Positions 1-42,802 of a stretch of DNA of 42,802 nt are shown one piece after another; positions within the stretch are counted from its first letter, which is position 1; each line of letters begins with the position of its first letter. The notes below the pieces were generated by a model, which worked only from the letters and a program-made list of their open reading frames with translations, was not told where the DNA came from and did no database searches. Location of the stretch: NCBI GenBank assembly GCA_943358095.1, contig CALRGT010000001.1, positions 146,842-189,643 on the forward strand, written 5' to 3'. Source of the DNA: an uncultured Candidatus Saccharimonas sp. (GTDB lineage Bacteria; Patescibacteriota; Saccharimonadia; Saccharimonadales; AQU-01). Both the position numbers and the translations under genes were made by a program.

Positions 1-100
1 GTAATGCCGCATACGTCACACCCGTCATTAATACCACCACAGCACTTATTACTCCGACAGCCCGCGATACTGCTCCCACCCAAATTGATTTTATACTCAT
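1..100 (-). CDS. N-terminus of a secreted or membrane protein (partial)
   Basis: The gene runs off the left edge, so only about 33 codons are visible. The start ATG (98-100) is preceded by a strong Shine-Dalgarno sequence (AGGAGGG, about 4 nt away), one of the best in the window. The peptide begins MSIKSIWVGAVSRAVGV and continues with a long hydrophobic run ending in TYAAL. This looks like a signal peptide or a first membrane segment. The function cannot be told from this fragment. A perfect 11-bp dyad lies directly upstream of the Shine-Dalgarno site. Confidence 0.7.
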   Translation of the reverse strand, partial: MSIKSIWVGAVSRAVGVISAVVVLMTGVTYAAL

Positions 101-110
101 ACACCCTCCT

Positions 111-148
111 TAATTAGTTAGTAATTTTCATACTGCGCTAACTAATTA
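111..148 (-). promoter_or_regulatory. 11-bp perfect dyad in the leader of the left-edge gene
   Basis: TAATTAGTTAG (111-121) and CTAACTAATTA (138-148) are perfect inverted repeats separated by 16 nt. In the minus-strand transcript the dyad ends right next to the AGGAGGG ribosome binding site. It could be an operator for a dimeric regulator or an mRNA hairpin that limits access to the ribosome binding site. It lacks a T-tract, so it is not a terminator. Confidence 0.5.
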
Positions 149-227
149 TTGGAGTCAAACATTATTCATATTGAGTTAATGTTCACCTGGTTTTGTAAGA
201 TATTTGTAAGATTCAGAACGAGTAGTA

Positions 228-647
228 CTAGTCTAATTTGTGCCCTAGGCGAGCTTTGTTAGCCCATTCATCAGCCAGTTCATTGCCAGGGTCGTCATTG
301 TGACCACGAACCCAAACTAAGGTCGCTTTTGAGTTTCGATAAAGCGGGCAAACCTCCTGGACTATATCCAAATTCTTAATCACACCTCCCTTTTTCTTCC
401 AACCGTTAGCCTCCCAAGATATAGACCATTTGGTGATAACATTAATCCAAAATTCACTGTCTGTGTATATCTCGCAGTGAAGATTATTGGAATCTTTTAA
501 CGCTGCAATAATAGCCAAACCCTCCATTCGAATATTGGTAGTCTCTACTTCACCACCTAATATCGCCGGCTTCATATCTCTGATAACAGAATACCCGCCC
601 TTGCCAGGATTAGGCTCGCAACTTCCATCAGTATAATAAACAATCAT
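228..647 (-). CDS. rnhA: ribonuclease HI
   Basis: Cleaves RNA in RNA:DNA hybrids, removing R-loops and primers in the cytoplasm. The 139-residue protein is normal for the family. The first strand reads VYYTDGSCEPNPGKGGYS and contains the first catalytic Asp. A later YTDSEFWINVI carries the active-site Asp of the DSxxV/I-type motif, and VRGHNDDPGNELADEWA is the C-terminal His/Asp block. The start ATG (645-647) has no convincing Shine-Dalgarno site. It lies downstream of glyS on the same strand with a 119-nt gap, so it probably has its own promoter or is read through from glyS. Confidence 0.93.
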   Translation of the reverse strand: MIVYYTDGSCEPNPGKGGYSVIRDMKPAILGGEVETTNIRMEGLAIIAALKDSNNLHCEIYTDSEFWINVITKWSISWEANGWKKKGGVIKNLDIVQEVCPLYRNSKATLVWVRGHNDDPGNELADEWANKARLGHKLD

Positions 648-766
648 TCTGTCTGTACCCTCAATTCGTTATTAATAATCATAACAGTGTAAGCATTTCA
701 GATTCCACGATTGCTTTTTGTTATAACTGTTAAGCTTATAGTGGCAGGTATCTATAACAGTGTCAA

Positions 767-2134
767 CTATCCTGCAATATTTTCGATTTTAGTTCTAGTT
801 TGTTCGGTTGTATCACGATCACGAACTGTTACTGTTCCGTCTTCAAGCGTCTGGAAGTCAATTGTAATACATTTTGGTGTACCTATTTCGTCCTGTCGGC
901 GATAGCGCTTGCCTATGTTGCCGTTATCATCAAATTCGCACATATAATTCTTACTCAACATGTCGTATACTTCGTGCGCTTTAGCAACAAGCTCTGGTTT
1001 ATTTCTGAGTAAAGGCGATACAGCGAATTTGATAGGAGCGAGGCTTGGGTGAAGTTTTAGTACTGTCCGTGATTCCCCGTTAGCTAATGTCTCTACAGTA
1101 TAGGCGTCTGACAAAACCGCCAAGAACATTCTATTCAAACCAACTGAACTCTCAATAACATGAGGTAAATAACGGGTATTACCAGTTGGGTCAAAATAAG
1201 TAAGGTCTTTGCCGCTACCCTTTTGATGTGCGCCAAGGTCATAGTCACCTCTTGCGTGAACGCCCTCGAGCTCTTTGAACCCGAATGGATACTTATACTC
1301 TATGTCATATGCTTCTTTGGCGTAAAACACTAAGTTTTCGTGTTTGTGCCATTGCATGTTTTCTTCGCGGATACCGATAGTTTTATAAAAATTCCAACGA
1401 TATTGTCTAAGTTTTTCAAATTCTTCTAGTTCTGTTTCAGGATTAGTAAAGTATTGCATTTCCATCTGTTCAAATTCACGGGTTCGGAAAATAAATTGAC
1501 GAGGACTAATTTCGTTACGAAAAGCCTTGCCTATTTGGGCTATTCCAAAAGGAACCTTTACGCGAGAACTGTCTACGACATTAGGAAAATTGACATAGAT
1601 ACCTTGGCAAGTTTCACCACGCAAGTAAACTGGGTTGTCGTCCATATCATCACTAAAATTACCAAGATTGGATTTAACCAAAAGATTAAAATTCTTTACT
1701 TCACCGAATTCTTTTTTGCCACAATTTGGACATTTGATTTCTGTACGATGCTTGTCGAATAAATTATTCAGCTGCTCGGTAGACATCTTCTCGTCAGCCT
1801 GCTCACCTAACTCTTCTAGAGTATGATCAGCACGAATACGGGTGTGACAATTATTACACTCTGCTAACGGATCGCTAAAGCCACCAACATGTCCACTAGC
1901 CTTCCAGATTTCTGGGTGCATAAATATACCGCTATCAAGGCCGACAATATCTTGCCTTTGCTGGACCATATATTTCCACCAAGCATTCTTAAGATTATTG
2001 GCAAGTTCTACTCCGTAAGGACCGTAGTCATAAACCCCAGCGTACCCTCCGTAAATCTCACTACTACCAAATACAAAACCTCGCCGCTTGGCAAGACTTA
2101 CGATATCTTCTAAAGAAACAATTTTTTCGCTCAT
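767..2134 (-). CDS. glyS: glycyl-tRNA synthetase, single-chain (alpha2) type
   Basis: Charges tRNA-Gly with glycine. This is a class II synthetase of the eukaryote/Thermus-like homodimeric kind rather than the alpha2-beta2 GlyQ/GlyS type. The N-terminus KRRGFVFGSSEIYGG is diagnostic. The Cys pairs near residues 92-95 and 136-139 (CNNC, CPNC) probably form the zinc site. FRNEISPRQFIFRTREF is class II motif 2, and ESSVGLNRMFLAVL near residue 330 is motif 3. An anticodon-binding domain makes up the C-terminus (KLHPSLAPIKFAV onward). The 455 residues are complete. A TACAAT -10 lies 13 nt upstream of the ATG. Confidence 0.96.
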   Translation of the reverse strand: MSEKIVSLEDIVSLAKRRGFVFGSSEIYGGYAGVYDYGPYGVELANNLKNAWWKYMVQQRQDIVGLDSGIFMHPEIWKASGHVGGFSDPLAECNNCHTRIRADHTLEELGEQADEKMSTEQLNNLFDKHRTEIKCPNCGKKEFGEVKNFNLLVKSNLGNFSDDMDDNPVYLRGETCQGIYVNFPNVVDSSRVKVPFGIAQIGKAFRNEISPRQFIFRTREFEQMEMQYFTNPETELEEFEKLRQYRWNFYKTIGIREENMQWHKHENLVFYAKEAYDIEYKYPFGFKELEGVHARGDYDLGAHQKGSGKDLTYFDPTGNTRYLPHVIESSVGLNRMFLAVLSDAYTVETLANGESRTVLKLHPSLAPIKFAVSPLLRNKPELVAKAHEVYDMLSKNYMCEFDDNGNIGKRYRRQDEIGTPKCITIDFQTLEDGTVTVRDRDTTEQTRTKIENIAG

Positions 2135-2147
2135 AGTTTATGGATAT

Positions 2148-2153
2148 ATTGTA
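2148..2153 (-). promoter_or_regulatory. -10 element of glyS
   Basis: TACAAT on the minus strand, 13 nt before the glyS ATG. No good -35 hexamer is visible at 16-18 nt, and the predicted leader is only about 6 nt. Confidence 0.4.
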
Positions 2154-2291
2154 CCTTAAACCCTGTAAATATAGAATTCACTAACTCTTTTGAAGTCATC
2201 AATGCAGAAGCAAGGTTAATCCTAGCCTATATAATCAAGGATCTTCTCGTGCTAACGGTTGGATATATAAGAAAAGATATAGAAATAACAG

Positions 2292-2711
2292 TTACGGATG
2301 TCGGTTGAAGCGATCGTCGTGGGTAATCCTACGAACTTCTTTAATCTTTGCTGCTGCTTCTCGCATGTTAACAACATTTTGTGTCGTAAGGTTTTTAGGT
2401 AAATCTTTTGATGCACCAGTCATAATATCAAAAGCCTTTAACATAAACGCCCCTGCCTTGCCCGGCAATGGTCTTTCTAGTAAGGGCAATTTCTTTTCTT
2501 GCTCTATAGATTCTCGTACTATGCCGTGGGGTGGCGTCAAGTCAGTTTGTTTATAATCTAAAGGCATGGTCTCTTCTGACCAGTCATAAGGCTTATCAAG
2601 AGCTTTTCGTAGCGAAGGAGCACTTGTAATAGGTACGACAATTGAACTTTCAGGTTTAAAAGGTCGAGGTATCGCGCCTGCTGGATCTGATTCTATTGTT
2701 ATTTTATTCAT
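2292..2711 (-). CDS. hypothetical protein, 139 residues
   Basis: Function not recognised. The product is soluble, proline-rich in its first half (AGAIPRPFKPESS, LTPPHG) and charged at the C-terminus, with no signal peptide or membrane segment. It is transcribed as its own unit: a near-consensus promoter (TTGACA, 17 bp, TATAGT) ends 9 nt before the ATG, so the mRNA should be nearly leaderless. It sits between the membrane Clp gene and glyS. The strong promoter and clean reading frame make it a real gene. Confidence 0.75.
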   Translation of the reverse strand: MNKITIESDPAGAIPRPFKPESSIVVPITSAPSLRKALDKPYDWSEETMPLDYKQTDLTPPHGIVRESIEQEKKLPLLERPLPGKAGAFMLKAFDIMTGASKDLPKNLTTQNVVNMREAAAKIKEVRRITHDDRFNRHP

Positions 2712-2720
2712 GATGATAGT

Positions 2721-2749
2721 ACTATAACAAACTTAAGCGTTATTGTCAA
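2721..2749 (-). promoter_or_regulatory. near-consensus promoter for the 139-residue hypothetical gene
   Basis: Minus strand: -35 TTGACA (2744-2749), spacer exactly 17 bp, -10 TATAGT (2721-2726). The ATG at 2709-2711 begins 9 nt after the -10, so the expected leader is 2-3 nt. Confidence 0.8.
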
Positions 2750-2765
2750 TAACCTGTCCTTAGTA

Positions 2766-5135
2766 CTACTTAGGGATTACTATGTCTGCGACATCAAGCT
2801 TGACTACGCTGCCATATTTCGCCTGCCCCTGGAGTATTCTCGTAGCAACAACATCTTCAACTGTTTTCTGAATAATATGACGCATTGGGCGAGCCCCAAA
2901 CTCAGGATCATAGCCTGCCTTTGTAATCATAGCCAGAGCAGCATCTGTAAGTTCAACACTAACACTTTGCTTAGCCAGATTCTTATTAATTCCATCGATC
3001 ATCAACTTCGCTACTTGCAATAGCTCCACCTCATTAAGCGGCCTGAACAAAACTACTTCATCATAACGATTTATAAGTTCTGGCCTGAACTGTCCTGTTG
3101 AAATCAACTTATCTATCAGCGGACGCTCAAAATCTGATAATGATTCGCCGGCAGCAATTTTTTCTATAATATCATTAGAGCCCGCGTTCGAAGTCGTAAT
3201 TATGATAGCGCTCCTAAATGACGCTGGACGACCATTGCTATCGGTCAACATACCCTCATCAAGAAGCTGTAATAGTAGGTTCAAAATATTAGGATGAGCC
3301 TTTTCGATTTCATCAAGTAATACAACCGAGAAAGGCTGCTTTCGTATTGCAAGTATTAGGCTCTGAGAGCTGTTCGCGCCATCGCCCAATAGACGAGACA
3401 CATCACTCGCCTGCTGATACTCACTCATATCCAGCCTAATCATATTGTCACTACTACCATAATATGTAGCCGCTAATGATTTCGCTAATTCGGTTTTACC
3501 AACACCAGTTGGCCCAAGGAACAAAAAACTACCGGCTGGTCGATATGGACTAGTTACACCCGCCCGTACTCTTCGTAGTGCGCCAGCAATTGCCGATACC
3601 GCCTGAGTCTGGTTAATCATTCGTTCGTGAATTTTATCCTCTAGATTTAGCAAAACATCTGTTTCTTCCGCGCCAACTGCACCGACCTTAATGCCTAGAG
3701 TCTTTTCGATGGCCATCTGAACAGACTTGGCTGTCATGATTTTATTCTCACTATAGACTAACGACTGATCAAGCAAGCTAATGCCCTTCCCCGGGAATGC
3801 TAGCTCGCTCATATACTGCTCGCTAAGTCTATAAGCCTCTCTAATGGCTTCGTAGGTAATCAAAACGCCCGTTCTGGCTCCCATTGTCAGCGCAGTATCT
3901 TCAAGAACTTTATAGGTGCTTTCTTGTGGGGGCTCGCTAATTGTCACTACAGAAAAGTTACTGGCAAGGCTCTCATTGGTTGATTTGAGTCTTTGAAAAT
4001 CGTTAGCCGTAAAAGCTGCAATAATCTTAACACGGTGTGTCTGCAAAACAGGCAGAAGTATTTGAGCCATATTAAATGCTCCGGCTCCGTCTCCAAAAAA
4101 TAACTGAGCCTCGTCCAGAAATAAAATTATATTGCCTGCTTGTACTGCCTCATAAAAAATTTGAAGCATTGTTTGCTCTAGATTATCTTTTTCGGTAGAC
4201 AATAGCTGTGAGGCGTTTAGACTTATTATCTGATGATGCTTTAATCCACCGTCAGTACCTAACAATAATCTTTCGGCGACAGCATGAACTAAACCTGTCT
4301 TACCTGTACCCGTCTGGCCTACTATAGCCACGCCGCCCGATCCTTGTATTAAATTATTAACAACAATATCAGACGAAGCCGCCTGAGCCAAGAAATGAAA
4401 ATGCACGTTACCAAATTCAACAATTTGACTGATATTTTGACTGAATTTATTTAAAGTTGGAGTGAAGCCCATTGCCCAATCTCTCCCCATGCCACCAAAA
4501 TATGGCTTAGGTAATTTAGAATATGTCAACACCCTGTCAAGCCAATCGCTAATTTCGGTTATATCGGAGCTATGAAAATTAAGTTCAGAAAGGTAGGACT
4601 TTATGCTGTCATTCGAATCAAGAAGCACAGCAACTATTGTGCCGCCATGAATTTCTTTATTCTTTACCTTATCACTAGTTCTAAATATATCTGTAGCATG
4701 CCATAGCTGGGCTGATTCTGACTCGTTTTCGCTCAGCAAATTTGCTATATCATCAACAGATATTAACATCCTATTGATAATAAATGAGCCTTCTTTAGTA
4801 TTGACCGCGTCAAGCCATATCGACCTAGGACTTAAGGGCTTAGTTAAGCTCCCAAGTAGACTAGCTTCTAGTAAATCCTCTAGCTTATCACTGGCTAGAT
4901 TTCCGGCGGGCATAAAAAGGTCAAACTGCTGCCAACAAGCCAGTACCGTAGAAGTTAACGCCAAAGCCAAAAATAAATAAAAAAAGCTACTGAAGTTATT
5001 TTGATAGCCAAAATATAACGTAAGCAAGCCAAAAATAAAGATACTCAGGATAAGCAGATCCCTACCAGTAGTTCCGATCTTGTTGCCTAGTCTGGCTCGT
5101 TTTGCCCGCATGCTTGATAAGTTAAGGTCTGTCAT
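2766..5135 (-). CDS. membrane-anchored Clp-type (HSP100) AAA+ ATPase
   Basis: A two-AAA+-domain unfoldase of the ClpA/B/C family, 789 residues. It opens with two predicted membrane helices (about residues 26-45 and 48-66), which is unusual because typical Clp ATPases are cytosolic. A Clp-N-like region follows (about 85-205). AAA-1 has Walker A GQTGTGKT (273-280) and Walker B ILFLDEA (about 337). AAA-2 has Walker A GPTGVGKT (541-548), Walker B VVLLDEIEKAH (about 604), a sensor at TTSNAGS and a C-terminal sensor-2 GARPMRH. I see no clear ClpP-docking IGF/LGF loop, so it may remodel proteins rather than feed ClpP. The ATG overlaps the stop of the small membrane protein gene by 1 nt (TAATG), which suggests the two act together. 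Confidence 0.88.
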   Translation of the reverse strand: MTDLNLSSMRAKRARLGNKIGTTGRDLLILSIFIFGLLTLYFGYQNNFSSFFYLFLALALTSTVLACWQQFDLFMPAGNLASDKLEDLLEASLLGSLTKPLSPRSIWLDAVNTKEGSFIINRMLISVDDIANLLSENESESAQLWHATDIFRTSDKVKNKEIHGGTIVAVLLDSNDSIKSYLSELNFHSSDITEISDWLDRVLTYSKLPKPYFGGMGRDWAMGFTPTLNKFSQNISQIVEFGNVHFHFLAQAASSDIVVNNLIQGSGGVAIVGQTGTGKTGLVHAVAERLLLGTDGGLKHHQIISLNASQLLSTEKDNLEQTMLQIFYEAVQAGNIILFLDEAQLFFGDGAGAFNMAQILLPVLQTHRVKIIAAFTANDFQRLKSTNESLASNFSVVTISEPPQESTYKVLEDTALTMGARTGVLITYEAIREAYRLSEQYMSELAFPGKGISLLDQSLVYSENKIMTAKSVQMAIEKTLGIKVGAVGAEETDVLLNLEDKIHERMINQTQAVSAIAGALRRVRAGVTSPYRPAGSFLFLGPTGVGKTELAKSLAATYYGSSDNMIRLDMSEYQQASDVSRLLGDGANSSQSLILAIRKQPFSVVLLDEIEKAHPNILNLLLQLLDEGMLTDSNGRPASFRSAIIITTSNAGSNDIIEKIAAGESLSDFERPLIDKLISTGQFRPELINRYDEVVLFRPLNEVELLQVAKLMIDGINKNLAKQSVSVELTDAALAMITKAGYDPEFGARPMRHIIQKTVEDVVATRILQGQAKYGSVVKLDVADIVIPK

Positions 5136-5524
5136 TATTTAACAAAGCCTCCAAATAGCGCCATAAATAGCGACAACGCTACTCCGATAGGTAGTAATGG
5201 CCACACTACTACTATTGCCAACCCCACTACACTACTGATGATTATCAAAATTAGACCAGTGAACAGTACTATTGACCTCACAAAAAAACCAACAGCTCTT
5301 GATACTGCATTGTCCCCTATACTTTTAAGCATCATATCAAGAGAGCCGTCACTCTCCGTTACTATTCTTTTCCAAGGAGAAAAGAGCGTCATAATAAGTA
5401 TTTTGACAGAAAAAATTTGCGCAGTCGCAATAACTAATCTACGGGCACGCATAACAGTGTCCGAAAATCCAGTTCCGTACCACCAATAGAAGAACTCAAG
5501 AAACATAACCATATTGTAACGCAT
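5135..5524 (-). CDS. small membrane protein coupled to the Clp ATPase
   Basis: Function not recognised. The start is uncertain. I chose ATG 5522-5524, giving 129 residues beginning MRYNMVMFLEFFYWWYG. A TTG at 5567-5569 and a GTG at 5543-5545 are alternatives, and the TTG would overlap recO. Two strongly hydrophobic C-terminal helices (SIVLFTGLILIIISSVVGLA and a following VVWPLLPIGVALSLFM segment) are separated by a basic/amphipathic stretch from an N-terminal hydrophobic part. Translational coupling to the membrane Clp ATPase suggests a partner or anchor protein (inference). Confidence 0.7.
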   Translation of the reverse strand: MRYNMVMFLEFFYWWYGTGFSDTVMRARRLVIATAQIFSVKILIMTLFSPWKRIVTESDGSLDMMLKSIGDNAVSRAVGFFVRSIVLFTGLILIIISSVVGLAIVVVWPLLPIGVALSLFMALFGGFVK

Positions 5525-5546
5525 AAACCAATCTGTCGATAGCACT

Positions 5547-6233
5547 TTAGACTCTAATATGTTGAGCAACCATTGACTGGACTAGAAATAAACAATCCGG
5601 CAATACTAAATCAATATCTTTCACAGAACTAAGAGCTTTTGGCGTATTAAGGCTTATGGCCAACCGAAGCAACTTTATGTGATCCGAGCTATAGTTACCA
5701 GAAACGGCAAAAGTCATATCTTCGGAGTTAAAATCATATTTAACACCTGTAACAAGATTTTCACCGGACCTGTCGGTGTGCAGATTAGGTGAATGGCCGG
5801 TAGTATTAAGCAGTCGCAGTCCAAACCATAATCTAATACATTCAAGTCTTATCGAGCTGTCGTTTATTGCCGCTAAGGCCGTGTTCAGTAAATTGAAGTA
5901 TTCTTCACCTGCCAGATCTTCTGTCACTTTATTGATATTCTTTAGCACCTCATAGCCGTACATAGTTCTATCAATATCATGAACAATTGATGAATAATGA
6001 TTTATTAATCTAGCTGATATTAAAGTGCCGATCTCTCCCCTTCCAGGAATATAAGTGATGTCGCTGACACTAAATAACTCAATCCCGCCTGCCGACTTGC
6101 TCTTAATCCTTCGTACACCCTTAGCAATCAAACGAATTTTGCCATGGTCTATAGTTAGAACAGTGATAATCCTATCGGCCTCGCCAAATTCTGTGCGCGA
6201 TAGTACTATTCCCTTGGTTACAATTTGGTTCAT
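5547..6233 (-). CDS. recO: DNA repair protein RecO
   Basis: RecO helps RecF/RecR load RecA on SSB-coated DNA during gap repair. The N-terminal OB-fold starts QIVTKGIVLSRTEFGEADRII, the usual RecO opening, followed by GKIRLIAKGVRR. The C-terminal helical domain contains LECIRLWFGLRLL. The four zinc-binding Cys of many RecO proteins are not present. The ATG (6231-6233) overlaps the TGA of the upstream receiver-like gene by 1 nt. A longer TTG start is possible but unnecessary. At 228 residues it is slightly short but complete. Confidence 0.9.
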   Translation of the reverse strand: MNQIVTKGIVLSRTEFGEADRIITVLTIDHGKIRLIAKGVRRIKSKSAGGIELFSVSDITYIPGRGEIGTLISARLINHYSSIVHDIDRTMYGYEVLKNINKVTEDLAGEEYFNLLNTALAAINDSSIRLECIRLWFGLRLLNTTGHSPNLHTDRSGENLVTGVKYDFNSEDMTFAVSGNYSSDHIKLLRLAISLNTPKALSSVKDIDLVLPDCLFLVQSMVAQHIRV

Positions 6234-6628
6234 CAAAGAGCCTTAACGCCATCAGAAGATAGTACTCGCTCTACTGAAGATAGAAGATCCTGCAACTTAG
6301 TAATCGGCTTGTAGTGATATCCAGAAATTTTTAATAAGCCCCAGGATTTTGGATTTAAAGCTCCCCTACTTGGAACTACATGACTAACGATTAACAACGG
6401 TATATCTTGCCACTCTGGGTAAGATCTAAATTCATACAAAAATTCTATGCCGTTATGTATGGCTATTTCTATTTCAAGCAAGACTAGGTCGGGTATATTT
6501 TCGTCTGCACTGGTTATAGCGTCCTGAGCCGTCCTGCAATGACTTACTGAATATCCAGAAAGCTCAAGAGACGATGTATATAATTTGCCAAGAGAAATGT
6601 CTGGCTCAACCAATAAAATATGTGCCAT
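6233..6628 (-). CDS. degenerate receiver domain protein (pseudo-receiver)
   Basis: A single CheY-like fold, 131 residues: ILLVEPD at the N-terminus (acidic-pocket strand), DLVLLEIE where the phosphoacceptor strand should be, LIVSHV for the Thr/Ser strand and YHYKPIT with the conserved Lys (K107). The phosphorylated Asp is replaced by Glu (E52) and the acidic pair is reduced to E8-P-D10. The Glu may mimic the phosphorylated state (inference). It lies 1 nt after the stop of the degenerate kinase gene and overlaps recO, so the three are translated together. It may be a protein-interaction module rather than a phospho-switch. Confidence 0.8.
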   Translation of the reverse strand: MAHILLVEPDISLGKLYTSSLELSGYSVSHCRTAQDAITSADENIPDLVLLEIEIAIHNGIEFLYEFRSYPEWQDIPLLIVSHVVPSRGALNPKSWGLLKISGYHYKPITKLQDLLSSVERVLSSDGVKAL

Positions 6629-6629
6629 A

Positions 6630-7355
6630 TTAAACTAAGCTCAGTTGTTTACTTGGATTAAGCGTGGCAGCCAGGCCGCTAAATTTCTGGTGGTGAGCAA
6701 CTCTTAGGCGCGTAGACATTGTTTCTAGCAAAGAATCAGCCACAAAAACTCCAGCACCACTGCCAGCAACTAAACCAGGCAATGACTGTCTTGTGTGTCC
6801 GTAGAGAGAGTGAGCTCGTTTATACATATCGTTACTGATACTGTCTGAGTCTGTAAATATTCCAGCTACGATACCGCTTCTGCCACGATGAGCTCCAAGT
6901 CTGATAATTCTTTTACCGCTAGTGACTGGTTGAGCACTTCGAGCTTCAATAAATACATAGCCCAAACTCATTAATGCAGCCTCTAGTCCGGCTCTGTGTG
7001 CAATAACTGGCTCATAGCGACCGGATATATTCACCTGAAGTTCACACTGTTGCTGATCAGCTAATTTAGAAAGCTGATGTGCTATGTCCGTTAGTACTGC
7101 CGACACAGACACTGGCTCGAACTCTAAAGAGCCTCGCCTACTGGCTAATCTAGTACTTAAGAGATAATTATCTAAGAGTCGTAATGCCGTGTCGGCGGTC
7201 AGTTCGATTGAACTAAAGTTAGTGTCCGTACTCCCGCTCATACGAGCCAATTCAGCCTGTCTGGCAACTTGGAGCAACGGAAGTTTCATATTTTCGACGA
7301 CAGCCTGTAATAAACGCCCGTCGACAATTGTATGCTGCTCATCCTGATGCACCAT
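6630..7355 (-). CDS. degenerate histidine kinase-like protein (pseudokinase)
   Basis: A 241-residue protein resembling the HisKA plus HATPase core of a sensor kinase, with no sensor or membrane segment. The H-box should read H-E-L/M-K-T/S-P-L but is E21-N22-M23-K24-L25-P26-L27, so the phosphoacceptor His is missing. The N-box (EAALMSLGYVFIEA) lacks the catalytic Asn. A G2-like GSGAGVFVADSLLETM remains. Catalysis is therefore unlikely, while the fold seems kept. It is encoded just upstream of a receiver whose Asp is also lost, so both halves decayed or were repurposed together. An extended -10 promoter lies about 43 nt upstream. Confidence 0.72.
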   Translation of the reverse strand: MVHQDEQHTIVDGRLLQAVVENMKLPLLQVARQAELARMSGSTDTNFSSIELTADTALRLLDNYLLSTRLASRRGSLEFEPVSVSAVLTDIAHQLSKLADQQQCELQVNISGRYEPVIAHRAGLEAALMSLGYVFIEARSAQPVTSGKRIIRLGAHRGRSGIVAGIFTDSDSISNDMYKRAHSLYGHTRQSLPGLVAGSGAGVFVADSLLETMSTRLRVAHHQKFSGLAATLNPSKQLSLV

Positions 7356-7397
7356 TAGGTAAGAACCCTTCTTTCCCTAACTCTTACTATTCATACC

Positions 7398-7403
7398 AGT
7401 ATA
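7398..7403 (-). promoter_or_regulatory. extended -10 promoter of the pseudokinase-receiver-recO unit
   Basis: TATACT on the minus strand preceded by TGT (TGn extended -10). No clear -35 is visible. The predicted leader is about 36 nt, unlike the leaderless pattern elsewhere. Confidence 0.45.
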
Positions 7404-7450
7404 ACAAATATGTAGTCACGCAGATGTTGTATTAACTAGCCAAGTAAATA

Positions 7451-8134
7451 TCAAGGCAAGAATGTCAGACTAGGCAATATGCTGTCATTAAAATCAGTCA
7501 GATACTGAGCGGATTCTGTCCAGACCTGAATTGTTTTGTCACGCAGAGGCAGTATAACCATACTTGATTGCTTTCCTGGAAATATCTCACCATCTAGCCT
7601 GACACCCATAACACTAGGAACTAGCGCTGCTTTGAAGGGCGTAACTTTAATTTTTCCAGAGGCAGTTCCTGGTGCATAATTACTAAGAGTTGTGCTATAA
7701 CTAGCTTTAAGCAACTGAAGTCTTAATGCGAACGACACCGAATCCTTACCAGAGTTATCCGCTAAACTAGGAATTGATATTACTCTTGGCTGGAAAAAAG
7801 CATTAACTGTAATATTATTATCGATGGACTCCGATACTGCTGCGTTCCAAATTTTTGGATAATTCAAGCCGATACTTCCATAAACAGCAGGACTAATGTA
7901 ACTAGTTAAAAGACTCTTTTCCTTCTTAGCAAATTCGTTGTCTTTTTCGCTGGCAGTTGTCTGTTTGGCCACCGCAACAGCAGCAGCTATCTTCTTATCT
8001 GTATTATTTCGATAATCCTGTAATCCAAGAAATGCCCAAAGCCCAAATCCGAGAGCTCCTATAAGTAGTAGCGTGGTTAATGACTCGGTCAAAACCAAAC
8101 CATTAATTGCGCCTTTGTCATTTAATCGCTTCAT
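7451..8134 (-). CDS. membrane-anchored hypothetical protein
   Basis: Function not recognised. It has one N-terminal hydrophobic helix (LTTLLLIGALGFGLWAFLGL, about residues 20-39) after a short basic start MKRLNDKGAINGL, giving a pilin-like or signal-anchor layout. A basic/alanine-rich linker and a roughly 160-residue extracytoplasmic part with Ser/Thr-rich strands follow, with no Cys. Its promoter (TTGCGA, 17 bp, TACCAT) ends 7 nt before the ATG, which predicts a leaderless mRNA. It follows xseB but appears to be transcribed separately. Confidence 0.75.
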   Translation of the reverse strand: MKRLNDKGAINGLVLTESLTTLLLIGALGFGLWAFLGLQDYRNNTDKKIAAAVAVAKQTTASEKDNEFAKKEKSLLTSYISPAVYGSIGLNYPKIWNAAVSESIDNNITVNAFFQPRVISIPSLADNSGKDSVSFALRLQLLKASYSTTLSNYAPGTASGKIKVTPFKAALVPSVMGVRLDGEIFPGKQSSMVILPLRDKTIQVWTESAQYLTDFNDSILPSLTFLP

Positions 8135-8141
8135 ACTGTTT

Positions 8142-8170
8142 ATGGTAACTTATGCGAGAGAATGTCGCAA
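8142..8170 (-). promoter_or_regulatory. promoter of the membrane-anchored hypothetical gene
   Basis: Minus strand: -35 TTGCGA (8165-8170), 17-bp spacer, -10 TACCAT (8142-8147), then 7 nt to the ATG at 8132-8134. Leaderless architecture. Confidence 0.55.
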
Positions 8171-8177
8171 GTAGCTA

Positions 8178-8378
8178 CTAGCTTGAAAAGGTTGATTTAA
8201 CTTTTGTAACTTTATTTTTTGCTTGTGCGAGATAAGTTTTTAACTCTTCAATAATCTGCATTCCGCGCTCGTACTGCTTTATAGATGAGTCAATGTCCGA
8301 TCCGCCAGCCTGTAGATCTGCCAAAAGCTCGTCTAATTCTTTGCTGAGTTTAGTGTAGTCCTTGGTTGTTTTAGTCAT
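8178..8378 (-). CDS. xseB: exodeoxyribonuclease VII small subunit
   Basis: Small helical subunit that binds XseA to form the single-strand-specific exonuclease VII. The 66 residues match the family length. The core YTKLSKELDELLADLQ followed by SSIKQYERGMQIIEELKTYL is the typical XseB pattern of a helical hairpin. It starts 4 nt after the xseA stop, so the two are co-translated. No Shine-Dalgarno site is seen. Confidence 0.92.
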   Translation of the reverse strand: MTKTTKDYTKLSKELDELLADLQAGGSDIDSSIKQYERGMQIIEELKTYLAQAKNKVTKVKSTFSS

Positions 8379-8382
8379 ACGA

Positions 8383-9507
8383 TTATTTTAACTCAATCGC
8401 TTCCGTCTTGACAGTAATATACCCATCAGCAAACTCTAAAGACAACTCTTTGCCTATAGCTACGCCTTTTGCCTTATCAACAACTTTGCCGGTACTGCGA
8501 ATAATAGCAAAACCGCGCTTAAGTACCGATTTGGGACTAAGGGCTTCTAATAAATTATTATTTGCCCTCAGTAGTTGCTCGGCCCGATCTAATGTTGAGC
8601 CTATGGAGTTGCCTAAATCAAGTGATTTACGCGCCAAATCATCAGCTTGGCCACTAAAGATATTCTGGACCAATGACCATAGGGAGTCTGACGATATATT
8701 CAATTGATTGAGTGTAGCCTTTTTGTCTGGAGTTAGTAACTGTGCTGCATTAGAAGGCGTGCTCGCTCTCATATCGGCAGCTAATTCAGCCAAAGAGATG
8801 TCTACTTCGTGACCAATCGCAACAATTGTAGGAATGCGACTACCAGCTACGGCTCTCGTAACTTGTTCTGTACTAAATACAGCCAGGTCGTCCGCACTAC
8901 CCCCGCCTCTTGTGACAATGAGAACTTCCGGAGGAATAGCTTGCTGATTAAAATGTTCTATGGCTGCTACGATCTGGCCAATAGCTGCCTCACCCTGGAC
9001 TTGAACATCGGCTAGCGAGATATCAACACCACACCATCTTTCATTTAATACCTTAATAAAGTCGTGGTAAGCGGCTGATTCCGATGACGCTATTAAGCCT
9101 ACCGACTTAGGCGGATAAGGTATCACTCGCTTTCGGCTTTGGTCAAACAAACCCTCTTTTGTTAATTTCTCTTGAAGTAATGATGCGGCCTTCTTAATAG
9201 ACCCCTCGCCCACCGGTTGCATTGATTGAGCGGTAACACTAAAGCCATAGAGAGGATGTAGTCTTGGCACCCCTCTGACTTGCATAGTCAAACCGTCTTC
9301 TAGCGGACCAGATAGCTGATAGATAGTTCCAAAAAATTTTACACTAGAATACTCGTCTTTAAGGTCAAAATATACCCATTTATTTTTGCTGATTCGAAAA
9401 TTAGACAACTCTCCGACTATCGTAACTGTCGGATAAGCGTACTCCAGAGTTTGATTAAGTACAGCTACAAAATCACTAACACTAAAAACTAGCTCATTAT
9501 TATCCAC
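8383..9507 (-). CDS. xseA: exodeoxyribonuclease VII large subunit
   Basis: Catalytic subunit of exonuclease VII, which degrades single-stranded DNA in both directions during repair. The N-terminal OB-fold domain covers about residues 5-105 (VGELSNFRISKNKWVYFDLK). The catalytic domain includes GLIASSESAAYHDFIKVL, EVLIVTRGGGSADDLAVF and IVAIGHEVDISLAELAAD, all diagnostic. The C-terminal helices end in SVLKRGFAII. At 374 residues it is shorter than E. coli XseA because the coiled-coil part is reduced. It starts at GTG (9505-9507), overlapping the upstream flippase-like gene by 8 nt. Confidence 0.95.
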   Translation of the reverse strand: MDNNELVFSVSDFVAVLNQTLEYAYPTVTIVGELSNFRISKNKWVYFDLKDEYSSVKFFGTIYQLSGPLEDGLTMQVRGVPRLHPLYGFSVTAQSMQPVGEGSIKKAASLLQEKLTKEGLFDQSRKRVIPYPPKSVGLIASSESAAYHDFIKVLNERWCGVDISLADVQVQGEAAIGQIVAAIEHFNQQAIPPEVLIVTRGGGSADDLAVFSTEQVTRAVAGSRIPTIVAIGHEVDISLAELAADMRASTPSNAAQLLTPDKKATLNQLNISSDSLWSLVQNIFSGQADDLARKSLDLGNSIGSTLDRAEQLLRANNNLLEALSPKSVLKRGFAIIRSTGKVVDKAKGVAIGKELSLEFADGYITVKTEAIELK

Positions 9508-10543
9508 TAATAGGCCTGTCCTTAAACGCCTTGTGATAAAAATAATATCCTGGAATGATTTGAATAAACATATTTATAACTCTATACATTACTGTGACCG
9601 GCAAACTAACTGCCGGAGAAACTCCAGCCGTCGCCAACACTGCAGTCATAATAGCTTCATAAATTCCGATTCCACCCGGAAGTACCGATATAAGCCCAGC
9701 TATATTTGCAACAGCATAAGCTAAGATAATTGCTCCTGGATTAACCCAATGACCGAATGCAATATAAACGACATAAAGTGTCGCAAGTTCAGTAAAATTT
9801 GCAGCTAAGGCAAACAAGAACGGAGCTTTTAGTTTACGATAATCTCTTTTTAGAACCATGTAATTTTCGTGTAAATCGGTAAACATATCTCTAACTTTAG
9901 CCACATCTATTGTTTCTGGGTGCTTTGGCCTAACAATGTGTATGCCGCCATTAATGACCTTGGTGATAAAAGTGAAGAACCTGTTTATGCGTTTCAAACT
10001 ACCTATCACATAAGCCAGACCAATGGTACCCACAATAAGCAGAGTACTAACAGATCCCGCAACCAAAATTGTAAGATTATTTACATGACCGCTCAATGCA
10101 AGAGCAAAAATTCCAAAGAAAAGTAATATCTCAAATGACAAAAACAAGAACACGAATCGCATAGTCTGCACTAGTGTTGCTTTACCGGTTGAAATTCCAA
10201 GTTTTTTTAATCTTAAGCTGAAATAGGAGAATCCAGACACCCCGCCGCTAGGAAATAAATGATTGATTAAGTTTAGTTCTAGCGAAACTTTGTACATTTC
10301 TCTGTATGTGGTTTTGCTGCCTAAAATATTCAGGAAAGATCTATATAGTCGAGCATAGGCATCATAGTTCCAAGCCTCTAGAGGTATCATCAAAAGTATC
10401 GCCCAAGTATTAACCCTGCCAATGTTTTTAAGAGTGTCGATAATTTGATGACGCAGAGCAATAGCTAGCCCTATCATTGCTAATATTGTGATAGTGTTGA
10501 AAATTAGCTTCCATTTACGCCTCAAGAAATGTGATTCACTCAT
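9500..10543 (-). CDS. flippase-like / lysylphosphatidylglycerol synthase TM-region family protein
   Basis: Polytopic membrane protein of the UPF0104/AglD-like family. Members sit in the membrane next to lipid-modifying or glycan-transfer enzymes, and some form the flippase half of MprF. About seven to eight hydrophobic segments are visible. The family signature region is HLFPSGGVSGFSYFSLRLK, and SVLPGGIGIYEAIMTAVL is the second conserved block. The start ATG (10541-10543) is set by a perfect TATAAT -10 ending 7 nt upstream. A longer reading frame would overlap the divergent gene. The substrate cannot be told. 347 residues. Confidence 0.85.
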   Translation of the reverse strand: MSESHFLRRKWKLIFNTITILAMIGLAIALRHQIIDTLKNIGRVNTWAILLMIPLEAWNYDAYARLYRSFLNILGSKTTYREMYKVSLELNLINHLFPSGGVSGFSYFSLRLKKLGISTGKATLVQTMRFVFLFLSFEILLFFGIFALALSGHVNNLTILVAGSVSTLLIVGTIGLAYVIGSLKRINRFFTFITKVINGGIHIVRPKHPETIDVAKVRDMFTDLHENYMVLKRDYRKLKAPFLFALAANFTELATLYVVYIAFGHWVNPGAIILAYAVANIAGLISVLPGGIGIYEAIMTAVLATAGVSPAVSLPVTVMYRVINMFIQIIPGYYFYHKAFKDRPISG

Positions 10544-10550
10544 TACGACT

Positions 10551-10556
10551 ATTATA
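10551..10556 (-). promoter_or_regulatory. -10 of the flippase-like gene (leaderless)
   Basis: TATAAT on the minus strand, 7 nt before the ATG at 10541-10543. The best -35 candidate is the weak TTACCG at 18 bp. Confidence 0.6.
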
Positions 10557-10618
10557 TAGAGTTTTGCTTTATTACGGTAATTAAGAAATTTACAGGCTAA
10601 AAATGACCTATTACAGGG

Positions 10619-10624
10619 TATAAT
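10619..10624 (+). promoter_or_regulatory. -10 of the methyltransferase-rpmA unit (leaderless)
   Basis: TATAAT on the plus strand, 8 nt before the ATG at 10633. No convincing -35. It is divergent from the flippase-like promoter 62 bp away. Confidence 0.6.
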
Positions 10625-10632
10625 GATAGTAA

Positions 10633-11844
10633 ATGATTCAAACATTATGTATTTTAGGAAGACAACCGGCCTTAGGTATCGCCGAATTAGAAAGTCTATT
10701 TGGTGCTAGCGTACTACGACCCATTGGCAATTACGCTGCGCTGTTAGACGTCGAGCCTGCTGTGATTGATTTTAGTCGACTTGGAGGCACGGTTAAATTC
10801 TGTAAAGTCCTTACTACTCTTGATACTACTGACTGGTCTAGAATTCAGAATTTCCTTGAGACTGTAATAGTTCCCCACACTCAGGAGCTACCCGAAGGAA
10901 AAATGAAACTTGGACTTAGCGTCTATGGGCTTAATATTGGCGTAAAACAGTTAAATGCTACTGCTCTTGGTATTAAGAAGGTGATAAAAAATAGCGGGCG
11001 ATCTATTCGTGTTGTACCTAATAACGAACTCTACTTAAATAGCGCCCAAGTTCTGCATAATCAGCTTACTAGTCAGCTAGGATGGGAACTTGTTTTTGTT
11101 CGTGATGGCCAAAAAACTATTATCGCCCAGAATATTGCCGAACAAGATATCGAAGCCTATGCGAGGCGAGACCAAGGCCGTCCAAAAAGAGATGCCCAGG
11201 TTGGTATGCTGCCGCCAAAATTAGCCCAGATTATAATTAATCTAGCGTGTGGTAATGTCAAACCCGCAGATATAACTTGCGACATTTTAGAATACAAAGA
11301 CGATGCAATCTTAGATCCCTTCTGCGGTACAGGCGTAGTTCTGCAAGAATCTCTACTAATGGGATACAAAGCCTATGGCACTGACTTAGAACCTAGAATG
11401 ATTGATTATTCAGAGGTAAACCTGGACTGGATATCAAATATCTACAAAATACCGAAGGAAAACTACAAACTCGAGCAAGGAGATGCTACTAATCACATCT
11501 GGCAATTTGACTTTAAATTCATTGCTGGCGAGACTTATCTTGGTCGCCCATTTAACGTACTTCCTACCCCTCAAATTCTGCAAGAAACCATATCTGACAC
11601 CAACTTAATTCTAAAAAGATCACTACAGAATATATCAAGACAGATTAAATCTGGCACAAGACTATGTTTAGCCCTACCTGCATGGAAGCTACAAAATGGC
11701 TTTAAACACCTTCCCCTACTTGATTCTTTAACAGATATGGGGTACAATCGTTTAAGTTTAGTTCACGCAGGAGAAAAAGATCTGATTTATCACCGAGATG
11801 GACAGGTTGTCGCCCGTGAACTCGTAATATTGATAAAGAAGTAG
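10633..11844 (+). CDS. TRM11/THUMP-type RNA methyltransferase-like protein
   Basis: SAM-dependent methyltransferase related to the tRNA guanosine-N2 (Trm11/TrmG10) group, 403 residues. The N-terminal half (about 1-190) is the substrate-binding region. The Rossmann domain starts at about 215 with AILDPFCGTGVVLQESLLMG (DPFCGTG 228-234) and GYKAYGTDLEPRMI, which are motifs I and II. Motif IV, normally D/N-P-P-Y/F, reads E300-T-Y-L-G, so the usual catalytic Asp and the prolines are absent. The modified nucleotide is therefore uncertain. It is the first gene of a unit with rpmA (12-nt gap), consistent with a translation role. Confidence 0.83.
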   Translation: MIQTLCILGRQPALGIAELESLFGASVLRPIGNYAALLDVEPAVIDFSRLGGTVKFCKVLTTLDTTDWSRIQNFLETVIVPHTQELPEGKMKLGLSVYGLNIGVKQLNATALGIKKVIKNSGRSIRVVPNNELYLNSAQVLHNQLTSQLGWELVFVRDGQKTIIAQNIAEQDIEAYARRDQGRPKRDAQVGMLPPKLAQIIINLACGNVKPADITCDILEYKDDAILDPFCGTGVVLQESLLMGYKAYGTDLEPRMIDYSEVNLDWISNIYKIPKENYKLEQGDATNHIWQFDFKFIAGETYLGRPFNVLPTPQILQETISDTNLILKRSLQNISRQIKSGTRLCLALPAWKLQNGFKHLPLLDSLTDMGYNRLSLVHAGEKDLIYHRDGQVVARELVILIKK

Positions 11845-11856
11845 GAATTAAAGTTT

Positions 11857-12129
11857 ATGTCACATGTAAAAGCCGGCGGAACCAGTAAAAACAACCGAGA
11901 TAGTCCAGGTCAAAGACTGGGCGTAAAAGTATCTGGTGGCCAAAAAGTTAAAACTGGTCAGGTTATAATCCGCCAAGTCGGACTAACCAAGCGCTCAGGC
12001 GTTGGCACTAGTCTTGGCCGCGACTACACTATTTTCGCAAACCGCGATGGTGTAGTAACCTTCAATACTCGTAGAGTAAAACGCTTTACAGGCGCAAGCA
12101 CTGGCCGCACAGAAGTTACAGTTATCTAG
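11857..12129 (+). CDS. rpmA: 50S ribosomal protein L27
   Basis: Ribosomal large-subunit protein whose N-terminal tail reaches the peptidyl transferase centre. The 90-residue sequence has the family core KNNRDSPGQRLGVKVSGGQ and LGRDYTIFANRDGVVTF. The start MSHVKAGGTSKN aligns with the usual MAHKKGGGSS tail, so no N-terminal propeptide of the Firmicutes kind is needed. A weak AGGAA lies upstream. It is followed by a bidirectional terminator. L21 is not adjacent, unlike the common rplU-rpmA pair. Confidence 0.96.
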   Translation: MSHVKAGGTSKNNRDSPGQRLGVKVSGGQKVKTGQVIIRQVGLTKRSGVGTSLGRDYTIFANRDGVVTFNTRRVKRFTGASTGRTEVTVI

Positions 12130-12146
12130 TATTGCAAATTTGAATT

Positions 12147-12178
12147 AAAAAAACTGTCATAACAATGGCAGCTTTTTT
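12147..12178. terminator. bidirectional intrinsic terminator between rpmA and the response regulator gene
   Basis: The stem CTGTCAT (12154-12160) / ATGGCAG (12165-12171) has one G-T pair and a 4-nt loop. It is flanked by an A-tract on the left and TTTTTT on the right, so it works in both directions. It separates convergent genes. Confidence 0.85.
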
Positions 12179-12195
12179 ATTTGGAGCTAGGTTTA

Positions 12196-12627
12196 TTAAG
12201 CAGTAGGAGTTGTAGACGTCATGCCGAGATGTTCTTTGATTTTAGTAACAACATCTGCGATAACAACTTGAGATTTAACTAAGTAATCATCTACGCCCAT
12301 TGATTTTGCACGCTGCTTGTCTGTTTCTTGACTAAGTGCTGTTAACATAATTACTCTAACATTCGCTGTTTCAGGTGTATTGCGCAGTATGTCTAATACA
12401 TCAAAGCCATTAATTTTTGGCATCATGACGTCAAGCAATATTAAATCTGGGTGAAATTCTAGAGCTGCAGATAAGGCGTCTTCGCCATTCGGAACTCGCT
12501 TAATCATAAACCCTTCGGCTTCTAATCTAGTAACATAGACTGAGGCTAAAGCTTCGTCGTCTTCTACTAATAGAACCTTCTTATTAGTTGGTGCTGTTGT
12601 TGATGCTGCAAGTGTTTGTTCGTCCAT
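12196..12627 (-). CDS. single-domain response regulator (CheY-like)
   Basis: A stand-alone receiver with no output domain, 143 residues with an Ala/Thr-rich N-terminal extension of about 17. All signature residues are kept: acidic pair D23/D24 in LLVEDDEA, phosphoacceptor D66 in DLILLDVMMPKINGFDVL, T96 in IMLTALS and K118 in DYLVKSQ. This contrasts with the degenerate receiver near recO. No kinase gene is adjacent, so its partner must be elsewhere. Its promoter (TTGATA, 17 bp, TACAAT) overlaps the end of pyrG and ends 6 nt before the ATG, so the mRNA is predicted leaderless. Confidence 0.9.
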   Translation of the reverse strand: MDEQTLAASTTAPTNKKVLLVEDDEALASVYVTRLEAEGFMIKRVPNGEDALSAALEFHPDLILLDVMMPKINGFDVLDILRNTPETANVRVIMLTALSQETDKQRAKSMGVDDYLVKSQVVIADVVTKIKEHLGMTSTTPTA

Positions 12628-12633
12628 GATTTG

Positions 12634-12662
12634 ATTGTACCTTTGCTTATGTTAATTATCAA
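12634..12662 (-). promoter_or_regulatory. promoter of the response regulator gene (leaderless)
   Basis: Minus strand: -35 TTGATA (12657-12662), 17-bp spacer, -10 TACAAT (12634-12639), then 6 nt to the ATG. The -35 overlaps the pyrG stop codon. Confidence 0.75.
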
Positions 12663-14266
12663 TCTTTACGGTCTTTACAGGCTACTATAAAACCGGCAAA
12701 CATTGGATGCTGCCGATTAGGCCTAGACAAAAATTCTGGATGAAATTGACTCGCTAAGAAAAACGGATGATCTGTTCCTTCTATCATTTCAACAAGTCGA
12801 CCATCAGGCGAATTACCAACCGCTCTAATTCCCCAGGACTCGTACTGGTCTATATAGTCGTTACTGCATTCGTAGCGGTGACGATGTCGTTCTATGATAT
12901 TTGTAGTGCCGTAAAGTTTCGCTGCCAAACTTCCCTTCTCGATAATACAAGGATAATTACCTAGTCGCATAGTGCCACCAGTGTTTTCCTTACCTTCTTG
13001 ACCTGACATAGTATTAATAAGCAGCTCTTTGCCTTTAGGGTCCATTTCGGCAGAAGTCGCGTCTTTTAATCCTGCATTTCTTGCTGCAGCCACAACAGCC
13101 ATTTGTAATCCTAGACACAGGCCTAAGTATGGAAGTTTTTGGTTTAACGCAAACTGAGCGGACTTTATCTTGCCTTCTAAGCCTCGACTACCAAAACCGC
13201 CTGGCACAACTATACCGTCAATATTAGTAAAGGCCTTCTTGATATCTTTGTCGTTCTTGAGTTTTTCAGAATCGATCCAGCGTATCTTAAGGTCAACATC
13301 ATTCCATAATGCTGCTGAACGCAATGCCTCAAATACAGACATATATGTGTCGGTATTGTCCATATACTTGGCGACAACTCCGACTGTAACTTTATGTTTG
13401 TGATTACTAGTGGCTCTTTTGACCACTGCTCGCCAAGTTTTTAGATCTGGTTTTTTGGCTTTTAGGTCCAATTTGTCACAAATAACATCAGCAATACCGG
13501 TATCTTCTAGAGTTAATGGCACCTCGTAAATAGAGGAAGCATTTGGTAATAAGGCTATGGCATCCTCGGCGACACCACAGAACAGACTTAGCTTTGTTTT
13601 AACGCCATTGTTAGCCTTTTTCTCACTTCTACCAACCAAGATGTCTGGGGCAATTCCTAGGCCTCGTAATTCTCGTACAGAGTTTTGAGCTGGCTTGGTT
13701 TTTGTTTCTTGGCTTGCTCCTAAGAATGGTAGGTAGACAACATGAACATAAAGACAATTATCGCGTCCAACATTAATTCCCATTTCGCGGATAGCCTCAA
13801 TAAAACTAAGTGATTCATAGTCGCCTACTGTGCCGCCAATTTCAATAATATGAACATCAAAGCCTTTGCCTGCTTCCATTATGTATTTTTGGATTGCACC
13901 TGTTAGATGCGGAATAATCTGGACATCTTCACCGTCATACTTACCAGCGCGTTCGTCTTGGATAACCTGAAGCAGAACTCGTCCACTCATCAAGCTACTT
14001 GACGAAGTTAGCTCTTGATCCAAAAATCTTTCATAGTGACCAAGGTCGAGGTCGGTTTCTGCGCCATCTTTAGTCACAAAACATTCGCCGTGTTCACGCG
14101 GGTTTAATAGTCCGGCGTCAACATTCAAGTAAGGGTCGCACTTCTGGATATTTACATTGAGGCCACGGGCCTTTAAGAGATTGCCGATTGAGGCGGCTGT
14201 TATGCCCTTTCCTAATCCGGAAAGCACACCACCAGTAACAAAAATATACTTAGTAGGTCTGGACAC
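12659..14266 (-). CDS. pyrG: CTP synthase
   Basis: Makes CTP from UTP using ATP and glutamine-derived ammonia. The N-terminal synthetase domain begins KYIFVTGGVLSGLGKGITAA, the family signature and P-loop. The C-terminal class I glutamine amidotransferase domain has the Cys nucleophile in PYLGLCLGLQMAVVA and the His/Glu pair in SQFHPEFLSRP. The 535 residues are complete. It starts at GTG (14264-14266), with GAGGGG about 12 nt upstream. A TTGCCA/TAGTAT promoter with an 18-bp spacer gives a leader of about 31 nt. Confidence 0.97.
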   Translation of the reverse strand: MSRPTKYIFVTGGVLSGLGKGITAASIGNLLKARGLNVNIQKCDPYLNVDAGLLNPREHGECFVTKDGAETDLDLGHYERFLDQELTSSSSLMSGRVLLQVIQDERAGKYDGEDVQIIPHLTGAIQKYIMEAGKGFDVHIIEIGGTVGDYESLSFIEAIREMGINVGRDNCLYVHVVYLPFLGASQETKTKPAQNSVRELRGLGIAPDILVGRSEKKANNGVKTKLSLFCGVAEDAIALLPNASSIYEVPLTLEDTGIADVICDKLDLKAKKPDLKTWRAVVKRATSNHKHKVTVGVVAKYMDNTDTYMSVFEALRSAALWNDVDLKIRWIDSEKLKNDKDIKKAFTNIDGIVVPGGFGSRGLEGKIKSAQFALNQKLPYLGLCLGLQMAVVAAARNAGLKDATSAEMDPKGKELLINTMSGQEGKENTGGTMRLGNYPCIIEKGSLAAKLYGTTNIIERHRHRYECSNDYIDQYESWGIRAVGNSPDGRLVEMIEGTDHPFFLASQFHPEFLSRPNRQHPMFAGFIVACKDRKD

Positions 14267-14304
14267 CTGTTACACTACCCCTCTTTTCGAACTTTACTTA
14301 ATAG

Positions 14305-14334
14305 ATACTACCTTACATTCTATGCTTATGGCAA
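14305..14334 (-). promoter_or_regulatory. putative pyrG promoter
   Basis: Minus strand: -35 TTGCCA (14329-14334), 18-bp spacer, -10 TAGTAT (14305-14310). The expected leader is about 31 nt and contains GAGGGG. Confidence 0.45.
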
Positions 14335-14434
14335 GTGTAGAATTTGCAACTCTGCAATCTGGCTGGCTGGATAGGACTTAACTTTTATTACTCTTTTGCA
14401 TAAGATTTTAGTACGTCATAGCGGACTACTTTAT

Positions 14435-14632
14435 GCCACTTTTGGGTCGCCAAAAGATGGCGCAAAAACGAGGGGCGATGGCGCCAACTCGATATAGCTT
14501 CCGAACAAGGAGCACAACACAGCCTGTGGAACTAGCTGCTTCGCAGCGTCAGACAGTCCTCGGCAGGTAGTGTTGTTGTGCTCTTGTCGGAATCTATTTC
14601 GGGTAGTCGCCAAGCCCCAACTAAGCCCATGG
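14435..14632 (-). other. structured element, left copy (candidate ncRNA or repeat unit)
   Basis: Read on the minus strand, this element runs from CCATGGGCTT to a hairpin at its outer end. It can fold as one long extended hairpin. GGGGC near the start pairs with GCCCC near the end (14471-14476 region), followed by TCGTTTTT. A middle stem pairs GAGCACAACA with TGTTGTGCTC (plus-strand arms 14510-14519 and 14574-14583). The apical part holds two conserved words (14547-14564 and 14522-14535) flanking a GCTGC/GCAGC hairpin. The outer end has GCCACTTTTGG/CCAAAAGaTGGC. The short reading frame inside is an artefact. Confidence 0.6.
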
Positions 14633-14690
14633 AATGATTGCTAAAGACAATCATTGATAATTTTAAATATTGCCCGCCTCCAGCGGGCGA
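14633..14690. other. spacer between the two inverted copies, with two small hairpins
   Basis: Holds AATGATTG/CAATCATT (14633-14640 / 14648-14655, 7-nt loop), then an AT-rich stretch (14657-14671), then GCCCGC/GCGGGC (14672-14677 / 14683-14688, 5-nt loop). The AT-rich part could carry divergent -10 elements for the flanking copies, but no strong promoter is seen. Confidence 0.5.
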
Positions 14691-14899
14691 CCATGGGCTT
14701 GGGTGGGGCTTGGCTGCTTCCTGATACGAGTCTCGTCAAACTGACGACTATCAGCCGAGGATTGTTTGACGGCCCGCCCTCCCAAAATAATAGAGCGGGC
14801 CTAGTTCCGCAGGCAGTTGTCAGGCTTGACCCTGGGACTGTATCAAGAAGTAGACATCGCCCCTCGGTTTTGTGTTACTTTTGCCGAAACAAAAGTAAC
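14691..14899 (+). other. structured element, right copy (candidate ncRNA or repeat unit)
   Basis: Plus-strand homologue of the left copy. It starts CCATGGGCTTGGGTGGGGCT, has GCCGAGGATTGTTTGACG (14754-14771), a variable GC-rich hairpin GGCCCGC/GCGGGCC (14771-14777 / 14795-14801), then CTAGTTCCGCAGGC (14801-14814) and CATCGCCCCTCG followed by a T4 run (14855-14871). It ends with a perfect 10-bp hairpin GTTACTTTTG/CAAAAGTAAC (14874-14899). The variable hairpin differs in sequence from that of the left copy but keeps its pairing, which supports a structured RNA. Confidence 0.6.
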
Positions 14900-14959
14900 G
14901 GTAAGCTATTGTCCGAGACAAAAGTGGCAGAAGCAGATCGCTTTAGCGAATCAAAAACC

Positions 14960-16219
14960 CTATTTCTTGAGTTGAGTTAATGCGAAGTCGAGCTGAGGAT
15001 CATTACCTGATTTATAGTCTTCATCAGAGCGTTTAATTTCAGTATCTGGGCTAATGCCCTCCTTATCGATATTTTTGCCCGCTGGAGTATACCACCTAGC
15101 GATAGTCACCTTCAGGAAGCTATCATTATTGTAGCGAACAATCTGCTGAACGCTACCCTTACCAAAGCTCTTAACTCCAACCAACTTAGCAGCATTATTG
15201 TCACGCAAGGCTCCTGCTGTAATTTCGCTTGCTGACGCACTTCCGGCATCTATCAAAACAATTGTAGGTATGTTTTTGAGTGTAGGCTCGCCCCTTGAAC
15301 TATAAGTTCTTATTACGACTCCATCACGTCTTTCTGTTAAAACAGTCTTGTTCTCCAACCATAGGCTAGAAACAGAAACTGCAGCATCCAGCAATCCACC
15401 TGGATCACCTCTTACGTCAAGGACTATTCCCTTAACATTATCTGACTTGAATTTGTCAGCAGCCTTTCTAGTAAGTTCAACAGTGTCCTCAGAAAATCGA
15501 GCAATCTTGATATAGCCAACATTGCCGTCTAGCGTTTTTGAAGTCACGCTTGGAATAGTTATCTCGTCTCGCACTATTTCTATAGTTAGGTCTTGTTTGC
15601 CGTCACGAATAATTCTCAACTTTACAGTGGTACCTTTTTCGCCCCTAATCTTACTGACTGCATCAGATATTGATAAATCATAGGCTGATTTGCCATCGAT
15701 TTCTGCAATAACATCTTTTGGACGTAACCCTGCTTTGTCGGCTGGAAACCCAGAAATTGGCGATACAACAATAATTGCATTAGTGGTAGTATCTTTGCTA
15801 AGTTCAGCTCCAATACCCGTAAATGAGCCTGTAAGTTGCTCATTAAATTCTTTGGCCTCTTTAGGATTGAAGTACTGTGTATATGGGTCGCCGGCTGACT
15901 TAGCCAAGCCTTCTTTTAACCCATCCATTAATTTGGCAGCATCTAATTTACCGTCAAAATTTTGTCGCAAGCTATCATAAATCATCTCGACTTCAGTGTA
16001 GTCTAGATTATTTGGAGACCCTTTGCTTACAGGCTTCTTAAATATGGCATCACGACCGATAGTTATCTTGCCCTGACCGACCGATAAACCTAGCCAAAAA
16101 ATAGCCACTACAACGACTATCATTTTGGTCACTCGGCCACCACTAAAACGCTTTTCTTTTTCATCCGTATGACTAGCAGGTATTTTAAGTAAAGCGATGA
16201 TTAATTCCCTCCAACACAT
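14960..16219 (-). CDS. ctpA: S41 family C-terminal processing protease (CtpA-like)
   Basis: Periplasmic/extracytoplasmic Ser-Lys protease that trims the C-termini of envelope proteins. It has one N-terminal membrane anchor (about 33-48, MIVVVVAIFWLGLSVG) and a helical N-domain with GDPYTQYFNPKEA. The PDZ domain covers about 130-215 (GFPADKAGLRPKDVIAEIDG). The catalytic core has DVRGDPGGLL (about 268), DAGSASASEITAGAL (Ser about 327-331) and SFGKGSVQ with the Lys (K354). It lies downstream of the CHAP hydrolase gene in the ftsEX cluster, so it may process cell-wall enzymes (inference). The N-terminal start is uncertain, and a GGAGGG lies just inside this ATG. Confidence 0.92.
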   Translation of the reverse strand: MCWRELIIALLKIPASHTDEKEKRFSGGRVTKMIVVVVAIFWLGLSVGQGKITIGRDAIFKKPVSKGSPNNLDYTEVEMIYDSLRQNFDGKLDAAKLMDGLKEGLAKSAGDPYTQYFNPKEAKEFNEQLTGSFTGIGAELSKDTTTNAIIVVSPISGFPADKAGLRPKDVIAEIDGKSAYDLSISDAVSKIRGEKGTTVKLRIIRDGKQDLTIEIVRDEITIPSVTSKTLDGNVGYIKIARFSEDTVELTRKAADKFKSDNVKGIVLDVRGDPGGLLDAAVSVSSLWLENKTVLTERRDGVVIRTYSSRGEPTLKNIPTIVLIDAGSASASEITAGALRDNNAAKLVGVKSFGKGSVQQIVRYNNDSFLKVTIARWYTPAGKNIDKEGISPDTEIKRSDEDYKSGNDPQLDFALTQLKK

Positions 16220-16308
16220 TTATATTTCAATAATATTAACCTAAGCATTATGCCACACAACAGCAGCGAAGTACCAGCAAAAACGATCTAAACGTGATGG
16301 CTAGCTAA

Positions 16309-17460
16309 TTATGGAAAGTGTATGAAAAGTAATCCGCTAGCAGACACATTATATGCCAACGAGAACCTACCGTCTAAGCTATAGTTGTACTGGCTAATAT
16401 TAATACTGCCATTACTATTAACACTTTCAACATACATTGCGTGACCATAAGGCATGCTGTTTTTTATAGCCACATCTCCCGCCCTTGGACTGTTGTCCAC
16501 TGGTATACCTTGCCTTATAGCATTATCGTCCCATTGATTGGCATTGCCTAGACCCAGCCATCCCCATGAAGGCATGTACCGGCCGCTTTCTGACACGCGC
16601 CAAGCTGTATAACTAACACATTCTCTGTTATACATTCCCCAACTGTCGAACATACTATCTTGGTAAGAAGAGCACCATGGGCTCGGATATGTATCGCCGT
16701 GGGCAGTGTCACAAGCCGTACCAAGTACAATATTAGCTCCGTTAAATAGCCTAGCGTTTGCAGCCGCCTGCTCTGCTCGTAGCCCTGCAACGGCCTGACT
16801 ATTTTGTCTAATCTGGACATTTAAGGCGTTCTGTTCGGACTGATTAAGCGACAATAATCTAGCCTGCTCTGCTCGTTGTGTATCAATTCGGGCCTGTAGG
16901 ATCTGCAGATCATTGAGAGTTTGTTCAACCTTTAATTTTTGTTCTTTTAGCTGTATCTTTAATTCTGTAATGTTGTCTACTGAAGTTTTAATTTTTGCCT
17001 GTACTGCATTTCGATATTGCTGCTTGTCAACGAAATCACTCAAATCTTTGCTTGATGCTAGCATTTCTAACGTAGAGATCTGCCCTTCGAGATACATAGC
17101 CTTAATGCTTTCGCCTAAGATAACCTTTTGCTTTGCTAATTCTGTTTCTGCGGCAATGATTTGGTTTTGCAAGTCATCCATTTTGGCCTTATTGGTATTA
17201 ATCTGACTCTGCAAAGCATCAATCTGTACTTGAAGTTTATACATGGCGTCGCTAAGCGAGGCAGCCTCTGATCCGAGCTGAGATTTGGCTTCTTGCTTTA
17301 CCGCATTGGCCTGCTGAAGGGCTGTTATTTGTGCATCAAATTGATCGGCAGATACTCTAGGTGCAATTATTGACCCACTCGCTACAACAATAGTAATAAT
17401 AAGAGTCGGGGTGCTCTTTATGATTTTTAGTAATCTATTTAGCTTTTTTTGTTTTAACAT
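16309..17460 (-). CDS. secreted coiled-coil CHAP-domain peptidoglycan hydrolase (PcsB-like)
   Basis: Probable cell-wall hydrolase switched on by FtsEX, as known for PcsB in streptococci. The layout is a signal peptide (MLKQKKLNRLLKIIK, a hydrophobic core, then RVSA), a long coiled coil of about 190 residues rich in Gln, Lys and Glu, and a C-terminal CHAP domain. The catalytic Cys is in YNRECVSYTAWRVS and the His in PYGHAMYVESV. A further conserved polar residue lies in ISQYNY. An upstream ATG (17545-17547) with AAGG is a possible alternative start that adds 29 residues. The gene follows ftsX on the same strand, which supports the pairing. Confidence 0.9.
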   Translation of the reverse strand: MLKQKKLNRLLKIIKSTPTLIITIVVASGSIIAPRVSADQFDAQITALQQANAVKQEAKSQLGSEAASLSDAMYKLQVQIDALQSQINTNKAKMDDLQNQIIAAETELAKQKVILGESIKAMYLEGQISTLEMLASSKDLSDFVDKQQYRNAVQAKIKTSVDNITELKIQLKEQKLKVEQTLNDLQILQARIDTQRAEQARLLSLNQSEQNALNVQIRQNSQAVAGLRAEQAAANARLFNGANIVLGTACDTAHGDTYPSPWCSSYQDSMFDSWGMYNRECVSYTAWRVSESGRYMPSWGWLGLGNANQWDDNAIRQGIPVDNSPRAGDVAIKNSMPYGHAMYVESVNSNGSINISQYNYSLDGRFSLAYNVSASGLLFIHFP

Positions 17461-17585
17461 AACCACTATAAATGTAGCACCTGGAAAGCTATTATGCAAC
17501 CTTGTGTGCCAACCTGGAAGCCGCTTGTAATTTATAATTTTTGACATATACGATACCTTTGATTAACAGACGTAACAGTAGATAC

Positions 17586-17591
17586 ATTATA
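17586..17591 (-). promoter_or_regulatory. -10 upstream of the CHAP hydrolase gene
   Basis: TATAAT on the minus strand in the ftsX-CHAP gap, with no strong -35. It would give a leader of about 30 nt to the upstream ATG, or about 115 nt to the preferred ATG. Confidence 0.4.
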
Positions 17592-17616
17592 CATCTTTAA
17601 ATCGTTTATGATTAGG

Positions 17617-18579
17617 CTATTTGGTGGTTTTAAACTTGAGATACCTATGTGTAGCAATGATGGACGATGCAGCTCCGATAAATACTCCTACGCCCAACTG
17701 AAGAGCCATAAATATCCAAAAATGACTGGAGAAATATCTACTGGCATAATTTATATCCAATAATCCTAGACTTGTCGCTTCTAATGTGGACGAAGAAACC
17801 GCAAATAATCCGTTCAACAGAAGTATTGAAACCATCGCCGATATCACTCCATATAGAACTGACTCAACAACAAATGGGCCGCGGATAAATGAAGTATTAG
17901 CACCTAGAAGACGCATAATAGTTATCTCATCCCTACGGTTAAAGATAGCCATTTGAATCGTGTTGAAAATAATGAGCATCGAAATTACTGCAAAAACCAA
18001 AACGCCTATGATACCCGCTCTACGAATAAAATCAGTGGCATGTGTTATCTTATCTACGGCCTCTTTGCGATCACCGGAGTAGGATGTTTCGTCGGACTGC
18101 AAATCTTTAATCTCTTTTTTGTCCAAAAAGGTCTTAATCTCTGCAATCTTATTAACGTTCTTTGGTTTAATCTGCAGACTTGCTGGTAGCGGGTTATCGG
18201 TTTGCGATATCGCCAATAATAAATCCTTGTTATTAGCGTTCTGTTTTTTATAAATAACCAATGCGTCATCTTTGCTTAAGAACGTGACTTCTTTCACATT
18301 AGGCAATGCTCTCATTTGCTTAACTAACTTTTCACGATTTTCTGGTGTGACTGAATCTTTTAGATATATAGATATATCAATTTTATCGGTAATTTGCTTA
18401 ATAGTATTGGTAAATGTTGCATTGGCTATTACAGAAAACAGAACAATTGTTAAAGTAATCAACATGACAGCCATAGCAGCGATGCTGAGCCAGGCATTAC
18501 GCACGAAATTCGTGCAGCCAGTCTTGATTATTCGCCACTCGGTAATTGACCAGCGCTTAAATTTTTCTGAATTATTCAC
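17617..18579 (-). CDS. ftsX: cell division protein FtsX
   Basis: Permease-like partner of FtsE in the division ABC complex; it signals to cell-wall hydrolases rather than transporting. 320 residues with four membrane helices: one N-terminal (about 28-55), then an extracytoplasmic domain of about 130 residues (DKIDISIYLKDSVTPENREK and following), and three C-terminal helices. MAIFNRRDEITIMRLLGAN is the conserved FtsX-family cytoplasmic loop. Its ATG overlaps the ftsE stop by 4 nt (ATGA). The adjacent downstream CHAP hydrolase is the likely target. Confidence 0.95.
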   Translation of the reverse strand: MNNSEKFKRWSITEWRIIKTGCTNFVRNAWLSIAAMAVMLITLTIVLFSVIANATFTNTIKQITDKIDISIYLKDSVTPENREKLVKQMRALPNVKEVTFLSKDDALVIYKKQNANNKDLLLAISQTDNPLPASLQIKPKNVNKIAEIKTFLDKKEIKDLQSDETSYSGDRKEAVDKITHATDFIRRAGIIGVLVFAVISMLIIFNTIQMAIFNRRDEITIMRLLGANTSFIRGPFVVESVLYGVISAMVSILLLNGLFAVSSSTLEATSLGLLDINYASRYFSSHFWIFMALQLGVGVFIGAASSIIATHRYLKFKTTK

Positions 18580-19259
18580 GAGTGATACTCCGCATTTGCA
18601 CGGTCGCTAACAATCTTCCCCGCTTCAATCGTTATGACTCGTCTCTTCAATTTATTTACTATCTCTTGGTTGTGAGTTGTGAGTATTACAGTAGTGCCGA
18701 AACGATTAATTTTCTCTAGAACTTTTATGACATCCCAGGCGTGCTTTGGGTCTAAATTGCCGGTCGGTTCGTCAGCTATCAATATCTTCGGCTGCCTTAC
18801 TACGGCGCGCGCAATTGCCACACGTTGTCGTTCACCACCAGAAAGTTCCATAGGCATACGCTTTTCCTTGCCCTTTAGTCCGACGATTTCTAGCACTCTA
18901 GGCACCGTGTGATCTATTTCTTTATTGCTCATACCAACAATTTCAAGGGCAAACGCGACATTTTCATAAACGTTCTTACCTGGCAGTAGCTTGAAATCCT
19001 GGAACACTGTACCGATTTTCCGTCTTAAAAGTGGAATATCTTTATCTTTGAGCTTACTGTAATCTATTCCACCGACTATAATTTTGCCGCTTGTTGGCTT
19101 CTCTTCTCTGGTTAATAGCTTCAGTAAAGTTGATTTACCAGCGCCACTTGAACCAATAATAATAACGAATTCTTTTGGCTCAACGTGCAAACTAATGCGG
19201 TCAAGCGCTGCACCAGTATCTCTGCTATAAGTTTTTGTTACCCTGTCTAATAGAATCAT
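18576..19259 (-). CDS. ftsE: cell division ATP-binding protein FtsE
   Basis: ABC ATPase of the FtsEX divisome complex. Walker A is GSSGAGKSTLLKLL, the signature is LSGGERQRVAIARAVV, Walker B is KILIADEPTGNLDP and the switch His lies in VILTTHNQEIV. The start MILLDRVTKTY is typical. 227 residues. A TATAAT preceded by TGG (extended -10) ends 7 nt before the ATG, and there is no Shine-Dalgarno site, so the mRNA is predicted leaderless. It is first gene of the ftsE-ftsX-CHAP-ctpA series. Confidence 0.96.
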   Translation of the reverse strand: MILLDRVTKTYSRDTGAALDRISLHVEPKEFVIIIGSSGAGKSTLLKLLTREEKPTSGKIIVGGIDYSKLKDKDIPLLRRKIGTVFQDFKLLPGKNVYENVAFALEIVGMSNKEIDHTVPRVLEIVGLKGKEKRMPMELSGGERQRVAIARAVVRQPKILIADEPTGNLDPKHAWDVIKVLEKINRFGTTVILTTHNQEIVNKLKRRVITIEAGKIVSDRANAEYHS

Positions 19260-19266
19260 TAAAACT

Positions 19267-19272
19267 ATTATA
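19267..19272 (-). promoter_or_regulatory. extended -10 promoter of ftsE (leaderless)
   Basis: TGG-TATAAT on the minus strand, 7 nt before the ftsE ATG at 19257-19259. No -35 match is needed for an extended -10. Confidence 0.65.
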
Positions 19273-19309
19273 CCAAAATAATGCTGTCTCGCCGACTATT
19301 TGCTTATGT

Positions 19310-20395
19310 TTATTTGCCTAGGGAATATTCTAGGTAGGCCTCGATAAAAGAATCAATTCCTCCATCCAATACCGCTTCTGTATCGCTAGTTTCATAAAGA
19401 GTGCGTAGATCTTTGACCATCTTGTAGGGATGCAGAACATATGAACGAATCTGATTGCCCCAGCTTGCCTGCTCGTTCGGCCCTTTTAGTTCACTTAGAT
19501 GATCTTTGTGCTGTTCTAGCATTAGTTGAGCAAGTTTTGAGCGCAAAATAGTCATAGCAGTCTCACGGTTCTGTAGCTGTGAGCGCTCGTTTTGGATAGC
19601 TACAACAATGTTTGTAGGTAGATGAGTTATTCGTACAGCTGAGTCTGTAGTGTTGACCGATTGGCCACCTTTGCCTCCGCTTCTATACACATCGATTTTT
19701 AGCTCTTTCTCATCTATTAACACTTCATCGGGCCTATCAACTTTTGGCGTAACTTCGACCTTTGCGAATGATGTTTGGCGTAGGCTGTCTGCATTAAAGG
19801 GACTAAGTCTAACCAGTCTATGCACCCCGTGCTCGCCTTTTAGTTTGCCATATGCAAAGTTTCCAGATATTTCCAAGAGTACACTTTTTATACCGGCTTC
19901 GTCTCCCATGGACTCGTCAATTGTCTTAACATCAAAACCAACTTTTTCACAATATCTTACATACATTCTAGTTAGCATCTGAGCCCAATCTTGCGCGTCT
20001 GTGCCGCCTGCGCCTGCAAATATACTAAGCACTACATCATGACTGTCGTATGGACCAGCTAGTTTTAATTCATCTTTTAGCGACTCAAATGAATCATGCA
20101 TTGCAGTCAGCTGTGACTCTATTTCGCTATTCATAGTATTGTCATTTAAGGCTAGGAGTTCTTTGGCGTCAGCAATTTCGTTCATTAGTTTCTTCCAAGG
20201 GTCTATTCTGCTGCTTATCTGTGATTGTCTTTTAACAACTTTCTGAGCCTTTAAATTATCAGACCAAAAATCATTAGCAGCAGCAGAGTCATTTAGAATA
20301 CTAAGTTCCTGCTCTAAATCGCTCAAATGCAAACGATCCGCAGCAGAATTCACGGAATTAGACAGTTCGTTTAAAGATTTTTGGATTTCTTCCAT
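19310..20395 (-). CDS. prfB: peptide chain release factor 2
   Basis: Releases peptides at UGA and UAA. It has the catalytic GGQ in [19 protein letters not shown] and the RF2 codon-recognition SPF in VRLSPFNADSLRQTSF. The 361-residue frame is continuous from MEEIQKSLNELSN, so the autoregulatory +1 frameshift site (CUU UGA C near codon 25) found in many bacteria is absent. The start ATG (20393-20395) is chosen because TATAAT ends 7 nt upstream, as in other genes here. An ATG 5 codons earlier overlaps that hexamer. Confidence 0.95.
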   Translation of the reverse strand: MEEIQKSLNELSNSVNSAADRLHLSDLEQELSILNDSAAANDFWSDNLKAQKVVKRQSQISSRIDPWKKLMNEIADAKELLALNDNTMNSEIESQLTAMHDSFESLKDELKLAGPYDSHDVVLSIFAGAGGTDAQDWAQMLTRMYVRYCEKVGFDVKTIDESMGDEAGIKSVLLEISGNFAYGKLKGEHGVHRLVRLSPFNADSLRQTSFAKVEVTPKVDRPDEVLIDEKELKIDVYRSGGKGGQSVNTTDSAVRITHLPTNIVVAIQNERSQLQNRETAMTILRSKLAQLMLEQHKDHLSELKGPNEQASWGNQIRSYVLHPYKMVKDLRTLYETSDTEAVLDGGIDSFIEAYLEYSLGK

Positions 20396-20402
20396 AAGAC
20401 TC

Positions 20403-20408
20403 ATTATA
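20403..20408 (-). promoter_or_regulatory. -10 of prfB (leaderless)
   Basis: TATAAT on the minus strand, 7 nt before the ATG of MEEIQKS. No clear -35. Confidence 0.55.
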
Positions 20409-20433
20409 TAGCACAAGGATGGGACTTAGTGTA

Positions 20434-20556
20434 TTTATCATTTAGCATTTGTCATTGATGCATTAATTTACCATTTAAACATTGTGGAGACCGAAGCCTC
20501 AATGACCAATGTCAAATGCCCAAATTATTGTTAAATGGTCAATGAAAAATGATAAA
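20434..20556. repeat. imperfect foldback of short AT-rich words
   Basis: TTTATCATTT (20434-20443), TCATTGA (20452-20458) and CCATTTAA (20471-20478) recur as complements in TTAAATGG (20531-20538), TCAATGA (20539-20545) and AAATGATAAA (20547-20556). A second pair, 20445-20457 and 20507-20519, matches at 12/13. The words are in mirror order with insertions, which suggests a decayed palindrome or a short dispersed repeat between the M16 peptidase gene and prfB. Confidence 0.6.
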
Positions 20557-20572
20557 TTTGTAGCTTACTGGC

Positions 20573-21859
20573 TCACTTCCAGAGTGGCTTTAGCTTTTCT
20601 TCTAACGTATCGATGAATTCTTGGTCGACATTACCAAGAATGCCCATACCCCAAATATTTTCTGCAAATATTTCTTTAGTTATCTTAATGATTCGGTTTC
20701 TAGATACTGCCTTTATCCGTTCTGGGATTTTATAATAATCGTCGATTACGTCATCAAAAAAATAACGGTTAGAGTAACCAGCGGCTGTTCCGCCCACCGT
20801 CTGTCCGCTGCGCTGATATCTTCCAATAGCGTACTGCTTGGCAGCCGTGATATCTTCATCCTTTATTTTGCCCTTAAATACCGCCGTAAGTTCACGAACA
20901 ATAATATCAAACAAAGCTGGTGCATTTTTAGGCATAATTTGCGCACCTATCCACCAGCCGCTAATGTCTTTTGTTTGCTCCATACCAGAGCTCATTCCGT
21001 AAATAAGCCCCTTCTCTCGTGCTGCACCAAATATTCTAGAATAAAGCGTCTCTGTTAGCATTGTATTTATTAGACTAAGTGCGTCAACTTCTGGATCACG
21101 AATTCGACGACTCATAAATGTATCTACGTAAACATATATATTTTCGATAGTTTTATTATTAATATACAGAGGCTTTTCTAATGATATTGGCCTTTCGTCT
21201 GGAAGCTCGAATCTTCCATCGCCTAGTGGTAATTCGATAGAATCAAAAGCTTTTTTTATTAGCTTGCGACGTTCTATCGGCAAATGTCCTGCTATTACAA
21301 AACGCATGTTACTAGTGGTATGTGTCAGCTCATAATGCTCGCGGATATCCTTCAACTCAACATTTCCCATAAGCTTCAATCGGTCTTGGTCAGTCTTCAT
21401 AGCGAAACCGTATGACTGCCGTAGAGCTAGGCTAAGATGCCTAAAATGATTGTTGGATCTAGCCGTTAATTCTTCGCGAACATTACCAAATTCTGCTTCA
21501 AATTCTTCTTTAAGAAATAGCGGCTTTGTTACGGCAGTTATCAGCAAACCTAGTATTCTATTCCACTCAAATTCGGCACATTCCGCTTCATAAATAATAT
21601 CGTAGCTACTGGTGCTGGCGTTAGAATATGCTCCGTTTTTTTCGAATTCCGCCTGGAAAGTTCTAGCCTTTGGAATTAACTTATTAGCACCAAGCAGTAC
21701 ATGCTCCATAATGTGAGCCGCTTCCCACTTACCTTCTTTTGTAAGATAATCACCGGCTCGAAAATTAATATCAAAGGTTACGACACTTGATTCTGGGACG
21801 TTAATTATTAGCCCTTTAGAGCCGTTTTTAAGTTTAACTTCGTATACGGTATGTTTCAT
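20573..21859 (-). CDS. M16 family zinc metallopeptidase
   Basis: Pitrilysin/processing-peptidase family protein, 428 residues, in the size range of one two-domain M16B subunit. The inverted zinc motif is H49-I-M-E52-H53 within AAHIMEHVLLGANK. The third ligand Glu lies in the FGNVREELTAR region, about 75 residues later. The C-terminal inactive half has the Arg/Tyr region RYQRSGQTVGGTAAGYSNR. No signal peptide is seen, so it is probably cytoplasmic or exported by another route. It follows secA with a 60-nt gap. Confidence 0.88.
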   Translation of the reverse strand: MKHTVYEVKLKNGSKGLIINVPESSVVTFDINFRAGDYLTKEGKWEAAHIMEHVLLGANKLIPKARTFQAEFEKNGAYSNASTSSYDIIYEAECAEFEWNRILGLLITAVTKPLFLKEEFEAEFGNVREELTARSNNHFRHLSLALRQSYGFAMKTDQDRLKLMGNVELKDIREHYELTHTTSNMRFVIAGHLPIERRKLIKKAFDSIELPLGDGRFELPDERPISLEKPLYINNKTIENIYVYVDTFMSRRIRDPEVDALSLINTMLTETLYSRIFGAAREKGLIYGMSSGMEQTKDISGWWIGAQIMPKNAPALFDIIVRELTAVFKGKIKDEDITAAKQYAIGRYQRSGQTVGGTAAGYSNRYFFDDVIDDYYKIPERIKAVSRNRIIKITKEIFAENIWGMGILGNVDQEFIDTLEEKLKPLWK

Positions 21860-21919
21860 ATTGGATGTAAGCTAATCTATGCAAGCGAGATGTTGGCCTT
21901 ACTCTCGGCTAACAAATTC

Positions 21920-24526
21920 TTATTTACGCTTCTTTCCTTTGCTGCGACGCTTACGTTCAGACTTGTGCGCTTTTTTACGATCTTTTGATGTGACTTTTTT
22001 ATGAGTAGCCTTTACTTCTGCTTTGGTTACGAAATCGTCTTCGTGGAATTCTTCAGCTTCAATTATTCGGTCAGCGTTATTTATAGAACCACGAGCCGCC
22101 CTAGTAAGTTCTGTTTCGACTGAACGATTTAATTCGCTTTCAGATATTGGCTCTGCACTAAACAATGCTTGAGTTACTTCTTGACGAAGAGTTTCTTGCA
22201 TAGTCTCGAACATTATCTGACCCTGTCTTCTATATTCAACCAAAGGATCCCGCTGGCCTACTGAAATCCAGTGTATACCCTCTTTAAGGTGAGACATGTT
22301 TTCAAGGTGCTGCATCCATAAATTATCAAGAATCTGCATATAAACATCACGTTCGACCTTATGCATAACCTCATCACCAAATGATTTTGTGCGAGCATCA
22401 TATAGTTTTTTGGCTTCTGAAACTAAAACTTTGCCAAATGTTTCTGTAGTAGAGTCGAATAATACGTCTAGGGTTGATTCCTCAAATGGGAAGACGCTAC
22501 GTACTAAATCTTGAAAATCGTCACTAGTTATCATAGGTGATGCTGCTAGGACGCGAGCTTCTTCAGTGATATACATTTTGATTCGCTTGCTAATGTCTGG
22601 CTGATTAAGTATTTCACGGCGCATGACATATGTTGCTTTACGATGCCTATTCATGACGTCGTCGTATTGAACGATATTTTTACGTTGATCAAAGTTAAAT
22701 CCTTCGACTTTCTTCTGTGCCGCTTCAAGACTCTTGGAGATAATACGGTTTTCGATAGGAGTCTCGTCATCAACTTTTAGTCTCTCCATGACAGAAGCAA
22801 TGCGCTCACCACCAAATATTCGCATCAAATCGTCTTCCGTACTAACGAAGAACTGCGTAACGCCCGGATCACCTTGTCGTCCACTGCGACCTCGTAATTG
22901 ATTATCAATACGACGAGATTCGTGGCGCTCACTTCCGAGTACAAACAACCCACCAAGTTTCTTAACTTCCTCACTAAGCACAATATCTGTACCGCGACCG
23001 GCAATGTTAGTAGCCAAAGTAACAGCACCAACTTGGCCTGCACCAGCTACGATCTTAGCTTCACGCTCATTATTCTTAGCGTTCAATACTTGGTGAGGCA
23101 CCTTAGCTTTGGTGAGCATTCGTCCTAGCTGTTCGTTCTTTTCGATAGAAGCCGTACCTAGCAAAACAGGCTGGCCTTTTGCATTTAAGATCTTTACTTC
23201 TTTAACGATTGAGCGGAACTTGGCTGCCTCACTCTTATATATACGGTCTGGCTTATCGATACGAGTAATTGTTCGGTTTGGCGGAATCTCTACTACATCC
23301 AACTTATAGATCTCGTGGAATTCTTCGCTCTCTGTCATAGCCGTACCTGTCATTCCAGCTAATTTGTCGAATAAACGGAAATAATTCTGGAATGTGATGG
23401 TCGCAAGAGTCATTGACTCTTCTTGCACTTCGACACCTTCTTTAGCTTCGATACCTTGGTGCAGACCTTCGCTATAACGGCGACCCTTAAGTAGACGACC
23501 CGTGTACTCGTCAACAATAACAACTTCACCATCGCTAGTAACTACATAATCTTTGTCGCGCTTAAATATAGCCTGAGCTTTTAGAGCTTGTTCGAGGTGA
23601 TAAATACTTCGTATGTTTTCTGTTCCGTACAAACTATCTATGCCCAAAATCTTCTGAACGTGCTCAACGCCTTCATCCGTCAACACAACTGAACGCTGCT
23701 TTTCATCAACTTCATAATCTGTATCAAGCTTCAGCTGTCTTGCGACTTTAGCGAATTGTAAATATGCGCTACCACTAGTTGCAGCTGGAGCAGAAATAAT
23801 CAGTGGCGTACGAGCTTCGTCGATTAAAATCGAGTCTACTTCGTCAACAATCGCATAATGCAAATCTCTTTGTCTGAGCTGATCAACTTCTCTAACCATG
23901 TTGTCGCGCAAATAGTCAAAACCAAATTCATTGTTAGTACCATAAGTTATATCGGCAGCGTACGCATCTTGACGAGTACAGGCTCGCAAATGTCTAAAAC
24001 GTTCGTCGTCATGATCTTTATTTGTGTAACTTGGATCATACATAAATGATTCATCGGCAATAATAACGGCAGTAGAAAGACCCAGAAAATCATAAACTTG
24101 ACCCATCCAACCAGCATCTCGCTGCACAAGATAGTCGTTTACCGAAACAACGTGCACACCCTTGCCTGTTAAGGCGTTCAAATATACTGGCAAAGTAGCA
24201 ACTAGTGTCTTACCCTCACCGGTCTTCATTTCGGCTACGTTACCTTCGTGCAAAACCATTCCACCAATCAACTGAACGTCAAAGTGTCTTTGGCCGAGCG
24301 AACGTGTAGCTGCTTCACGCGTGACAGCAAATGCGTCTGGTAAAATTTTGTCTAAAGTTTCAGTCTCTAGTCTTTTCTTTAGTAAGTTAGTCTGAGCCTT
24401 AAGTTTGGTGTCAGACATTTTTTTGTACTTATCAGCTAAAGCGTTTACTTCAATAACACGCTTTTTTAATCGCTTAACTGTTTTGGCCTGTGGATCGCCC
24501 AAAATGCGTTTAAATACTTTTTTCAT
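21920..24526 (-). CDS. secA: protein translocase ATPase SecA
   Basis: Motor that drives preproteins through SecYEG. 868 residues: NBD1 with Walker A EMKTGEGKTLVATLP, the preprotein cross-linking domain, Walker B region YAIVDEVDSILIDEART, and NBD2 with VTLATNIAGRGTDI and ESRRIDNQLRGRSGRQGDPG. The scaffold/wing domains contain DNLWMQHLENMSHLKEGIHW. The C-terminus is a Lys/Arg-rich tail (KKAHKSERKRRSKGKKRK) instead of the zinc-binding SecB-interacting tail. GAGAGG lies about 12 nt before the ATG, with a leader of about 35 nt from a TACAAT -10. Confidence 0.97.
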   Translation of the reverse strand: MKKVFKRILGDPQAKTVKRLKKRVIEVNALADKYKKMSDTKLKAQTNLLKKRLETETLDKILPDAFAVTREAATRSLGQRHFDVQLIGGMVLHEGNVAEMKTGEGKTLVATLPVYLNALTGKGVHVVSVNDYLVQRDAGWMGQVYDFLGLSTAVIIADESFMYDPSYTNKDHDDERFRHLRACTRQDAYAADITYGTNNEFGFDYLRDNMVREVDQLRQRDLHYAIVDEVDSILIDEARTPLIISAPAATSGSAYLQFAKVARQLKLDTDYEVDEKQRSVVLTDEGVEHVQKILGIDSLYGTENIRSIYHLEQALKAQAIFKRDKDYVVTSDGEVVIVDEYTGRLLKGRRYSEGLHQGIEAKEGVEVQEESMTLATITFQNYFRLFDKLAGMTGTAMTESEEFHEIYKLDVVEIPPNRTITRIDKPDRIYKSEAAKFRSIVKEVKILNAKGQPVLLGTASIEKNEQLGRMLTKAKVPHQVLNAKNNEREAKIVAGAGQVGAVTLATNIAGRGTDIVLSEEVKKLGGLFVLGSERHESRRIDNQLRGRSGRQGDPGVTQFFVSTEDDLMRIFGGERIASVMERLKVDDETPIENRIISKSLEAAQKKVEGFNFDQRKNIVQYDDVMNRHRKATYVMRREILNQPDISKRIKMYITEEARVLAASPMITSDDFQDLVRSVFPFEESTLDVLFDSTTETFGKVLVSEAKKLYDARTKSFGDEVMHKVERDVYMQILDNLWMQHLENMSHLKEGIHWISVGQRDPLVEYRRQGQIMFETMQETLRQEVTQALFSAEPISESELNRSVETELTRAARGSINNADRIIEAEEFHEDDFVTKAEVKATHKKVTSKDRKKAHKSERKRRSKGKKRK

Positions 24527-24569
24527 AGAAAATAGTGACCTCTCTTAGCAATTCTGTAATTCTAGATAT

Positions 24570-24575
24570 ATTGTA
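24570..24575 (-). promoter_or_regulatory. -10 of secA
   Basis: TACAAT on the minus strand, 43 nt before the secA ATG, with a weak -35. A leader with GAGAGG follows. Confidence 0.45.
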
Positions 24576-24617
24576 CCCTATTTATTTATTTCTATATCAG
24601 GTAATTTTACCAACGAT

Positions 24618-24986
24618 TTATAGCTGGTTACTATTTCTGCGTATTCGAGCCATAACGTGGCGTCGCAATTTGGAGCTGTCGTGTTTTTCTTTGTATTTTT
24701 TGAGTTGATTCTTTAGCTTTGCTTCGACAATATCGACAGCAGCAAACATGTTAACAGTGGTTTCTTTTGTAGTAATAACTTCGTGCGGAAGATGCAATAC
24801 GACCTCACAGGTAGACTGTTTTTTGTCTTTAGCGTTAGCTTCTTTTAGTCTAATCTCGGCGTGCGCAGATAGCCGGCTGTGCTTTGACATATAGATATCT
24901 AGTTTGCCGATTTTCTTATTCACATATTTTCGTAGATCGTCGTTAACTTCAGTGTGGATGGCGATTATTTCTATCTTTTGAATCAT
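24618..24986 (-). CDS. hpf: ribosome hibernation promoting factor, short form
   Basis: HPF/YfiA-family protein that binds the 30S decoding region in slow growth. 122 residues with only the N-terminal beta-alpha domain: IEIIAIHTEVNDDLRKYVNKKIGKLDIY, then CEVVLHLPHEVITTKE and DIVEAKLKNQLKKYKEKH. It ends in a basic tail (RRHVMARIRR) and lacks the long-form C-terminal dimerisation domain. Its ATG overlaps the serS stop by 4 nt (ATGA), so it is translated with serS. Confidence 0.92.
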   Translation of the reverse strand: MIQKIEIIAIHTEVNDDLRKYVNKKIGKLDIYMSKHSRLSAHAEIRLKEANAKDKKQSTCEVVLHLPHEVITTKETTVNMFAAVDIVEAKLKNQLKKYKEKHDSSKLRRHVMARIRRNSNQL

Positions 24987-26287
24987 AGCTGTTCTTTGCC
25001 TCCCATGTAATTTATTAAAACTTCTGGAACTCTAACATGACCATCACTTGTCTGGTAGTTTTCGATAATCGCAACCATGCCGCGACCTAAAGCGAGTGCC
25101 GTTGCATCATTGGTGTGCACTAACTCAACTTTTGTTTTGTCATCACGACGGAACCTTGTTTGCAACCTTCTGGATTGATAGTCAGTCATATAGTCGGCCG
25201 TGTGAGTTTCACGGTATTGATCTTGCGCTGGCAACCATGCTTCAAGATCTACGCCTCGAGCATTTGGCTTGCCAATATCAAAAGTACATTTTAGTAATTT
25301 GCGATAAGGTACTTCTAATTGTTCGAGAATATATTCTTGAATAGCTACCATAAACAAATGCTCATCTAGACCTGCTTCTGGGCTAGTAAAGCTTTCCATT
25401 TCAAGTTTGTCGAATTGGTGCATGCGGATAATACCTTCCATGTCTTTGCCGTAAGTGCCAGCCTCACGACGAAAGCTTGTCGCGTATCCCAGATAACGAA
25501 TTGGTAAATCTTTTTCTTCAAATATCTCATTAGCATGCATGCTACCTAACACGTGTTCAGCGCTACCCTGCAGCCATAGCTCTTCGCCTTCAATTTTATA
25601 TCTATCATCTCTTGGCTCGAGCCTGTCCATAGCTTCGTACATCTCAGTCCTAAGAAGGTGAGGAGGAAGAATCGGAGTAAAAGGCTTACTGGATACTTTA
25701 GTGAGCCCTGCATTATCAGCTATTTGGCGCAGAATAGTTTCGTCCGACAATGCGTCCATTAGCCAGCTAATTAGTGCGAACTGAAGCTTCACCATATCAC
25801 CTTTGATATAGGCGAACCTAGACCCTGTAACTTTAGCGGCTCGTTCTTTATCTAACCAGCCTAGAGTTTCAGCAATTACAGCATGATTTTTAGGCGCAAA
25901 ATCAAAGGACGAGATTTTACCTTTTTTGTAAACTTCTACGTTTTCATCTTCTGTAGAACCAACCGGTACATCAGACAGTGGCATATTTGGTACTGATTTG
26001 AGCAAACTAAAAAATTCAGACTCGACTGTTGCTAGGTCACTCTCTAGTTCGGCGAGCTTTTCTTTAATTACTCTACCGCTTTGTATTTGCTCGTCACTTG
26101 GCTTTTGACCTTTGCTTGCATCGCTGATTTCGTTACGCTGCTGACGCAAAGCTTCAACCTGTGTTAGTAGTTTACGCCTCTGCTCATCTTGAGCAAGTAG
26201 CGCACTTATATCTACTTTGTAACCTTTTTGTTTTGATTTTTCGGCGACTAGTTCTGCATTATCACGAATAAACTGTATATCAATCAT
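24983..26287 (-). CDS. serS: seryl-tRNA synthetase
   Basis: Class II synthetase charging tRNA-Ser. The N-terminal coiled-coil arm spans about residues 25-105 (long helix around EALRQQRNEIS). Motif 2 is YLGYATSFRREAGTYGKDMEGIIRMHQF, and DIGKPNARGVDLEAWLP and the motif 3 region NDATALALGRGMVAIIENYQ follow. The start ATG (26285-26287, MIDIQFIRDNAE) is the usual SerRS start. TATACT ends 6 nt upstream, so it is predicted leaderless. A 5-residue upstream extension is rejected. Confidence 0.96.
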   Translation of the reverse strand: MIDIQFIRDNAELVAEKSKQKGYKVDISALLAQDEQRRKLLTQVEALRQQRNEISDASKGQKPSDEQIQSGRVIKEKLAELESDLATVESEFFSLLKSVPNMPLSDVPVGSTEDENVEVYKKGKISSFDFAPKNHAVIAETLGWLDKERAAKVTGSRFAYIKGDMVKLQFALISWLMDALSDETILRQIADNAGLTKVSSKPFTPILPPHLLRTEMYEAMDRLEPRDDRYKIEGEELWLQGSAEHVLGSMHANEIFEEKDLPIRYLGYATSFRREAGTYGKDMEGIIRMHQFDKLEMESFTSPEAGLDEHLFMVAIQEYILEQLEVPYRKLLKCTFDIGKPNARGVDLEAWLPAQDQYRETHTADYMTDYQSRRLQTRFRRDDKTKVELVHTNDATALALGRGMVAIIENYQTSDGHVRVPEVLINYMGGKEQL

Positions 26288-26293
26288 CCTATT

Positions 26294-26299
26294 AGTATA
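26294..26299 (-). promoter_or_regulatory. -10 of the serS-hpf unit (leaderless)
   Basis: TATACT on the minus strand, 6 nt before the serS ATG; -35 weak. Confidence 0.55.
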
Positions 26300-26335
26300 C
26301 AACTAATCTGCAATCGAATCATTGTTAAAATTGCG

Positions 26336-27154
26336 TTATTTCTTAGAATTTTTGCTAGCCCGTGCGTGTAGAGCCTTGTAAGTTTCAGGATGATTAAGAG
26401 TTAACCGAGTTCGTGATTCAGCGTACGAACAGTAATCACAAGGACCGCCCATAGCTGCAGCGCCAACAGCCGGCATCTCACCGTCCATACATTCTTTCAT
26501 TTTAATAATAGTAGCGTCCACCCAACTATCGTCGCCTGTATATGGAATAACTTTAGTTATAAATTCTAGCTTGTCGTTAAAGCCGTCGAGATCTATACGG
26601 GCATTTGTATATACAAAATATCCCACATCACTAACCAGCAAATCGTTTTGGCGTAATAACCACTGATAAACTTCCATTTGACGCTTGTAGCTCATCTGCC
26701 AATCGGAATCTATAGTAATTTCCTTGGCCTTAGAGGTTGCCTTATAATCGACCACTATCGCCTGCCCATCCTCGTCTACCCAAACATCGTCAATCGCTCC
26801 AAATATATGCAAATTGGTCGGTTTATGTAGCGTCGTCACGCCAGTAAAGTTATAACGCCACTTATCGAGATCTTTGTGTTGCATCGGCACGGCTTTGATT
26901 TGATTATCGGTCATCATTGGGTGAGGCTGACCAAGTGCGCGGTAATGATCAAATTCTTTTTTGTATAATTCGTCGATGGTTTTGTTGATGTTAAATGGCG
27001 GCGTGTTTGGTCTTGTGATTTTTAGTCGAGCATCTAGCCAAAAACATCGGGGACACTGCGTAAATAGCTCTATTTTGCTACGCGAAAGCTTAAATACCTC
27101 TTTTTGGCCAGGTACATAGGGCTTGCTGCGTTCACGAAAATAATTATTTGCCAT
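26336..27154 (-). CDS. PD-(D/E)XK nuclease, Cas4/RecB-like with four cysteines
   Basis: 272-residue nuclease-fold protein. Active-site residues are seen as D122/D123 (HIFGAIDDVWVDEDG) and the D136-Y-K138 of AIVVDYKATS, followed by a helix with QMEVYQWLLRQ that supplies the conserved Gln. C34 and C37 (FTQCPRCFWL) with C239 and C242 (GGPCDYCSYAE) give the N/C-terminal cysteine layout that binds an Fe-S cluster in Cas4 and AddB. There is no CRISPR array or cas gene nearby, so a DNA-repair role is more likely. TGC-TACAAT ends 7 nt before the chosen ATG; a TTG two codons earlier is rejected. Confidence 0.85.
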   Translation of the reverse strand: MANNYFRERSKPYVPGQKEVFKLSRSKIELFTQCPRCFWLDARLKITRPNTPPFNINKTIDELYKKEFDHYRALGQPHPMMTDNQIKAVPMQHKDLDKWRYNFTGVTTLHKPTNLHIFGAIDDVWVDEDGQAIVVDYKATSKAKEITIDSDWQMSYKRQMEVYQWLLRQNDLLVSDVGYFVYTNARIDLDGFNDKLEFITKVIPYTGDDSWVDATIIKMKECMDGEMPAVGAAAMGGPCDYCSYAESRTRLTLNHPETYKALHARASKNSKK

Positions 27155-27161
27155 AGACAAT

Positions 27162-27167
27162 ATTGTA
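27162..27167 (-). promoter_or_regulatory. extended -10 of the nuclease gene (leaderless)
   Basis: TGC-TACAAT on the minus strand, 7 nt before the ATG at 27152-27154. Confidence 0.6.
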
Positions 27168-27184
27168 GCAGTTAATCATCTTAG

Positions 27185-27230
27185 AAGCGCCACATAAATC
27201 TGCAGCCAATTGCGATAAAGTGTGGCGCTT
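27185..27230. other. long-loop perfect hairpin between msrA and the nuclease gene
   Basis: AAGCGCCACA (27185-27194) and TGTGGCGCTT (27221-27230) pair over 10 bp with a 26-nt loop. The T-rich flank (TTTTATTG) is on the plus strand, opposite to both neighbouring genes. It therefore does not look like an intrinsic terminator for msrA. It may stabilise the msrA 3' end or end a plus-strand transcript. Confidence 0.55.
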
Positions 27231-27272
27231 TTATTGTGTGGGGCAATAGATAGACGTGGCCGTGTAATGCAC

Positions 27273-27764
27273 CTACTGCTTTATAGGCTCGTAAGCAACA
27301 TGACACATACCCCGCCCTGTGCGTTCAGTGTATTTCTGGTGATAATCTTCGGCTTCGTAGAATTTTGCTAACTTAGTTACTTCTGTGACTATAGGCTCTT
27401 TATTTTCAATACTCATACTTATTTGGCTTATATAATCTTCGGCTATTTGGCGCTGATTGTCGTTTGTGTAAAATATTGCAGACCGGTAACTATCTCCAAT
27501 ATCTGGACCCTGACGATTCAGCTGTGTAGGATCATGAATACGAAATAGATGAATTAATAACTCTTCATAGGTGACGACTTTAGGGTCAAATTCTATAAGA
27601 GTAGCCTCGGCATGTCCGGTAGTATGACTACAAACATCTTCGTAACTTGGATTTTCTGTGTGACCACCTGTATAACCTACGGTCGACTTGATAACACCCG
27701 GCACTTGGTCGAAATAGTACTGTATTCCCCAAAAACATCCTGCTGCAAAAATTGCTTGTTCCAT
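27273..27764 (-). CDS. msrA: peptide methionine sulfoxide reductase MsrA
   Basis: Reduces methionine-S-sulfoxide in proteins. The catalytic Cys is in AIFAAGCFWGIQYYFDQVPG at residue 10, and GYTGGHTENPSYEDVCSHTTGHAE and FFxxHDPTQLNRQGPDIG-type blocks follow (here RIHDPTQLNRQGPDIG). The end is AEDYHQKYT. 163 residues, complete and cytosolic. TGC-TATAGT ends 7 nt before the ATG, so it is predicted leaderless. Confidence 0.97.
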   Translation of the reverse strand: MEQAIFAAGCFWGIQYYFDQVPGVIKSTVGYTGGHTENPSYEDVCSHTTGHAEATLIEFDPKVVTYEELLIHLFRIHDPTQLNRQGPDIGDSYRSAIFYTNDNQRQIAEDYISQISMSIENKEPIVTEVTKLAKFYEAEDYHQKYTERTGRGMCHVAYEPIKQ

Positions 27765-27771
27765 AAGTCTT

Positions 27772-27777
27772 ACTATA
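27772..27777 (-). promoter_or_regulatory. extended -10 of msrA (leaderless)
   Basis: TGC-TATAGT on the minus strand, 7 nt before the msrA ATG at 27762-27764. Confidence 0.6.
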
Positions 27778-27809
27778 GCAAATAATTCAGGCTAACAGTA
27801 AAAACTAAA

Positions 27810-29177
27810 TTATTCCGTACGAAGGGCTTGAATTGGGTCTAGTTTGGAGGCCTTACGAGCTGGGAAGAATCCGGCTAATACCGCAACAATCATTAGTATT
27901 GCAATCAATACTGCTATCTGTTTAACCTGGAATATCAACAGGCTATTTCCGGCTCCAAGGCTAAGTTTTGTAGTGATCCAAGGGTTTAGTGCTGTGCCAA
28001 CACCAAAAGCTATAACTGAACCCATTATTCCACCCAAGAATCCAATCCATGCGGCTTCGAATCTGAATAATCGGCCAACATCTTTTGCTCGCATTCCAAG
28101 AGCTTTCATTAGTCCGATTTCGCGAGTTCGCTGTATAACACTTATGTACATCGTGTTAACAATTCCAAACACTGATGCTATAACAGCTATAGCTCCAAAT
28201 GCCGCTACGATACCTTGCAGCACTTTGATGATATCAGTCAAAAATTTCTGTGTGTCGGCTGTACTTTGAGCCGTATAACCCATAGCTTTGAGTTTGTCTT
28301 GAGCTGCGATTAGGTCGGAGCTATTGTTACCATTCTTAACTTTTACATACACGAAATTATATTTGTGATAATTAGCAGTTCCCTTGGTGGCGATATCATT
28401 TAATCTAGAAGCAGCATCAGCACTAATAAACATATATAGCTCCGTACCTGGCTGTGCAGTTGTTGGCTTTTTGATAACGGCAGCTACCGTAAATGGCACT
28501 TCAGTGACCGATGTTTGTCCTAGCGACTTTATAGATTCAGCACTCAAGCCTTGTGCAAGAGCCGTCTGAATATCCGTAGCATCAAATGATTTACGTACAG
28601 TCAAAGTTATTGATTTACCAATTGCATCTTTTGCATCCTTAAATCCTAAGGCTTCGACGTAGGCTTCTGGCAATAAAATATCATTGCCGCCCAAATTCGA
28701 TGGTATTCTACCGGATGATAAATCAGGATGCTGAGCAGGATTAAAAGTGCTGGCAACTCCGACATATTTCTTTTGACCAGCCCTGGTCAGGTATGTAAGA
28801 TTAATCGTTATACCTTTACGGAGATTCTCGGTGTAAGGCTCGGCGCTTATTTTTACTATATCTGAATCACTGAGTTGTTTGAACTGTATTGCTGCATTGG
28901 CACTACTAAGCCCTTGACCAAAACTTGAGTCATATTCGCGTGGAGTTGCTGAATCGGCTCGACCAAAAACAGATTTGTCATTGGCTACGATTAGCTCGCT
29001 TGGGTCAAAATTATTATTAATTATATTATCAACAAAATGTTGAGCACCATTACTGGCAGCTAAGGTCAGCGTTAAAGCAAAAGTACCAACAGCAATAGCT
29101 GATGCAGTCAAAATAGTCCGAGCTTTTGCCTGCCTAAGATTACGCCCGCTTCTCTTAATTATATCTCGTGGTTTCAT
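27810..29177 (-). CDS. MacB/FtsX-type ABC transporter permease
   Basis: 455-residue permease. One N-terminal helix (about 20-40, TILTASAIAVGTFALTLTLA) is followed by a large extracytoplasmic MacB-type domain (about 45-300) and three C-terminal helices. The cytoplasmic loop SVIQRTREIGLMKALGMRAKDVG is the FtsX-family coupling element, and the C-terminus ends ARKASKLDPIQALRTE, typical of MacB/LolC-like proteins. It overlaps the ATPase gene by 4 nt. The likely role is mechanotransmission or export of a peptide/lipid substrate; the substrate is unknown. Confidence 0.92.
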   Translation of the reverse strand: MKPRDIIKRSGRNLRQAKARTILTASAIAVGTFALTLTLAASNGAQHFVDNIINNNFDPSELIVANDKSVFGRADSATPREYDSSFGQGLSSANAAIQFKQLSDSDIVKISAEPYTENLRKGITINLTYLTRAGQKKYVGVASTFNPAQHPDLSSGRIPSNLGGNDILLPEAYVEALGFKDAKDAIGKSITLTVRKSFDATDIQTALAQGLSAESIKSLGQTSVTEVPFTVAAVIKKPTTAQPGTELYMFISADAASRLNDIATKGTANYHKYNFVYVKVKNGNNSSDLIAAQDKLKAMGYTAQSTADTQKFLTDIIKVLQGIVAAFGAIAVIASVFGIVNTMYISVIQRTREIGLMKALGMRAKDVGRLFRFEAAWIGFLGGIMGSVIAFGVGTALNPWITTKLSLGAGNSLLIFQVKQIAVLIAILMIVAVLAGFFPARKASKLDPIQALRTE

Positions 29178-29914
29178 AATACTGCCTTTACTTTTCGAAC
29201 TCGTTTAACGCTACTTGTAGCTTTTTGTTTTGGAGTTTCGCTATTTTCTACCGAAACTATAGCTCCGTCTTTTAGGGTGATAATGATATTACACTTGGCC
29301 GCTAGTTCGTGGTCGTGTGTAACGACAATAAGTGTACTGCCCAATGATTTATTTAATTCAAATAATAGTCTGATTATTTTATCACCAGTCGTGCTGTCTA
29401 AGTTTCCTGTTGGTTCGTCAGCAAATATAAGATTCGGCTTCGTAACAATTGCCCTAGCTATTGCTAATCTTTGCTTCTGACCTCCAGACAGATCACCTGC
29501 CTTGCCGTTAATCTTGTCAGTCAACTCCACTCTTTCTAAAGCTTCCTTGATCATAGTGTCGCGTTTCCTGACACCAATTCCACCAATCTCTAGAGGCAAA
29601 GATACATTTTGATAAACGGTTTGATTGGCCTCAACAAAAAATGCTTGAAATATAAAACCCATTTGCTTGGCGCGGAACTCATCCATTGCCTTTTTCTTTA
29701 ACTTATGGAGAGTGTGACCGCCAATTGTCACAGTGCCTTCATCTGGACGGTCTAGTCCGCTCATAATATGCATTAAAGTAGACTTCCCTGAGCCGCTCTT
29801 ACCGATTATGGCAACCGTTGAACCGTTTGGTATATTGAAGCTAATATTTTTAAGTGCAACGAACTTGTTTTGTTTTTTGCCGTAGACTTTTGTAAGCTTG
29901 TTAACCTCAATCAT
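29174..29914 (-). CDS. MacB/LolD-type ABC transporter ATP-binding protein
   Basis: ATPase partner of the following permease. Walker A GKSGSGKSTLMHIMSGLD, Q-loop FIFQAFFVEANQT, signature LSGGQKQRLAIARAIV, Walker B LIFADEPTGNLDS and H-loop VVTHDHELA. 246 residues with a basic C-terminal tail (KATSSVKRVRKVKAVL) beyond the usual domain. A TATAAT ends 9 nt before the ATG with no Shine-Dalgarno site. Confidence 0.95.
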   Translation of the reverse strand: MIEVNKLTKVYGKKQNKFVALKNISFNIPNGSTVAIIGKSGSGKSTLMHIMSGLDRPDEGTVTIGGHTLHKLKKKAMDEFRAKQMGFIFQAFFVEANQTVYQNVSLPLEIGGIGVRKRDTMIKEALERVELTDKINGKAGDLSGGQKQRLAIARAIVTKPNLIFADEPTGNLDSTTGDKIIRLLFELNKSLGSTLIVVTHDHELAAKCNIIITLKDGAIVSVENSETPKQKATSSVKRVRKVKAVL

Positions 29915-29923
29915 ATGCAGATT

Positions 29924-29929
29924 ATTATA
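29924..29929 (-). promoter_or_regulatory. -10 of the ABC transporter unit
   Basis: TATAAT on the minus strand, 9 nt before the ATPase ATG; a leader of 2-3 nt is expected. Confidence 0.5.
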
Positions 29930-29935
29930 TACCAG

Positions 29936-31468
29936 TTATGCTTCGAAACGTAGTCTTTTAATCAGCCAATCCCGCGGCAATAAACTTAAGAACCAGCCGG
30001 CTCTTGGACCCGAGCTCTTATTAATAATTAGCTTATACAAGCTCACAAACAAATTCTTTGGATCTACTGGAGAGGTGCCCTTGAAAGCATATATTGCCTT
30101 ATGGAACCATTCACCATCAGCATTGGCTGGAGCAGACTCTAGAACGTTAGCTAAAGCTGAGAAATAGTCTTGTTCATCCTGACTAAAGTCCGTTCGCCTC
30201 GTTTCAGACTGAACAGTAAACTTAACATCTTCTGGCGCCCACTTATCTAGCCATTCTTGAATAAAACTAAGCTCAGCTACAATTATGTCTTTGTCCGCCC
30301 CGACAACATCTGCATGCTCGGTTCGTTTTATGATCGCAAGAGTCGCTTCAACGTTTTTTAGCGCCGCCTGATAACTAGCTACCAAATGTGAGAAAGGCAC
30401 ACGACTCACTGTCCTACTATTAGATCCACGCGTACAAATAAACAAAGTGTGCTTTTCGTCGTCGGTCAAATCAGTCTTAGCACTTAGCGCAGCATACTCA
30501 TCTACTAATCGGACAGTACCATCAATTTGGTCAAAATATAGTCGTTTTTCTGGCGGAAATGAGAGCACAAAATATCTAAGCACTTCTGGAGGCAGTACCA
30601 TGACAGCTTCAGAAGCTGCAATACCAGTGCCTTTGCTGGCACTCATTTTTTTAGTATCACCAGCTCGATTAATAAAGTCATAAGGTACTGGAGTTGGTGC
30701 AGGAGCTGCATAAATGACCTTCATGATTTCACGACCAGTCTCAAAAGACCCTCCTGCGCTTGCATGGTCTCTTCCAAAAGGCTCTACTGAGACATTCATT
30801 AGCCACCAACGACCCGGCCAATCAAGGCGCCAATCCAACTTAACATTACCGTCACTATAAGCTACCTGTTGGTTAACGCCGCTACTATCTTCGTATGTAA
30901 TTTGTTTAGATTCTGCGTCTATGCTTATGAATTTACGGTTTTTTAAATATCCGTCTTCCATAATTTGAATTGGTGACCAGTGGTCGTCTAGTTTGCGTCC
31001 GGAGATAGTCTCGAGAGTTCTTTTTGCTTCAGGCAGTTTAGATAATACTTTTTCGATAGCTGGCACAAAATAACCTGATCGATACTTTTCATGACTATTA
31101 ACAACTTCCATTTCAACGCCCAGTACTTCGGCGCTATTTATAAAATCAGATAAGAAAAATTCGGCATAAGACTTGTCGCTGCCGTCAGGCGATGGTATGT
31201 CACACAGAGGCTTGCCAAGATATTTTTCGAACTCAGCTGAAATGTTTACTGGAATCTTTCTGAGAGCGTCAAGATCATCGGCGAATTGAATATGTCTAGC
31301 CTGACGGCCTCGCCCTCTAATCTCCAAAAGAATAGCATCGCAAGTAATTATCTCTCTTAGATGCCCCATGTGATATGTTCCTGATGGCGATGCACCAGAT
31401 TCAATCAAAATCTCACCACTTGGGTGCTCGGCAATGATTTGATCTACTAAACTACTCAACCAACGCAT
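29936..31468 (-). CDS. lysK: lysyl-tRNA synthetase, class I
   Basis: Charges tRNA-Lys but with a class I (Rossmann) catalytic domain, unlike the class II LysRS of most bacteria. The HIGH-type motif is ASPSGTYHMGHLREI (HMGH 33-36), and the KMSKS-type motif is KKMSASKGTGIA. PFGRDHASAGGSFETGREI is a further family block. The helical C-terminal domain binds the anticodon. 510 residues is normal. Class I LysRS is typical of archaea, spirochaetes and some alphaproteobacteria. A TATAAT lies 36 nt upstream of the ATG. Confidence 0.95.
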   Translation of the reverse strand: MRWLSSLVDQIIAEHPSGEILIESGASPSGTYHMGHLREIITCDAILLEIRGRGRQARHIQFADDLDALRKIPVNISAEFEKYLGKPLCDIPSPDGSDKSYAEFFLSDFINSAEVLGVEMEVVNSHEKYRSGYFVPAIEKVLSKLPEAKRTLETISGRKLDDHWSPIQIMEDGYLKNRKFISIDAESKQITYEDSSGVNQQVAYSDGNVKLDWRLDWPGRWWLMNVSVEPFGRDHASAGGSFETGREIMKVIYAAPAPTPVPYDFINRAGDTKKMSASKGTGIAASEAVMVLPPEVLRYFVLSFPPEKRLYFDQIDGTVRLVDEYAALSAKTDLTDDEKHTLFICTRGSNSRTVSRVPFSHLVASYQAALKNVEATLAIIKRTEHADVVGADKDIIVAELSFIQEWLDKWAPEDVKFTVQSETRRTDFSQDEQDYFSALANVLESAPANADGEWFHKAIYAFKGTSPVDPKNLFVSLYKLIINKSSGPRAGWFLSLLPRDWLIKRLRFEA

Positions 31469-31503
31469 AGTTACAACTTTCTAATGTCATGAAACTTGAA
31501 GTA

Positions 31504-31509
31504 ATTATA
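31504..31509 (-). promoter_or_regulatory. -10 upstream of the class I lysyl-tRNA synthetase gene
   Basis: TATAAT on the minus strand in the greA-lysK gap. The leader would be about 29 nt; no good -35. Confidence 0.45.
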
Positions 31510-31529
31510 CCTCAAACCGTGGTTTTACT

Positions 31530-31991
31530 TTAGGAGATGTCAGTGATTTTGTAGTTTGTAGTGTCGATTGGGGTGACTATCTCGACATTGTCGCCCAGTG
31601 ACTTGCCGATAAGTGCTTGTCCTATTGGTGATTCGTCGCTGATTTTGCCATTTAATGGGTCAGCTTCAACCGTTCCAACAACTTGAAACTCTTTAGTTTT
31701 GCCATCTTCGCTCTTGAGCTTAACGCTGCTTCCAATCTGGATCTTGCTATCACCTTTTGGTTTTTTGATAACTTCAACATTAGCTAAAATATGTTCTATC
31801 TCGCCTAGGCGAATTTCGTTTTGATCTTGCTCTTGGCGAGCTGAGCTGTATTCGGCATTTTCGGCCAAATCACCAAATTCACGAGCTAACTTAATGCGCT
31901 CAGCAATAGGACCACGCTCTGCGTGCAGCAATACTAATTCTTCCTTTAGTTTAGCGACTCCTTCGGAGGTAAGACGGTATAATTTCTTCAT
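31530..31991 (-). CDS. greA: transcription elongation factor GreA
   Basis: Rescues backtracked RNA polymerase by stimulating transcript cleavage. 153 residues: N-terminal coiled coil (VAKLKEELVLLHAERGPIAE) with the acidic tip FGDLAENAEYSSARQEQDQ, which carries the catalytic acidic pair. The C-terminal FKBP-like domain has SPIGQALIGKSLGDNVEI. Shine-Dalgarno AAGGGG lies 8 nt before the ATG. The gene has a long leader of about 165 nt from a strong promoter, with a terminator-like hairpin inside. Confidence 0.97.
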   Translation of the reverse strand: MKKLYRLTSEGVAKLKEELVLLHAERGPIAERIKLAREFGDLAENAEYSSARQEQDQNEIRLGEIEHILANVEVIKKPKGDSKIQIGSSVKLKSEDGKTKEFQVVGTVEADPLNGKISDESPIGQALIGKSLGDNVEIVTPIDTTNYKITDIS

Positions 31992-32022
31992 GTAATTTCC
32001 CCTTCTTGGGTTAATTTTTGGT

Positions 32023-32071
32023 AAAAATAAAAACGGTGGCCCAAGGCTCTCTTTAGCCTTAATCTCATCCG
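32023..32071 (-). terminator. attenuator-like hairpin in the greA leader
   Basis: In the minus-strand transcript AAGGCT-AAAGAG-AGCCTT (32043-32060) forms a perfect 6-bp stem. It can be extended by CGGaTG pairing with CACCG, so the helix runs up to an uninterrupted TTTTTATTTTT (32023-32033). It lies between the greA promoter and the greA ribosome binding site, so it should end a fraction of transcripts early. Confidence 0.6.
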
Positions 32072-32167
32072 CATTAACTATGCTAACAAATTTCTTTGAC
32101 TATAGCTAGCAAGTAATCACTTTGCTGTGCATAACAGTCAAAATCGTCATCATCGTCCGAGTATCAT

Positions 32168-32195
32168 ATTATACTCAAGATGTGATTAGCGTCAA
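32168..32195 (-). promoter_or_regulatory. strong promoter of greA
   Basis: Minus strand: -35 TTGACG (32190-32195), 16-bp spacer, -10 TATAAT (32168-32173). The start of transcription is expected near 32161, about 165 nt before the greA ATG. Confidence 0.75.
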
Positions 32196-32216
32196 TGACT
32201 TGCGACCCGCTATTGT

Positions 32217-33470
32217 CTAGTTCGACTTAATTCTCTCAATTATATCTACGAGCTTAACCATTTCTATATTTGAATCAGTTCTTTTTTTGAACTCAACTTC
32301 ATCACCTGCCAAAGTTTTTTCGCTAACTACAAGACGAATTGGTATGCCAATTAGATCAGCGTCAGCAAACTTCTCACCTGGACGAACATCACGATCGTCA
32401 TAAAAAGCTTCAATATTAGCTTCATTTAACTCAGCATAGAGCTTGTCGGTAGCCTTTATTACGGCTTCAGAATCACCAATTCGTACAATATAAACCTTGA
32501 AGGGAGCTATCTCGTAAGGCCAAACTAGGCCTTTATCGTCACCGAGCAGCTCTGTTATAACACCTACGAGGCGAGATGGCCCAATACCATAACAGCCCAT
32601 AAGCACATCCATCTCTTGATTATTTTCGTCTAGATAATTTAGGCCGAGAGGTTTAGAAAATTTATCTTTTAGTGTAAAGATATTACCTACTTCAGCTGCT
32701 CTTACTTCTTCTAGGTCTTCGCGCTTAACACCAAGTTCAGCCAAAACTTTGTCGTCATTCACCTCTTCATTAATAGCGATTCCTTTTTTGCGATCTAGAT
32801 AAATCGTATCTTCGCCAGCCTCACAAACAGTCTGGAATTCATGACTAAATTGACTAAACATTCCGCCACTGGCAAAGGTCAAGAAGGTTTGTTCACCTAC
32901 TCCAAGCCGCTTATATACTTTAAAATAAGCTTGCTTAATTTTTTCGTATAATTCATCGTGCTCTTCCTCTGTTCGGGCAAAACTATACAAATCCTTCATT
33001 AAGAACTCTCGTCCACGCATTACACCACTTTTGGCACGAGTCTCATTACGAAATTTAGTTTGTATTTGATACGCCAAAAACGGTAAATCTTTATAAGAAC
33101 TTATATAGGGCTTAACTGCTCTAATAAGTGGCTCCTCGTGAGTTGGCCCAAGACCAATCTCGCTTCCATTTTTGAGCTTTGTCTTAAACCAAACATCAAC
33201 TTTTTCGTCATCCCATCTATCTGTTGCTTGCCAAATTTCTGGATCTTGAAGTGTAGTCATCTTTAACTCCTGACCACCAATAGCATTCATTTCCTCGCGT
33301 ATCACCTGACAAATATTTTCTAATACTCGTAGACCCATAGGCAAAAATGTATAAACTCCGGCCATTTCTTTGTGTATATAGCTCGCTCTAATTAGTAGCT
33401 GGGCGTTTTTGCTGACCTCGTCAGCTGGTGCTTGTTTTTTCGTCTTAGTGAATAGTTCAGTTGATCTCAT
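32217..33470 (-). CDS. proS: prolyl-tRNA synthetase, short form without editing insertion
   Basis: Class II synthetase charging tRNA-Pro. 417 residues against about 570 for the E. coli type. Motif 1 region VYTFLPMGLRVLENICQVIREEM; motif 2 with TKFRNETRAKSGVMRGREFLMKD; GCYGIGPSRLVGVITEL is motif 3. The roughly 180-residue INS domain that hydrolyses Ala-tRNA-Pro is missing between motifs 2 and 3. The C-terminal anticodon-binding domain contains YDDRDVRPGEKFADADLIGIP. TATAAT ends 7 nt before the ATG. Confidence 0.95.
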   Translation of the reverse strand: MRSTELFTKTKKQAPADEVSKNAQLLIRASYIHKEMAGVYTFLPMGLRVLENICQVIREEMNAIGGQELKMTTLQDPEIWQATDRWDDEKVDVWFKTKLKNGSEIGLGPTHEEPLIRAVKPYISSYKDLPFLAYQIQTKFRNETRAKSGVMRGREFLMKDLYSFARTEEEHDELYEKIKQAYFKVYKRLGVGEQTFLTFASGGMFSQFSHEFQTVCEAGEDTIYLDRKKGIAINEEVNDDKVLAELGVKREDLEEVRAAEVGNIFTLKDKFSKPLGLNYLDENNQEMDVLMGCYGIGPSRLVGVITELLGDDKGLVWPYEIAPFKVYIVRIGDSEAVIKATDKLYAELNEANIEAFYDDRDVRPGEKFADADLIGIPIRLVVSEKTLAGDEVEFKKRTDSNIEMVKLVDIIERIKSN

Positions 33471-33477
33471 AAAAAGT

Positions 33478-33483
33478 ATTATA
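33478..33483 (-). promoter_or_regulatory. -10 of proS (leaderless)
   Basis: TATAAT on the minus strand, 7 nt before the proS ATG. A TTGACG lies only 13 bp upstream, too close for a normal -35. Confidence 0.55.
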
Positions 33484-33498
33484 TAGGATTATCGCTCG

Positions 33499-34326
33499 TC
33501 AACCGAGATGAAATATAAATATACTCATAAAAGCGATTAGATTCTTTAGCATATGCAGTCCAATTGAAGCCCACAAACTGCCAGTTTTTTCGCGTAGATT
33601 TATAAGGAATAGCGACAAAATAAATGTATCAATACCAGCAATCCAAAGAAGAGGCTCGCCACTTCCAGCTTGCAAATGTGCTATTCCAAATAACCCACTA
33701 GCGATAATCACGGCCCAGAATTTTGGCAAACCTTTTCTAAGACCCGTATACAAAAATCCTCTGACTAAAATTTCCTCGGCGATCGGCGGCAATAATACTA
33801 AACTGATAAAAATAAACGGAAGCTGGAAGTTGCCACGATCAACAAATCCTATCTGTTGCTTCTGTTCAATATTTAGACTTGGGGCTAATTGTTTAGCTAC
33901 GGAAGTAACAAAAATAAAAACTATTGTGTAAGCTATGAAGCTTAGGGCGATATAGCCTAAGTATGCCCACTTCGGTCTATCATCGAGGCCAATAGTCTTT
34001 AAGGTGGCCTTACGAAGCTTCAAGAACCTATACACCAACCACACTGTCAGGGCTTCAACGGCTGCAATTGTTATGAATTGACCATAGGTGTTGTTGCTCA
34101 TCCAATCTAGCGCCTGGTCTTTGTCCAATCCTCGTATTAACGGGATAGTGTAGACAAGCAAAGCGCCAACTAATTGTGCACCAAAATATATCGCCAATGT
34201 TACGCCAACAGATTCGATCGGAGTCCATCTTACAGTCTTCTCGGTGTCTGATTTGGAGCGACGAAAAAATCGTACAACTCCATAAATAGCCAGCAAATAT
34301 AAGGGAGTGAACCAATCTATACTCAT
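33499..34326 (-). CDS. CPBP-family intramembrane metalloprotease
   Basis: Type II CAAX protease/bacteriocin-processing family. 275 residues, about seven membrane helices. The catalytic motif EEILVRGFLYTGL (EExxxR) is followed by FGIAHLQ with the metal-binding His, then a last helix with IGLHMLKNLIAF providing the third His. Its ATG overlaps the rseP stop by 1 nt (TGATG), so two intramembrane proteases are co-translated. The substrate is unknown. Confidence 0.93.
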   Translation of the reverse strand: MSIDWFTPLYLLAIYGVVRFFRRSKSDTEKTVRWTPIESVGVTLAIYFGAQLVGALLVYTIPLIRGLDKDQALDWMSNNTYGQFITIAAVEALTVWLVYRFLKLRKATLKTIGLDDRPKWAYLGYIALSFIAYTIVFIFVTSVAKQLAPSLNIEQKQQIGFVDRGNFQLPFIFISLVLLPPIAEEILVRGFLYTGLRKGLPKFWAVIIASGLFGIAHLQAGSGEPLLWIAGIDTFILSLFLINLREKTGSLWASIGLHMLKNLIAFMSIFIFHLG

Positions 34327-35453
34327 CAGAAGTTTCGCTTTACATCAACAATTGTTATAAGCACAAATAACACCATTAGTAGCGCAAAGCCTGTTCCGTG
34401 TATCATATCTTCTCGTCTTTTTGACAATGGCTTTTTGGCGAGTCTAAAAGCCCAAGTCACAAATAATCTGCCGCCATCTAGCGCTGGTATTGGTAGCGCG
34501 TTCATAATTGCCAAAGTTAGCGAGATTATAGCAATTATCATAAAAATAAATTGATAGCCTAGCTCGCTACCGTCCTTTAATAGTACGAAGATACCTATAG
34601 GTCCAGCAACTCCCTCGCTGGCCTGCTTACCGTGGCCACGTACTAGATTGGCTGCCGCCTTACCAAGCCCTTCAAAAGTCATAACAGTAAATTGTTTGAT
34701 AAGCCCGGCGGCAACAATTGGAGCGGACCATGTTGATCGCTGTAGCGTGTAGTCGGTCGGAACTATTCCCATATAACCAAGCGGTTTGTCTGTATTTTTA
34801 CTAGCCTCCACTTCAGCTGCCCGTCGAAGGGTGACCTTAAGATTCTTGGCCTTACCTGCGCTAACAATTGCCACATCTATCTCTTGACCAGCAAATTGAT
34901 GAGTAAAATCTGGAAGCTTTTCTGCGGAAGTAATAATATTGTTTGTTTGCCTGCCGTTATTAATGCTTACTAGGCGGTCCCTGCTACGAATACCGGCTTT
35001 TTCCGCTGGCGAACCAGGTTCTACTTCGGCAACAAAAACATCGTTTCTTAAAACTTTGGTATCTTTTGCGTATGTGTATTGATTATCAATTATCTTTGGC
35101 ATACCCAAGAGTGCCAGTAATGTCAGCAGAACAAAGGCCGTTGCCAGGTTCATTGCAACGCCGGCTATCATAATTTTTGATTTTACTCCGATGCTTGCGG
35201 CGCCAAAAGTTCCATTATCAGTGTCGGCCGTGTGCTCCCCCTTTAAGCGAACGAACCCACCTAAAGGTAGCCAGTTGAGTGTATATACAGTGCCGTTTTT
35301 GCGTGCCAAAACTTTTGCTCGAGGCGGGAATCCTATACCAAATTCTTCAACTTCTACTCCGTTACGACGAGCAACTATAAAATGCCCAAATTCGTGAACG
35401 ACAACTAGTGCCACGAACATAATTAACCCAAAAATCAGTAGAAGCAACGACAT
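34326..35453 (-). CDS. rseP: site-2 intramembrane zinc protease RseP/M50
   Basis: Cleaves membrane-spanning regulators or remnant signal peptides inside the bilayer. The zinc motif is H20-E21-F-G-H24 in helix 1 (VVVHEFGHFIVARRNG). One PDZ domain (about 135-215, EPGSPAEKAGIRSRDRLVSIN) and the second active-site block NALPIPALDGGRLF near the C-terminus complete the family. 375 residues, about four helices. TATAAT ends 7 nt before the ATG, so it is predicted leaderless. It lies downstream of frr with an 81-nt gap. Confidence 0.95.
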   Translation of the reverse strand: MSLLLLIFGLIMFVALVVVHEFGHFIVARRNGVEVEEFGIGFPPRAKVLARKNGTVYTLNWLPLGGFVRLKGEHTADTDNGTFGAASIGVKSKIMIAGVAMNLATAFVLLTLLALLGMPKIIDNQYTYAKDTKVLRNDVFVAEVEPGSPAEKAGIRSRDRLVSINNGRQTNNIITSAEKLPDFTHQFAGQEIDVAIVSAGKAKNLKVTLRRAAEVEASKNTDKPLGYMGIVPTDYTLQRSTWSAPIVAAGLIKQFTVMTFEGLGKAAANLVRGHGKQASEGVAGPIGIFVLLKDGSELGYQFIFMIIAIISLTLAIMNALPIPALDGGRLFVTWAFRLAKKPLSKRREDMIHGTGFALLMVLFVLITIVDVKRNF

Positions 35454-35460
35454 TACATTA

Positions 35461-35466
35461 ATTATA
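35461..35466 (-). promoter_or_regulatory. -10 of the rseP-CPBP unit (leaderless)
   Basis: TATAAT on the minus strand, 7 nt before the rseP ATG at 35451-35453; -35 weak. Confidence 0.55.
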
Positions 35467-35534
35467 CACTGAGTTTGGCAACTAGTCGCTCAAATCTAAT
35501 CGTTAGCTGTATTGATAAGTTAAATTGTCCCACC

Positions 35535-36098
35535 CTATACCGTCATGATCTCCTGCTCTTTTGCACGAGACAAAGTGTCTACCTCTGATTTCGAAGAATT
35601 CATACCGTCATCAACTTGTTTTTCTAAGCGCTTTGCATCATCTTCTCCGACAAGTTTGTCCTTTTTCATTTGGTCGATTTCTTTAAGTACATCATGTCGA
35701 ACGCCACGCAAACTAATCATGCAATCTTCTGCTTTTTCTCCGAGCTGTTTAACAATTTGTTGGCGTCGTTCAGTTGTTAGCGGAGGAACAGGAACTCGTA
35801 CGACTCGTCCATCGTCACTAGGATTCATACCAAGACTAGGATTATCGCGTATAGCAGCGGCAATAGCTTGAATGTTAGAAGGATCGAAAGGTGTTATCTG
35901 TAATAATTGAGCTTCTGGAGCAGATACTGTTGCAACCTGAATAAGCGGCATTGGCGTGCCGTAGGCAGTTACCGTTACTCCGTCGAGCATTGTTGGATGA
36001 GCTCGCCCAGTTCGCAGTTTCTTAATTTCTTCTTGAAAATGATTTAGCGCGGCAGTCATTTTAGTTTTTGCGCTATCTACTACGCTTGATGGATTCAT
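35535..36098 (-). CDS. frr: ribosome recycling factor
   Basis: Splits post-termination ribosomes together with EF-G. 187 residues. The long three-helix domain contains LRTGRAHPTMLDGVTVTAYG, the family signature, and a C-terminal helix with KEIDQMKKDKLVGEDDAKRL. Shine-Dalgarno AGGGG is about 8 nt before the ATG, and TATAAT lies 39 nt upstream. It ends the rpsB-tsf-frr cluster; pyrH, often found between tsf and frr, is absent and replaced by two unrelated small genes. Confidence 0.97.
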   Translation of the reverse strand: MNPSSVVDSAKTKMTAALNHFQEEIKKLRTGRAHPTMLDGVTVTAYGTPMPLIQVATVSAPEAQLLQITPFDPSNIQAIAAAIRDNPSLGMNPSDDGRVVRVPVPPLTTERRQQIVKQLGEKAEDCMISLRGVRHDVLKEIDQMKKDKLVGEDDAKRLEKQVDDGMNSSKSEVDTLSRAKEQEIMTV

Positions 36099-36137
36099 GT
36101 ATTACCCCTGTGTTAATTGATTTGCTTTGCTGGTCTA

Positions 36138-36143
36138 ATTATA
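36138..36143 (-). promoter_or_regulatory. -10 of frr
   Basis: TATAAT on the minus strand. Predicted leader about 32 nt with an AGGGG ribosome binding site; -35 not obvious. Confidence 0.45.
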
Positions 36144-36169
36144 ACCCACATCGGGCCACAATCGACCTT

Positions 36170-36460
36170 TTAACTAGTGTACGACGAGCCATAAACAGCG
36201 TAACGAGCAATAACAGGTGTGACGATTACGCACTCGTCACTTAACTTCTTGCCTATGCAATTAGCCACAATGCTAGCAATATTGCTGCTAACTTCTGAAT
36301 TAGCCATGATGTCTGCTGATCTTGGCTGTTCTATCATGTTCGGGTCGTCGCTCAAGGTCTCAATACGAGTCTTTATGGCTGACTGTTCCGAACAGCTATC
36401 ATTTAATTCACGAATAGGACATCGCTCGCAACTATTCATTTTGTTTGATCCTATTACCAT
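36170..36460 (-). CDS. small cysteine-containing hypothetical protein
   Basis: Function not recognised. 96 residues, beginning MVIGSNKMNSCERCPIREL. C11-x2-C14-x8-C23 near the N-terminus and two further Cys in the C-terminal half (VANCIGKKLSDECVIV) could bind a metal or Fe-S cluster. No membrane segment. It follows the WhiB-like gene by 14 nt, with GGAG about 10 nt before the ATG. The CERCPIR motif recalls the CxxCPV word of WhiB proteins, but the rest differs. Confidence 0.68.
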   Translation of the reverse strand: MVIGSNKMNSCERCPIRELNDSCSEQSAIKTRIETLSDDPNMIEQPRSADIMANSEVSSNIASIVANCIGKKLSDECVIVTPVIARYAVYGSSYTS

Positions 36461-36474
36461 CCTACTTAATCTCC

Positions 36475-36918
36475 TTATGAGGCCTGGCTATATTGTGCAG
36501 ACATAGCAACACTCAATCCTCGCCTGTCTAACTCTTGCCTTGCGTCGTCTACATCGTATTTATTAACACCTTGGTCGTATATTGTAGTGGCTATCTCTAC
36601 GAGAACAACGGGATCTAATCCAGCGCGCGAAAAGCCAACATCTCGCACTTTAGGCACCCAGCCTGTATGTAAAATCTCAGAAATCCCATCACGCAAACAT
36701 TCTGACTTCAAGGCACAGGATCCACAAATCTTAGCCTTTTCTATTCTGGCATTTTTAGTATTGTCTAGCCTAAAAGTTTCAGCATTTTTTGGAATTGCGC
36801 AATTAGGCTCAACACCAAGAGATCTCTTTTTGTTTAGTTCGCTAAAGTATGGCACTGCCTCTCTATGATCTTTTGTAAGAGTATCGGAATTACCTAGTTG
36901 ATTATTTGGAAATCCCAT
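36475..36918 (-). CDS. WhiB-like four-cysteine protein
   Basis: 147 residues with C40, C65, C68 and C74: C-x24-C-x2-C-x5-C within AKICGSCALKSECLRDGI. This matches the spacing and the AK-x-C-x2-C-x5-CL pattern of actinobacterial WhiB Fe-S regulators. Downstream HTGWVPKVRD sits where WhiB proteins have the G-x-W-G-G turn, but the second half of that motif is not kept. The last 50 residues contain a helical basic/acidic tail. It starts 9 nt after the tsf stop with no ribosome binding site, so it is probably co-translated. A redox or Fe-S-dependent regulator is an inference. Confidence 0.65.
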   Translation of the reverse strand: MGFPNNQLGNSDTLTKDHREAVPYFSELNKKRSLGVEPNCAIPKNAETFRLDNTKNARIEKAKICGSCALKSECLRDGISEILHTGWVPKVRDVGFSRAGLDPVVLVEIATTIYDQGVNKYDVDDARQELDRRGLSVAMSAQYSQAS

Positions 36919-36927
36919 TTTGATTAA

Positions 36928-37518
36928 CTAAGCTAATTCTCCAAGTGCAATCCGGTTAAAGCGTCTAACGACAATGTTTTCACCAAGTACGGCAATTGAT
37001 TCTTTAATACGATCTTCGACTGTTTGGTCTGGATTCTTAATATATGGCTGGTCTAGCAAACATTTTTCTGCAAAATACTTCTTAAGCATACCTTCAACTA
37101 TCTGTGCAACCATTTTTTCGGGCTTGCCGTCAGCTTTAGTTTTTTCGGTAAATTCTTGTTCGGCCTTAGCTCGAGCTTCAGCTGGTACAGCATCGTTGCT
37201 AACAAACTCTGGGTTACTAGCGGCAATATGCATGGCTAGATCTTTTACTAGATCGCTAAAAATTTCGTTACGGGCAACAAAGTCTGTTTCGCAGTTAACT
37301 TCAATCAAGACACCAATGCGTCCATCGTGATTATAAGTTCCAACTACACCGGCTCGTGCTTCACGCTCACCACGCTTCTCAGCCTTGGTTATACCTTTTT
37401 TACGCATAGCTTCTAGAGCTTTATCGAAGTCCCACTTGGCTTCTTCTAGTGCTGCTTTAGCATCAGTTAGTCCAACGCCAGTTAATGCTTTCAATCTTTT
37501 GATGTCATCTATGTTCAT
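36928..37518 (-). CDS. tsf: elongation factor Ts
   Basis: Nucleotide exchange factor of EF-Tu. 196 residues, a short form. The N-terminal UBA-like part has DIKRLKALTGVGLTDAKAALEEAKWD. The core has GVLIEVNCETDFVARNEIFSDLVKDLAMHIAA, the family signature. The C-terminal part YIKNPDQTVEDRIKESIAVLGENI is kept. Shine-Dalgarno AAGGAATAG is close to the ATG. Confidence 0.97.
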   Translation of the reverse strand: MNIDDIKRLKALTGVGLTDAKAALEEAKWDFDKALEAMRKKGITKAEKRGEREARAGVVGTYNHDGRIGVLIEVNCETDFVARNEIFSDLVKDLAMHIAASNPEFVSNDAVPAEARAKAEQEFTEKTKADGKPEKMVAQIVEGMLKKYFAEKCLLDQPYIKNPDQTVEDRIKESIAVLGENIVVRRFNRIALGELA

Positions 37519-37561
37519 CTTCTATTCCTTTTATTAATCTATTTACTTTTTAGAATTTAGC

Positions 37562-37765
37562 TTAGAGAATTTCTTGGTCAGGCATGACCTTAACTTCAGT
37601 TTCAATACCGAGCTGAGCAAGACGACGCATATAAGCATCGTTTAATCTTGGGTCAGACTCTCGTAATCTGTCAGTTATATGTCTAGACATATCGATACCA
37701 GCCGGTGGCGTAGCATCGAATTGACTGTAACTTCTAAATAACATTCCGTCGTTAAGTTCTGACAT
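37562..37765 (-). CDS. small hypothetical protein between rpsB and tsf
   Basis: Function not recognised. 67 residues beginning MSELNDGMLFRSYSQFDATP, mostly charged helices (ITDRLRESDPRLNDAYMRRL), no Cys and no membrane segment. Its ATG directly follows the rpsB TAA (TAAATG), which gives tight translational coupling. rpsB and tsf are normally direct neighbours. A frame kept open over the whole gap between them suggests a real gene. Confidence 0.65.
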   Translation of the reverse strand: MSELNDGMLFRSYSQFDATPPAGIDMSRHITDRLRESDPRLNDAYMRRLAQLGIETEVKVMPDQEIL

Positions 37766-38530
37766 TTAGGCTTTCTCGCTCTTTTCAGCTGGTGCTTCTG
37801 CAACTTCTGTCTTGTCGACAACTGGAGCTTTGATTTTAGAACGACCTAGCTCAATAGCCTGCTGAACATAATCAGCAATAAGTTGTAATGTCTTAATAGC
37901 GTCGTCGTTTGAAGGAATTGGGAAGTCGATCAAACTTGGATCAGCATTAGTATCGACGATACCAATAGTCTTAAGCCCTAGTTTAGTAGCTTCTTTGTGA
38001 GCATTGTGTTCGTGAGTAATGTCAAACATAAACACAGCACCAACGCGTGACGCCATTTCTTTTACACCACCATAAAGGTAGTTCATGTGGTCGATTTCTT
38101 CTTGGTAACGCTGAATCTCTAGCTTGTTATATTTAGCAGATAGGTCACCTGAAGCCATGTTTGCCTCAAGATCTTTAAGATGCTTGATTCGTCCACCAAT
38201 AGTTTTCTGGTTTGTTAGCAATCCACCCAACCATCGCTCGTTTACGTATGGCATTTTAGTTGCTTCGGCCAAAGCCTTAACAATATCCTTAGACTGGCGC
38301 TTAGTACCAACAAATAGAATCTGTCGACCTTGGCTAGCAGTTTGAGTGATAAATTCTAAAGCTGAATCAAGTGCCGCAACCGTCTGAGTAAGATCGATAA
38401 TGTGGCTACCGTTTCGCTTAGAATGAATAAAAGGCGCCATTTTAGGGTGCCAACGGCTTGTTTTGTGGCCGAAATGAGCTCCGGCTTCTAATAATTTTTT
38501 GATATCTACTTCAACAGCATTATTTGCCAT
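37766..38530 (-). CDS. rpsB: 30S ribosomal protein S2
   Basis: Small-subunit protein. 254 residues: LLEAGAHFGHKTSRWHPKMAPFI and the signature LFVGTKRQSKDIVKALAEAT followed by VNERWLGGLLTNQKTI; GIVDTNADPSLIDFPIPSNDDA is the C-terminal core. A short acidic/Ala tail follows (VAEAPAEKSEKA). Shine-Dalgarno AAAGGA is about 8 nt before the ATG. A promoter (TTGCTA, 17 bp, TACAAT) gives a leader of about 95 nt. Confidence 0.97.
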   Translation of the reverse strand: MANNAVEVDIKKLLEAGAHFGHKTSRWHPKMAPFIHSKRNGSHIIDLTQTVAALDSALEFITQTASQGRQILFVGTKRQSKDIVKALAEATKMPYVNERWLGGLLTNQKTIGGRIKHLKDLEANMASGDLSAKYNKLEIQRYQEEIDHMNYLYGGVKEMASRVGAVFMFDITHEHNAHKEATKLGLKTIGIVDTNADPSLIDFPIPSNDDAIKTLQLIADYVQQAIELGRSKIKAPVVDKTEVAEAPAEKSEKA

Positions 38531-38631
38531 ATAGTAAATCCTTTCTCTTCGTAAGGAGCTAACCCGAGCGTCCCTACATAGGATGACTCAGGAGGATTAC
38601 TGCCCCAAACTGATTAATTAATTGTGGACAT

Positions 38632-38660
38632 ATTGTAACAGATGACGACTCTCTTAGCAA
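38632..38660 (-). promoter_or_regulatory. promoter of rpsB, back to back with the rpmE promoter
   Basis: Minus strand: -35 TTGCTA (38655-38660), 17-bp spacer, -10 TACAAT (38632-38637). Start expected near 38625, so the rpsB leader is about 95 nt. Its -35 is only 6 bp from the rpmE -35 on the other strand. Confidence 0.65.
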
Positions 38661-38666
38661 TACCGC

Positions 38667-38695
38667 TTGACCAGATACCAACAGATGTGTATACT
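38667..38695 (+). promoter_or_regulatory. promoter of rpmE
   Basis: Plus strand: -35 TTGACC (38667-38672), 17-bp spacer, -10 TATACT (38690-38695). The ATG at 38705 begins 9 nt later, so the leader is 2-3 nt. Confidence 0.8.
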
Positions 38696-38704
38696 ACTTT
38701 GGAT

Positions 38705-39055
38705 ATGAAAAAAGATATTCACCCAGATAATTACCGCCCAGTGGTCTTCCAGGACCTCAACAACAACACCACAGTATTAACGCGCTCAACAGTTGCAACT
38801 GAAGAGACGATTAAACTAGAGGGCGTTGAATACCCATTACTAAAAGTTCACATCACTAGCTCTAGCCACCCCTTCTTCACCGGCGAAGAACGCATCGTTG
38901 ACATCGAAGGTCGCGTCGACAAGTTCAAAGCCCGTGCAGCTGCTGGTCAGGCTGCTCGTGACAAGCGAACAACTGCTGCCAAGAAATTAGCTACCCGCAA
39001 AGAGTCACAAGACGACAAAAAAGCCGAAAAGTCAGCACCAAAAGCCGACAAATAA
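38705..39055 (+). CDS. rpmE: 50S ribosomal protein L31 with basic C-terminal extension
   Basis: The start is placed at ATG 38705, giving [18 protein letters not shown], the standard L31 N-terminus. An upstream in-frame ATG at 38642 would add 21 residues that overlap the promoter. There is no CxxC, so this is the zinc-free L31 type. [19 protein letters not shown] is the family C-terminal block. The 116 residues exceed the usual 66-90 because of a Lys/Ala-rich tail after residue 75. The mRNA is predicted leaderless, and a strong terminator follows before prfA. Confidence 0.93.
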
Positions 39056-39072
39056 CTACTAGAATTTAATTA

Positions 39073-39105
39073 ATCACCGAAAATACCAAATTTTCGGTGA
39101 TTTTT
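39073..39105 (+). terminator. intrinsic terminator after rpmE
   Basis: A perfect 12-bp stem ATCACCGAAAAT/ATTTTCGGTGAT with a 5-nt loop, followed by TTTT. It lies between rpmE and prfA, so prfA must be read through or start from its own promoter. Confidence 0.9.
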
Positions 39106-39128
39106 ATATATACTAAGGATTATCAGTT

Positions 39129-40181
39129 ATGGAAACTAAAGAACAAAGCTTACGCCAAGAATATCAGGAACTCGAGTCACGATTGAGCGACCCGTCTATT
39201 TTTAGTAGCAAAGATTATCCTAAATTAGCCAAACGCAAAGACGCTGTCGAAAAAATCTTAAGCTTGTTCGACGACAAAAAAGCCCAAGACGAAGCTATCA
39301 AATTTGCCCGCGAGCACCTTAGCGATCCAGACATGGCCGAATTAGCTGCTATGGAACTAGAAGAAGTTACCCCTAAACTAGCGGAAACTATCACCAAACT
39401 TGAAGAGGCCTTAACTCCAAAAGATCCTAACGACGAAAAAGACGCTATTATCGAAATTCGTGCTGCAGCTGGTGGCGACGAGGCTAGCCTGTTTGCCGGT
39501 GAACTTTATAGAATGTACGTACGCTGGACAGAAACTCATAATTATAAGGTCGAGCTAATAAGCGAAACACCTTCTGACGCTGGCGGATTCAAGGAAGTTA
39601 TCTTTGCTGTTCGTGGCGACGACGCTTATAGTCAATTGAAGTTTGAGGCTGGAGTCCATCGGGTACAAAGAGTACCCGTAACAGAGAGCCAAGGCCGCAT
39701 CCATACTAGTACCGTTACTGTGGCAGTGTTACCTGAGGCCGAAGAGGCCGACATCGTCATCAACCCTTCAGACCTCCGTATCGACGTTTATCACGCCAGT
39801 GGTCACGGTGGCCAATCCGTCAACACTACCGACTCTGCCGTCCGCATCACTCACTTACCGACTGGCCTAGTCGTCACTCAGCAAGACGAGAAATCCCAAA
39901 CAAAAAATAAATTAAAAGCCCTCGGCGTTTTGCGTTCACGACTATTACAAGCGCAAATCGAAGCCGAACAACAGAAATTATCCGACTCACGCAAAAAACT
40001 AATCGGCTCTGGTGACCGCAGCGAGAAGATCCGCACCTATAACTTCCCTCAGGACCGTATCACCGACCACCGTATCGGTTATTCACGATCTAACATTCCA
40101 GTAGCAATGACCGGTGACATCGACGATCTAATAGAAGAACTCCACAAAGCCGAACACGATTTGCTCAACCAAGAAGGTTAA
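39129..40181 (+). CDS. prfA: peptide chain release factor 1
   Basis: Releases peptides at UAG and UAA. GGQ is in [19 protein letters not shown], and the RF1-specific P-x-T codon-recognition motif is in [43 protein letters not shown] is the domain 2 start. 350 residues. Shine-Dalgarno AAGGA is 9 nt before the ATG, and a possible TATACT overlaps just upstream. The rpmE-prfA order is common in bacteria; prmC does not follow here. Confidence 0.97.
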
Positions 40182-40228
40182 ATATAAACCGCGTAAGAGA
40201 TTTCGGTATTAGTAAGATCTATCGACGC

Positions 40229-40618
40229 TTAAACTGTTCTAGTGGTGTCATTGAATACTGGGAGTATCTTATCTTCAATCGTATGAATCCCGTCACTGTT
40301 TCCTGTGATAGTAGTCACCTCTAACCCAAGTTTTGTGTGACGAGCTTCAGTGATAATCATAGAGCTAATATTGAGCATGTCTGTACCGCGAAATTCAAGA
40401 CCAATTGTTCTTGAAGTCGAATAAATGGGACTTCCTTGAGTTGAACTTTCCACAAAAGCACCAATAGCATCAGAACGCTCAATCATTAAAGCTCTTCGTT
40501 TTTCCGCTTCAGGACCTTGATGAGATGCAATATTCTCCATATTATGGTATTTTCTCTCACGAGGAGCATTGGACTGAATCTCGCTGTATGTCATTCTTGG
40601 GAATTTTTCGGCACTCAT
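40229..40618 (-). CDS. hypothetical protein, 129 residues
   Basis: Function not recognised. The start is placed at ATG 40616-40618 (MSAEKFPRMTYSEIQSN) because a promoter (TTGACA, 17 bp, TAAAAT) lies inside a longer in-frame extension. The expected leader is about 30 nt without a Shine-Dalgarno site. The product is soluble, with a basic N-terminal half (APRERKYHNMEN, EAEKRRALMIERSD) and a Thr/Ile-rich C-terminal half. It is convergent with prfA with only 47 nt between stops. Confidence 0.65.
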   Translation of the reverse strand: MSAEKFPRMTYSEIQSNAPRERKYHNMENIASHQGPEAEKRRALMIERSDAIGAFVESSTQGSPIYSTSRTIGLEFRGTDMLNISSMIITEARHTKLGLEVTTITGNSDGIHTIEDKILPVFNDTTRTV

Positions 40619-40655
40619 AGTATAAATTATTTCGATTAAATTTAGTTCTAAACAG

Positions 40656-40684
40656 ATTTTATAATAGTTAGACTGTTCTGTCAA
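40656..40684 (-). promoter_or_regulatory. promoter of the 129-residue hypothetical gene
   Basis: Minus strand: -35 TTGACA (40679-40684), 17-bp spacer, -10 TAAAAT (40656-40661). An overlapping TATAAA at 15 bp is a second option. Confidence 0.6.
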
Positions 40685-40731
40685 TATCATCTCCTGCTCT
40701 CTACCATTCAAATCCGATCATTGTTTCTTAG

Positions 40732-40775
40732 CCTATAAATCAATAAAGCCCCTAGGGGCTTTATTGATTTATAGG
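40732..40775. terminator. 44-bp perfect palindrome, probable bidirectional terminator
   Basis: Perfect two-fold symmetry from CCTATAAATC to GATTTATAGG with AAAGCCCC-TAGGGG-CTTT at the centre. The GC core flanked by A-rich and T-rich arms is terminator-like on both strands. It lies in the 170-nt gap between two minus-strand unknown genes, just after the stop of the upstream one. Confidence 0.8.
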
Positions 40776-40788
40776 ACTTTGTGTCTAC

Positions 40789-41307
40789 TTATAATTGTTT
40801 ACTATTAATTTCGGCTTGTGCAACGACTCCTCTTATAGCACCCAACTGCTGTGCTGCTGTAGATATTAATTCTTCCTTACTGAAACCGTTTGGATTGTCT
40901 CCGTTAGGTTGCTGTAGCCCGGTTTTATTATCTTCATAATTTAGAGCACTCCTATACGCTGTCATACTGTCCCTGGCAGGTTCGACTCTGATCCCTGTAA
41001 CAGGGCCTACTGTGCTGCGATCTCCAAGTCCTTCTGATAGGGTGACACTATTGCCATACTCCCCGTTCACACCCTCTCTATTATTTATACTCAAACTTAC
41101 CGGCTTATTATTAGCATCAACTTTACCTGCATTAAATTTAATAGTACTGTCAGATAATCTACCTTCTACACTAATATTTGGAGAACCAATAGCTACTTTC
41201 ATTGCTCGGTCTCCTAGCTTATTTGCTATACGACCAATCTGGGCGGCTATTTCTTCAGGAGTTTTGCTTGTTTTTTCTAAAGTGCTTGTTGGTAGATTTT
41301 CGATCAT
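40789..41307 (-). CDS. hypothetical protein, 172 residues
   Basis: Function not recognised. Soluble, rich in Asn, Ser and Gly in the middle (SINNREGVNGEYGNSVTLSE), with helical ends (TPEEIAAQIGRIANKLGDRA and KEELISTAAQQLGAIRGVV). It has no Cys, signal peptide or membrane segment. A promoter (TTGACA, 17 bp, TAAGAT) overlaps the end of the upstream gene and gives an A-rich leader of about 45 nt. It is followed by the 44-bp palindrome. Confidence 0.7.
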   Translation of the reverse strand: MIENLPTSTLEKTSKTPEEIAAQIGRIANKLGDRAMKVAIGSPNISVEGRLSDSTIKFNAGKVDANNKPVSLSINNREGVNGEYGNSVTLSEGLGDRSTVGPVTGIRVEPARDSMTAYRSALNYEDNKTGLQQPNGDNPNGFSKEELISTAAQQLGAIRGVVAQAEINSKQL

Positions 41308-41358
41308 TGTTTTTTGCTTTCTATCTTGTTTGGGTTTTTGTTTTTAGAACTTGAATAA

Positions 41359-41387
41359 ATCTTATCACACTTGTGCTTAAATGTCAA
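41359..41387 (-). promoter_or_regulatory. promoter of the 172-residue hypothetical gene
   Basis: Minus strand: -35 TTGACA (41382-41387), 17-bp spacer, -10 TAAGAT (41359-41364). It sits just upstream of the preceding gene's stop region. Confidence 0.65.
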
Positions 41388-41392
41388 GATTG

Positions 41393-42802
41393 TTAGACTC
41401 TTTTACCAGTGCCTGGAGTATACGCGTTGTACTTCGTTGGTGCTGGTCTACCTTTAGTGTCATACCCATCCATATTCTCAAAAGTTTGCGCAAAAACCCC
41501 TCTGCGTAATGGCACAACTACTCCCCTACCATTATAGGCATCGAAATATTCTTGCTGAAGTTTCACGATAGCGACTGCAGCAACCGCCTCTCTTTGATCA
41601 GAAGTCATAGCCTTCGGGTCCTGACCAGCTTCTGGCTCTATAAATGCCCTTTCAGGAAAACCGTAGCCTTCGCCCAATCCAATTAAAGCTTCTTCATTGG
41701 CAAAAGGCTTGTGATTCGTTCTGTCTACTATATAAGTGGCCGGCTTGTTGTTCTTATCGAGCATTCCAACTACATAAGCACCTGGATCAACCTCTCCGTT
41801 TTCGTCTGATGAAGCAAAGAATACTCTATCAATGCCAGCTTCTCCAGCCCTGTCAGATCTGCCAGCAGCACTATCATCGATTGGTCTATCGATTGTTGGT
41901 GTTGGTATTTGCGCCTCACTATCCCTCTTTAATCTTGCTACACCATATTTTGCATCTCTAGCGTAAGGAGCTTGATCTATGACTTTAATGAGAGGGAGTG
42001 CTATTGTGGCGCCACGCTCACCAAATGCATATTGACCCATGCCGTAAAACTCAGAGAAATGCGGCACAACGCTATGCATTGTATCTCCGCCGTGATTTAA
42101 AGCGGTCGTATTATGCATTACACCAGTAGTTCGTAACTGTTCATTGCGCGACATCAGGCCGTTCACATTTATACCCCCAACGTTGGTTGTACCGTGGAAT
42201 AATAATTGTCCTGCCTGCCTAGTATCGGCCCAGAATTGTTTTTGAGAGGACTTGATTCTTGACTCAACATTTTCAGAAGTAAGAAACTCTGTTCGGTTCG
42301 ATGGTGAACCATAAAAAAGCTCATTTGTCCCGGCTGCTTCAATTACCTTGTCAGCTAGTGAGCCTGCAGCAACAATATCACTCTCTTCTAGCGTTGATAC
42401 GCCTACAGATGATTCTGTATACAGACCGTCAACTGCTTGGCCGCTAAGTCTTAACAATCGCAGCCTTGATTCTGGAGTTTCGGAGTATGCTAATAAAGCA
42501 GCTGACTTTGCCTCATTGGCAATTCTTAATGCGTAAACTTTTGCGTTTGGCGCCATCATTGCGCGGTAATTTCCGTCAGAAAAATCTGAGAAGGGAGACT
42601 CCGAACCCATACGACGCTCCCAATCTTGAGCTTCAGATGACTCTAAGATTTTCGCAAAAACCGGGCTGGCGTAATCTCTGTCAGCTACTGCTTCAATTGC
42701 AGCCTGCAAGGTCATATGATCTGTATAAAAACCCTTAACTGCTTCCATGATTTCTGGTGTGGGCTCAAATTCGAGGTCTTTAATGGCTCTTTCAGATCTT
42801 TC
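41393..42802 (-). CDS. large hypothetical protein with weak ADP-ribosyltransferase-like signature (partial)
   Basis: The frame stays open through the right edge: 18 further codons precede the ATG at 42746-42748, so the true start lies outside the window. At least 469 residues; no signal peptide or membrane segment is visible. Counting from that ATG, H185 lies in QLLFHGTTNVGGINVNGL, which resembles the H-x-T strand of PARP/KptA-type ADP-ribosyltransferases. Y240 in FYGMGQYAFGERGA could be the second motif. The catalytic Glu is not identifiable. The N-terminal part is helical and acidic. This assignment is tentative. Confidence 0.6.
   Translation of the reverse strand, partial: ERSERAIKDLEFEPTPEIMEAVKGFYTDHMTLQAAIEAVADRDYASPVFAKILESSEAQDWERRMGSESPFSDFSDGNYRAMMAPNAKVYALRIANEAKSAALLAYSETPESRLRLLRLSGQAVDGLYTESSVGVSTLEESDIVAAGSLADKVIEAAGTNELFYGSPSNRTEFLTSENVESRIKSSQKQFWADTRQAGQLLFHGTTNVGGINVNGLMSRNEQLRTTGVMHNTTALNHGGDTMHSVVPHFSEFYGMGQYAFGERGATIALPLIKVIDQAPYARDAKYGVARLKRDSEAQIPTPTIDRPIDDSAAGRSDRAGEAGIDRVFFASSDENGEVDPGAYVVGMLDKNNKPATYIVDRTNHKPFANEEALIGLGEGYGFPERAFIEPEAGQDPKAMTSDQREAVAAVAIVKLQQEYFDAYNGRGVVVPLRRGVFAQTFENMDGYDTKGRPAPTKYNAYTPGTGKRV

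Follow-up and report, generated by a model that had tools for sequence, protein, structure and literature searches.

The closest described systems are of three kinds. REP sequences and their composites (BIMEs, REPINs), which go with the RAYT transposase (TnpA-REP), are non-autonomous, intergenic palindromes with arms of 20-40 nt and a GTAG/CGTC tag, frequently found as inverted pairs and serving as targets of IS110-type elements. Mobile insertion cassettes and MITEs have inverted ends that are empty or enclose passenger genes, with no transposase gene between them. The attC sites of integron gene cassettes are imperfect hairpins with a variable tip, probably recognised as single strands, that lie in direct orientation and accompany small orphan and anti-phage genes; IS1111-type elements are known to insert in attC sites. 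Here we analyse a stretch of 42,802 nucleotides (the window) from an uncultured Candidatus Saccharimonas sp., in which positions 14434-14929 are likely to represent an empty unit, that is, two ends and no cargo, of a non-autonomous mobile element recognised by its structure.

Results

The element occupies the intergenic gap 14267-14959, the only one longer than 250 bp in the window when a spurious 108-aa ORF inside the element is disregarded; a sequence-only reading of this DNA had described it as the only large gene-free gap. Inspection of the translations identified the neighbours as a CTP-synthase gene (12659-14266, minus strand) and an S41-peptidase gene (14960-16219, minus strand). Two diverged arms lie tail to tail, with 65% identity over 216 alignment columns (E=8e-16), and inverted pairs were found at 14599-14632/14691-14724, 14463-14497/14838-14872 and 14431-14449/14914-14932. 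Thus, both the coordinates and the anatomy first proposed, an inverted pair of diverged copies, hold: the conserved block said to match at 22 of 24 positions corresponds to 14609-14632 versus 14691-14714, the 11-bp end recurs identically in both arms of the alignment, and the folds display in each copy the predicted rod with its GGGGC/GCCCC closing stem. An end hairpin, this rod with its tip core, and an inner CCATGG make up each arm. Folded as single-stranded DNA, the whole element gives z=-14.6; the arms alone, folded as RNA, give z=-7.6 and -4.2. The features are as follows.

14434-14632, plus strand: left arm (type A), a structured end with its 5' end outward; aligns to the right arm and has A-type single-arm copies, 80-90% identical, at C3:32042, C1:113634 and C3:34594 of the same genome
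14434-14461, plus strand: left-arm end hairpin TGCCACTTTTG...CAAAAGATGGC, seen in the fold; begins every A copy and occurs solo at C3:33723-33752
14472-14618, plus strand: left rod closed by GGGGC/GCCCC (fold, z=-7.6)
14524-14562, plus strand: tip of the left rod with its conserved core, CTGTGGAACT-hairpin-CAGACAGTCCTCG, which differs by one base from the cross-phylum core CTGCGGAACT...CARACAGTCCTCG
14627-14696, no strand: middle segment between the two CCATGG, matching the twin at C2:36277-36772 (63/70 positions) only if inverted
14672-14688, no strand: inner (3') hairpin GCCCGCCTCCAGCGGGC, which terminates single-arm copies and occurs solo at C3:32847-32881
14691-14929, minus strand: right arm (type B), in reverse orientation, from the inverted-pair search and alignment; type-B copies at C2:36277-36772 and, alone and with an additional hairpin insertion, at C1:77837-78158
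14705-14863, minus strand: right rod closed by GGGGC/GCCCC (fold, z=-4.2)
14756-14812, minus strand: tip of the right rod with its conserved core, CTGCGGAACT-hairpin-CAAACAATCCTCG, from the sequence compared with the cross-phylum core
14874-14899, minus strand: right-arm end hairpin GTTACTTTTG...CAAAAGTAAC, seen in the fold
14919-14929, minus strand: 11-bp terminal inverted repeat TGCCACTTTTG, identical to 14434-14444 in arm A

The same genome contains a full twin of the element (C2:36277-36772, 88% identity) and at least four single-arm copies at unrelated intergenic places, and therefore the element is a dispersed repeat and no unique non-coding RNA. Two readings had been offered from the letters, a mobile repeat, to be recognised by many dispersed copies with shared ends, and an RNA family present as one divergent pair. 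The former is upheld by these full and single-arm copies, by their shared 11-bp ends and by presence and absence at orthologous sites elsewhere (see below), whereas the copy number and dispersal exclude a one-locus RNA gene; the element is both structured and mobile. Window and twin are collinear in their left (92% identical) and right (94%) arms and inverted in the 70-bp middle segment. Hence, A and B represent different types of end that stay paired, and the CCATGG spacer has flipped in one of the two copies; between 14627-14696 and the twin the spacer appears as if able to flip. Elsewhere in this genome, at C3:32042-34794 (L028:4043-6795), two inverted A-type arms surround a 2.3-kb segment encoding a heliorhodopsin (PF18761, 2.6e-81), a GNAT acetyltransferase and an FtsK-gamma/zinc-ribbon protein.

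A shared tip, CTGCGGAACT-variable hairpin-CARACAGTCCTCG, which caps a stem, came to light through weak DNA matches in other Saccharibacteria. Scanning GTDB genomes for exact copies of this tip returned at least 120 matches in about ten phyla, where about 0.5 were expected by chance; among the matches listed, record titles name beta- and gammaproteobacteria, Nitrospira, Lachnospiraceae, Coriobacteriia, Bacteroidia, Myxococcota, Spirochaetes, Gastranaerophilales, Chloroflexi and several Patescibacteria. This reach of the family across phyla lay beyond what the window alone could show. Two tip matches were present in IMG/VR, and the whole tip had no full match in PLSDB plasmids, INPHARED phages or E. 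coli, a limited test in which the query was one common loop variant. The distribution is patchy between genomes, with 11 carriers among 61 genomes of the Dechloromonas family and the strict core in 4 of 287 genomes of a Patescibacteria-level sample (zero control matches in both cases). No earlier description of the core or of such repeats was found in a search of the open-access journal literature. The rods are also read as spurious proteins (…VTFF…KKVTKEKA…RLRNS…QSSP…), at L086:2903-3241 and similar places, without any Pfam or NCBIfam match.

Covariation was measured on 50 distinct copies from the GTDB scan, at five stem pairs beside the core; as the search itself required an unchanged core, the invariance of the latter is no evidence. 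All five pairs carry double changes (79 cells against 29.7 +/- 4.5 in shuffled sets), and the covariation score was 0.684 against 0.206 +/- 0.032 shuffled, with slid controls reaching at most 0.28. An independent measure gave 0.86, 0.86 and 0.78 for paired positions and about 0.45 for permuted ones. The stem structure is under selection, and the covariation analysis suggested at the outset yielded a strong signal. The apical hairpin behaves as had been described for the two arms, changing its bases and keeping its pairing (GCTGC/GCAGC, GATGC/GCATC and GTCC/GGAC among copies), and in some Dechloromonas copies the flanks of the tip are swapped for other complementary sequence (e.g., TTCGCAT...ATGCGAA), with GAACTC and TCAAACA remaining. 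A K-turn reading of the core was dropped after inspection showed Saccharibacterial copies without the required G.A pairs.

Once the core is taken out, 34 of 41 copies fold better on the strand bearing CGAGGACTGTYTGA...GAGTTCCGCAG, by a mean of 5.4 kcal/mol (p=4e-5), and on the other strand A.C mismatches exceed G.T ones (34 vs 17, p=0.02). This preference suggests that one of the strands is the functional one, in the form of RNA or of single-stranded DNA; it could instead reflect a mutational bias. The asymmetry was not seen in the small G107/G120 set, arm A of the window favours the opposite strand, and a replication-strand bias was not significant (p=0.08).

Strong covariation, a strand that folds better as RNA with an excess of G.U-type pairs, and the frequent position of copies between convergent genes would all suit a multi-copy structured non-coding RNA family (or a 3'-UTR/terminator-like RNA), in which RNA function keeps the structure and dispersal is secondary. 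We consider this explanation unlikely, since the copies follow no gene-orientation rule (tandem settings, 27 vs 26), are patchily present within a genus and within a family, and show a paired A/B layout and a bracketing of cargo that RNA function leaves unexplained. Moreover, the window copy has no promoter excess, and the T-run that had been read after its closing stem was not borne out, no terminator-like T-run site being detected in the element. In agreement with the absence of tmRNA or other known-RNA signatures noticed at first, a tRNA/tmRNA search was empty and Rfam gave no match at gathering score for the window and 19 other loci, nor any credible one at E<1, where two eukaryotic chance matches appeared. 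A cis-regulatory role was rejected on the same lack of orientation towards neighbouring genes (27 vs 26).

Neighbouring copies less than 1.5 kb apart are arranged 3'-to-3' in 17 of 19 cases (p=6e-9), at distances of about 150-300 bp (empty) or about 0.9-5 kb (with cargo). Seven units of about 520 bp each occur in Dechloromonas hankyongensis; G103 has about 24 near-identical single rods of about 100 bp with sharp borders; and each of five units in G120 encloses 1-5 kb of cargo, encoding small proteins without known function, between one A-type and one B-type end, an asymmetry that the window shares. At the four orthologous intergenic sites tested, the unit is missing in congeners of D. hankyongensis. 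Mobility is thus well supported, chiefly by units that are present or absent within one genus and by near-identical copies at scattered places. The data show a structured repeat in many dispersed copies, patchy between genomes and mostly in tail-to-tail pairs, which brackets cargo in some genomes; that it is a dispersed, structured repeat that moves is, in our judgement, very probable.

Terminal inverted repeats, in empty and cargo-bearing forms like those of mobile insertion cassettes, would also be expected if an ordinary DDE or serine transposon, its autonomous version being lost or not recognised as such, had left MITE-like relics. This origin seems improbable to us: what is conserved is the rod tip, some 100 nt inward of the end, and not the outermost bases; the core is common to phyla whereas the ends differ; and the cargo genes included no transposase, except for an IS110 inserted into rods. 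A related autonomous transposon was not seen in the loci read. Target-site duplication was not visible by eye in 23 G103 copies, and at the empty sites it is unreadable because the intergenic flanks are too diverged to align at the junction.

Among 18 bracketed units compared (12 from the scan, five in G120 and one in the genome of the window), five contain PADLOC-listed genes, known or candidate anti-phage genes, at E<1e-18, namely PDC-S67, PDC-S33 (RelA/SpoT-like), bSEFIR (TIR/SEFIR), a BstA-like KilA-N and PDC-S31/DUF2971, the PDC families being candidates only. Just outside the cores, 1 of 80 genes is so listed at that threshold (Fisher p=0.0007, for a comparison chosen after seeing the data). 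The enrichment holds only between bracketing rods, as genes beside all cores in general are ordinary and showed none, and the bracketing itself could partly be due to chance insertion near variable genes. At L167:2949-6867, a TIR/SEFIR gene lies between two rods, each interrupted at the same site by an IS110/IS1111-type insertion sequence; the two insertions point in opposite directions, and one rod is partly masked.

As for the enzyme that moves the repeat, none was found among RAYT/Y1, reverse transcriptase, IS110 and integron integrase in the carriers; the first three were rejected as general mobilisers because each is missing from most carrier genomes. Palindromic, intergenic copies in inverted pairs, and one Y1/RAYT-like gene in the genome of the window, recall REPIN/BIME-like families, which depend for their movement on a REP-associated tyrosine transposase (RAYT, Y1 HUH). 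Nevertheless, such mobilisation is very improbable: the Y1/RAYT domain (PF01797) is present in only two of 11 carriers, with no Y1 domain at E<0.01 in the other rod-bearing genomes (G046, G100, G103, G120, G126, G142, G143, G153 and G406) and no RAYT in the betaproteobacterial ones among them, and RAYT (NF047646) had no match in seven of the 11 carriers of the Dechloromonas family. The genome's own RAYT-like Y1 transposase (C2:97586-97813; L032:1309-1926) has another palindrome, CCAAGGTGAGACCTTGG, on its flanks, one that bears no relation to the rods. A bacterial SINE, retro-copied in trans through a reverse transcriptase, would likewise be structured, non-coding and free of target duplication, and is still harder to credit given that RVT_1 is absent from nine of the ten carriers tested. 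The IS110 recombinase is absent from 10 of 11 carriers, and the IS110 of L167 sits inserted in rods at one fixed site.

An integron integrase above the curated cut-off was detected in five of 11 carriers, counted in carriers only, which are five of the seven betaproteobacterial ones (G103, G107, G120, G126 and G153), and in none of the four Saccharibacteria-class carriers, D. hankyongensis or G142; it constitutes a lead in the betaproteobacterial carriers. Host recombinases of XerC/D type are present everywhere, so their role cannot be judged by presence.

Discussion

Our findings favour the interpretation of 14434-14929 as an empty unit of a non-autonomous element, and the paired rods in general are probably the ends of such units. 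Each end would be an arm of about 200-240 nt, in which a short terminal hairpin is followed by a long rod, with the core CTGCGGAACT-variable hairpin-CARACAGTCCTCG at its tip, and by an inner hairpin. We hypothesize that a recombinase encoded elsewhere recognises the folded arm by its core, probably as one exposed DNA strand, and moves either a single arm or a pair of arms plus whatever is between; recognition of one folded strand is, on the strand preference described above, about an even proposition. The core would be the part that the protein reads, and the arms would be free to drift as long as pairing is kept. Single arms are numerous among the copies, so what moves may not be the paired unit.

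More tentatively, these repeats may form a widespread, uncatalogued class of long-rod ends, read through a core shared from Saccharibacteria to Proteobacteria and moved by a putative phylum-spanning enzyme, alone or as inverted cassette ends with anti-phage or accessory genes. If so, chromosomal mobile repeats of a large class, sharing a cross-phylum core, absent from Rfam and with no known enzyme, would offer a DNA handle for finding that enzyme and an alternative route for shuttling defence genes in genomes. The dispersed palindromes of Saccharibacteria, whose reduced genomes contain few transposases, would then be accounted for as well.

Compared with known systems, the repeat has the compact covarying structure of Rfam RNA families and matches none at gathering score; it differs from IS110 bridge-RNA elements and from retroelements, the respective enzymes being found in only one of 11 and one of 10 carriers. 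It resembles integron attC sites in its imperfect hairpin with a variable tip, in being probably recognised as a single strand, in its cargo of small orphan and anti-phage genes, in an IS110-family insertion at one fixed site and, in five of seven betaproteobacterial carriers, in the presence of an integrase; in contrast, its cargo lies between inverted sites, and the integrase is lacking in Saccharibacteria carriers, D. hankyongensis and G142. Like mobile insertion cassettes and MITEs, it has inverted ends that are empty or hold passenger genes and no transposase gene between them, but these ends are long folded rods with a cross-phylum core, without a known parent transposon or a readable target duplication. 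Like REP, BIME and REPIN sequences, it is palindromic, intergenic, non-autonomous, frequently paired in inverse orientation (17/19) and a target of IS110-type elements; on the other hand, its arms measure 100-240 nt, a conserved tip replaces the GTAG/CGTC tag, most carriers have no Y1 transposase, and the RAYT of its own genome is not flanked by rods. The element works like both REPINs and mobile insertion cassettes, but it departs from the former in their defining feature, and neither the parent transposon nor the target duplication of the latter was seen in the loci read.
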